A stretch of 37,898 bases of DNA. It comes from Peptostreptococcaceae bacterium. Lineage in GTDB: Bacteria; Bacillota; Clostridia; Peptostreptococcales; Acidaminobacteraceae. The stretch covers positions 1 through 37,898 of the forward strand of contig JAMOQG010000128.1 of the NCBI GenBank assembly GCA_027064135.1. Direction: 5' to 3'. The number at the start of each line of letters is the position of its first letter. Position 1 is the stretch's first letter. Made by a program: the position numbers and the translations under genes. Positions 1-37,898 of the stretch are shown piece by piece. The notes beneath the pieces were generated by a model. That model was not told the origin of the DNA and made no database searches. It saw nothing but the letters and a program-made list of their open reading frames with translations.

Positions 1-3000
1 TTTCATTTACTGGAACTGTTTTATCATTAATTGCTTTTATTTCTGGTTTTGTTGTATCTTCTACTGTTACTGTTCTTATTACTTCTACAGTATTTCCATC
101 TGTATCTGTTACTTTATATGTCACAGTATAATCTCCAACTACATTTTCATCTACTGTTCCCGTTATTACTATTTTATTTGTTATATCTCCATCTTCGTTA
201 TCTGTTGCTGTTACTCCGTCTGATTCATTAAATGAACTTCCTTTTTCTATTGTTGTATCTGCTATTCCTTCTATTACTGGTGGATACTTTACAATATCTT
301 TAGCAATTACTAAAACACCCACTATACTTTCAGGATGAATTGCTTCTGTATTTTCATCTTGTTTTACTAAGTCAACTGATTTAGTTGTAATGTTATTTTG
401 TCTCATCCAAATTTGACTTTCATTGTCATAAGTTTGTGTTTGACTAAACACTTTTGGATCTACATATTCTTTTTCATATGAATAAGTAAATGCTTCAGTT
501 GATTCAAGATTGTTAATTTTACTTGCTTCAATATATGTTCCACCATTTAATTTATAACTTCCAGATTCAACTACAATATAAGAAACAAGCTCATGATAAT
601 GATGATTAGTATCTCTATGCTTTGACCATTCTTCTAAAAAGACATCAAAACTATTTTCTGTTATATTTTTTACTCTTATATGAGTATAATTACCGCCTGT
701 ATATGATGCAATTTCTGCAATCACAATAGGGTTAACAAATTTATTATTCAACTGAATTGTATGCCATTCAGGAACGTCTGCTCTTCCTTCACCACTATCA
801 TTATGATAATCAACAACTACAGTATCCATTTCTCCAATAATTTTATCATTATTGTCTTTTAACACTCCTGCTTCTGTAGCCAAGTAATTAATTTCTCCAA
901 ATTTTTTTCCACCAGCAACAGTTTCTGCAAATGTATTAAATGAATTGTTATTAATTATATAATTATCATTTTTTAAATTATTAACATTTTGACCATTAGT
1001 TAAGATATCATTTCTTAAATTCCCAACTTCACTTGGTACTAAAGTTCTCATTTGTGCAAGTAAAACTAGTTTATTATATGAATTTACCAATGTGTTTTCT
1101 TCATTAGTTGATTTGCCAATTTCAACATCATTAACAACTGGTACAACTTCTACTATTTCCATATCAGTTGCAGTACTAATTGAAGCCGTTATTGTATTAT
1201 CTCCTGTATTATCAGGAATAAAATCAAATGAATATGTTCCATCATTATTATCTGATTCATTAATTTCTTTTAAATCATCTTTTAATACAATATTAAGTCC
1301 TGAAATCAAATCATCATATTGATCTTTTACTGTTACTGTTCCTATTACATTATTGCCTTCAATAACTTTATTTGAACTAACGTTTAAATCAATTGCATAT
1401 ATAGCATTCGCTTTTTGAACTGAAATATTCTCAAAATTAGTTACATCACTTGAATTTACAGTAGCTGTAACTTTATTTATTTTTCCATATGTTGGTGATA
1501 CTTTAACAGAATAAACTCCATTTCCAACATAGCTAACTGTCTCTGTAATTAAAGCAGCATCATCAAAGAAACTTACATCATAATTCTCATCATCAATAAT
1601 TTCATTATATTGATCTCGAATAGTAACATAAGCAAATGTTGTTTCTCCATCTTTAACAGTATTATTTTCTACTGTTAATTTTGTATATTCATTTGAATAA
1701 ACTGATTCAGCTTTTAATACATTCCTAAAATACACAGGCGAATCAAATGTTACATTTTTATAATTTTCAGACCAAATCCAATTAACATTATTTAATAAAG
1801 TGCTAATTGAAGATTTATTCCAATACCTATCAATATCTTCATCTGGAATAATTGTTGCATTTTTCCAATTTTCATTATTAGATTTATAATCTATATCATA
1901 CCAATTATAAGTATTTCCATTATTTTCATATACTGATGGTAAATATAATGTCCCATCTGAAGATTCATTAGCTTCATAATATCTAAACCAACTGTTATCA
2001 GTTTTTAATAACTCACCATTTGCAGTTCTATATACTGCACTAAATCCTGATATAGTTGCATTTCCTTCATTTCTATCATAACCTTTTACAGCAATTACAA
2101 CTTCATCTTTATTTAATGAATCAACATAATAACCATCAACTATATTCCATTCATGCGAATCACTTCCGACCTTTACGCCATTGAAGTAAACAGTATAACC
2201 ATCATCAACAGTAATATATAAATTTGGCTCTAAAATTGTAACAGGATCAGAACTTACTTTATCACCCGGTAATAAATCATTACCCATAAGAGGTGTCACT
2301 TCAAATGTAATATCTTTATTTACCCATTCTTCTTTTACAACTAAAGTATTACCATTTTCATCAGCAATTTCCATATCATCTAAGAACCATTTAAGTTCTA
2401 CATTTCCATCATTATTACTCATGTCATATGAACCAGTTAAAGTTTTTCCAACTTTTAATTCTCCAGTTATATTTACATTATCTACTGTTAAGAATTCAGC
2501 TTTAGTTCCTTGAGCCATACCATAAATTGCATTATCTATACTTAAATTTACAGTGTTCTTAATTGTAAAATCATTATTTAATGAAGATATTTTTTTACCA
2601 TATCCAATATACATTACATCATTTACCACTGCCATACCATAAATATTTTCAATGTCTAATGTAGCAACTACACTTGCATCATAATCATAAAAATTATTAA
2701 AATCTATTTTTATTATTTTTTTATCTTTTGATGCAAAATAAAGATTCCCATTAAAAGCAACAATATCACCTTCAGATTGATAACCTGTTTCTTTTACTAA
2801 AGTAGTTGTAGTTCCATCATATGCATAAACATTACCATTTTCTACATAATAAAATTTTCCATTATTATATTCAAGTGAATTTATATTTGAATCTCCTAAT
2901 TCCGCTATTATTGAACCTTCAGAATCTAAATTAAATAATTTATGATTTCTAACACCATAAAGTTCATTATCTTTATTTGCAATATCAAAATATAAATTAT

Positions 3001-3214
3001 TTTTATCTTCTACTTTATATAAATAATCATATTCTGGATAATATTTATATATTTTTTTATCCTGATCTTGAATATAAAAGAAATCTGTATCTCCTTCATC
3101 AATCAAAATATGTTCTTGAGTACTTCCTGCTCCATTCTCTGCAAATACTGGAATACTCATTATTAATAATGCTATTATTATAACTATTGCAAATACTTTT
3201 TTAGTTCTTATCAT
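1..3214 (-). CDS. Large secreted multidomain surface protein (adhesin-like), 3' end outside window
   Basis: My own translation from the ATG at 3214 stays open to the window edge, giving at least 1071 residues. AGGAGG at 3219-3224 supports the start. Residues 1-25 form a signal peptide (Lys-rich start, hydrophobic core, VFA cleavage site). Then come a repetitive propeller-like part (about 30-230), an Ig-like segment with the ITGELKVGKTLTGSY pattern (235-320), a possible carbohydrate-binding segment (325-490), two Big/invasin-like Ig segments (500-690), a tandem region with the pattern NPIVIAEIASY...VKNITENSFDVFLEEW (790-965, H-type-lectin-like by eye), and DUF5011/HYR-like Ig repeats from about 980 to the edge. 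This is a cell-surface or secreted protein, probably for adhesion or carbohydrate binding. The anchor would lie outside the window. It follows a c-di-GMP-II type riboswitch. Domain names are inferred from patterns, not searched. Confidence 0.85.
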   Translation of the reverse strand, partial: MIRTKKVFAIVIIIALLIMSIPVFAENGAGSTQEHILIDEGDTDFFYIQDQDKKIYKYYPEYDYLYKVEDKNNLYFDIANKDNELYGVRNHKLFNLDSEGSIIAELGDSNINSLEYNNGKFYYVENGNVYAYDGTTTTLVKETGYQSEGDIVAFNGNLYFASKDKKIIKIDFNNFYDYDASVVATLDIENIYGMAVVNDVMYIGYGKKISSLNNDFTIKNTVNLSIDNAIYGMAQGTKAEFLTVDNVNITGELKVGKTLTGSYDMSNNDGNVELKWFLDDMEIADENGNTLVVKEEWVNKDITFEVTPLMGNDLLPGDKVSSDPVTILEPNLYITVDDGYTVYFNGVKVGSDSHEWNIVDGYYVDSLNKDEVVIAVKGYDRNEGNATISGFSAVYRTANGELLKTDNSWFRYYEANESSDGTLYLPSVYENNGNTYNWYDIDYKSNNENWKNATIIPDEDIDRYWNKSSISTLLNNVNWIWSENYKNVTFDSPVYFRNVLKAESVYSNEYTKLTVENNTVKDGETTFAYVTIRDQYNEIIDDENYDVSFFDDAALITETVSYVGNGVYSVKVSPTYGKINKVTATVNSSDVTNFENISVQKANAIYAIDLNVSSNKVIEGNNVIGTVTVKDQYDDLISGLNIVLKDDLKEINESDNNDGTYSFDFIPDNTGDNTITASISTATDMEIVEVVPVVNDVEIGKSTNEENTLVNSYNKLVLLAQMRTLVPSEVGNLRNDILTNGQNVNNLKNDNYIINNNSFNTFAETVAGGKKFGEINYLATEAGVLKDNNDKIIGEMDTVVVDYHNDSGEGRADVPEWHTIQLNNKFVNPIVIAEIASYTGGNYTHIRVKNITENSFDVFLEEWSKHRDTNHHYHELVSYIVVESGSYKLNGGTYIEASKINNLESTEAFTYSYEKEYVDPKVFSQTQTYDNESQIWMRQNNITTKSVDLVKQDENTEAIHPESIVGVLVIAKDIVKYPPVIEGIADTTIEKGSSFNESDGVTATDNEDGDITNKIVITGTVDENVVGDYTVTYKVTDTDGNTVEVIRTVTVEDTTKPEIKAINDKTVPVNE

Positions 3215-3252
3215 ATAACCTCCTAAATATGCTTTTCTATGTAAAATTTCTA

Positions 3253-3281
3253 CAAAAAAAGCAACCATTTATGCCGGTTGC
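3253..3281 (-). terminator. Intrinsic terminator, expression platform of the riboswitch
   Basis: On the minus strand GCAACC (3281-3276) pairs perfectly with GGTTGC (3266-3261) across a 9-nt loop and is followed by seven T. The 5' arm is the same GCAACC that the aptamer needs for its pseudoknot, so aptamer folding and terminator folding exclude each other. That predicts transcription when ligand is bound. Confidence 0.8.
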
Positions 3282-3342
3282 ACTAGTTACTCCTTATACA
3301 CAAAGTGCCCATCTATAATGTATAATTCGACGTATCATATAT
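3267..3342 (-). ncRNA. Cyclic di-GMP-II riboswitch aptamer
   Basis: The minus strand carries GGGCAC (3310-3305) followed 24 nt later by AGTGCAACCG, which matches from memory the conserved core of the class II c-di-GMP aptamer, including a GAGTAACTAGTGCAACCG-like 3' side. ATATATG (3342-3336) and CATAAAT (3273-3267) can form the closing P1 helix with one mismatch. The total of about 76 nt is the usual size. It lies between a sigma-A promoter and the surface-protein gene and overlaps a terminator. The call rests on conserved bases; a covariance search was not run. Confidence 0.82.
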
Positions 3343-3381
3343 TCTTAATTTTTATATAATTTTAATTAATACTTACTCCTC

Positions 3382-3410
3382 ATTATATCCTATTAAGATG
3401 TTTTTTACAA
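3382..3410 (-). promoter_or_regulatory. Sigma-A promoter of the riboswitch-surface protein transcript
   Basis: On the minus strand TTGTAA, a 17 bp spacer and a perfect TATAAT. Transcription would begin near 3375, about 33 nt before the aptamer. The remaining sequence from 3411 to 3484 shows nothing else I can assign. Confidence 0.65.
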
Positions 3411-3484
3411 TCGTTTTCTACAATTAATACTTACAAATACACGCTTGGTTTGTTAATAATTTGCCTTAAAATATTTTTAATATT

Positions 3485-3507
3485 AAAAAGAGGCCTAAAA
3501 GACCTCT
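3485..3507 (-). terminator. Terminator of the monosaccharide ABC operon
   Basis: Minus strand AGAGGTC, loop TTTTA, GGCCTCT (7 bp, one G-U pair) then TTTTT, directly after the mmsB stop codon. Confidence 0.85.
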
Positions 3508-3515
3508 CATAAATA

Positions 3516-4697
3516 TTAATTATTTTTTTTCATATTACGTGTTCTTACATCAAATACTACAGCAGCTACTAATACAAGTCCTCTTATCATATATTGATAT
3601 GAAACACCAACATTCATTAAATCCATTCCTTTTGTTAAAGATGCCATAACAAGCGCACCAATAAGTGATCCCGTTACTTTTCCAACACCGCCGCCAGCTG
3701 AAACACCACCAACATAAGCTCCTGCGATTGCATCTAACTCAAAAAGATTTCCTGCTGTTGGAGCAGCAGATTGTAGCCTTGCTGTAAATAAGATGCCTGA
3801 TAATGCCGCAAGCATTGTCATTGAACCAAATACAACAAATGTAATGTAATTAACACTAATACCACTTAATTCAGCAGCCTCGGGATTTCCACCAACTGCA
3901 TATATATGCCGTCCTAAAATTGTATTTGTTGTAATAAAATGATAAACCGCTACTACAATACCTACAATTACCATAGTCCACGACAACCCTTTATATACAG
4001 ATATTTTAAATACAAAATACATTACAACGACTGATACTAACACCATACCAAAATTAAATACAAAATTAGAAGGTACATCAAGTCCATACTCCTGTTTCTT
4101 TTTTCTATTTTTAATCTGTGTATATATATATCCAATTACTCCAACTACACCAATAAGAAAAGTTAATACATGAAACCCTTCAATATGCATGATATCTGGT
4201 ATAAAACCATTTCCTATAGCATTAAAAACCTCATTTCCAGTAAATATAGTTTCGCTATGTGATACATTAATAAGTGCTCCTCTAAAAAATAACATTCCTG
4301 CTAAAGTTACTACAAAAGCTGGCACTCCAAGTTTAGCGACTACATAACCATTTAACATACCTAATGCAATACCTATCAGCATTACCAAAGGAATAATTAC
4401 ATATATCGGAAGTCCAACTTTAGATGATAATATTGCGGCAACTGCTCCTAAAAATCCAGCTACTGACCCAACAGACAGATCGATATGTCTAATTACAATT
4501 ACTAATGTCATTCCAACTGCTAATACTGCAATATATCCTGTCATATCCATAAGATCCGATAGCACTCTTGGTGATAAAAATAATCCTCTTGATAAAATGC
4601 TAAATATTAGCATAATCCCACCTAAAGCAATATACATCCCATAATCACGAATATGACTCTTAAACATCGTTGTCAATTCATTTAATTTGCTATTCAT
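3516..4697 (-). CDS. mmsB: Multiple-monosaccharide ABC transporter permease
   Basis: A 393-residue polytopic membrane protein of the sugar ABC permease family (BPD_transp_2), at the length usual for MmsB/GguB and XylH. Hydrophobic segments run through the protein. The family motif around IRHIDLSVGSVAG (about residues 69-81) and the C-terminal GAYVGGVSAGGGVGKVTGSL stretch are clear. It forms the membrane channel for the sugar delivered by the ChvE-like lipoprotein and is driven by MmsA. GGAGGA lies just upstream of the ATG and overlaps the mmsA stop codon, so the two are translationally coupled. XylH is the close alternative; the ChvE-like partner favours MmsB/GguB. Substrates are probably several pentoses or hexoses. 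Confidence 0.9.
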   Translation of the reverse strand: MNSKLNELTTMFKSHIRDYGMYIALGGIMLIFSILSRGLFLSPRVLSDLMDMTGYIAVLAVGMTLVIVIRHIDLSVGSVAGFLGAVAAILSSKVGLPIYVIIPLVMLIGIALGMLNGYVVAKLGVPAFVVTLAGMLFFRGALINVSHSETIFTGNEVFNAIGNGFIPDIMHIEGFHVLTFLIGVVGVIGYIYTQIKNRKKKQEYGLDVPSNFVFNFGMVLVSVVVMYFVFKISVYKGLSWTMVIVGIVVAVYHFITTNTILGRHIYAVGGNPEAAELSGISVNYITFVVFGSMTMLAALSGILFTARLQSAAPTAGNLFELDAIAGAYVGGVSAGGGVGKVTGSLIGALVMASLTKGMDLMNVGVSYQYMIRGLVLVAAVVFDVRTRNMKKNN

Positions 4698-4705
4698 AAT
4701 TCCTC

Positions 4706-6226
4706 CTATAATGTCGCCATTTTCATAATTTTTTCTTGAGTTGCTTCATTTGCATCTAAAACGCCTGTCATTTTACCTTCAGCCATAACATATATTCTAT
4801 CACTCATGCCAAGTACTTCAGGCAATTCTGAAGAAATCATTATTACACTTAATCCTGATTCAACTAATTTATTCATAATAGTATAAATTTCATATTTGGC
4901 ACCAACATCAATTCCTCTAGTTGGTTCATCAAGAATCAAAATTTGCGGTTCTACAAATAGCCATTTCGCAATAGCAACTTTCTGTTGATTACCACCACTT
5001 AAATTATTAACTTCTTGTTCGATAGATGGAGTTTTAATACTAAGTGATTTAACAAATTCATTAACAACTTTAATTTCTTCATTTTTATTTACAACTAATT
5101 TTTCTGCAATAGACTTTAGATTACTAATTGTAATATTCTGTTTAATATCATCAATTAAAATTAATCCATTACCTTTTCTATCTTCTGATACATATGCTAA
5201 ACCTTTAGCAATTGCATCTTTGGTTGTAGGAATCTTAACCAATTCATTATTAATATATATCTCACCTGTGATATCATAATTTTTGTAATTCCCAAAAATA
5301 CTATGTGCAAATTCAGTACGACCAGCCCCCATAATACCCGCAATACCAACTATTTCACCTTTATGAATTTTAAAATCTACATTCTTCACTACATTTCTTG
5401 CAAGTTTCCTATCATATGAAGTTAAATTTTTAACCTCTAATTTAATTTCATCTGATTTTTCAACTTCAATTTTAGGGAAAATATCATCAATTTCACGTCC
5501 AACCATATATTTAATGATGTCTTTTTCTATTATTTCTTCTTTTTCCTTATAAAGAGAACATATAGTTTGACCATCTCTTAAAACAGTTACTGTATCTGCA
5601 ATAGCTGTTACTTCTTTCAATTTATGAGAAATCATTATACATGTTACACCTAAATTTTTCAATTCCATAATAAGCTCTAATAAATTTTCACTATCATCTT
5701 CATTAAGAGCTGAAGTTGGCTCATCTAAAATTAATAAACTAACATCTTTACTTAAAGCTTTTGCAATTTCTACTAATTGCTGCTTTCCAACACCTAAATC
5801 TTTAATCTTAACATCAGGATTTACATCTAATTTTACTTTTTCTAACATTTTTTTTGCTTGATTTCGAGTTTCATTCCAATTAATTATTTTATTCTTATGT
5901 ATTTCATGTCCTAAATAAATATTTTCATATACAGACATATATGGTATTAATGCTAGCTCTTGATAAATAATTGATATTCCTTGATTCTCACTATCATTAA
6001 TACGAGCAAATCGCATTACTTCATCATTAAATACTATATCGCCCTCATAATTCCCGTAGGAATATACCCCTCCAAGCACTTTCATCAAAGTAGATTTTCC
6101 AGCACCATTTTCACCAACCAAACAATGAATTTCTCCACGTTTAACTGTGAAATTTACATTATCCAAAGCTTTCACACCTGGAAATTCTTTAGTTATATTT
6201 CTCATTTCTAAAATATTATCAGTCAT
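4706..6226 (-). CDS. mmsA: Multiple-monosaccharide ABC transporter ATP-binding protein
   Basis: A 506-residue double ATPase of the sugar-import type (MglA/XylG/GguA). The first cassette has Walker A GENGAGKS and LILDEPTSAL, with a degenerate signature LGVGKQQL. The second has the usual degenerate Walker A GIMGAGRTE, an intact NLSGGNQQKVAIAKW signature and ILDEPTRGIDVGAK. It powers sugar uptake with the MmsB permease and the ChvE-like binding protein. The ATG at 6226 is chosen because GGGAG sits 5-8 nt upstream; the TTG four codons earlier would itself lie in that ribosome site. It follows chvE after a strong hairpin and couples to mmsB downstream. Confidence 0.92.
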   Translation of the reverse strand: MTDNILEMRNITKEFPGVKALDNVNFTVKRGEIHCLVGENGAGKSTLMKVLGGVYSYGNYEGDIVFNDEVMRFARINDSENQGISIIYQELALIPYMSVYENIYLGHEIHKNKIINWNETRNQAKKMLEKVKLDVNPDVKIKDLGVGKQQLVEIAKALSKDVSLLILDEPTSALNEDDSENLLELIMELKNLGVTCIMISHKLKEVTAIADTVTVLRDGQTICSLYKEKEEIIEKDIIKYMVGREIDDIFPKIEVEKSDEIKLEVKNLTSYDRKLARNVVKNVDFKIHKGEIVGIAGIMGAGRTEFAHSIFGNYKNYDITGEIYINNELVKIPTTKDAIAKGLAYVSEDRKGNGLILIDDIKQNITISNLKSIAEKLVVNKNEEIKVVNEFVKSLSIKTPSIEQEVNNLSGGNQQKVAIAKWLFVEPQILILDEPTRGIDVGAKYEIYTIMNKLVESGLSVIMISSELPEVLGMSDRIYVMAEGKMTGVLDANEATQEKIMKMATL

Positions 6227-6255
6227 AAATTCTCCCAACTCATCAGAATAGTTAT

Positions 6256-6285
6256 AAAAATAGTGACAGATTTCTCCGTCACTAT
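6256..6285 (-). terminator. Hairpin between binding-protein and ATPase genes (partial terminator)
   Basis: Minus strand: an 11 bp stem (ATAGTGACGGA with TCTGTCACTAT, one G-U) closed by a GAAA tetraloop and followed by TTTTT. It lies 17 bp after the chvE stop. Such hairpins commonly stop most transcripts or protect the upstream mRNA, giving more binding protein than ATPase. Confidence 0.8.
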
Positions 6286-6302
6286 CTGTGCTATTAAGTA
6301 AT

Positions 6303-7388
6303 TTACTTCAATCCAGTAAATTCGCTAGCATCATAATATCCAGAATCAATAATTGTTTCTTTAACATTATCTTGTGTAACAGTAATTACTGCAATATCTT
6401 TTGCAGGTACATTAATTTTACCATTGTCATATGATCCATTAGTTTCTACAGCATTTCCATCTAATACATCTATAGCAATTCCTAATGCGCCTTTAACTAA
6501 ATCACGTACATCTTTTAATACAGTCATATTTTGTTTTCCATCGATTACATATTGAATAGATGGTTTTTCAGCATCTTGACCAGTAATATATATTTCTAAA
6601 CCTGGCTCTTTTGAATATTGATCATAAAGAGTTCTAGCAGTTCCATCATTTGGTGCTAATATAAATGTTTTACCTGATGGTGGAGCAGCAGTAATGTGAG
6701 ATTCAGCTTTAGCTTTAGCAACTTCCGGTTTCCAATCAGTTGTAATTTGTCCAATTATCTCAGACATTTGAGTTCTATCTAATACAGCAACATCTTTGTA
6801 TTCAACAGCTTTTGATGAATTTTTTACAACGAAAGTTCCATCAGCAATTTTTGGTTGTAATACATTCCAAGCACCTTCAAAGAATAAGAATGCATTGTTG
6901 TCAGTTGCAGCTCCTGCATATAAATATAAATTTTGTTTAGTTTCGCCTTTTAAGCTATCTACTAAATATTGTGCTTGAGCTTCTCCTACAGAAACTGAGT
7001 TAAATGTTGCATAATAATCTACAGCATCTGTATCTGTAACTAATCTATCGTAAGAAATAACTGTTACGCCTTCTGCTTTTGCAGCTTCAACAGCAGCTCC
7101 AGCAGCTTTACCATCTTGAGGTGTAATAATTAAGACCTTAATTCCTTTTGATAATAATGTTTCAACATTTTGTTTTTCTTTTGCTGGATCTCCTTGGCTA
7201 AATAAAATTTCAGCACTATAATCTGAACTCTCTAATAATGCATTAAATCTTGCTTCATCTTGTACCCAACGTGGTTCTTCTTTAGTAGGTAAAACTATAC
7301 CAATATCTGTAGTAGCTTTTGCAGAACAACCAACAAACGCACTTGAGATCATTGCAAGCGCAAGTATTAAAATAAGTAACTTTTTCAA
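6303..7388 (-). CDS. chvE: ChvE-like multiple-sugar-binding lipoprotein
   Basis: A periplasmic-binding-protein-like (LacI/RbsB type) solute receptor of about 361 residues. Phrases such as IGIVLPTKEEPRWVQDEARF, SYDRLVTDTDAVDYYATF, DNNAFLFFEGAWNVLQP and ITGQDAEKPSIQYVIDG match the ChvE family from memory. The N-terminus is a lipoprotein signal (KK, hydrophobic core, AFVGC) with the lipidated Cys near residue 21; the -3 Phe is slightly unusual. I start it at TTG 7388: AAGGGG at 7398-7403 is 9 nt from that codon but touches the ATG at 7397, which therefore cannot use it. It captures sugars for MmsA/MmsB. A cre-like site upstream suggests catabolite control. Confidence 0.88.
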   Translation of the reverse strand: MKKLLILILALAMISSAFVGCSAKATTDIGIVLPTKEEPRWVQDEARFNALLESSDYSAEILFSQGDPAKEKQNVETLLSKGIKVLIITPQDGKAAGAAVEAAKAEGVTVISYDRLVTDTDAVDYYATFNSVSVGEAQAQYLVDSLKGETKQNLYLYAGAATDNNAFLFFEGAWNVLQPKIADGTFVVKNSSKAVEYKDVAVLDRTQMSEIIGQITTDWKPEVAKAKAESHITAAPPSGKTFILAPNDGTARTLYDQYSKEPGLEIYITGQDAEKPSIQYVIDGKQNMTVLKDVRDLVKGALGIAIDVLDGNAVETNGSYDNGKINVPAKDIAVITVTQDNVKETIIDSGYYDASEFTGLK

Positions 7389-7420
7389 ATAAATCATCCC
7401 CTTATATAATTTTATATGAT

Positions 7421-7434
7421 AGAAAGCGTTTTCC
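7421..7434. promoter_or_regulatory. cre-like catabolite repression operator
   Basis: AGAAAGCGTTTTCC matches 12 of 14 positions of the CcpA consensus TGWAARCGYTWWCW. It lies about 33 bp upstream of the chvE start, where binding would block transcription. Another LacI-family repressor is possible. I could not define a convincing -35/-10 pair nearby, and see nothing else in 7435-7600. Confidence 0.6.
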
Positions 7435-7596
7435 TATCTCGTTACCAAAATAATATCACTCTATAATATAAATTATTTGTTACAATTCTTGATATTATTG
7501 TTTTATTATATTAATTTGATTGAAAAATAAATTACTTTTAATACTTATAGCATATATTTAACTTAAGAAGGATTATTTTGCAAAATAACTTATAAA

Positions 7597-7636
7597 TAAA
7601 AAAACAGCCTTACACTTTTAATAATGCACAACTGTT
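7597..7636 (-). terminator. Possible terminator after the HD-GYP gene
   Basis: Minus strand AACAG...CTGTT followed by TTTTTTT, 18 bp after the stop. The stem is only 5 bp with a long weakly paired interior, so the call is tentative. Confidence 0.4.
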
Positions 7637-7653
7637 TATAATTTTTAATATTT

Positions 7654-9093
7654 TTAAAAAGTTCTATTCAATTCTTTATTTACAAAACCCTCTTCATCTA
7701 ACAGTTTTAGAAAAACTTCGCATATCTTTGGCGAAAACTGCTTTCCACAATTATTCTTAATCTCCTGAATTGCATTTTCTTTTGAAAGTGATTTTCTATA
7801 AGGTCTATCAGTTGTCATTGCGTCATAAGCATCAGCGACTGAAATAATTTGAGTTTCAAGTGAAATCTCATCACCTTTTAAACCACTTGGATATCCTTTA
7901 CCATCCCATCTTTCATGATGATGTTTTACACTAATTCTTATTTTGGCTAAACTATTAATAGACTGAAGCACTTTTGCTCCATTAGATGGATGCTCTTTAA
8001 CAATTTCATACTCTTCATCTGTTAATTTGTCAGTTTTATTTAATAATTCATATGGAATAAAAGTTTTTCCAATATCATGAAGTAAGCCAGTCAAATATAA
8101 ATCATTAACTTCTCTTGAAGACATTTTTAAATATTTACCAATTCTAGATGCAATATCAGCAACCCCTAAAGAATGACCTTTTGTATATTTATCATGAAAT
8201 TCAAGCATATTTGTCATAGCCTCAACTATTTCTATTAATTTGTTTTCTTCAAACTCTTGATATACATTTGCTTCATAATAAGATTCAATAATTGAACTAA
8301 TCGCTTCCATAACTTTTAAATCATTCTCATTATAAGATTCATTATTTTTAATATCTAATTCAAGAAATAATCCTCCAATTAATTTGTTTTTAAATTCTAA
8401 TCTTAAATATAAAATTTCTTTTGAATTAGGTACTATTTTAACAAATTGATCCATTCTATTTTGATCTATTATTAATTTAATACTAGAATTTTCTATTTTA
8501 TATATATTATTTTCCGGATAAATTTTGTTTACAATAGATTCTTCTAATTTAAAATCAATTAACCCTTTATAATCATATCCATCAACTTCAATTGGTTTTA
8601 CAAAACCATTCTCAAAAATAAAAATCATTCCTGAATCAAATTTATAAATTATATCCTTTATAAGATTATAAATTTCTGATAAGAATTCTTTCTCAGAATA
8701 TTTTTTAGTTATACTAAAATCAGATATCGATCCAATTATAAGCTCGTATTTTTTAATATTAAAATTTAATTCATTATTTAATGCATCAATATTTTGACTA
8801 TATGCTTCTAATTGAGAATAAAGAGCTTCTATTTCATCTTTTTGTTCAGTCATTTCTTCGTAATCTTTTTTTATTTCATCAATTAAATTTTTTCTTTTAA
8901 TAAATAATTTTTTTATAATTGTTCCAGTTATTCCACCGAATAGAATTGGAACAATATAAAATTTCAACTCAATAACAATTTTGTTATATGTAAAAAATTT
9001 CTGTGTTGCTGAAAAAACACTCAATATAATTGCTCCTATTAAAAAACCTTTTATTAATTCAATTACATCATTCTTATTACTATTACTAATCAT
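7654..9093 (-). CDS. Membrane-anchored HD-GYP domain phosphodiesterase
   Basis: 479 residues. Two membrane segments at about 10-33 and 41-62, a coiled coil at 65-115, a GAF-like sensor at about 125-280 and a C-terminal HD-GYP domain (290-475). The metal and catalytic motifs are intact: HSLGVA, LLHDIGK (about 337-343), KHHHERWDGKGYPSGLKG (about 388-405) and the SVADAYDAMTTDRPYR stretch typical of the family. HD-GYP enzymes hydrolyse c-di-GMP to pGpG/GMP. ATG 9093 is preferred over the in-frame ATG at 9147 because AAAGG lies 8 nt upstream of it and the short extension has no family resemblance. It is divergent from a GGDEF gene, so the pair makes and degrades the same messenger. Confidence 0.87.
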   Translation of the reverse strand: MISNSNKNDVIELIKGFLIGAIILSVFSATQKFFTYNKIVIELKFYIVPILFGGITGTIIKKLFIKRKNLIDEIKKDYEEMTEQKDEIEALYSQLEAYSQNIDALNNELNFNIKKYELIIGSISDFSITKKYSEKEFLSEIYNLIKDIIYKFDSGMIFIFENGFVKPIEVDGYDYKGLIDFKLEESIVNKIYPENNIYKIENSSIKLIIDQNRMDQFVKIVPNSKEILYLRLEFKNKLIGGLFLELDIKNNESYNENDLKVMEAISSIIESYYEANVYQEFEENKLIEIVEAMTNMLEFHDKYTKGHSLGVADIASRIGKYLKMSSREVNDLYLTGLLHDIGKTFIPYELLNKTDKLTDEEYEIVKEHPSNGAKVLQSINSLAKIRISVKHHHERWDGKGYPSGLKGDEISLETQIISVADAYDAMTTDRPYRKSLSKENAIQEIKNNCGKQFSPKICEVFLKLLDEEGFVNKELNRTF

Positions 9094-9141
9094 TTTAAGA
9101 CCTTTCTTGTTATGTTGTATAATTTTACAAACAAAATTCAT

Positions 9142-9170
9142 TTGCAAAACTGTTATTTATCTTATATTAT
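9142..9170 (+). promoter_or_regulatory. Sigma-A promoter of the PAS-GGDEF gene
   Basis: TTGCAA, 17 bp, TATTAT. Transcription would start near 9177, about 44 nt before the ATG. It sits in the short divergent region shared with the HD-GYP gene, whose own promoter I could not pinpoint. Confidence 0.65.
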
Positions 9171-9220
9171 TGTATCATAAGATTATTAATTAGTGTATTT
9201 TTTTAATAGGTAGGTTATTA

Positions 9221-11119
9221 ATGAATAAGACAGCATATAAATTATTATACAATTCAATAGAGCAACCTATAGTAATTATTCAAAACGAATCTCTACTAGA
9301 TGCTAATAAATCAGCATTAAATCTATTTAAAGTAGATTCTTTTGATAATTTATCTAGCTCTAATAGTTTTAATTCAATTATTAATGAATTAAATTCAAAC
9401 AATGTAAATAAAATCTTCAGAATTATTAGTAATAATTCAATGTTTGAAATTACAAAAGATATAATTGATGAAAACACTTACGCACTTAAATTTAATTCAA
9501 CTTATGAATTAACAAAAAAAGAAAAAAAGATAATTTCACTATATAATCAAGAAATGTTTTCAGATTCAATAGATGGAATAGCTATCTTAAACCCTGATAG
9601 ATCAATTATTACTGTAAACAATGCATTTTTAAGTATTTTTAATTATGAATATGACGAATTAATTGGAAAAGATATTAATAAAATAATAGTACCAGGTGAA
9701 AAAACAAATGAAATGATAAAAGTATTTAAACCATATGATTCTTATAATAAAAAACGCATTATTATAAGAACTAAAAGAATCACAAAAAATAACGAGCTAA
9801 TTGATGTTGAAATAACAAGACATTCAATAATAATAAATAATGAAATTAATGGTTATTATCTTATATATAAGGACATTAGTGAAGAAATAAAACTAAAGCA
9901 ACATTTACTTGAAAAAGAACAATTTTCAAATCAATTATTCAAAAATTCACTGCTTCCTATCGCAATACTTGATACTAATGAAAATGTTATTGATATTAAT
10001 CCTCGATTTAGTGAAATCTTTAAATATACTAGGAACGAAGCAATTGGTGTAAATATTATTGATTTAGTAGTTCCTAAGGATTATTATAATGAATCAAATA
10101 TTTTTAAAGATTCTATGCTTAATAAGAAAATAAAAACATGTAGAACTAAAAGAAAAGATAAATTAGGAAATTTAATCGATGTTGAAGCAAGTGGTAATCC
10201 TATAATTGTAAATAATAAAGTAATTGGATTGTTTGCAATGTATAGAGATATAAGCGAAGAATTAAAAGCAATTGAAGAACTTAAAAAACAACAAGCATAT
10301 TTTAAAGAATTATTTTTTAAATCACCAGATGCAATTGCTCTATTAAATACTGAAAATAAAATCATAAATATTAACACAAAATTCGAAAAATATTTTAAAT
10401 ATTCAATCAGTGAAGTAGTTAATAAAGATATTGACACTTTAATTGTTTCTAAAAATTCAACAAAAACTGCAAGGTCATACACAGATTATATAGCAAATGA
10501 AAAAAACCATTTAAATATAGATGCTATAAGACAAACTAAATATGGAGAAAAGCTAAATGTTGAAATAAATGCATATCCCATAACTTTAAACAACAACCGT
10601 ATTGGTATATATGCAATATATAAAGATATTTCAGATCGCTTAGAAAAAGAAAATGAAATTAAAAATTTAATTTATAAAGATAATTTAACAGGTGCATACA
10701 ATAGAAGAAAATTTATGCATATTGTAGAATTAGAAATAGAACGATATAATCGCTACAATATTCCATTTTCAATTATTATTTTTGATATAGATAAATTTAA
10801 AAAGATAAATGATACATTTGGTCATTTGATTGGGGATGAAATTTTAAAACAAATAACAACTAATATTAGAAATAATATTCGAGAAAACGATTATTTAATT
10901 AGATGGGGCGGCGATGAATTTATTGTCTTACTACCACACACAAATTTAGATTATGCGAAAATTTTCATAAAAAAAATTGAAGATATTATTACAAACGCAC
11001 AGTTTGTAAAAAATATTTCAGTATCCATAAGTTGTGGTGCAGCTGAATATAAAGAAAATTTAGATTCATTAATTTCCAAAGCAGACAGAAAAATGTATGC
11101 TGTAAAAAAAACAAAATAG
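9221..11119 (+). CDS. PAS-PAS-PAS-GGDEF diguanylate cyclase
   Basis: 632 residues, no membrane segment, so cytoplasmic. A degenerate N-terminal PAS-like part (about 1-80) is followed by three PAS domains (about 105-220, 230-345, 355-465), each ending in the same YxIYKDIS or MYRDISEE signature, then a GGDEF domain from about 470. The active site WGGDEF is intact (GGDEF at 563-567) and the inhibitory-site RxxD (REND) lies five residues before it, so product inhibition is likely. The DKFKKINDTFGHLIGDE metal-binding stretch is present. There is no EAL domain. It makes c-di-GMP in response to signals sensed by the PAS domains. AGGTAGG precedes the ATG. Confidence 0.92.
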   Translation: MNKTAYKLLYNSIEQPIVIIQNESLLDANKSALNLFKVDSFDNLSSSNSFNSIINELNSNNVNKIFRIISNNSMFEITKDIIDENTYALKFNSTYELTKKEKKIISLYNQEMFSDSIDGIAILNPDRSIITVNNAFLSIFNYEYDELIGKDINKIIVPGEKTNEMIKVFKPYDSYNKKRIIIRTKRITKNNELIDVEITRHSIIINNEINGYYLIYKDISEEIKLKQHLLEKEQFSNQLFKNSLLPIAILDTNENVIDINPRFSEIFKYTRNEAIGVNIIDLVVPKDYYNESNIFKDSMLNKKIKTCRTKRKDKLGNLIDVEASGNPIIVNNKVIGLFAMYRDISEELKAIEELKKQQAYFKELFFKSPDAIALLNTENKIININTKFEKYFKYSISEVVNKDIDTLIVSKNSTKTARSYTDYIANEKNHLNIDAIRQTKYGEKLNVEINAYPITLNNNRIGIYAIYKDISDRLEKENEIKNLIYKDNLTGAYNRRKFMHIVELEIERYNRYNIPFSIIIFDIDKFKKINDTFGHLIGDEILKQITTNIRNNIRENDYLIRWGGDEFIVLLPHTNLDYAKIFIKKIEDIITNAQFVKNISVSISCGAAEYKENLDSLISKADRKMYAVKKTK

Positions 11120-11125
11120 TAATCA

Positions 11126-11160
11126 CAAAAAATCGCATTGCAGTGCAGTGCGATTTTTTT
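11126..11160. terminator. Bidirectional terminator between GGDEF and ybaK genes
   Basis: AAAAAATCGCA pairs with TGCGATTTTTTT, with further pairing of TGCA inside. A and T runs on both sides allow termination of the plus-strand GGDEF transcript and the minus-strand kal-crt-hbd-ybaK transcript. Confidence 0.88.
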
Positions 11161-11162
11161 AT

Positions 11163-11642
11163 CTATTGAATAATATCATTTACTATTCCTTCAGAAACTT
11201 TAATTAAATCTTTCGGATTAATTATAATTTGAGTTCCTAAATGTCCAGCACTTAAAGTTACTTTATCTAAATCTAAAATACTTTCATGAAAATAAGTAAT
11301 ATACTTTTTTCTCATCCCTATTGGTGAACACCCGCCTTTAATATATCCGGTTTTAGGTAAAAGCTTATTAACTGGTAGCATCTCAATATTTTTTTCTCCA
11401 GTTAATTTTGAAGCTTTTTTTAAACTCAATTTTTCATTTCCTGGAATAACGCATACATATAATTCGCTACTTTTTCCTATAAGAACTAAAGTTTTAAATA
11501 CCCTTTCAGGAAGTTCATTAACTTTATTCGCAACAGAAATTGCATCATTCATTCCATCAGAAGTTGAATATGTCATAATATTATATTCTATTTTTTCTTT
11601 ATCTAAAATTCTCATTGCATTTGTTTTTTTTAATTTTGACAT
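11163..11642 (-). CDS. ybaK: YbaK-type aminoacyl-tRNA deacylase (Cys-tRNA(Pro) deacylase)
   Basis: A 159-residue protein of the YbaK/ProX editing family (tRNA_edit), at the normal full length. Conserved stretches include VFKTLVLIG, YVCVIPGNEKLSLKKASKLTG and GYIKGGCSPIGMRKKY, with the Gly-Gly-Cys-Ser-Pro-Ile-Gly motif typical of YbaK. The family hydrolyses Cys-tRNA(Pro) and related mischarged tRNAs. It is last in the kal-crt-hbd transcript, 15 bp after hbd, with a GGGAGAAGG ribosome site. Its link to fermentation is probably just co-transcription. Confidence 0.88.
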   Translation of the reverse strand: MSKLKKTNAMRILDKEKIEYNIMTYSTSDGMNDAISVANKVNELPERVFKTLVLIGKSSELYVCVIPGNEKLSLKKASKLTGEKNIEMLPVNKLLPKTGYIKGGCSPIGMRKKYITYFHESILDLDKVTLSAGHLGTQIIINPKDLIKVSEGIVNDIIQ

Positions 11643-11657
11643 AACCTTCTCCCATTA

Positions 11658-12503
11658 TTACTTACTATAATCAAAGAAACCTTTTTTAGTTTTTCTTCCA
11701 AGTAAATTTCCTCTAACCATTTTTCTGAGTAGTGGATGAGCTCTATATTTTGGATCTCCTGTTTCTTCATATAACACTTCCATAATTGCTAGATTAACAT
11801 CATTTCCAATTAAATCAGCAAGAGCTAATGGACCTATTGGATGGTTTGCACCTAATTTCATAGCATTATCAATATCTTCTGCACTTGCAACACCATCTGC
11901 TAATATCCCAACAGCTTCATTTATCATTGGAATTAGAATTCTATTTACTACAAACCCTGGAGCTTCTTCAACAATAACAGGAGTTTTTCCAAGTTTAGCA
12001 GACATTTCCATTACTTTTTCTTTTGTTTCTTCAGAAGTAGCTATTCCTTTAATCACTTCAACTAATTTCATTACAGGTACTGGATTGAAAAAATGCATTC
12101 CAACTACCTTATCTGGCCTATTTGTAGCCGCAGCTATTTCGGTAATTGAAAGTGATGATGTATTTGTAGCAAGTATTGCATCTTCTTTACATACTTTATC
12201 AAGTTCTTCAAATATAATCTTTTTAATTTTCATATTTTCAACAGCAGCTTCAACTACTAAATCAACATCACTTAAAAGGTTCACATCTGTTCCAGCTGAA
12301 ATATTTGAAAGAATTTCTTCTTTTTCATCTTCAGTTATTCTTCCTTTTTTTACACTTCTGTCAAGATTTTTAGTAATTGTGTTTAATCCTTTTTCAATAT
12401 ATTCATCTTTAAGATCTCTCATTATTACTTCATATCCAGATTGTGCAAATGCTTGAACTATTCCAGAGCCCATTGTACCAGCGCCTAACACACCAATTTT
12501 CAT
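11658..12503 (-). CDS. hbd: 3-hydroxybutyryl-CoA dehydrogenase
   Basis: 281 residues, the standard length of clostridial Hbd. The N-terminal NAD(P)-binding fold starts with [20 protein letters not shown]. The catalytic His region reads [17 protein letters not shown], followed by [11 protein letters not shown] and [13 protein letters not shown]. It interconverts 3-hydroxybutyryl-CoA and acetoacetyl-CoA in the cytoplasm. It follows crt by 10 bp with a GGGAGGAT ribosome site, so the two steps crotonyl-CoA to 3-hydroxybutyryl-CoA to acetoacetyl-CoA are co-expressed. No thiolase gene is in the window. Confidence 0.95.
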
Positions 12504-12513
12504 ATTATCCTCC

Positions 12514-13293
12514 CTATTTATTTTCGAAATTCGGTTTTCTTTTTTCTAGAAAAGCTGTCATTCCTTCAACTTGATCATTAGTGGCAAAAGAAATTCCAAA
12601 TAAAGCTTTTTCTATCTCATTTCCAGTTTCAAAATCAGTTTCTATGCCTCTGTTAATTGCAGTTTTTGAATATCTTACTGCTAATTGTGCATTTGAAGCA
12701 ATTTTAGTTGCCATTTTCATAACTTCATCCATTAAATTATCAACTTCAGTAACATTATTTACAAGGCCAATTCTATATGCTTCATCAGCTTTTATCATAT
12801 TTCCTGTAAATATTAATTCTTTCGCTTTTGCAGTTCCAACTAATCTCGAAAGTCTTTGTGTCCCAGCAAATCCAGGTGGTATACCTAAGCCTACTTCCGG
12901 TTGCCCAAATTTAGCTTTTTCAGATGCTATTCTAATATCACAACACATTGAAAGTTCGCATCCTCCTCCTAAAGCAAATCCATTAACAGCAGCTATTACA
13001 GGTTTTTCCATAAGCTCAATCTTTCTAAATATCTTTGAGCCAAGCTCTGCAAATAATCTCCCTTGCTCAGCATTCATATCTCTCATTTCAGAAATATCAG
13101 CTCCTGCAACAAAAGCTTTTCCAACACCTGTAATTATTAAAACATATATATTATTATCATTTTTTATTTCATCTATTGCAATATCAAATTCTTTTAATAC
13201 CTCACTATTAAGCGCATTCAACGCTTTAGGTCTATTAAAACTAAGTACTGCTATATTATCTTTTTTTTCAATTAACAACCCTTCATATTCCAT
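12514..13293 (-). CDS. crt: Short-chain enoyl-CoA hydratase (crotonase)
   Basis: 259 residues of the crotonase family. The oxyanion-hole segment ([20 protein letters not shown]) and the second catalytic Glu region ([20 protein letters not shown]) are both intact, so it should be an active hydratase. It hydrates crotonyl-CoA to 3-hydroxybutyryl-CoA. AAGGAGG supports the ATG at 13293. It lies between the ammonia-lyase gene kal (35 bp upstream) and hbd, so it can take the crotonyl-CoA made by Kal. Confidence 0.94.
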
Positions 13294-13328
13294 ACTATGC
13301 CTCCTTTTAAAATAATTGTCTTATGCAA

Positions 13329-13721
13329 TTACTTATTTCTTTGACATCCTTTAGGAACAACGCAAGTTCCAGTTGCACGACAAACAACTACAGGCTCATC
13401 AAGTACATCACATGCAGAATCAGAAATACCAGGTCTAGGTACTATTATTTTTCTAGCTTCAAATTTCATTTTTCTAGATGAATTTCCAACTTTAGTAATT
13501 TCTCCTACAGCTTCAATAAATTCGCCAGCATATACAGGTGCTAAAAATTCAACATTATCATAAGCAGCAAATAAACCCTCATCACCATCTTGTCTTATCA
13601 ACAATTCTGTTGCAACATCACCAAATAAATTTAACATTTTAGCTCCGTCAACTAAATTCCCACCATAGTGTGCATCATGCATACTCATTCTTACCTTAAT
13701 CATAACCTCATTATTTTTCAT
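13329..13721 (-). CDS. kal: 3-aminobutyryl-CoA ammonia-lyase (hot-dog fold)
   Basis: 130 residues. The sequence [19 protein letters not shown], then [33 protein letters not shown] and [15 protein letters not shown], is that of the small hot-dog-fold ammonia-lyases (3-aminobutyryl-CoA and beta-alanyl-CoA ammonia-lyase), which are often misnamed thioesterases. Kal removes ammonia from L-3-aminobutyryl-CoA to give crotonyl-CoA in the 3,5-diaminohexanoate route of lysine fermentation. Start: AAAGGGGG lies 7 nt before ATG 13721; the frame continues upstream only to a TTG that would sit before that site. It heads the kal-crt-hbd-ybaK transcript. Other lysine-pathway genes (kamA, kdd, kce) are not in the window, so beta-alanyl-CoA ammonia-lyase remains possible. 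Confidence 0.8.
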
Positions 13722-13764
13722 TTTACATCCCCCTTTGACTAACACTTAATTGCAAACATTTTAC

Positions 13765-13788
13765 TTAGTTATTATATCAGTTAACTAA
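13765..13788 (-). promoter_or_regulatory. kal promoter -10 inside a perfect inverted repeat
   Basis: TTAGTTA (13765-13771) and TAACTAA (13782-13788) are perfect inverse copies 10 bp apart. The minus-strand -10 TATAAT (13776-13771) lies inside, with a weak TTTAAT -35 17 bp upstream. A repressor bound here would cover the promoter. No sigma-54 element was found in this gap. Confidence 0.5.
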
Positions 13789-13823
13789 TAATAATTAAAG
13801 ATAATTACATATAATTTAACAAA

Positions 13824-15530
13824 TTAACTTAAGTTGTATTTTTCTATTTTTTTATATAAACTAACTCTACTAATATTTAAAATTTTTGCTGTTTGGTTTT
13901 TATTAAAACCCGTTTCTTCTAAACATTCTCTAATTGTTTCTCTTTCAAGTTTTTCAATTAAAATCTTTAAATTTTTACTTTCTCTAACAAATTTATTTGT
14001 TCTTTTCTTAGTAAGAAAAAGCGGCAAATGCTTTTCTTCAATAATAAATTTATTTCCAAGCAAATTTATAGCCCTTTCAAGCACATTTTCAAGTTCCCTA
14101 ATATTACCTGGCCAATTATAATTTATAAGATAATTAAGAGCATCATCAGTAATACTTTCAACATAAATATTTAATCTATCTCCGATATTTGAAATAAGCG
14201 CATTAGAAAGCATTTCAATATCTTCTTTTCTTTCTCTTAATGGTGGTAATACAATATTCATTACATTTAATCTATAAAAAAGATCTTCTCTAAATTCATT
14301 ATTTTTTACAAGTTTAATTAAATCTTTATTTGTAGCCGCAATAATTCTTACATCTGTTTTTATAACTTCATTTGACCCTAATCTTTCAAACTCCTTTTCC
14401 TGTAAAACTCTTAAAAGTTTTGATTGCATATTAAGAGGCATATCACCAATTTCATCAAGAAAAAGCGTTCCATTCTGAGCTGCCTCAAATTTACCAATTT
14501 TTCCATCTTTTCTTGCACCTGTAAATGCACCATCTACATATCCAAAAAGCTCTGATTCAATCAATTCTTTCGGAATAGCTGCACAATTTATTTTAACAAA
14601 AGGACTGAATTTTCTATTCGATGCATTATGTATTGCATGAACAAATAGCTCTTTACCAGTACCACTTTCACCGTTAATAAGTACATTCGAATCTGTTTTC
14701 GAAACTTTTAATGCAAGATTTATTACTTTTTTTATAGCATCTGAACTTCCAACCAAATTCTCAAATGAATATTTATTATTTCTTTCCTTATATAGTTCAT
14801 TTTTAAGTTTTTTTAGTTCTTTTTCTAAATTATTAGTTTTCTTACTTAAAGAGATAAGTTCATTTATATCTTTAAAAAGTATTTTACCTATTGCTCCAAC
14901 AACTTCATCATTTTCTTTTATAGGCATTCTCATTGCAATTGCTTTATGTCCATTAAGTATTTGAATTTCTCCTATTTCTTCTATTCCTGTCGCAACTACA
15001 ATATGAAGTCTTGTGTTCTCAATAACATCAGTAACATGCTTTCCTTCAGGATGCATTTCATTTAAAAACTTCTTATAACTTTTACTCATCATAGTAATAA
15101 TTCCATCTTTATCAACCACAACTATTCTTTCATTAAAAGTATTATTTACAGTATCTAAAATATCAATATATTTTTTATCTTCTATTATTTTATTAGATAA
15201 TTTATTAACTGAAGTAATATCATGAAATATTGCTAAAGCTCCTGCAATTTCACCATTTTTTTTAACTGGAATTCTATCAACAATATATAATCTATCATTA
15301 TATTCAAATCTAGATGCTATTTCTTTTACACCAAATTCAATAGTTTTTATAAGTTTACTGCCAATGATTATTTCATCAATTCTCTTTCCACTATAATTTT
15401 CTTTCTCTAAACCCAATAAATATTCCGCTTTTTTACTTGCATCTTTAATAATTCCATTTTTATCAATTAGAATTATTGCATCACTACTTTGTTTTAAAAC
15501 TATATCAAAACATTGTTCTTTGCAGTTCAT
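13824..15530 (-). CDS. Sigma-54-dependent transcriptional activator with PAS sensors
   Basis: 568 residues. Two PAS domains (about 5-120 and 125-230), a coiled linker (about 225-255), an AAA+ domain (260-490) and a Fis-type helix-turn-helix (525-568, ending TAKILNISRVSLYKKIEKY). Walker A GESGTGKE is at 287-294, the sigma-54 contact loop GAFTGA at about 334-339, Walker B TLFLDEIGD at about 352-360. With GAFTGA intact it should remodel sigma-54 polymerase. It probably senses a ligand or redox state by PAS. It is co-transcribed with the GGDEF gene (25 bp upstream). The only clear sigma-54 promoter in the window is in front of the acd-etfBA operon, its likely target. Confidence 0.93.
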   Translation of the reverse strand: MNCKEQCFDIVLKQSSDAIILIDKNGIIKDASKKAEYLLGLEKENYSGKRIDEIIIGSKLIKTIEFGVKEIASRFEYNDRLYIVDRIPVKKNGEIAGALAIFHDITSVNKLSNKIIEDKKYIDILDTVNNTFNERIVVVDKDGIITMMSKSYKKFLNEMHPEGKHVTDVIENTRLHIVVATGIEEIGEIQILNGHKAIAMRMPIKENDEVVGAIGKILFKDINELISLSKKTNNLEKELKKLKNELYKERNNKYSFENLVGSSDAIKKVINLALKVSKTDSNVLINGESGTGKELFVHAIHNASNRKFSPFVKINCAAIPKELIESELFGYVDGAFTGARKDGKIGKFEAAQNGTLFLDEIGDMPLNMQSKLLRVLQEKEFERLGSNEVIKTDVRIIAATNKDLIKLVKNNEFREDLFYRLNVMNIVLPPLRERKEDIEMLSNALISNIGDRLNIYVESITDDALNYLINYNWPGNIRELENVLERAINLLGNKFIIEEKHLPLFLTKKRTNKFVRESKNLKILIEKLERETIRECLEETGFNKNQTAKILNISRVSLYKKIEKYNLS

Positions 15531-15555
15531 AAACCAGCCCCTAAATATTTCATCA

Positions 15556-16617
15556 TTAATTTATTATATTTTTCCCTTCACGCTTTGATTTATATAAATA
15601 AACATCAACCTTTTCGAGCATTTTTTCTACTGTATCAGTATCTTCTTTTGTATATACACCACCACTTACAGTAACACTCAAATTTTCTTTAGACCATTTT
15701 TTTTCAGAAATTAATAATCTTAATTTTTCAGCTATAGTCAAAGCCAAACCATAATTCGCATTACTTAAAACAATCAGAAACTCTTCTCCACCAATTCTAC
15801 CGACAATATCATTTTCTCGTGTATTTAAAGTTAATAGTTCACTTACTCCTAAAATTACTTCATCTCCAATACTATGTCCATATGTGTCATTAATAATTTT
15901 AAAATCATCAATATCAAACATTATTACTGAAATATCTGAATCATCATTATTTTTTAAATTTTCTTCCAATTTTTTAAGAGTATATCTTCTATTATATACA
16001 CCACTTAATTCATCAGTATATGAAATGATTCTCAATTCTTCTTGTACTTTTTCCAATTTAATAATCATATTACCATACTCATTGACCAATTTCCCAACCA
16101 ACAAAAATATAAAAGTAATAACAATAATAAAAGAAATAGAAACATCTGCTATTCTCAAATTATTTGTAGCATATGGTACAATCATATCAGGTGAAACAAC
16201 TTCAATAATAAATAGTGAAATAACTGTTATAATTTCTAATAATAAAACTATTCTAGCGCTTTTAGTGTTTAATAATACCCTTACTAAAAAAGCATTTAAA
16301 ATATATAAATATGGAATATATCCATAACTCCCAGAACTATTAATCCATAATAAAGGATATATTATTACTGTAACAATAATAAATATAATAAAAATTAATC
16401 TTTCAAATTTTTTCTCACTATTTGCCATATAATAAAATAAATATGCCATCATAAAAACAAAAAAAGATATTCCAATTTGCACTATTCCAAAATTTAATAA
16501 TATATTTATGGTTAATGAAATAACTGATAATGCCGCACAAATTAATGCCACTAACATATATGTTTTTTTAATGAGTTCCATTTCATTATATTTTTTTCTC
16601 AAATCATTTAAAAACAT
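15556..16617 (-). CDS. Membrane GGDEF diguanylate cyclase
   Basis: 353 residues: about six hydrophobic segments in the first 180 residues, a short coiled linker, then a GGDEF domain. The active-site variant GGEEF (276-280) is a functional form, preceded by the RxxD inhibitory site (REND). MFDIDDFKIINDTYGHSIGD carries the metal ligands. The membrane part resembles no sensor I can name. ATG 16617 is chosen because GGAGGAG sits 5 nt upstream; the earlier in-frame ATG at 16650 has only a weaker GAGGTGG in contact with it. It has its own promoter and precedes the sigma-54 activator by 25 bp, so it is probably co-transcribed with it. Confidence 0.9.
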   Translation of the reverse strand: MFLNDLRKKYNEMELIKKTYMLVALICAALSVISLTINILLNFGIVQIGISFFVFMMAYLFYYMANSEKKFERLIFIIFIIVTVIIYPLLWINSSGSYGYIPYLYILNAFLVRVLLNTKSARIVLLLEIITVISLFIIEVVSPDMIVPYATNNLRIADVSISFIIVITFIFLLVGKLVNEYGNMIIKLEKVQEELRIISYTDELSGVYNRRYTLKKLEENLKNNDDSDISVIMFDIDDFKIINDTYGHSIGDEVILGVSELLTLNTRENDIVGRIGGEEFLIVLSNANYGLALTIAEKLRLLISEKKWSKENLSVTVSGGVYTKEDTDTVEKMLEKVDVYLYKSKREGKNIIN

Positions 16618-16653
16618 TAATCTCCTCCAAAGGTTTTCTAATCTATCCACCTC

Positions 16654-16682
16654 ATTTTATACTCATATTGAAATTTATTCAA
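16654..16682 (-). promoter_or_regulatory. Sigma-A promoter of the GGDEF-sigma54 activator transcript
   Basis: Minus strand TTGAAT, 17 bp, TAAAAT. It lies just after the etfA terminator, separating the regulator pair from the acd-etfBA operon. Confidence 0.6.
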
Positions 16683-16717
16683 TTAAAAATGTCACCTACC
16701 AACATAAATGACATTTT
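16683..16717 (-). terminator. Terminator of the acd-etfBA operon
   Basis: Minus strand AAAATGTCA and TGACATTTT form a perfect 9 bp stem with a 14-nt loop, followed by more T, 9 bp after the etfA stop. Confidence 0.8.
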
Positions 16718-16726
16718 CCTTATACT

Positions 16727-17722
16727 TTATACAGTTTTTATTTCTTTAATCAATTCAGGAACTATTTTATGAATATCTCCAACTATTCCTAAATCAGCAA
16801 CTTCAAATATTGGAGCTTCACTATCTTTATTGATTGCAATAATATATTCTGAACTTTCCATTCCAGCAACATGTTGAATCGCTCCTGAAATACCACATGC
16901 AATATAAACATCAGGTCTTACAGTTGTTCCGGTTTGCCCCACTTGTTTTGAGCGATCTGCCCATCCAGCATCAACAGCTGCCCTAGAAGCAGAAACAGTT
17001 CCTTCAAGAGAATCAGCTAACTTTTGTAAAATTTCAAAATTATCTTTAGATCCTACACCTCGTCCACCAGAAACTAAAATGGTTGCTTCATCAATCCCTT
17101 TTTCTTCTTTTTCTTTTTTTACGACTTCTATTACTTTTACTCTATTTACATTATCAGTGAAATTAACTTTTACATCTTTAATTTCTCCAGTTCTGCTTTC
17201 ATCCTTTTTTTTCATTTGCATTACTCCAGGTCTTACAGTCGACATTTGTGGTCTTGTATTAGGACAAATAATAGTAGCCATTATATTTCCACCAAATGCA
17301 GGTCTTGTCATTAAAAGTTCATTTTCTTCTCCAATTTCTAAAGAAGTACAATCCGCAGTTAATCCAGTTTTAATTCTTGCACTTATTCTAGGACCTAAAT
17401 CTCTGCCTATTGAAGTAGCACCAATTAATACGATTTCAGGTTTTTCATCATTTATTATTTTTACAAAAGCTTGTGTATAAGCTTCAGTCGTATAAATTTC
17501 AAGATTCTCATCATCAACAACAATAACTCTATCTGCTCCATAATGAATCAATTCATTTGCTTTATTTAAAATATTATTGCCTAATAAAATAGCAGTTAAT
17601 TTTTCATTTAATGTATCAGCAATATCTCTTCCTCTTCCAATTAACTCATATGAAACTTTAGAAACAATGCCATTTCTCTCTTCACAGAATACAAATACTC
17701 CAGAATAATCATTAATATTCAT
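16727..17722 (-). CDS. etfA: Electron transfer flavoprotein alpha subunit
   Basis: 331 residues. The C-terminal FAD domain is clear: VSGGRGVGSKDNFEIL, then SRAAVDAGWADRSKQVGQTG, KPDVYIACGISGAIQH-like sequence and INKDSEAPIFEVADLGIVGD. With EtfB it passes electrons to or from the acyl-CoA dehydrogenase encoded upstream. In clostridia this complex often bifurcates, coupling crotonyl-CoA reduction by NADH to ferredoxin reduction. AAGGGA precedes the ATG. It ends the three-gene operon, with a terminator directly after. Confidence 0.95.
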   Translation of the reverse strand: MNINDYSGVFVFCEERNGIVSKVSYELIGRGRDIADTLNEKLTAILLGNNILNKANELIHYGADRVIVVDDENLEIYTTEAYTQAFVKIINDEKPEIVLIGATSIGRDLGPRISARIKTGLTADCTSLEIGEENELLMTRPAFGGNIMATIICPNTRPQMSTVRPGVMQMKKKDESRTGEIKDVKVNFTDNVNRVKVIEVVKKEKEEKGIDEATILVSGGRGVGSKDNFEILQKLADSLEGTVSASRAAVDAGWADRSKQVGQTGTTVRPDVYIACGISGAIQHVAGMESSEYIIAINKDSEAPIFEVADLGIVGDIHKIVPELIKEIKTV

Positions 17723-17738
17723 TTTATCAAATCCCTTC

Positions 17739-18518
17739 TTATATTATATGTTTTTCTTTTAATCTCTGTACAATTAATTTGCTCGCCTCAGTAGGTGCTA
17801 ACTCATGTATTTCTCCAGGATCTTTAATACCTTTTGTAAATGATTTTTTTACTTTAGTTGGTGAGCCATTTAGTCCGAGTTTTTCTATATCAACAGTGAT
17901 ATCATCACAAGTCCATGTAATTATTTCTTTTTCATATGCTTCAACAACTCCACCAACGCTCATATATCTCGGTTTATTCATTTCAGAAAGAGTAGTAATT
18001 AAGCACGGAAGCTTTACTTCAAGCATATGATATCCATCTTCAAATTCTCTTCGAATAATAACAAAATCATCTTTTTTTAATAAATCTGATACATATGATA
18101 CTTGAGGCAAATCTAAATGTTCTGCAATTTGTGGACCAACTTGAGCAGTATCACCATCAATTGCTTGTCTTCCTGCAATTACTAAATCATATTTTAGATT
18201 TTTAATTGCAGCTGCTAAAGTTGTAGAAGTAGCAAGTGTATCTGCACCTGCAAATTTTCTATCAGTTAATAATATTGCTTCATCCGCTCCCATTGCTAAT
18301 GCTTCTCTTAATGCATTTTTAGCTTGTGGTGGCCCCATAGTTAAAACCGTTACATGTGCATCATATTCATCTTTTAAATTAAGTGCAGCTTCAAGACCAC
18401 TTTTATCATCTGGATTAATAATACTTGGCACACCATCTCTAATCAATGTCCCTTTTATAGGATCTAATTTAACCTCTGTAGTATCTGGAACTTGTTTAAT
18501 ACAAACAACTATATTCAT
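17739..18518 (-). CDS. etfB: Electron transfer flavoprotein beta subunit
   Basis: 259 residues beginning MNIVVCIKQVPDTTEVKLD, typical of EtfB. The nucleotide-binding loop reads AGRQAIDGDTAQVGPQIAEH; DGDTAQVGP is the form seen in bifurcating clostridial EtfB proteins, which bind FAD where mitochondrial EtfB binds AMP. This suggests, but does not prove, bifurcation. ATG 18518 is preferred over the ATG five codons earlier because GGAGGG lies just ahead of it. It sits between the acyl-CoA dehydrogenase and etfA genes, 16 bp from etfA. Confidence 0.95.
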   Translation of the reverse strand: MNIVVCIKQVPDTTEVKLDPIKGTLIRDGVPSIINPDDKSGLEAALNLKDEYDAHVTVLTMGPPQAKNALREALAMGADEAILLTDRKFAGADTLATSTTLAAAIKNLKYDLVIAGRQAIDGDTAQVGPQIAEHLDLPQVSYVSDLLKKDDFVIIRREFEDGYHMLEVKLPCLITTLSEMNKPRYMSVGGVVEAYEKEIITWTCDDITVDIEKLGLNGSPTKVKKSFTKGIKDPGEIHELAPTEASKLIVQRLKEKHII

Positions 18519-18538
18519 TGATTTTCCCTCCATATCCT

Positions 18539-19678
18539 CTATTTAAGTAAACTAGCAGCAATTACCATTTTTTGAACTTCTGAAGTTCCTTCATAGATTT
18601 CTGTAATTTTTGCATCTCTCATCATTCTTTCGACTGGATATTCTCTTGTATATCCATAACCACCATGGAATTGCACAGCTTTAGTTGTAACTTCCATTGC
18701 AACTTCAGCAGCAAACAATTTTGCCATTGCAGCTTCTTTTGAATATTTCATTTTCATATCTTTCATATATGCAGCTTTATATACTAATAATCTTGCAGCT
18801 TCAGTTTTTGTATCCATTGAAGCCAATTCAAATTGAGTATTTTGAAATTTAGAAATAGCTCTTCCAAACTGCTTTCTTTCTTTTGTATATCTAACAGTTT
18901 CATCAAGAGCCCCTTGAGCAAGCCCAAGTGCTTGTGATGCAATCCCAATTCTTCCACCATCTAATGTTTTCATTGCAATAGAAAACCCTTTACCTATTTT
19001 TCCAAGAAGGTTTTCTTTTGGTACTCTACAATTAGTAAATATCAATTCACTTGTTGCAGAACCTCTAATTCCCATTTTCAATTCTTTTTTACCAACTTCA
19101 AATCCGTCATATTCAGCTTCAACAATAAATGCTGAAATTCCTCTTAATCCTTTACTTTTATCTGTCATTGCAATAATAATATATACATCTGCATAACCAG
19201 AATTTGTAATAAATATTTTTGATCCATTAAGGATATAATAATCTCCATCTAAAATAGCTGTAGTTTGTTGCCCTGCTGCATCTGTTCCAGCATTAGGTTC
19301 AGTTAAACCAAATGCTCCTAATTTCCTTCCTGATGCTAAATCAGGTAAATATTTTCTTTTCTGCATTTCAGTACCAAACTCTAAAATTGGAACAGCGCAT
19401 AAGGAAGTATGAGCAGATACTATAACTGCAGTTGTTCCACAAACTTTTGCTAATTCCTCAACCGCCATTGCATATGCAATATTATCTGAACCGGATCCGC
19501 CATATTCTTTTGGAATTGGAATTCCCAATATACCATACTTTGCTAATTTTTTAACAGTTTCAATTGGAAATCTTTCTTCCTCATCAATTTCAGCTGCTAA
19601 AGGTTCAACTTCTTTTTCAGCAAATTCTCTATATAACTTTTGAAGCATTACATGTTCATCTTTCAAACTAAAATTCAT
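18539..19678 (-). CDS. bcd: Short-chain (butyryl-CoA type) acyl-CoA dehydrogenase
   Basis: 379 residues, the usual length. Both family signatures are present: GAFGLTEPNAGTDA in the middle and FHGGYGYTREYPVERMMRDA near the C-terminus, followed by ITEIYEGTSEVQ, whose Glu is the catalytic base in butyryl-CoA dehydrogenases. With EtfBA it reduces crotonyl-CoA to butyryl-CoA (or works in reverse). Start ATG 19678 has GAAGGAAGGG just upstream; the earlier in-frame start at 19714 has no ribosome site. First gene of the acd-etfB-etfA operon, behind a sigma-54 promoter. Substrate is inferred from the neighbours; another short acyl-CoA is possible. Confidence 0.9.
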   Translation of the reverse strand: MNFSLKDEHVMLQKLYREFAEKEVEPLAAEIDEEERFPIETVKKLAKYGILGIPIPKEYGGSGSDNIAYAMAVEELAKVCGTTAVIVSAHTSLCAVPILEFGTEMQKRKYLPDLASGRKLGAFGLTEPNAGTDAAGQQTTAILDGDYYILNGSKIFITNSGYADVYIIIAMTDKSKGLRGISAFIVEAEYDGFEVGKKELKMGIRGSATSELIFTNCRVPKENLLGKIGKGFSIAMKTLDGGRIGIASQALGLAQGALDETVRYTKERKQFGRAISKFQNTQFELASMDTKTEAARLLVYKAAYMKDMKMKYSKEAAMAKLFAAEVAMEVTTKAVQFHGGYGYTREYPVERMMRDAKITEIYEGTSEVQKMVIAASLLK

Positions 19679-19729
19679 ATTTACCCTTCCTTCATATACA
19701 AAATAATTTATCAACTTTCTTTCCTTATT

Positions 19730-19746
19730 TGCAATATTTATGCCAA
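19730..19746 (-). promoter_or_regulatory. Sigma-54 (-24/-12) promoter of acd-etfBA
   Basis: Minus strand TTGGCATAAATATTGCA: the -24 GG (19744-19743) and the -12 GC (19732-19731) are exactly 10 bp apart, matching YTGGCAYRNNNNTTGCW. Transcription would start near 19720, leaving a leader of about 41 nt. No competing sigma-A promoter is evident between it and the gene. Confidence 0.82.
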
Positions 19747-19812
19747 ATATATTATAATCTTAAGAAATATAGTAGCCACTACATTTTTTTAACACTTTAA
19801 ACGAATTTATAT

Positions 19813-19856
19813 TGTTAATATATTAACATATAAGTGTATACTTTATTTACACTTAT
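19813..19856. promoter_or_regulatory. Palindromes upstream of the sigma-54 promoter (candidate activator sites)
   Basis: TGTTAATATATTAACA (19813-19828) is a perfect 16 bp palindrome. It abuts a second inverted repeat, ATAAGTGTA (19830-19838) with TACACTTAT (19848-19856). They lie 67-110 bp upstream of the -24 element, the usual position for sigma-54 activator sites. Confidence 0.55.
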
Positions 19857-19900
19857 CATAATAAATCTCTATATATCACTATTTCGTTTTATGTACACAT

Positions 19901-19924
19901 TGTTAACATGTAAGTATTGTATAC
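19901..19924. promoter_or_regulatory. Second copy of the upstream repeat
   Basis: TGTTAACA (palindrome) runs into TTAACATGTAAGTATTGTATAC, an imperfect copy of 19824-19841 with two extra bases; GTATACACTT at 19919-19928 inverts AAGTGTATAC at 19832-19841. The pair suggests two binding sites for one regulator. Apart from these repeats and the two promoters, the 19679-20002 gap shows nothing else. Confidence 0.5.
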
Positions 19925-19963
19925 ACTTCCGAATGAAATACATATACTTAAAAGCATTAGATA

Positions 19964-19972
19964 TGTTATAAT
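19964..19972 (+). promoter_or_regulatory. Extended -10 promoter of the YibE/F gene
   Basis: TGTTATAAT (TG-N-TATAAT) 30 bp before the ATG; the -35 region is poor, as is common with extended -10 promoters. Confidence 0.5.
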
Positions 19973-20002
19973 TAAAAAAAACCACACATTTTGGAGGAAA
20001 TA

Positions 20003-21136
20003 ATGAATAATAAATTATCGCATAAAATTTTACTAATACTCACAATATTATCAATACCTTTAATAATTTTTTTATCACCGCTAATAAAAAAAGGAATGAA
20101 TTTACCAAATTATTATAATCAATTATTTGATAAAGCAGTGATTACAAAAGTAATTGAAGAGGAAATTACTGATGATGAAGTTATAGAAGGAATTAAAAAC
20201 GGTAGGCAAGTTTTAGAAGTAAAAGTACTTACAGGTAAATATAAAAACAATATTTACGAAACAGTAAATATTATTGATCAATCTCATAATGTACTTGGAA
20301 AAGTTGGTCTTAAAATAATTGTAGGTATAAGGGAAACAGATGAAGGTGCAAAAATTTGGGTATATAACTACGTTAGGGAATACTATTTATATTTTCTTGC
20401 ATTAATATTTGCGATTCTTATAATTAAATTTGGCGGCAGGCAAGGTTTGAATTCACTGGTTGCATTAATTTTTACAGCAACAGTATTTATTTTTATAATG
20501 CTTCCTATGTTTTTTAAGGGTTACAATCTTATTGCTCTTTCTATAATTTCTGTAACCATAACTAGTGTTATATCTTTTTTATTAATTGGAGGATTCGAAA
20601 AAAAAATATTAGTTGCTATTTTAGGAACAATTTCAGGAATTCTTGTAGCAGGAATAATATCATTCACTTTCAGCAAACTTACACATTTATCGGGGATTAA
20701 TCTTGAAAAAGGAAAGCAACTTGTTTACGCGGCTATGGATTATGGTGTTCAAATTAAAGGATTAATGTTTTCATCAATATTAATCGCTTCAATGGGAGCA
20801 ATAATGGACGTAGCAATGTCAATTTCTTCATCAATGTATGAAATTTATAAAATAGATAATAGCATTTCATCAAATAAACTTTTTATTTCAGGAATGAATA
20901 TCGGAAAAGATATTATGGGTACAATGGCAAATACACTTATTCTGGCATTTATGGGCGGTTCTTTAACAGTAATGCTTATGATGTGGGGCTACAATATGAG
21001 TTATTATCAATTAATTAATCTTCCTTTTGTATCCGCCGAAATCATTCAAGGTCTTGCAGGAAGCACCGGAATAATTTTAACAGTTCCTTTTACAGCATTA
21101 ATGGCTTGTATAATATACAAAAAAGCAGCTTTATAA
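20003..21136 (+). CDS. YibE/F family membrane protein
   Basis: 377 residues. An N-terminal membrane anchor (about 8-30), an extracytoplasmic domain of about 90 residues with KVLTGKYKNNIYETVNI, then about seven or eight membrane segments. The order of soluble domain then helices, and the AMDYGVQIKGLMFSSILIAS and GAIMDVAMSISSSMYEI stretches, are those of the YibE/YibF family (PF07907). The family's function is not established, though export has been proposed. ATG 20003 has TGGAGGAAAT just upstream; the frame extends only to a TTG inside that site. It stands alone between its promoter and a terminator that includes its stop codon. Confidence 0.85.
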   Translation: MNNKLSHKILLILTILSIPLIIFLSPLIKKGMNLPNYYNQLFDKAVITKVIEEEITDDEVIEGIKNGRQVLEVKVLTGKYKNNIYETVNIIDQSHNVLGKVGLKIIVGIRETDEGAKIWVYNYVREYYLYFLALIFAILIIKFGGRQGLNSLVALIFTATVFIFIMLPMFFKGYNLIALSIISVTITSVISFLLIGGFEKKILVAILGTISGILVAGIISFTFSKLTHLSGINLEKGKQLVYAAMDYGVQIKGLMFSSILIASMGAIMDVAMSISSSMYEIYKIDNSISSNKLFISGMNIGKDIMGTMANTLILAFMGGSLTVMLMMWGYNMSYYQLINLPFVSAEIIQGLAGSTGIILTVPFTALMACIIYKKAAL

Positions 21137-21146
21137 GCTGCTTTTT
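21119..21146. terminator. Bidirectional terminator between YibE/F and nucleotidase genes
   Basis: AAAAAGCAGCT and AGCTGCTTTTT pair around TTATA; the plus-strand stop TAA lies in the loop. The symmetric A/T tails also fit the minus-strand gene ending at 21157. Confidence 0.85.
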
Positions 21147-21156
21147 AAATGCTTTA

Positions 21157-23103
21157 TTATTGTGGTAAAATTATCTGTTGAGATGGGAATATCAAATTAG
21201 GATTATTAAGTCCATTCATTTGAGCCAAATCATTCCAAGTCATACCATTATTTTTAGCGATTTTCCAAAGAACATCACCAGTTTTAACTGTATAGTAATT
21301 TAATTTTATTATATTTTCATCTTTTAATTTAAATAAGTTTAATGCTTCAACATTGCTAGTTCTTCCATCTTCACTTGTAGGAATTGCAACATCTCCACTT
21401 TTAACTAATGCAAATACTGAATCTTTATAAGGATTATTAAAATCAAAGTTTGTAATTTTCCAGTTATTATCAACTGTTGGTGCTAAATTACCTTGTTTCT
21501 CTTCAACTGTATATTTAATAATTAAATCTCTAATTCTTCCAGAATCTTGTAATAATTCGTATGAATCATAATATTTATCATCCATTGTTACAAGTCCAAG
21601 AGACATTAAAGTTCCAAATCTATAATTGTTTATTGATAGTTTATATACTTTAGTAGGATCTATTGCTTCACCATTAAAAGTAACATTTTCAATTCTATTT
21701 CCAGCTTCTTTTAATAAATTAATTTCATAATCTACTCCTGAGAACATATCGTAGTTGTATCCTCTAATATCTTTATTGAATGATACAGTAATATCACCAG
21801 GCTTAGTAGTGTTATAATATCCAGCTGACCATTCCATATATTTCAATAAATTTTCACCAGTAATATTGACACCAACTAAAGTATTTGGATATTTATAAAT
21901 ATAAGCTACATCTTTTTTCTTAAATTGACCTTCATGAAGATTAGATCCAAAATTAAATAACGCTGCAGAACTTACATCTGAATTTGAATAAAACATTTGA
22001 ACTTCGTTTATCAAATCAATTACAGAAGTATCTTTAATCTGTGAAGTTGGCATTGTAGAAATTGAAGCCTCTCCAGTAATGTAATCAGGCATCAAAATAA
22101 AATCATTAGAAATTGTTCCAACAACTGTATTTGCGTCTGCTACAGATTGATCATGAACAAATTTAAAAGTATCAAGAATTTCTTGATCTTCATCAACTGT
22201 TTTTGTTTCAATATTTTCAGTTGTTACTGATACAACATCGTATTCTTCCCCATTTTTTACAACCTGAATTTCAGCTTTTGCTAAAGCCCAACCATATTTT
22301 CCAGGTTCTATTAACTTGACTCCATTCACTTCTTTTTGATATTTAGAGTGAGCATGTCCACCAAAAATTACATCAAACTCCGGGAAATTTTCAGCGATAT
22401 ATTCCATACCTTCATATCCGTGTTCACCATCCGGTCCAATATGATAAGCTCCAACTAAAATATCATATTTGCCTTCTAATTCGCCTATTACTTTTTCAGT
22501 TTCTTCTACTACATCTTTAAATTCCAAGCCCGCAAAATGACTTGGAGCACTGGCTTCCCAAAGTGGAATCATAGGTGGCGTCATACCAACCACCGCAATT
22601 TTCACGCCATTAACATCAAATATTTTATATCCGTCAACATATCTTTCGTCTGTTCCAGTTTTATAAATATTTGCAGATATCACGGTTCCTTCAAATGCTG
22701 CAATATTTCTATCTAAAAAAGATTTTTCAAAATTAAATTCATGATTTCCTAAAGTCCAAATATCATAGCCCATTTTATTTAAAGCTTGAATCATTGGATG
22801 TACAGGTAAATCATTAAATAACTCTGCACTATTATCTTGTACAGTATCTCCACAGTCAATTAATAAAGCATCCGGATTCTTTGCTTTCTCCGCTTTAATA
22901 AGTGTTTCTATTTTTGCAAGTCCAGCATCTGAATCAGGCGAATCAGTTGCATAATCATGTGCATAAATACGTCCATGTAAATCAGATGTTTGTAAAATTG
23001 TAATTGTCGCATCAGCACTGTCTGCCATAGCTACATTAAAAAATGTTGTTAATACTAACATTAATACTATTAACAGGCTAATTTTTACATTAGTTCTTTT
23101 CAT
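21157..23103 (-). CDS. Secreted 5'-nucleotidase / 2',3'-cyclic phosphodiesterase with LysM tail
   Basis: 648 residues. Signal peptide 1-27 (cleavage after VAMA). A calcineurin-like metallophosphoesterase domain has all metal motifs: TSDLHGR (about 40), DCGDTVQDN (about 85), TLGNHEFNFE (about 118) and FGGHAHSKY (about 250). The 5'-nucleotidase C-terminal substrate domain follows (about 330-570, with NITGENLLKYMEWSAGYYN and FSGVDYEINL). A single LysM (about 602-646, YTVKTGDVLWKIAKNNG...LNNPNLIFPSQQIILP) should hold it on peptidoglycan. It scavenges extracellular nucleotides or cyclic nucleotides; by sequence it resembles the CpdB/YfkN type. ATG 23103 has GGGAGGG upstream. It has its own promoter. 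Confidence 0.9.
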   Translation of the reverse strand: MKRTNVKISLLIVLMLVLTTFFNVAMADSADATITILQTSDLHGRIYAHDYATDSPDSDAGLAKIETLIKAEKAKNPDALLIDCGDTVQDNSAELFNDLPVHPMIQALNKMGYDIWTLGNHEFNFEKSFLDRNIAAFEGTVISANIYKTGTDERYVDGYKIFDVNGVKIAVVGMTPPMIPLWEASAPSHFAGLEFKDVVEETEKVIGELEGKYDILVGAYHIGPDGEHGYEGMEYIAENFPEFDVIFGGHAHSKYQKEVNGVKLIEPGKYGWALAKAEIQVVKNGEEYDVVSVTTENIETKTVDEDQEILDTFKFVHDQSVADANTVVGTISNDFILMPDYITGEASISTMPTSQIKDTSVIDLINEVQMFYSNSDVSSAALFNFGSNLHEGQFKKKDVAYIYKYPNTLVGVNITGENLLKYMEWSAGYYNTTKPGDITVSFNKDIRGYNYDMFSGVDYEINLLKEAGNRIENVTFNGEAIDPTKVYKLSINNYRFGTLMSLGLVTMDDKYYDSYELLQDSGRIRDLIIKYTVEEKQGNLAPTVDNNWKITNFDFNNPYKDSVFALVKSGDVAIPTSEDGRTSNVEALNLFKLKDENIIKLNYYTVKTGDVLWKIAKNNGMTWNDLAQMNGLNNPNLIFPSQQIILPQ

Positions 23104-23151
23104 AAACTTCCCTCCCATAATAAAATCCCTTATACTTCTCGTCTATTAAAT

Positions 23152-23180
23152 AGTATATCAATAATAACTGCAAGTATCAA
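23152..23180 (-). promoter_or_regulatory. Sigma-A promoter of the nucleotidase gene
   Basis: Minus strand TTGATA, 17 bp, TATACT; predicted start about 42 nt before the ATG. Confidence 0.7.
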
Positions 23181-23211
23181 TAATATTTTATATTCATTGT
23201 TAACTTTACAC

Positions 23212-23242
23212 AAAAATCATCTGCTTAATGCAGACGATTTTT
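23212..23242 (-). terminator. Terminator of the tail-collar protein gene
   Basis: Minus strand AAAAATCGTCTGC and GCAGATGATTTTT pair (one G-U) around a 5-nt loop that holds the TAA stop codon. Confidence 0.85.
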
Positions 23243-23503
23243 ATTTATACCTTTATCTTTTAATGAATGAATCACCGGTAACTCTCCTTTTATCGCTATA
23301 CAATATACTAAATTATTTGGCGCTGCATCATTTAAATCCGGTAGTCTAAATTCTGTATCATTTACTTTTCCAAATTTTGTTCCAATCAACATATAAAGCC
23401 TTGAATAATCTTTTACATGCAATTGCTGTCCACTGCATCGCATCCACCCCACTGGAATATCATCAAATGGAAATAATTTAATTTCTCCTATCATCGGACT
23501 CAT
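23225..23503 (-). CDS. Phage tail collar domain protein (MdpB/microcystin-dependent-like)
   Basis: 92 residues forming a single tail-collar domain: IGEIKLFPFDDIPVGWMRCS, GQQLHVKDYSRLYMLIGTKF-like sequence, then FRLPDLND and a C-terminal VYCIAIKGELP. This is the Collar domain of tail fibres and of the non-phage MdpB group. No other phage gene is nearby, so it is not part of a prophage; a free-standing surface or secreted protein without signal peptide is likelier. GGAGG precedes the ATG. It follows the giant LuxR gene in the same direction after 104 bp with no obvious terminator between, so they may be co-transcribed. Its role is unknown. Confidence 0.85.
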   Translation of the reverse strand: MSPMIGEIKLFPFDDIPVGWMRCSGQQLHVKDYSRLYMLIGTKFGKVNDTEFRLPDLNDAAPNNLVYCIAIKGELPVIHSLKDKGINKNRLH

Positions 23504-23607
23504 GATTAACCTCCATACATATATTTATACTCTTCTTCATATTCAAATTATATATATTAATTATTATTTTACATGTGCTAAAAGTTACATTTTCCAAAAA
23601 AATTCAA

Positions 23608-26600
23608 TTAAACACTAATTATATTCATTTCATTTGCTTTAATTACAGCTTTAATTCTACTATCCACTTCCAATTTTGAATAAATATTACTTAAATGATT
23701 TTTTACAGTCCCTAATGCAATAAACAACTCTTTACTAATTGCTGAATTTGACATTCCTTCAGCGACTAAACTCAACACTTCTATTTCTCTTTCAGTAAGT
23801 AACGATTCAACTTCTTCACGTAGAAATATTTTCTTAACATTTACATTTTTAATTACCTCAATTTTTGAAAGCAATATAGGAGAAATACTTTTAATAAATT
23901 CTATTGCTTTTTCATCAAATCCATTATTATTTTCCTTTTCCATATAAACCAATCCAATAAATACTCCAAAATATTTTATAGGAATACACTTGATTGACAA
24001 TTCATCTTTCCCTAAAATATATAAGTCCTTTGAAAAAATTCCAATATTATTATTCCTAATTAAATTTATTTCTTCTCCTGTTCTTGCAACATAACGAATA
24101 ATTTTTCTTGATAAATAACTAACATGCTTCATAATAAAAGGCTCTTTATACATAATTGGTTGTTTATCTTTCTTTTTTTCATACTTTAAGTGCATTTCAT
24201 TTGACTTTTCAAATAAAACAGCACAATACTCAACATCATATTTCTCAGCTAAATAATTTAAGACATATTTAAAACTTTCTTCTTCATTCATCCCTTCAAT
24301 TCCATTTAAACTCGTAAAATTCTCTTCAATCGCAGTATTCTCAATTTTTTTTTCAACTTCGTGCTCAACTTTATTTTGACGTATTTCTTCTAAATTAAAT
24401 TCTTTTTCAATAACCTCTTCAATATAAGTTGCACCCAATTTATTAAATACTTGTTTTGCTTCTAACGCATAATATTTTTTTAGTTTCTGATTGTTTTTAT
24501 AATATTTTGCTGCAATTAAATTAGCAAATCCTTCAATATTCAAATAATTACGTTCTCTTGAGATTAAAATAGCCTCATTAATATTCTTTTCAAAATTAAT
24601 TCTATTTTCAAATTTATCAGAATATATAGCTTGTAAAATTAAATAATGCGAATAAAAGTTATATTTATAATTATTAATGTGTTTTTCAAATTTCTTCATT
24701 AATTTATCAATATTTTTCTTATTTTTATTCTCATTTGAAACATCAGTTTTCATTAAAATCTTTGCAACAATCAAATAAAACAGAACTTCATAATATATAA
24801 CAAATCCAATCAAATAATTTAAATTATTTTCAATTATTTTAATAAGCTCATACTTAATTTCAAAATCACCTTCTAAACATTGTCTTTGTAATCTAAAAAA
24901 ACTAATAATCACTTTTTCAACTATTTCAGATTCCGTAACTTCAGTTGCTATCTGATACTTATATGAAATTATACCAGTCTTTAAATAATAAATATGTTTA
25001 TTAATAACGTAGTTTATTAATTCATACTCTTTATCGCCAATCTTATTTAATAAACTTTTTTGAAAACTAATTGAATTCTCAATTTCTTCAAATGGTTTTC
25101 CAACAATTATATATGTCAAAATTAAAATAGACAATGAATAACTACTTAACATTATATTGTTTCTTTTTGCTCCTTCAGTAATAGCTTCCTCTAAATAATA
25201 AATTGAATCAGATAAGGGATTCGCCATATGATTTATAAATCCACCTAAAAACATATATGATATTGCTTTAACTGGTATCTCATCCATTTCATCCATCACT
25301 TCACGCGAAAGACTATCGAGCCATAAACCTTTTTCATAATCTTGCCAAAAATTATAGTTTATAAAACTTGTTACTAAATAACCTACTAATGAATATCGCG
25401 AAGTACCATATTTTGCTGTTAAATTTGCAATTTTAACAAATATTTGTCTATAATACTTCTCATTAATACTCATTGCCGCAGGCAAAATTAATGCTAGAGT
25501 GTCTAAAATATTTATAATTCTTTTATCCATAATTTTTTCAGAATTTTTTAATTTTAAAATTCTTTTTTTTGAATATCTTATTTTCATTTCAATAAGATCT
25601 AATAATATTAATTTATAATTCAAAGAAAATTTCATTTTTTTTAAACATTCTATGCCAATACTAAATGCATTTCTAAATTCACCTTTATAATTATAAAATT
25701 CAATATATACTTTTTTTATTCTAATTTGTTCGTTTGTTTCTTTAAATTGATTTAACATTAATTTGAATCTTTCATCAGAATTACTATAATTTTTACATAA
25801 AAACTCACACTCAGTAATTTCCAAATTGATTTCAAATTTATAATTATTTATAGTACTTTCATCTGCATACGGCAAAAGATAATCGCATAAATTCAATATT
25901 TCTAAAGCGCTTTCAACATTAGAAATATTCTTTGTTTCAATCGCGCATATATAAAGTTTATCGATCCAATCCGACGTATTCACTTTAGTTAACATTTCAT
26001 AATCTGCTCTAATAAGTTGCGATATCAAAAAGAACTTATTACATTTTGAATCATATTTTAAACATTTAACAGCAATTTCATTATGAATTTTTCTTTTTTC
26101 TGCTTCTTCTATCTCTTCATAAATAAGCTCATAAATTATGTCATGAGCGAATGAATAATTTATAATTTCATTTTCTTGAAATTCCTCTACTTTTTTTACA
26201 AGAAAAGTCAAATCGCATAAATTATCAAGATGTTTCTTTAAATCAATATTACTAATATCAACTATTTTATCTAAAGTTTCAGCTTCAACTGATCCATCAA
26301 AACATGAAATATATTTTAAAAGTTTATTATCAATGTCATTTAATTTATCCAATTTATTTAATATAATTTTTTCTATATCATCAGGTATCGTAATGTCGTT
26401 AATATTATTTATAAATACTATCCATTTTCGGGTTTTAACATCATATCTAACAATATTTTCTTGTAGAAAAATTCCAATTATCTCTTTAATATAAAAAGGA
26501 TTCCCTAAAGTTACTCCAAAAATAAATCTAACTAGATAATCAATGTTTTCAATATTTTTTCCGAAAATTCCCTCAATATATTCTTTTATATCATCTTTTA

Positions 26601-27309
26601 AAAATTCATTTAAACTTAAGACATTATTTTTATCACATCCTAAATTTTTAACCATTTTTTTTATTTTTAAAACATCAGTTTCACGAATAGACGCTATTAC
26701 CATAACATTTGTAAATTCACTATTGTTGTTAATACTTTTTACAATATCAAGTGAAGCATTGTCACTCCACTGAATATCATCAATAAAAATTATTAATGGG
26801 AAAAGATATTCTGAAACAATAGCCATAAATTCATTTACAGATTTTCTAATTACATACTTTGAGTCATCATATTTAATATTTTTAATGATATCATGACTCC
26901 CTAAAAATTTTTCTGCATATGGACATATTGAAACAACTAAGTTTGAATTAAAACTTACATCATTTGCCAATGCCTTTTTAATAGGCTCTAATTGCTCAAG
27001 TGGCAAAGTCAACAAATTCATAATAAGCTGTTTCATTATTCCAGATATGACATAAAAAGGGTTACCTGCATATTCTCTTGCTTTCTCATAGACATACGTC
27101 AAGTTTGTCCCTTCAAGTTCTGTAATAATATTTTCAACTAAAAATGTTTTTCCAATTCCTCTTTCACCTGTTATTAAAACACTAGTACCCTTACCTTCAA
27201 AAACGCAATCAAATTTACTTTTAATAAATTCTACTTCCTTATTTCTGCCAATAAAAATGCTCTCTATATCTCCATCTTCAATATTCTTTACTATTTTGTA
27301 AGCATCCAT
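23608..27309 (-). CDS. Giant ATPase-GAF-LuxR transcriptional regulator (LAL/MalT-like)
   Basis: 1233 residues. An N-terminal AAA/STAND ATPase has Walker A GERGIGKT (48-55) and Walker B LIIFIDDIQWSD (about 170), followed by a winged-helix part (about 310-400). A long all-helical region, probably TPR-like (about 410-960), and a GAF-like domain (about 1010-1145) follow. The C-terminus is a LuxR/NarL helix-turn-helix: LTEREIEVLSLVAEGMSNSA then LGTVKNHLSNIYSKLEVDSR (about 1165-1233). This layout is that of large ATP-dependent LuxR regulators, where ligand and ATP promote oligomerisation and DNA binding. ATG 27309 has GGAGGAG upstream. Its target is unknown; the tail-collar gene downstream is a candidate. 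Its promoter region faces the glutaredoxin gene. Confidence 0.9.
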   Translation of the reverse strand: MDAYKIVKNIEDGDIESIFIGRNKEVEFIKSKFDCVFEGKGTSVLITGERGIGKTFLVENIITELEGTNLTYVYEKAREYAGNPFYVISGIMKQLIMNLLTLPLEQLEPIKKALANDVSFNSNLVVSICPYAEKFLGSHDIIKNIKYDDSKYVIRKSVNEFMAIVSEYLFPLIIFIDDIQWSDNASLDIVKSINNNSEFTNVMVIASIRETDVLKIKKMVKNLGCDKNNVLSLNEFLKDDIKEYIEGIFGKNIENIDYLVRFIFGVTLGNPFYIKEIIGIFLQENIVRYDVKTRKWIVFINNINDITIPDDIEKIILNKLDKLNDIDNKLLKYISCFDGSVEAETLDKIVDISNIDLKKHLDNLCDLTFLVKKVEEFQENEIINYSFAHDIIYELIYEEIEEAEKRKIHNEIAVKCLKYDSKCNKFFLISQLIRADYEMLTKVNTSDWIDKLYICAIETKNISNVESALEILNLCDYLLPYADESTINNYKFEINLEITECEFLCKNYSNSDERFKLMLNQFKETNEQIRIKKVYIEFYNYKGEFRNAFSIGIECLKKMKFSLNYKLILLDLIEMKIRYSKKRILKLKNSEKIMDKRIINILDTLALILPAAMSINEKYYRQIFVKIANLTAKYGTSRYSLVGYLVTSFINYNFWQDYEKGLWLDSLSREVMDEMDEIPVKAISYMFLGGFINHMANPLSDSIYYLEEAITEGAKRNNIMLSSYSLSILILTYIIVGKPFEEIENSISFQKSLLNKIGDKEYELINYVINKHIYYLKTGIISYKYQIATEVTESEIVEKVIISFFRLQRQCLEGDFEIKYELIKIIENNLNYLIGFVIYYEVLFYLIVAKILMKTDVSNENKNKKNIDKLMKKFEKHINNYKYNFYSHYLILQAIYSDKFENRINFEKNINEAILISRERNYLNIEGFANLIAAKYYKNNQKLKKYYALEAKQVFNKLGATYIEEVIEKEFNLEEIRQNKVEHEVEKKIENTAIEENFTSLNGIEGMNEEESFKYVLNYLAEKYDVEYCAVLFEKSNEMHLKYEKKKDKQPIMYKEPFIMKHVSYLSRKIIRYVARTGEEINLIRNNNIGIFSKDLYILGKDELSIKCIPIKYFGVFIGLVYMEKENNNGFDEKAIEFIKSISPILLSKIEVIKNVNVKKIFLREEVESLLTEREIEVLSLVAEGMSNSAISKELFIALGTVKNHLSNIYSKLEVDSRIKAVIKANEMNIISV

Positions 27310-27335
27310 AAACTCCTCCAAAATCTAATCATTAT

Positions 27336-27365
27336 ATAATACCCAAATATTTAGATAATAATCAA
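27336..27365 (-). promoter_or_regulatory. Candidate promoter of the LuxR regulator gene
   Basis: Minus strand TTGATT, 18 bp, TATTAT, starting transcription about 20 nt before the start codon. A TATAAT lies a few bases downstream but has no -35. Confidence 0.4.
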
Positions 27366-27373
27366 AAATAGAC

Positions 27374-27402
27374 TTGAAAATCCAGTTCACATCACTTATA
27401 AT
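27374..27402 (+). promoter_or_regulatory. Sigma-A promoter of the glutaredoxin gene
   Basis: TTGAAA, 17 bp, perfect TATAAT, about 24 bp before the ATG at 27426. Confidence 0.8.
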
Positions 27403-27425
27403 CAACTTACTAGAGAGGAGAATTT

Positions 27426-27764
27426 ATGAAAAACATTATAATTTATACATCTTCAACTTGACCACATTGTCATACAGCAAAAATTTTTTTGAAGACTGAA
27501 GGATATAAGTTTACAGAAAAAAATGTAAGCAGTAATAAAGTTTATCAAAAAGAACTTGTTGATTTAGGTGCTCGTGGAGTACCAACATTTTTAATAGGTA
27601 ATGAAGTAATAGTTGGATTCGATAAAAATAGAATAGTAAATTTAATAGATTATAAAATCATTAAATGCCCTACATGTTTAAAAAGAATGAGAATTCCAAA
27701 AAATAAAGGAAAAATTAAAGTAACCTGTAAAGAGTGTAATACTAAATTTATAGTTAAATCATAG
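27426..27764 (+). CDS. Glutaredoxin-like selenoprotein (in-frame TGA) fused to a zinc ribbon
   Basis: A 112-residue reading frame interrupted only by TGA at 27459-27461. Reading TGA as selenocysteine (U) gives MKNIIIYTSSTUPHC, so U stands exactly where glutaredoxin/NrdH proteins have the first Cys of CPxC. After it come the normal glutaredoxin elements ARGVPTFLIGNEVIVGFD (cis-Pro loop and GF-D). Residues about 80-112 add a zinc-ribbon with CPTC and CKEC pairs. It has a strong promoter, GAGAGGAG before the ATG and full-length conservation after TGA, all against decay. It would reduce disulfides or peroxides, which fits PerR next door. I see no textbook SECIS hairpin, so a sequencing error or nonsense mutation must be excluded. 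Confidence 0.75.
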
Positions 27765-27771
27765 TAATATA

Positions 27772-27800
27772 TTGACTGATTTACATTCTTGAATTATAAT
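27772..27800 (+). promoter_or_regulatory. Sigma-A promoter of perR
   Basis: TTGACT, 17 bp, TATAAT; predicted transcription start near 27807, inside the palindrome at 27806-27818. Confidence 0.75.
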
Positions 27801-27805
27801 TAATT

Positions 27806-27818
27806 TGTAATCATTACA
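27806..27818. promoter_or_regulatory. PerR-box-like operator
   Basis: TGTAATCATTACA is a perfect palindrome; the 15-mer around it matches 12 of 15 bases of the Per box TTATAATNATTATAA. It covers the predicted perR transcription start, suggesting autorepression. Confidence 0.6.
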
Positions 27819-27862
27819 TAAAAGAAATGATTAAATATGCTGAAATTGAAAGCGAGAATATT

Positions 27863-28282
27863 ATGAAAATCATGTCAATACCTGAAATTAAAAAATATCT
27901 AAGTACTAATGGTATCAAACCATCATTACCTAGAATTAAAATTTTTGAATACTTAAATAATTATAAATCACATCCTACTGCAGATGAAATTTACAACGCA
28001 CTAATTGATGATTTAATAACTCTATCTAAAACAACAGTATATAATACTATGGATTTATTTCTTAAGCACAATATTGTGATTCAGATATTAATTGAAGAAA
28101 ACGAAATACGTTATGACTCTTTAACGTCAAATCATGGTCATTTCAAATGCATAAAGTGCAATAAAGTTTATGACTTTAAATATGATTTAGCTGATATTTC
28201 AATCAAAGAACTCGAAGGATTTTCTTTAATTGAATATCACACTTACATTAAAGGAATTTGTAAAAGTTGTAATGAAAAATAA
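27863..28282 (+). CDS. perR: PerR-type peroxide-sensing Fur family repressor
   Basis: 139 residues from the chosen start, close to the 145 of B. subtilis PerR. The winged helix reads SHPTADEIYNAL...TTVYNTMDLF. Residues at all five PerR regulatory metal ligands are present by alignment from memory: His of HPTAD, Asp of RYDS, both His of SNHGH, and Asp of YDFKYD. The Asp choices favour PerR over Fur. The structural zinc site is intact (CIKC and CKSC). It represses oxidative-stress genes until peroxide oxidises it. The start is uncertain: ATG 27827 is possible but gives a 12-residue N-terminal extension; both have weak ribosome sites. An operator-like palindrome overlaps its own promoter start. 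Confidence 0.85.
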   Translation: MKIMSIPEIKKYLSTNGIKPSLPRIKIFEYLNNYKSHPTADEIYNALIDDLITLSKTTVYNTMDLFLKHNIVIQILIEENEIRYDSLTSNHGHFKCIKCNKVYDFKYDLADISIKELEGFSLIEYHTYIKGICKSCNEK

Positions 28283-28291
28283 TATATGCAA

Positions 28292-28327
28292 TAAAAAAAC
28301 CGGATATGATTCAATATCCGGTCTTTT
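28292..28327. terminator. Bidirectional terminator between perR and the hypothetical gene
   Basis: ACCGGATAT and ATATCCGGT form a perfect 9 bp stem with a 6-nt loop; seven A on the left and CTTTT on the right serve both strands. Confidence 0.88.
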
Positions 28328-28329
28328 CA

Positions 28330-28821
28330 TTATATCTCTGTTTTTAAATTATCTGGTTCTTTTAAGAAATTAACTCTTTTAGATTCTTTTTGAATTTCAT
28401 TAATAATCTCGTCTATTTTAAAAATATGTTCTTTCATTTCATCTGCTTTTTCTTTTGAAATATTATAATATAAAAATAAATCTTCAAATTTCTTTTGTAT
28501 AATATTGATTTCAGTAGTAATTTCAATAAATTCATCAATATTCTTACTTTTCATTGCATCTTTATATTGTTCCATATCAATTTTAATAAGTTCAATTACA
28601 TCTTTTTCTGATTCAAATACTTTTAATGGTAATGGATATGGTTTTATTCTTTCAAGGAAATATTTGTTTTTACGATTAATATTATATGCATATTCAAGTT
28701 TATGTCCATTAATTTCAAATTCAACAAAACACATTTTTCCATTAAACTGTTGTACTTTTGCACCCAATTGGAGTAACTTCATTGCATGCTGCATTGCTTC
28801 AGCATTTACATATTTTCTCAT
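28330..28821 (-). CDS. Hypothetical protein, 163 residues
   Basis: Not recognised. No signal peptide or membrane segment, no cysteine pairs. Residues 1-75 look like a compact alpha/beta domain (MRKYVNAEAMQHAMKLLQLG, then CFVEFEINGHKLEYAYNI); residues 78-160 are charged and strongly helical, probably coiled. AAAGGGG supports the ATG. It lies 14 bp after the ArsB/SLC13-type permease gene and shares its terminator region, so the two are probably co-expressed; a cytoplasmic partner of the permease is possible but unsupported. Confidence 0.75.
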   Translation of the reverse strand: MRKYVNAEAMQHAMKLLQLGAKVQQFNGKMCFVEFEINGHKLEYAYNINRKNKYFLERIKPYPLPLKVFESEKDVIELIKIDMEQYKDAMKSKNIDEFIEITTEINIIQKKFEDLFLYYNISKEKADEMKEHIFKIDEIINEIQKESKRVNFLKEPDNLKTEI

Positions 28822-28835
28822 TAGTAATCCCCTTT

Positions 28836-30110
28836 CTATAAATAAAACACAATTAAATAAACACTTGAAATAGCGACACTAACTATCATCAACGGAAATC
28901 CAATTTTTAAATAATCAACAAAACTTATTCTATTGCCATGCTTTTCAAGCATTCCACTAACTACAACATTTGCTGTTGCTCCAACAATCGAACCATTTCC
29001 ACCTAAACATGCACCTAAAGCTAATGCCCACCACAATGGTGTAATATTCATTGCAGACATTGCTCCAATACCTTTTACAAGTGGAATCATTGTTGCAACA
29101 AAAGGAATATTATCAAGAAATGCAGATGCAATTGCAGATACCCATAATATTATCATTGTTGTTATAAATAAATTTCCATTTGTAAGATTTACCATTTTTT
29201 CAGCCAAAATTTCTATTACTCCAACTTCTTCTAATGACCCTACTAAAACGAATAATGCCATAAAAAAGAAAATTGTTGGCCATTCTATTTCAACAAAAAT
29301 CTCTTCAGGTTCAACTTTACTTATCAATAAAAGAATTGCAGCTCCAGCTAAAGCGACAGTTGCTGATTCAAACCCAAATGATTCATGTACTACAAACCCT
29401 AAAATAGTAATTGCTAATACCCCAAGGCTTTTTTTCAACAATAACTCATTTTTAATTGCAATTTTTTCATTCATATTTAAAATTCTTTGTTTAGCTTCCT
29501 CAGTTGTTGATAAACTCTTTTTATAAATGATTTTTAAAATAAACATAATCACTATAAATATAATAACAACTACAGGTAATAAATTAATAATAAAATCCAT
29601 AAATCCTAGATTTGCAGCACTTCCAATCATGATATTAGGAGGATCTCCAATTAATGTTGCAGTTCCACCAATATTTGCAACTAATACTTCAGGAATTAAA
29701 AACGCAATAGGATTAATTTCTAACGTATCAGTAATTACAAGAGTTACAGGTACAATCAATAAAATAGTTGTAACATTATCAAGTAGTGCTGACGCTACTG
29801 CAGTAACAATTGATAATAATACTATTATTTTCCATGGATCACCTTTTGCTGTCTTTGCAGCTTTAATTGCAATATACTCAAATACACCAGTTCTTCTAGT
29901 AATACCTACAATTATCATCATACCAATTAAAAGCCCAATAGTATTGAAATCAATATGATCAATTGCAGCCTTCTGGCTCAACACATGAAGCATCAACATT
30001 ATAACAGCTCCAAACATAGCTATTGTAGTTCTATGAATTTTTTCAGAAATAATAATTCCATAAGTTGCAATAAAAATCGATATAACTATAATTACATGAC
30101 TTTCTTCCAT
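28836..30110 (-). CDS. ArsB/SLC13-type ion transporter permease
   Basis: 424 residues with about eleven membrane segments. The paired motifs of this superfamily are clear: SALLDNVTTILLIVPVTL with ANIGGTATLIGDPPNIMIGS in the first half, and ASAFLDNIPFVATMIPLV with ACLGGNGSIVGATANVVVSG in the second, an inverted-repeat arrangement seen in ArsB, NhaD and citrate/dicarboxylate carriers. Substrate cannot be told from sequence; an anion (arsenite, organic acid) or sodium/proton exchange are the usual options. No arsR or arsC neighbour favours arsenite. ATG 30110 has AAGGAG 9 nt upstream; the TTG at 30128 lies before that site. Confidence 0.87.
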   Translation of the reverse strand: MEESHVIIVISIFIATYGIIISEKIHRTTIAMFGAVIMLMLHVLSQKAAIDHIDFNTIGLLIGMMIIVGITRRTGVFEYIAIKAAKTAKGDPWKIIVLLSIVTAVASALLDNVTTILLIVPVTLVITDTLEINPIAFLIPEVLVANIGGTATLIGDPPNIMIGSAANLGFMDFIINLLPVVVIIFIVIMFILKIIYKKSLSTTEEAKQRILNMNEKIAIKNELLLKKSLGVLAITILGFVVHESFGFESATVALAGAAILLLISKVEPEEIFVEIEWPTIFFFMALFVLVGSLEEVGVIEILAEKMVNLTNGNLFITTMIILWVSAIASAFLDNIPFVATMIPLVKGIGAMSAMNITPLWWALALGACLGGNGSIVGATANVVVSGMLEKHGNRISFVDYLKIGFPLMIVSVAISSVYLIVFYL

Positions 30111-30141
30111 TTCCACACTCCTTTTCAAATTTACCTTGTTC

Positions 30142-30170
30142 AGTTTACTCCTAATGCTCTTTTATGTCAA
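30142..30170 (-). promoter_or_regulatory. Sigma-A promoter of the permease gene
   Basis: Minus strand perfect TTGACA, 17 bp, TAAACT, about 25 bp before the predicted ATG. Confidence 0.65.
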
Positions 30171-30194
30171 ACACATTTTAATGTTTTTAACTAA

Positions 30195-30231
30195 CAAAAA
30201 AGCAGAAAAACACTTTTCATATCTCTCTGCT
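30195..30231 (-). terminator. Terminator after the NapH-like gene
   Basis: Minus strand AGCAGA and TCTGCT pair with a 19-nt interior and are followed by TTTTTT, directly after the stop at 30237. Confidence 0.6.
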
Positions 30232-30236
30232 ATTAA

Positions 30237-30710
30237 TTATTTATTTGTAAAAGATAAAGCATCTACTGGACATACAGTTATACAATCCATACATCTTGAG
30301 CATTTATAACTTGCAGCTGGATCAATTTTACCTTCCTTAAACAAGCTTGAATCTTTATTAAAGTTTGTAATATAACATGTGTCATCACATTTCCCACAAT
30401 CAATACATTTATCATGATCAATTTTAATTTTGAAAAAACTCATTTTATTTAAATACCCGCTAATCCATGCAATTGGACAACCTAGCTTGTGATATTGATA
30501 CAGTGAAGATTTTTCATCACTTTTACTAAATTTCATCATTAATTCCATGACATATCCAATTGGACACATCCATCTACAAAAAACTTTTCCAAATATTATT
30601 CCAAGCACTGATCCAAATAAAATTATATATACTAATGAAATTTGAAAATAACTTGCAACCAAATAAAATGAAATTGCAAATACTGCTTGAACACTTTTTC
30701 TTTTAATCAT
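30237..30710 (-). CDS. NapH-like membrane 4Fe-4S protein (short)
   Basis: 157 residues. One or two membrane segments at about 5-40, then the CRWMCPIGYVMELMMK motif seen in NapH, RdxA and related ferredoxin-type membrane proteins, then two 4Fe-4S motifs: CIDCGKCDDTC (about 95-105) and CSRCMDCITVCPVDAL (about 136-151). It should carry electrons at the membrane. It is shorter than NapH (about 270-290 residues, four helices), having only the first-helix part, so it is a compact relative rather than NapH itself. ATG 30710 has GGAGGGG just ahead; a GTG lies seven codons upstream, before that site. It appears to be transcribed alone. Confidence 0.83.
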   Translation of the reverse strand: MIKRKSVQAVFAISFYLVASYFQISLVYIILFGSVLGIIFGKVFCRWMCPIGYVMELMMKFSKSDEKSSLYQYHKLGCPIAWISGYLNKMSFFKIKIDHDKCIDCGKCDDTCYITNFNKDSSLFKEGKIDPAASYKCSRCMDCITVCPVDALSFTNK

Positions 30711-30721
30711 TTTCCCCTCCA

Positions 30722-30765
30722 GAATACTCACATATTACTATATTACACTATATTTCAGAGTATTC
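30722..30765. repeat. Inverted repeat over the promoter region of the NapH-like gene
   Basis: GAATACTC (30722-30729) and GAGTATTC (30758-30765) are perfect inverse copies 28 bp apart. They flank the minus-strand sequence where a weak promoter (TTGTTG, 17 bp, TGTAAT) can be read, and the inner copy is next to the ribosome site. Confidence 0.5.
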
Positions 30766-30791
30766 AACAATTGATACTAACTTAACAAAAT

Positions 30792-32474
30792 CTAAATTTT
30801 AAAAGTTGCAATAAATTTATCGAGTTCTTTAATTAAATCATATAATTTATCACTTGCATTAGATATTTCATTTATTGAAGCTGTCTGTTCTTCTGTAGAT
30901 GCTGATGCTTCTTCAGTATTCGCAGCATATTCTTCGGAAATTGCTGAAACATTTTGAATTACTTCAAGCGCTTTTGTTTTATTTTCATTCATTTTAGAAC
31001 TTGAAACAAATAATTCACTAACAATTTCTTCAGTTACTTTTATTGCTTTTGAAATTTCATTAAACTTATTTTCAGTTTCATTCACTTTTTCTGTTTGTGT
31101 TTCAAATATCAACGTAATAGTTTTCATTTTATTAACAGCATTGTTAACACTTGTTGTTAATTCAGTAACAATATTGTCAATTTCCTTTGTAGACTTAGTT
31201 GATTCTTCAGCAAGCTTTTTGATTTCATCAGCCACTACTGCAAATCCTTTTCCATGTTCGCCAGCTCTTGCAGCTTCAATTGCAGCATTTAAAGCAAGTA
31301 AATTTGTTTGCTCAGCAATTGACGCTATTACGGTTGTTACATTACCAATTTCACTAGTATTTCTATTAGTATCATTAATTACATCAACAATTTCTTTTGC
31401 AGCTGTAGAACTTTCATCTGTATTTTGAATAAGTTCCTTAATTGCTGACAATCCCGCAATAATTGATTCATTAACACTTTCAGATGAATTGCTTAATTTT
31501 TCAATGTTTTTTTGCTCTTCATTAATTAAATTACCTAAACCAATTATCACTTCAGAGCCACTTTCAGCTTCTTTCGCTTGGTTTTGAGCTCCTTCTGCTA
31601 ATTCTTCAATATTTCTACCTATTTCATTTGAAATTTCTGAAACTTCCATTGATTGACTAGACAATTCTTTTGATGAATCTGACACAATATTAGCAGTACT
31701 ACTAACTTTTGTAAGAATTCCTCTTATATCATTAGTCATTTTATTAAATGCATTTCCTAATTTTCCAAGTTCATCCTTTGAATTTATTTCAACATTATTT
31801 GTAAAATCACCTTCAGCTATTTTATAAGTTGCTTTTTCTAAAATTGAAAGTGGTTTTAATAGTTTATTTAAAATTAAACTCGAAACAGCTACAATAAAAA
31901 TCAAACTCATAATAATTATTAAACTAACATTTTTTTTAAAACTACTTACAAGTTCATCATAATAGGTATTAGGTACACCTACATACCAAATTCCAATATT
32001 TTCTCCTTCTTTATTTTTTATTGGTTCATACGCAGTTTGATTCCATGTTCCTACAACATTTGCTTTTCCAACAAACTTTTCACCTTCATTTAAAACTATA
32101 TTTGCAATTTTATCTGAAACCGTAGTTCCAACCGCTCTATTTCCTTCAGCATCTTTTACATTTGTTGAAATTCGTGTGTTTCCCATAAAAATTGTTACAG
32201 TATCTCCAGTAAGTTCTCCAATTTTATCAGTAATCATAAAATCATTATTCATTATAGCATGACCTTTATAAAGTTTGCCATCTTGAACTTTCCAAGCTCC
32301 TGGATATTTTTCATTTAAATAATTTCTGCCAAGAGTTAAATCACTTAATAATTTTTGTTGCGCAGCTTTTACAACTTCATTATGCATTCTATCTTGTGCA
32401 AAATACCCTACTTCAACTCCTAACGCTACAATTCCTACTATAATTAATATTAAAATTTTACTCCGCAATTTCAA
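30792..32474 (-). CDS. Methyl-accepting chemotaxis protein with extracellular Cache-like domain
   Basis: 560 residues. Membrane helix about 5-25, an external single-Cache-like domain (about 30-180, with [20 protein letters not shown], then [15 protein letters not shown] and [15 protein letters not shown]), a second helix (about 183-205), HAMP (about 205-260) and a signalling domain with the invariant hairpin tip [20 protein letters not shown]. It senses a small external ligand and signals to CheA. The start is TTG at 32474: GGGAG lies 7 nt upstream and no ATG fits. It follows the ABC/GTPase cluster but has a terminator and its own extended -10 site before it. Confidence 0.93.
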
Positions 32475-32522
32475 AATTACACTCCCTTTCTAAAAAAACA
32501 ATATCTCAACTATACTTCACAT

Positions 32523-32531
32523 ATTATATCA
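32523..32531 (-). promoter_or_regulatory. Extended -10 promoter of the Cache chemoreceptor gene
   Basis: Minus strand TGATATAAT (TG-N-TATAAT), 49 bp upstream of the TTG start, just after the cluster terminator. Confidence 0.45.
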
Positions 32532-32539
32532 TAAATTAC

Positions 32540-32568
32540 AAAAAAAAAACCAGAACATATCCGGTTTT
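32540..32568 (-). terminator. Terminator of the ABC/GTPase/DUF1858 cluster
   Basis: Minus strand AAACCGGA and TCTGGTTT pair (one G-U) around TATGT, followed by a further run of T, 8 bp after the last stop codon. Confidence 0.85.
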
Positions 32569-32575
32569 AAAACTA

Positions 32576-32818
32576 CTAATAATCAATTCCTGCTGCTTTT
32601 ACATTAGATGGATCAAATGCATGACATGGTACAACAGCATAGACCATGTTGCAATGAGGACATTTATCTTCAAAAGTATTCATTTCAAATGCTTTCCCAC
32701 ACTCAACGCAATCAATTGTCATTGACATTGGCATAAATTGTGTTGAAAAACCCATAGATCTTACTTTATTTACTACTTCTTTACCACTTTCAAAACTTCC
32801 ACTACATCCATCATGCAT
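32576..32818 (-). CDS. Small cysteine-rich (zinc-ribbon-like) protein of the ABC/GTPase cluster
   Basis: 80 residues, not recognised as a named family. Six Cys: Cys5 in MHDGCSGS, a CVEC pair and a CPHC pair (about 37-56) forming a likely zinc or iron ribbon, and one more in AVVPCHAFDP. No signal peptide. Its ATG overlaps the ATPase stop by 8 bp (ATGCATGA), so translation is coupled and its amount tied to the ATPase. AAAGGAG precedes it. A metal or sulfur carrier for the cluster is a reasonable guess, not a demonstrated function. Confidence 0.8.
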   Translation of the reverse strand: MHDGCSGSFESGKEVVNKVRSMGFSTQFMPMSMTIDCVECGKAFEMNTFEDKCPHCNMVYAVVPCHAFDPSNVKAAGIDY

Positions 32819-33851
32819 AATAATTCTCCTTTAATAATTTATTATTCTCCAATGTTTCACCATTTCTTAGATTTAATCTTAAACCATTAATAACATCATC
32901 CATTTTTTGAAGCTCAATGAGCAGTTTCTTTTCATCCTCAATTGTTTCCAAAGTTCCTGCTATACCACCATTTTTAATAATAATTCTTTTATCAGCCATC
33001 AATGCTAAAATAGGATCATGAGTTGCCATTAAAACAATTTTATCCTCTTTAACAAGTAAATTTAAAGCTTTCTTTCTATCTATTCCAGCGTTTTCTATCT
33101 CATCTATTAAAACTATAGGTGATGTGCTTAAAATCGCTGTATCAGCAATCATAAGTGCTCTAGATTGACCTCCGCTTAGATTAGTAATAGATGTTTCTAA
33201 ATCAAACTTCTCTCCAGCTAGATGATTTGCTGCTTCAATAATTCTTCTAATTATTTCTTTTTCGTTCTCAACCATTCTACTCCTAGCATGAAGTTCTATA
33301 AATTCTTTAACATTCAAATCCATTACAAAATTCATATTTTGAGAAAGTTGCGCAACTAATTTGTTTGACGAAGAAAATCTCCATTTCATATCTGGTTTTT
33401 TATGATTAATTAATATACTTCTATTTGTTGGTGTATCCCTGTTAGCAGTCCATTCAATATCAGCTAAAAGTCTGCTTTTCCCTGAACCAGTTGGCCCAAC
33501 AATAGAGATAATTTCACCTTTATTTATTGTAAACTCATCGAAATTTTCTTTATTTCCACTTTTATCATTTCCTGCAACAATAGTAAGCGAATCAACACCT
33601 TCATCTTCTTTGATTCCAAGAAACATCATCATTTCATTTAAATAATGAATAAAATCATTTTTTATTTTTTCAATGTCTATTGCCCACTGTTCAATATCAT
33701 CTTCAGAAAAATGATCTAAATATTCTATGAATGTTAAGTCATTGAACCCTTCAATATTTAAATTATTATTTTCATAAAATGATAATGAAAACGGATATTT
33801 ATTTTCAAGTTCTTTAATTGTCATATTTTCAATATTTTTAAATTTAATCAT
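32811..33851 (-). CDS. Soluble ABC ATPase with N-terminal DUF1858/ScdA-like helical domain
   Basis: 346 residues without membrane segments. Residues about 8-75 (MTIKELENKYPFSLSFYENN and onward) look like a DUF1858 or ScdA-N helical domain. The ABC domain follows: Walker A GPTGSGKS (about 119-126), signature LSGGQSR (about 226), Walker B IVLIDEIENAG, and switch His in MATHDP. The Walker B segment reads DEIENAG, unlike importer ATPases (DEPT), closer to non-transport ABC proteins. No permease gene is nearby. Its ATG overlaps the GTPase stop by 8 bp. Its likely role is ATP-driven remodelling or loading within this cluster; substrate unknown. Confidence 0.85.
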   Translation of the reverse strand: MIKFKNIENMTIKELENKYPFSLSFYENNNLNIEGFNDLTFIEYLDHFSEDDIEQWAIDIEKIKNDFIHYLNEMMMFLGIKEDEGVDSLTIVAGNDKSGNKENFDEFTINKGEIISIVGPTGSGKSRLLADIEWTANRDTPTNRSILINHKKPDMKWRFSSSNKLVAQLSQNMNFVMDLNVKEFIELHARSRMVENEKEIIRRIIEAANHLAGEKFDLETSITNLSGGQSRALMIADTAILSTSPIVLIDEIENAGIDRKKALNLLVKEDKIVLMATHDPILALMADKRIIIKNGGIAGTLETIEDEKKLLIELQKMDDVINGLRLNLRNGETLENNKLLKENYYA

Positions 33852-34545
33852 TTAAATCACCAAGCTTTATTTTTCTAACATTTCCCATTTGATAATCTTC
33901 ACCAATTCTTTTTTCTCCTAAACAATAAGAGCAAAGAGCAGAAGGCATTGAAAATCTTAGTTCTTTACCTTTTACAGTTGTAATATTCTCATTTTCATCA
34001 TATAGAAGTGTACTTAATTCATATGCACCTTGACCTGTTAAACCATTAATATGCATTGTTATTGCTTTCGGATTTACTAAATGCACTTTTGATGCAAAAA
34101 CTTCTCTCTCAGCTTGTGATACAATATCACCTTTTGTAATTACTACAATATCCGCTGATTTTAACATTGGTCCTATTTTTTTAGGAGTATTAATTCCACT
34201 TAGATTATCAATTACACATATTGCTTTAATATCTTTTAAATAAGGTGAACAACGATTACAAAGCCCAGCACTTTCAGTAATCAATACATCAAGTTTCTGT
34301 TTTACTCCCCATTCAACTACTTCTTCAATATTGCTAACAAAATAATGATCTGGACAAAGCGAACCTGATAAGCCTTTTTTTACAGGAACTCCTGCTTTTT
34401 CATATAAAATATCATCATCAGTATAAAGACAGTCAAATTTTACAACTCCAACTTTAAAATTTCTTTGTTTTAAAGCTTCAATTGTTTTTATAATTATAGC
34501 TGTTTTACCAGATGAAGGAGGACCTGATACGGTAACTAAATTCAT
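33844..34545 (-). CDS. HypB/UreG-like SIMIBI GTPase
   Basis: 233 residues. P-loop SGPPSSGKTAII at the N-terminus; VGVVKFDCLYTDDD and LITESAGLCNRCSPYL follow as the switch regions; VITKGD replaces the NKxD guanine motif; then HLVNPKAITMHINGLTGQG, as in HypB. HypB and UreG are metallochaperone GTPases of the G3E/SIMIBI group. Cysteines in the C-x2-C of the ESAGLCNRC loop and in LCSYC near the C-terminus could bind metal. Its ATG is two bases after the stop of the binding-protein gene, using the GGAGG in that gene's last codons. Probably handles a metal or cofactor for the neighbouring proteins. Confidence 0.82.
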   Translation of the reverse strand: MNLVTVSGPPSSGKTAIIIKTIEALKQRNFKVGVVKFDCLYTDDDILYEKAGVPVKKGLSGSLCPDHYFVSNIEEVVEWGVKQKLDVLITESAGLCNRCSPYLKDIKAICVIDNLSGINTPKKIGPMLKSADIVVITKGDIVSQAEREVFASKVHLVNPKAITMHINGLTGQGAYELSTLLYDENENITTVKGKELRFSMPSALCSYCLGEKRIGEDYQMGNVRKIKLGDLND

Positions 34546-34547
34546 AT

Positions 34548-35789
34548 CTACATACCTCCAATTGAATCATTAAATATTTTTTCACATTTTTTTATTAAAT
34601 TTCCGATATCATTTCCTTTTATATAATCCCAACCAAGCCACATATATTTGTCTTCATTAGAAATCATATTATCAACATTTGGATTAACACTTGGAAATTT
34701 ACCATTATGAGAAAGTATTTCGCCTACATTTTTTGAAGCAAAAAAATCAACAATAGGTTTAAGTTTTTCACTTTTTTCTTTTTTACTTAACATAAATATT
34801 GGGCTTAATATTGCACCATCTTTAGGCCATACAGCTTCCATAGGACCGCCTCTTTTAGTCATTTTTGTAAAGAAATAAGGCATAATTGTAACAATCGGTT
34901 TTTGAATATCTTTAATATGAGATTTTACCATTTCAGAAGGATGCATACTAGAAAGCAAACTCCTACCTAATCTTTTAATTCCATCTTCCCCATATTTTTT
35001 ATATACATTTAATAAAATTGCATTAAATAAATCAAAATCTCCTATTGGTAAACTAACTTTATTTTCATATTCTTCAGTTAAAAGCTCTTCCCATGAAGTT
35101 GGCATTTCTCGTCCATCAAGCTCATCTGTATTTATTAAAAATACAGCAGGCACAACTCCTATCATTGAATATTGGTTATCTGGATCTTTAAGACTTATAT
35201 ATTCATTTTCAAAATCTGAATTATAATTTTCAAAGCCTGTTATATCTTCAAATATATTTTCTTCCTTATATTTCCCAATTAAATCTTTATCAAAGAATAA
35301 ATCAAATCCTGCTGAAATAAAAATATCTGATAATACTTCTGCATCATTTGATTTTTCAAGTGAATCTTTAATCCAATCAACACCAACAGATGCAGCTTTT
35401 AATTCATAATCAACTTTTATATCAAGATCTTTTTCATTTTCATCTAACCATTCCTTTAAAGATTCCATTAATGGAACTCTTACAGGACATGGTAAAACTC
35501 CAGTTATTTTTACATTAGCATCTTTTTTTTCAATTTTCTCATCAAGCAATTCAATAAAATGGTTTTTATTTTCTTCAATAATATCAATCAACTGTTTTTC
35601 AAAGGTTTCAACATTAACTTTCTTCATTTTTAATGCCATTTCCAAAGTAATTGATTTACCTATCGTATTTCTTTGACTTTCATCTTTCATATTTTCAAAG
35701 CCAACTGCCACTAACATATCAATTGCTTCTTCATATTTATTTGTAATATCATATAGACTTTCTTTAACACTAAAATATTTATTTTTCAT
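34548..35789 (-). CDS. Cytosolic DUF1858-like / ABC solute-binding protein fusion
   Basis: 413 residues. The first 60 residues (SLYDITNKYEEAIDMLVAVG and on to ITLEMALKMKKVN) match the DUF1858 pattern. From about 92 on it is an iron/spermidine-type solute-binding fold: VKITGVLPCPVRVPLMESLK, IFISAGFDLFFDKD, MIGVVPAVFLINTDEL, MPTSWEELLTEEYENKVSLP and GAILSPIFMLSKKEKSEKLK. There is no signal peptide or lipobox, so it should stay in the cytoplasm, unlike normal binding proteins. GAGAGGTGG supports the ATG. It leads the four-gene cluster. It may bind a cytosolic metal complex or cofactor precursor and hand it to the GTPase and ATPase. Confidence 0.83.
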   Translation of the reverse strand: MKNKYFSVKESLYDITNKYEEAIDMLVAVGFENMKDESQRNTIGKSITLEMALKMKKVNVETFEKQLIDIIEENKNHFIELLDEKIEKKDANVKITGVLPCPVRVPLMESLKEWLDENEKDLDIKVDYELKAASVGVDWIKDSLEKSNDAEVLSDIFISAGFDLFFDKDLIGKYKEENIFEDITGFENYNSDFENEYISLKDPDNQYSMIGVVPAVFLINTDELDGREMPTSWEELLTEEYENKVSLPIGDFDLFNAILLNVYKKYGEDGIKRLGRSLLSSMHPSEMVKSHIKDIQKPIVTIMPYFFTKMTKRGGPMEAVWPKDGAILSPIFMLSKKEKSEKLKPIVDFFASKNVGEILSHNGKFPSVNPNVDNMISNEDKYMWLGWDYIKGNDIGNLIKKCEKIFNDSIGGM

Positions 35790-35876
35790 TTTCCACCTCT
35801 CAATTTTCTATAAAATCAGTATAACACGATTTTTCACTATACTTGGTTGCAAAAGTCACAAATTGTTTTAGTGAAA

Positions 35877-35900
35877 GAAAAAACTCTGCCTAAGCAGAGT
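35877..35900 (-). terminator. Terminator of the PilJ-type chemoreceptor gene
   Basis: Minus strand ACTCTGC, loop TTAG, GCAGAGT, then TTTTTC, 6 bp after the stop. Confidence 0.9.
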
Positions 35901-35906
35901 AAATAT

Positions 35907-37571
35907 TTAATATTTAAATTTATTAACAATATCTGTTAAACCAACACTTAAATTTTTTAAACCTAATGAATTTTCAGATATATCATATACACTTGCTTGA
36001 AATTCATCTGAAAATGCTGCAACTTCTTCCGTTGCTCCAGCTGTTTCTTGTGACACTGTTGCAATATTTTGAATAGCTTCTAATATTTTATCTTTATTAT
36101 TATCCACATTTACAATTCTTTCATTAACCTTATCAATTCGTTTAATAATATCATCTAAAGATAATGATACATTATCAAAATCTTTTTTTGATTTCTCTGA
36201 TGCGGTTGCTTGAAATTCTGAAATTTCTAAAACTTTATCCATCATTTTTCTTGTATTTGTTACTTGCTGCTGAATATCTTGTGCAATTTTTGAAATTTCA
36301 ATAGTTGAATTATTTGATTCATCAGCTAATTTACTAACCTCATCTGCTACTACTGCGAATCCTTTACCATGTTCTCCAGCTCTTGCAGCTTCAATTGATG
36401 CATTCAAAGCAAGTAAATTGGTTTGATTTGAAATACTAGTAATAACTTCAGTAATTTCTGAAATTTTCTGCACTTTATTAAATAATTCAGTAATTTCATT
36501 ATTAATTTCATTTGAAGCACGAATATTTTCCTTATTACTCTTTTCTAATTCCATCATGCTATCTTTACTTATTTCGTTAATTCTTTTTATATCAATCGAA
36601 CTCTCTTTCATTTTTGTAGAAATTTCATTAATATTATTAATTTCATCACCTAGCAAATTCAAATTATTAGCAGTGTGAATAACAACTTCCGCCTGCTCAG
36701 TTGCTCCTTCTGCAATTTCTGTTGTAACTGTAGTTAACCTTTCTGATGCTGTTGAAACTTCATCTGTAATTGCATCTAAAGAAATTGAAACATTTGTTAA
36801 ATTTTCACTAGACTCTGATATATCTACAACAATATTTCTAATTGATTTTATAAAGTCATTAAAATAATTTGCTAAATCGCCAATTTCATCTTTAGACTTA
36901 CTTTCTATAACTTGTGTTAAATCACCATTTCCAGAAGCTATTTCCTTTAACCTCTCAGTAACATTAACTATTGGTTTAGCAATAATCTTCTTCCCATAAA
37001 AATATCCAAAAATAAGTGTTAACACTCCAAACAAAACAAGTCCAATTAAATTTAATTTAAATGTAGCTATTTTAGAATCATAATTTTCCTGATACATCAT
37101 TACAATTTTATTAACATCATTTTTTATATTTAATGCATTACTTGTAATATATTTAATATCTTCATCGCCCGCTTGATCAAGCAAAACTTTGTCAACTTTT
37201 TCAATATATATATTAATTTTATTATTCACTTCTTTTATTGCATTAACAATATTTTCGTCAGTATTTGCGCCAATTAATAAACTTTCATCACCATCAACAA
37301 GCGCTTTAAATATTTTCACATATTTAACTTTTTCTGCTTCTAAAATTTCTTTGCTAAATTTTATATCACTTATCTTCTCATTATCATTATATATTTGAAC
37401 AGAATAATTACTGATAAGCATTGTTCTCATTCGCTCGCTACCAGATAAATTTATTGCAACACCATCATCTTCCATTCCATTAAAAGTTGCAAATGCCATA
37501 AATACTGTAACTAAAAATGGAATAAATATCAAAATAAACACTAATAATAATTTTGTTTTTATACTTTTCAT
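35907..37571 (-). CDS. Methyl-accepting chemotaxis protein with PilJ/NarX-type sensor
   Basis: 554 residues. A first membrane helix (about 8-28) is followed by an external four-helix domain (about 35-170) that opens with [17 protein letters not shown], the motif of the type IV pili methyl-accepting/NarX N-terminal domain. A second helix (about 173-193), HAMP (about 193-250) and the signalling domain with [20 protein letters not shown] complete it. In NarX this domain senses nitrate/nitrite; whether that holds here is unknown. GGGGG precedes the ATG. It lies upstream of the ABC/GTPase cluster but is closed off by its own terminator. Confidence 0.93.
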
Positions 37572-37779
37572 AATACCCCCAATTTATTTTTTAATCTAAT
37601 CTATTCTATTAGTTTAACATAAAAAACTGTTTTTTTCCATTATTACTACAAACTTGTTACAATTACAGGTTACTGTTCACACCCCTAATTCCCGCATTCT
37701 GCAGTAAACACGAATTTAAAACACCTTTAATCGTTGACCTTTAGGTCTTTTTTTATGTCAAGGTTTTTGTGTAAATGTG

Positions 37780-37808
37780 TTGTATAATGTTATGGAATGG
37801 TGTATAAT
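37780..37808 (+). promoter_or_regulatory. Promoter of the transposase gene
   Basis: TTGTAT, 17 bp, TATAAT with an upstream TG (extended -10), 24 bp before the ATG. Confidence 0.6.
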
Positions 37809-37832
37809 AGATATATAGATGGAGGTATAATC

Positions 37833-37898
37833 ATGTTTCTAAAAAAAACTAAAAGTAATAATAAAACATATCTTTCTTTTGTTGAAGGTTACAGAATT
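37833..37898 (+). CDS. IS1634 family transposase, N-terminal fragment (window edge)
   Basis: ATG at 37833 with GGAGG 7 nt upstream opens a frame of 22 residues to the window end, MFLKKTKSNNKTYLSFVEGY then RI. This matches the usual start of IS1634-group (IS4 superfamily DDE) transposases, a short basic start followed by TYLSIVESYR. Only the first few percent of the gene is present, so intactness is unknown. The call rests on this short match and on the promoter and leader typical of an insertion sequence. Confidence 0.6.
   Translation, partial: MFLKKTKSNNKTYLSFVEGYRI

Follow-up and report, generated by a model that had tools for sequence, protein, structure and literature searches.

The locus raises the question of whether an in-frame TGA at the active-site cysteine of a glutaredoxin gene marks a broken gene or a selenocysteine (Sec) codon. 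It lies in the window, the whole stretch of 37,898 nucleotides that was analyzed here (contig JAMOQG010000128.1 of a Peptostreptococcaceae bacterium), and a preliminary description of this DNA had proposed a new selenoprotein with a zinc-ribbon tail. The reading favored here, at a probability of roughly 0.9, is that the gene encodes a selenoprotein in which SelB with Sec-tRNA(Sec) would decode the UGA at 27459-27461 as selenocysteine, giving a 112-residue UPHC glutaredoxin with a zinc-ribbon tail. The features of the locus are collected in Table 1.

Table 1. Coordinates of the features at the glutaredoxin locus, in window positions
Feature	Position	Strand	Remarks
Promoter-like site TTGAAA-17-TATAAT	27374..27402	+	11/12 consensus matches; weak on its own
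Ribosome-binding site GAGAGGAG	27413..27420	+	5 nt 5' of the ATG, from sequence
Probable selenoprotein gene, glutaredoxin domain plus zinc-ribbon-like tail	27426..27764	+	112 codons, ATG at 27426
Glutaredoxin domain, residues 1-74	27426..27647	+	PF00462; model match to C. oremlandii Grx1
Proposed selenocysteine codon 12 (in-frame TGA, UPHC)	27459..27461	+	TGA in 42/61, TGT/TGC in 19/61 collected genes
Place of the family SECIS hairpin	27478..27494	+	absent from the window's gene
Alternative candidate SECIS hairpin of the window's genus	27484..27521	+	apical loop 27498-27507; 36 nt from TGA to loop
Zinc-ribbon-like Cys4 C-terminal tail, residues 75-112	27648..27761	+	CxxC-16-CxxC in 61/61 genes; four-strand model; sub-cutoff Pfam zinc-ribbon matches
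Tail Cys codons	starts 27666, 27675, 27726, 27735	+	
Terminal stop of the gene	27762-27764	+	

Codon 12 is the sole internal stop between 27426 and 27764 and falls in the motif T-U-P-H-C, which agrees with the original observation of a TGA as the only interruption, exactly at the first position of C-P-H-C. The frame stays open for 100 codons past the TGA, with a chance probability of ∼2e-5 at the stretch's own base composition. Promoter, ribosome site, and frame had all been described as intact; the frame, the ATG, and the ribosome site stand, with similar purine runs at this position in many relatives, while the promoter is weak on its own because 27300-27900 contains 5 promoter-like sites compared to 5.8 expected from shuffles. 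The plain ORF list shows exactly what had been foreseen for a standard gene caller, a frame of 91 amino acids at 27489-27764 that begins with TTG and loses the active site. The existence of this mechanical ORF would suit a lack of readthrough, with an 11-residue peptide and a separate protein from TTG 27489 as the products. That ORF excludes T11, P13, H14, and C15, which occur in 47, 49, 47, and 49 of the 49 genes of the set described below, and no ribosome site is visible in the sequence before 27489; this alternative is extremely improbable.

A pattern scan of species genomes with the single protein retrieves 10 loci, one from a congener and nine distant ones that match the glutaredoxin part only. 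The congener, Clostridiaceae bacterium HSG29 (L002), shows 89% identity over all 112 residues, and its identical TGA makes a read error unlikely. A search of 118 related genomes gives matches in at least 97. The resulting set of 49 genes from 48 genomes holds every copy, among the matches listed, in which the frame extends through the tail with neither TAA nor TAG; L013 was excluded as a duplicate of L002, being at identical coordinates on a contig of identical length, and matches reaching the tail only across TAA or TAG (e.g., G034:C68) were set aside as paralogues that lack the tail. Codon 12 in these 49 genes, again among the matches listed, is TGA in 30, TGT in 12, and TGC in 7, and P13, C15, L22, G51, V52, P53, G64, and the tail cysteines 81, 84, 101, and 104 are invariant. 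A profile search of the phylum (398 genomes, E ≤ 1e-20) yields matches in 31 genomes, 13 of which carry the full two-part gene (the window's included), each with one TGA; all 12 genes that this search adds to the first 49 have TGA at codon 12. The combined set, window included, comprises 61 two-part genes with 42 TGA, 19 TGC or TGT, and no other codon at this position, and the Cys homologues that the preliminary description had asked for are present among them. The resolving Cys and the four tail Cys residues occur in all 61 genes and His at residue 14 occurs in 56. Many related bacteria have a gene for a probable Sec-glutaredoxin with a zinc-ribbon-like tail, the 42 TGA forms being spread across 14 family codes. 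In one genome (G037), the two-domain gene is present twice, both times as a Cys form, on contigs C15 and C61 (L026 and L071).

The source genome is a draft assembly (2.68 Mb, 158 contigs, 97.9% complete), in which a sequencing error could hide a codon that is really TGT or TGC, or frame damage could have left a pseudogene. The recurrence of TGA at the same codon in so many genes and family codes, the lack of any other internal stop, and a dN/dS well under 1 make both variants scarcely credible. Between the window and HSG29, codons 13 to 112 give a dN of 0.054 and a dS of 0.269 by NG86 and a dN of 0.051 and a dS of 0.366 by YN00; the 100 codons past the TGA are under purifying selection between the two species, with a dN/dS of about 0.14 to 0.2.

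A genome without selenocysteine machinery had been named in advance as the finding that would overturn the proposal, and the machinery is present. selA, selB, and selD all score above curated cutoffs and lie on contig C11, which also carries a tRNA-Sec with the anticodon tca. The selD gene has an in-frame TGA of its own. The same holds for the gene of GrdA, a textbook selenoprotein (L104, contig C127 of the source genome G000), and the GrdB match stops at a TGA at codon 346, beyond which the frame continues. The machinery together with the in-frame TGA codons in selD, GrdA, and GrdB indicates that Sec is in use in this organism. The same genome also encodes a second, tail-less glutaredoxin (contig C126, 15772-15996) as an open frame of 76 amino acids with no in-frame TGA.

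Across the phylum sample, selA exceeds its cutoff in 13 of the 13 gene-bearing genomes compared to 256 of 398 overall (hypergeometric P of 0.003); the values are 12 of 12 and P of 0.0045 without the window's genome and 7 of 7 and P of 0.04 with one genome per family code. Among the 118 relatives, selA occurs in 101, including 29 of 30 TGA-form and 17 of 18 Cys-form genomes, and is so common there that co-occurrence tests little. The sole TGA-form genome without a selA match, G084, is 79% complete. Reading of the UGA as an amino acid other than Sec, through near-cognate Cys or Trp or through a code change, would fit the lack of a canonical SECIS in the window's lineage. Against such a reading, TGA is the terminal stop of only 1 of the 28 window ORFs taken as genes, TGG occurs 49 times, the Sec machinery is present, and codon 12 is restricted to TGA or Cys codons; the reading is very unlikely.

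An unrooted tree of the 61 proteins requires a minimum of 5 Sec/Cys changes compared to 16.4 with shuffled labels; with few columns and many unresolved forks, its well-supported branches force only 2. The clade of the window (support of 98/92) has six members, the TGA forms L002, L012 (the window's gene), L014, and L016 and the Cys forms L028 and L037.

The Sec-glutaredoxin/zinc-ribbon family has a clear, covarying SECIS hairpin, from which the lineage of the window departs. Counted from the U of UGA, nucleotides 20 to 25 pair with nucleotides 31 to 36, i.e., 17 to 33 nt after the UGA, and the loop in the 42 TGA forms is AGUUU in 21 and AGUUC in 8. Folding of nucleotides 16 to 45 against 500 codon-shuffled versions of the same peptide gives a mean z of −2.03 in 30 TGA forms and of +0.22 in 19 Cys forms (Mann-Whitney P of 8e-8). 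Four or more of the 6 pairs are made by 34 of the 42 TGA forms compared to 1 of the 19 Cys forms; a stricter scan (ungapped hairpin, early loop G, E ≤ −3) finds 29/42 and 2/19, respectively. Covariation was tested on a structure read off the same sequences and is inflated by relatedness, with the Cys set and codon shuffles as controls: pairing holds in 80.5% of the cells of the TGA set compared to 67.9% after shuffling, double changes occur in 25 cells, a count that none of 500 shuffles attains (6.6 in shuffles), the covariation score reaches 0.373 compared to 0.184, and 5 of the 6 pairs are changed on both sides, a number reached by 41 of 500 shuffles. The Cys set pairs in 32.5% of cells, and every measure lies at or below the shuffles. 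RNAalifold returns no consensus structure on the 42 TGA or the 19 Cys sequences and weak pairings only on the window clade of four, and Rfam gives three subthreshold matches on 27300-27900, none of them a SECIS. Fewer than 4 hairpin pairs are found in 8 of the 42 TGA forms, including L002, L012, L014, and L016, which are also one another's nearest TGA relatives; L019 and L082 apparently carry the same hairpin shifted by one, as we interpret them. The earlier statement that there is no clear SECIS applies to the window's gene but not to the family.

What that statement had offered in its place, an A/T hairpin, weak and with CAG/CUG at its base, is present, yet its stability does not exceed that of codon-shuffled versions (−1.4 kcal/mol, z of +0.36). 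An alternative candidate at 27484-27521 shows 8 and 5 pairs on either side of a single A-A mismatch and a 10-nt loop starting with G, with an MFE of −7.9 in a 45-nt fold and of −7.4 in a 42-nt fold. Its codon-shuffle P of 0.002 is uncorrected and was picked from 31 overlapping windows; the same hairpin in HSG29 reaches a P of 0.015, and the two sequences are not independent. The window and HSG29 differ at a single site among the 45 of codons 21 to 35, compared to 25 of 255 elsewhere (P of 0.07), and this difference, by our interpretation, preserves a pair. The hairpin is absent from L014 and L016, two of the three nearest TGA relatives. A published bacterial SECIS model, as given in the legend of its Fig 2, allows a loop of 3 to 9 nt with G in the first two positions, a spacing of 16 to 37 nt, and an MFE of ≤−7.5, and the accessible text of that paper states that some putative SECIS elements fail the model (PMC13188914). 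The candidate lies inside or near these limits with its first-position G, its spacing of 36, and its MFE of −7.9 (−7.4 in the 42-nt fold), and its loop of 10 nt lies outside. Two further structures were rejected. A register-shifted hairpin, C20-G33, forms 5 of 5 pairs in the window and is not distinctive because the Cys forms L021 and L064 form it likewise. The strong terminator-like hairpin at 27567-27583 (GGTGCTC-GTG-GAGTACC) has its loop 112 nt beyond the UGA and follows from the coded peptide, as the Cys forms L028 and L037 show stronger hairpins at this position.

SelD and GrdB of the source genome have strong hairpins, with the loops GUU and GGU, and the hairpin after the GrdA TGA is weak (36-nt fold, −0.8 kcal/mol; longer fold, −3.5 kcal/mol). 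A weak SECIS is thus compatible with Sec in this genome. Loss of the family hairpin in the four TGA forms of a clade that also contains two Cys forms could likewise be taken as a selenoprotein in decay, with the SECIS lost, Sec insertion poor or nil, and the gene heading to a Cys form or to loss. The persistence of purifying selection past the TGA and the comparably weak hairpin of GrdA count against decay, which is unlikely. Within the preferred reading, that of a UGA decoded as Sec, a tentative further proposal is that a widespread, unnamed family of Sec-glutaredoxins with zinc ribbons, found in Clostridiaceae-like bacteria and across the phylum, may have had its SECIS rebuilt in one lineage: the hairpin at 17 to 33 nt would have been lost and one at 23 to 60 nt would have taken over, with the UGA kept. 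If this is true, one gene family shows SECIS turnover in progress.

Glutaredoxins are characterized by a thioredoxin fold, a CPxC-type site, and a conserved active-site proline. The window protein matches PF00462 with 49.3 bits (cutoff of 22.9), the AlphaFold2 model of the family predicts a glutaredoxin fold with a pLDDT of 95 and a pTM of 0.80 that superposes on 7c10 at 0.8 Å, and P13, C15, and P53 are present in 49 of 49 members. The closest solved relative is Grx1 of Clostridium oremlandii (cGrx1, PDB 7c10/7c12), with an E of 9e-19 in the sequence search and, as the best Foldseek match, 46% identity and 0.8 Å over 73 columns. According to the accessible part of its description, this enzyme is natively a selenoprotein, its site being U(or C)PXC, and is proposed to reduce the selenoprotein MsrA (PMC7642778). 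The solved protein is the Cys version, with TCPHC at the same site as the UPHC of the window protein; it is a single-domain chain of 84 residues without a tail, in contrast to the window protein with its 38-residue Cys4 tail. A Sec-Sec pairing with MsrA was considered and rejected: the one MsrA match of the source genome has no in-frame stop, and the C. oremlandii pairing is therefore not copied there. In the proposed reaction, the Sec12 selenolate would attack a substrate disulfide, the mixed selenosulfide would be resolved by Cys15, and a thiol reductant would restore the enzyme, in the manner reported for C. oremlandii Grx1.

The tail shows two CxxC knuckles on a small predicted β fold, as in zinc ribbons, and zinc binding is putative. 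Predicted alone, it forms four strands with a pLDDT of 83 and a pTM of 0.41. Its structural matches are nonsignificant, the best being the ZitP zinc finger (probability of 0.97, E of 0.37), and the list includes LysW and, lower down, thioredoxin 2 entries. Several zinc-ribbon models match below their cutoffs; Zn_ribbon_4 scores 17.9 bits with the window protein (cutoff of 30.3) and matches 41 of 49 members at an E of ≤0.01. The mean net charge over the 49 members is +6.6 in the tail compared to +0.9 in the glutaredoxin part. The basic Cys4 tail would bind zinc and most likely tune the redox domain or dock it to a partner; it could instead be iron binding and electron passing.

Thioredoxin 2 (TrxC), whose active site carries Cys and not Sec, combines a thioredoxin-fold redox domain with a CxxC/CxxC zinc domain, like the two parts of the window protein. 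The accessible text on thioredoxin 2 describes an N-terminal zinc domain and the active site WCGPC, assigns this zinc domain a proposed role in modulating activity, and reports that Cys-to-Ser changes in it impaired reduction (PMC8945050), whereas the window protein has a C-terminal tail and UPHC. By analogy, thioredoxin 2 appears to be the nearest working model for the tailed Sec-glutaredoxin; a search with the tail profile gives a weak match to a single thioredoxin chain, 7ysi (E of 0.041).

Among the NCBIfam models listed, none is matched by the window protein above its cutoff. The best match is the YruB glutaredoxin-like model TIGR02196 (66.1 bits, cutoff of 88.55), which has 74 positions and no tail, unlike the window protein. 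The UXX-star families NF041212, NF041114, NF041211, and NF047338 are glutaredoxin-like (seleno)proteins as well; NF041212 is matched by 49 of 49 members at an E of ≤0.001, the window protein scores 50.4 bits with it (cutoff of 66) and 27.7 to 29.7 bits with the other three (cutoffs of 72 to 100), and it differs from UXX-star proteins in its UPHC, its resolving Cys, and its tail. A 2006 listing, in its accessible part, credits Alkaliphilus metalliredigenes with two glutaredoxin selenoproteins (PMC1794560), one of which may belong to the tailed family. "Glutaredoxin UxxC" and UXX-star families appear in the accessible text of a 2026 catalogue, from which the words "zinc ribbon" are absent, and a glutaredoxin/zinc-ribbon selenoprotein fusion was not found in searches of open-license papers. 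The novelty claimed in the preliminary description is accordingly limited to the zinc-ribbon fusion, since Sec in a glutaredoxin is already known from C. oremlandii Grx1.

Under the favored reading, the prokaryotic selenoproteome would gain a two-domain protein that a simple start-to-stop ORF call cuts short, losing the active site. This short protein, with its 42 Sec and 19 Cys members, offers a natural series for the requirements of SECIS elements, their loss or replacement, and Sec-to-Cys swaps. The weak SECIS in the window's lineage, beside the strong elements of SelD and GrdB, makes a minimal SECIS testable by reporter.

The neighborhood was surveyed in the flanks of the 61 genes (shorter flank with a median of 1.5 kb and below 1 kb in 6), counting clusters present in at least 4 loci. 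Within these flanks no neighbor recurs across the family, and no partner operon was found. The commonest neighbor is an upstream gene that we take from its sequence to be MutY-like, at 14 loci of Cys and TGA forms alike. A presumably diacylglycerol-kinase-like neighbor occurs at 11 loci, 10 of them Cys forms, and a gene presumed to be bacteriohemerythrin-like lies downstream of six Cys forms (L017, L020, L026, L035, L038, and L071). In the window, a Fur-family regulator (PF01475; 27827-28282, plus strand) directly follows the selenoprotein gene and has its own promoter-like TTGACT-17-TATAAT at 27772-27800; the same Fur-family gene, judged by eye, follows in HSG29. A divergent 1,237-residue AAA ATPase with a LuxR-type C-terminal domain (23608-27321, minus strand) starts ∼105 bases upstream of the selenoprotein gene. 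Farther downstream, the minus strand at 32576-35789 encodes an 80-residue Cys-rich protein without a Pfam match at an E of 1e-4, together with a solute-binding protein with DUF1858, a CobW/HypB-type GTPase, and an ABC ATPase, a cluster that looks like a metal- or small-molecule-handling unit.
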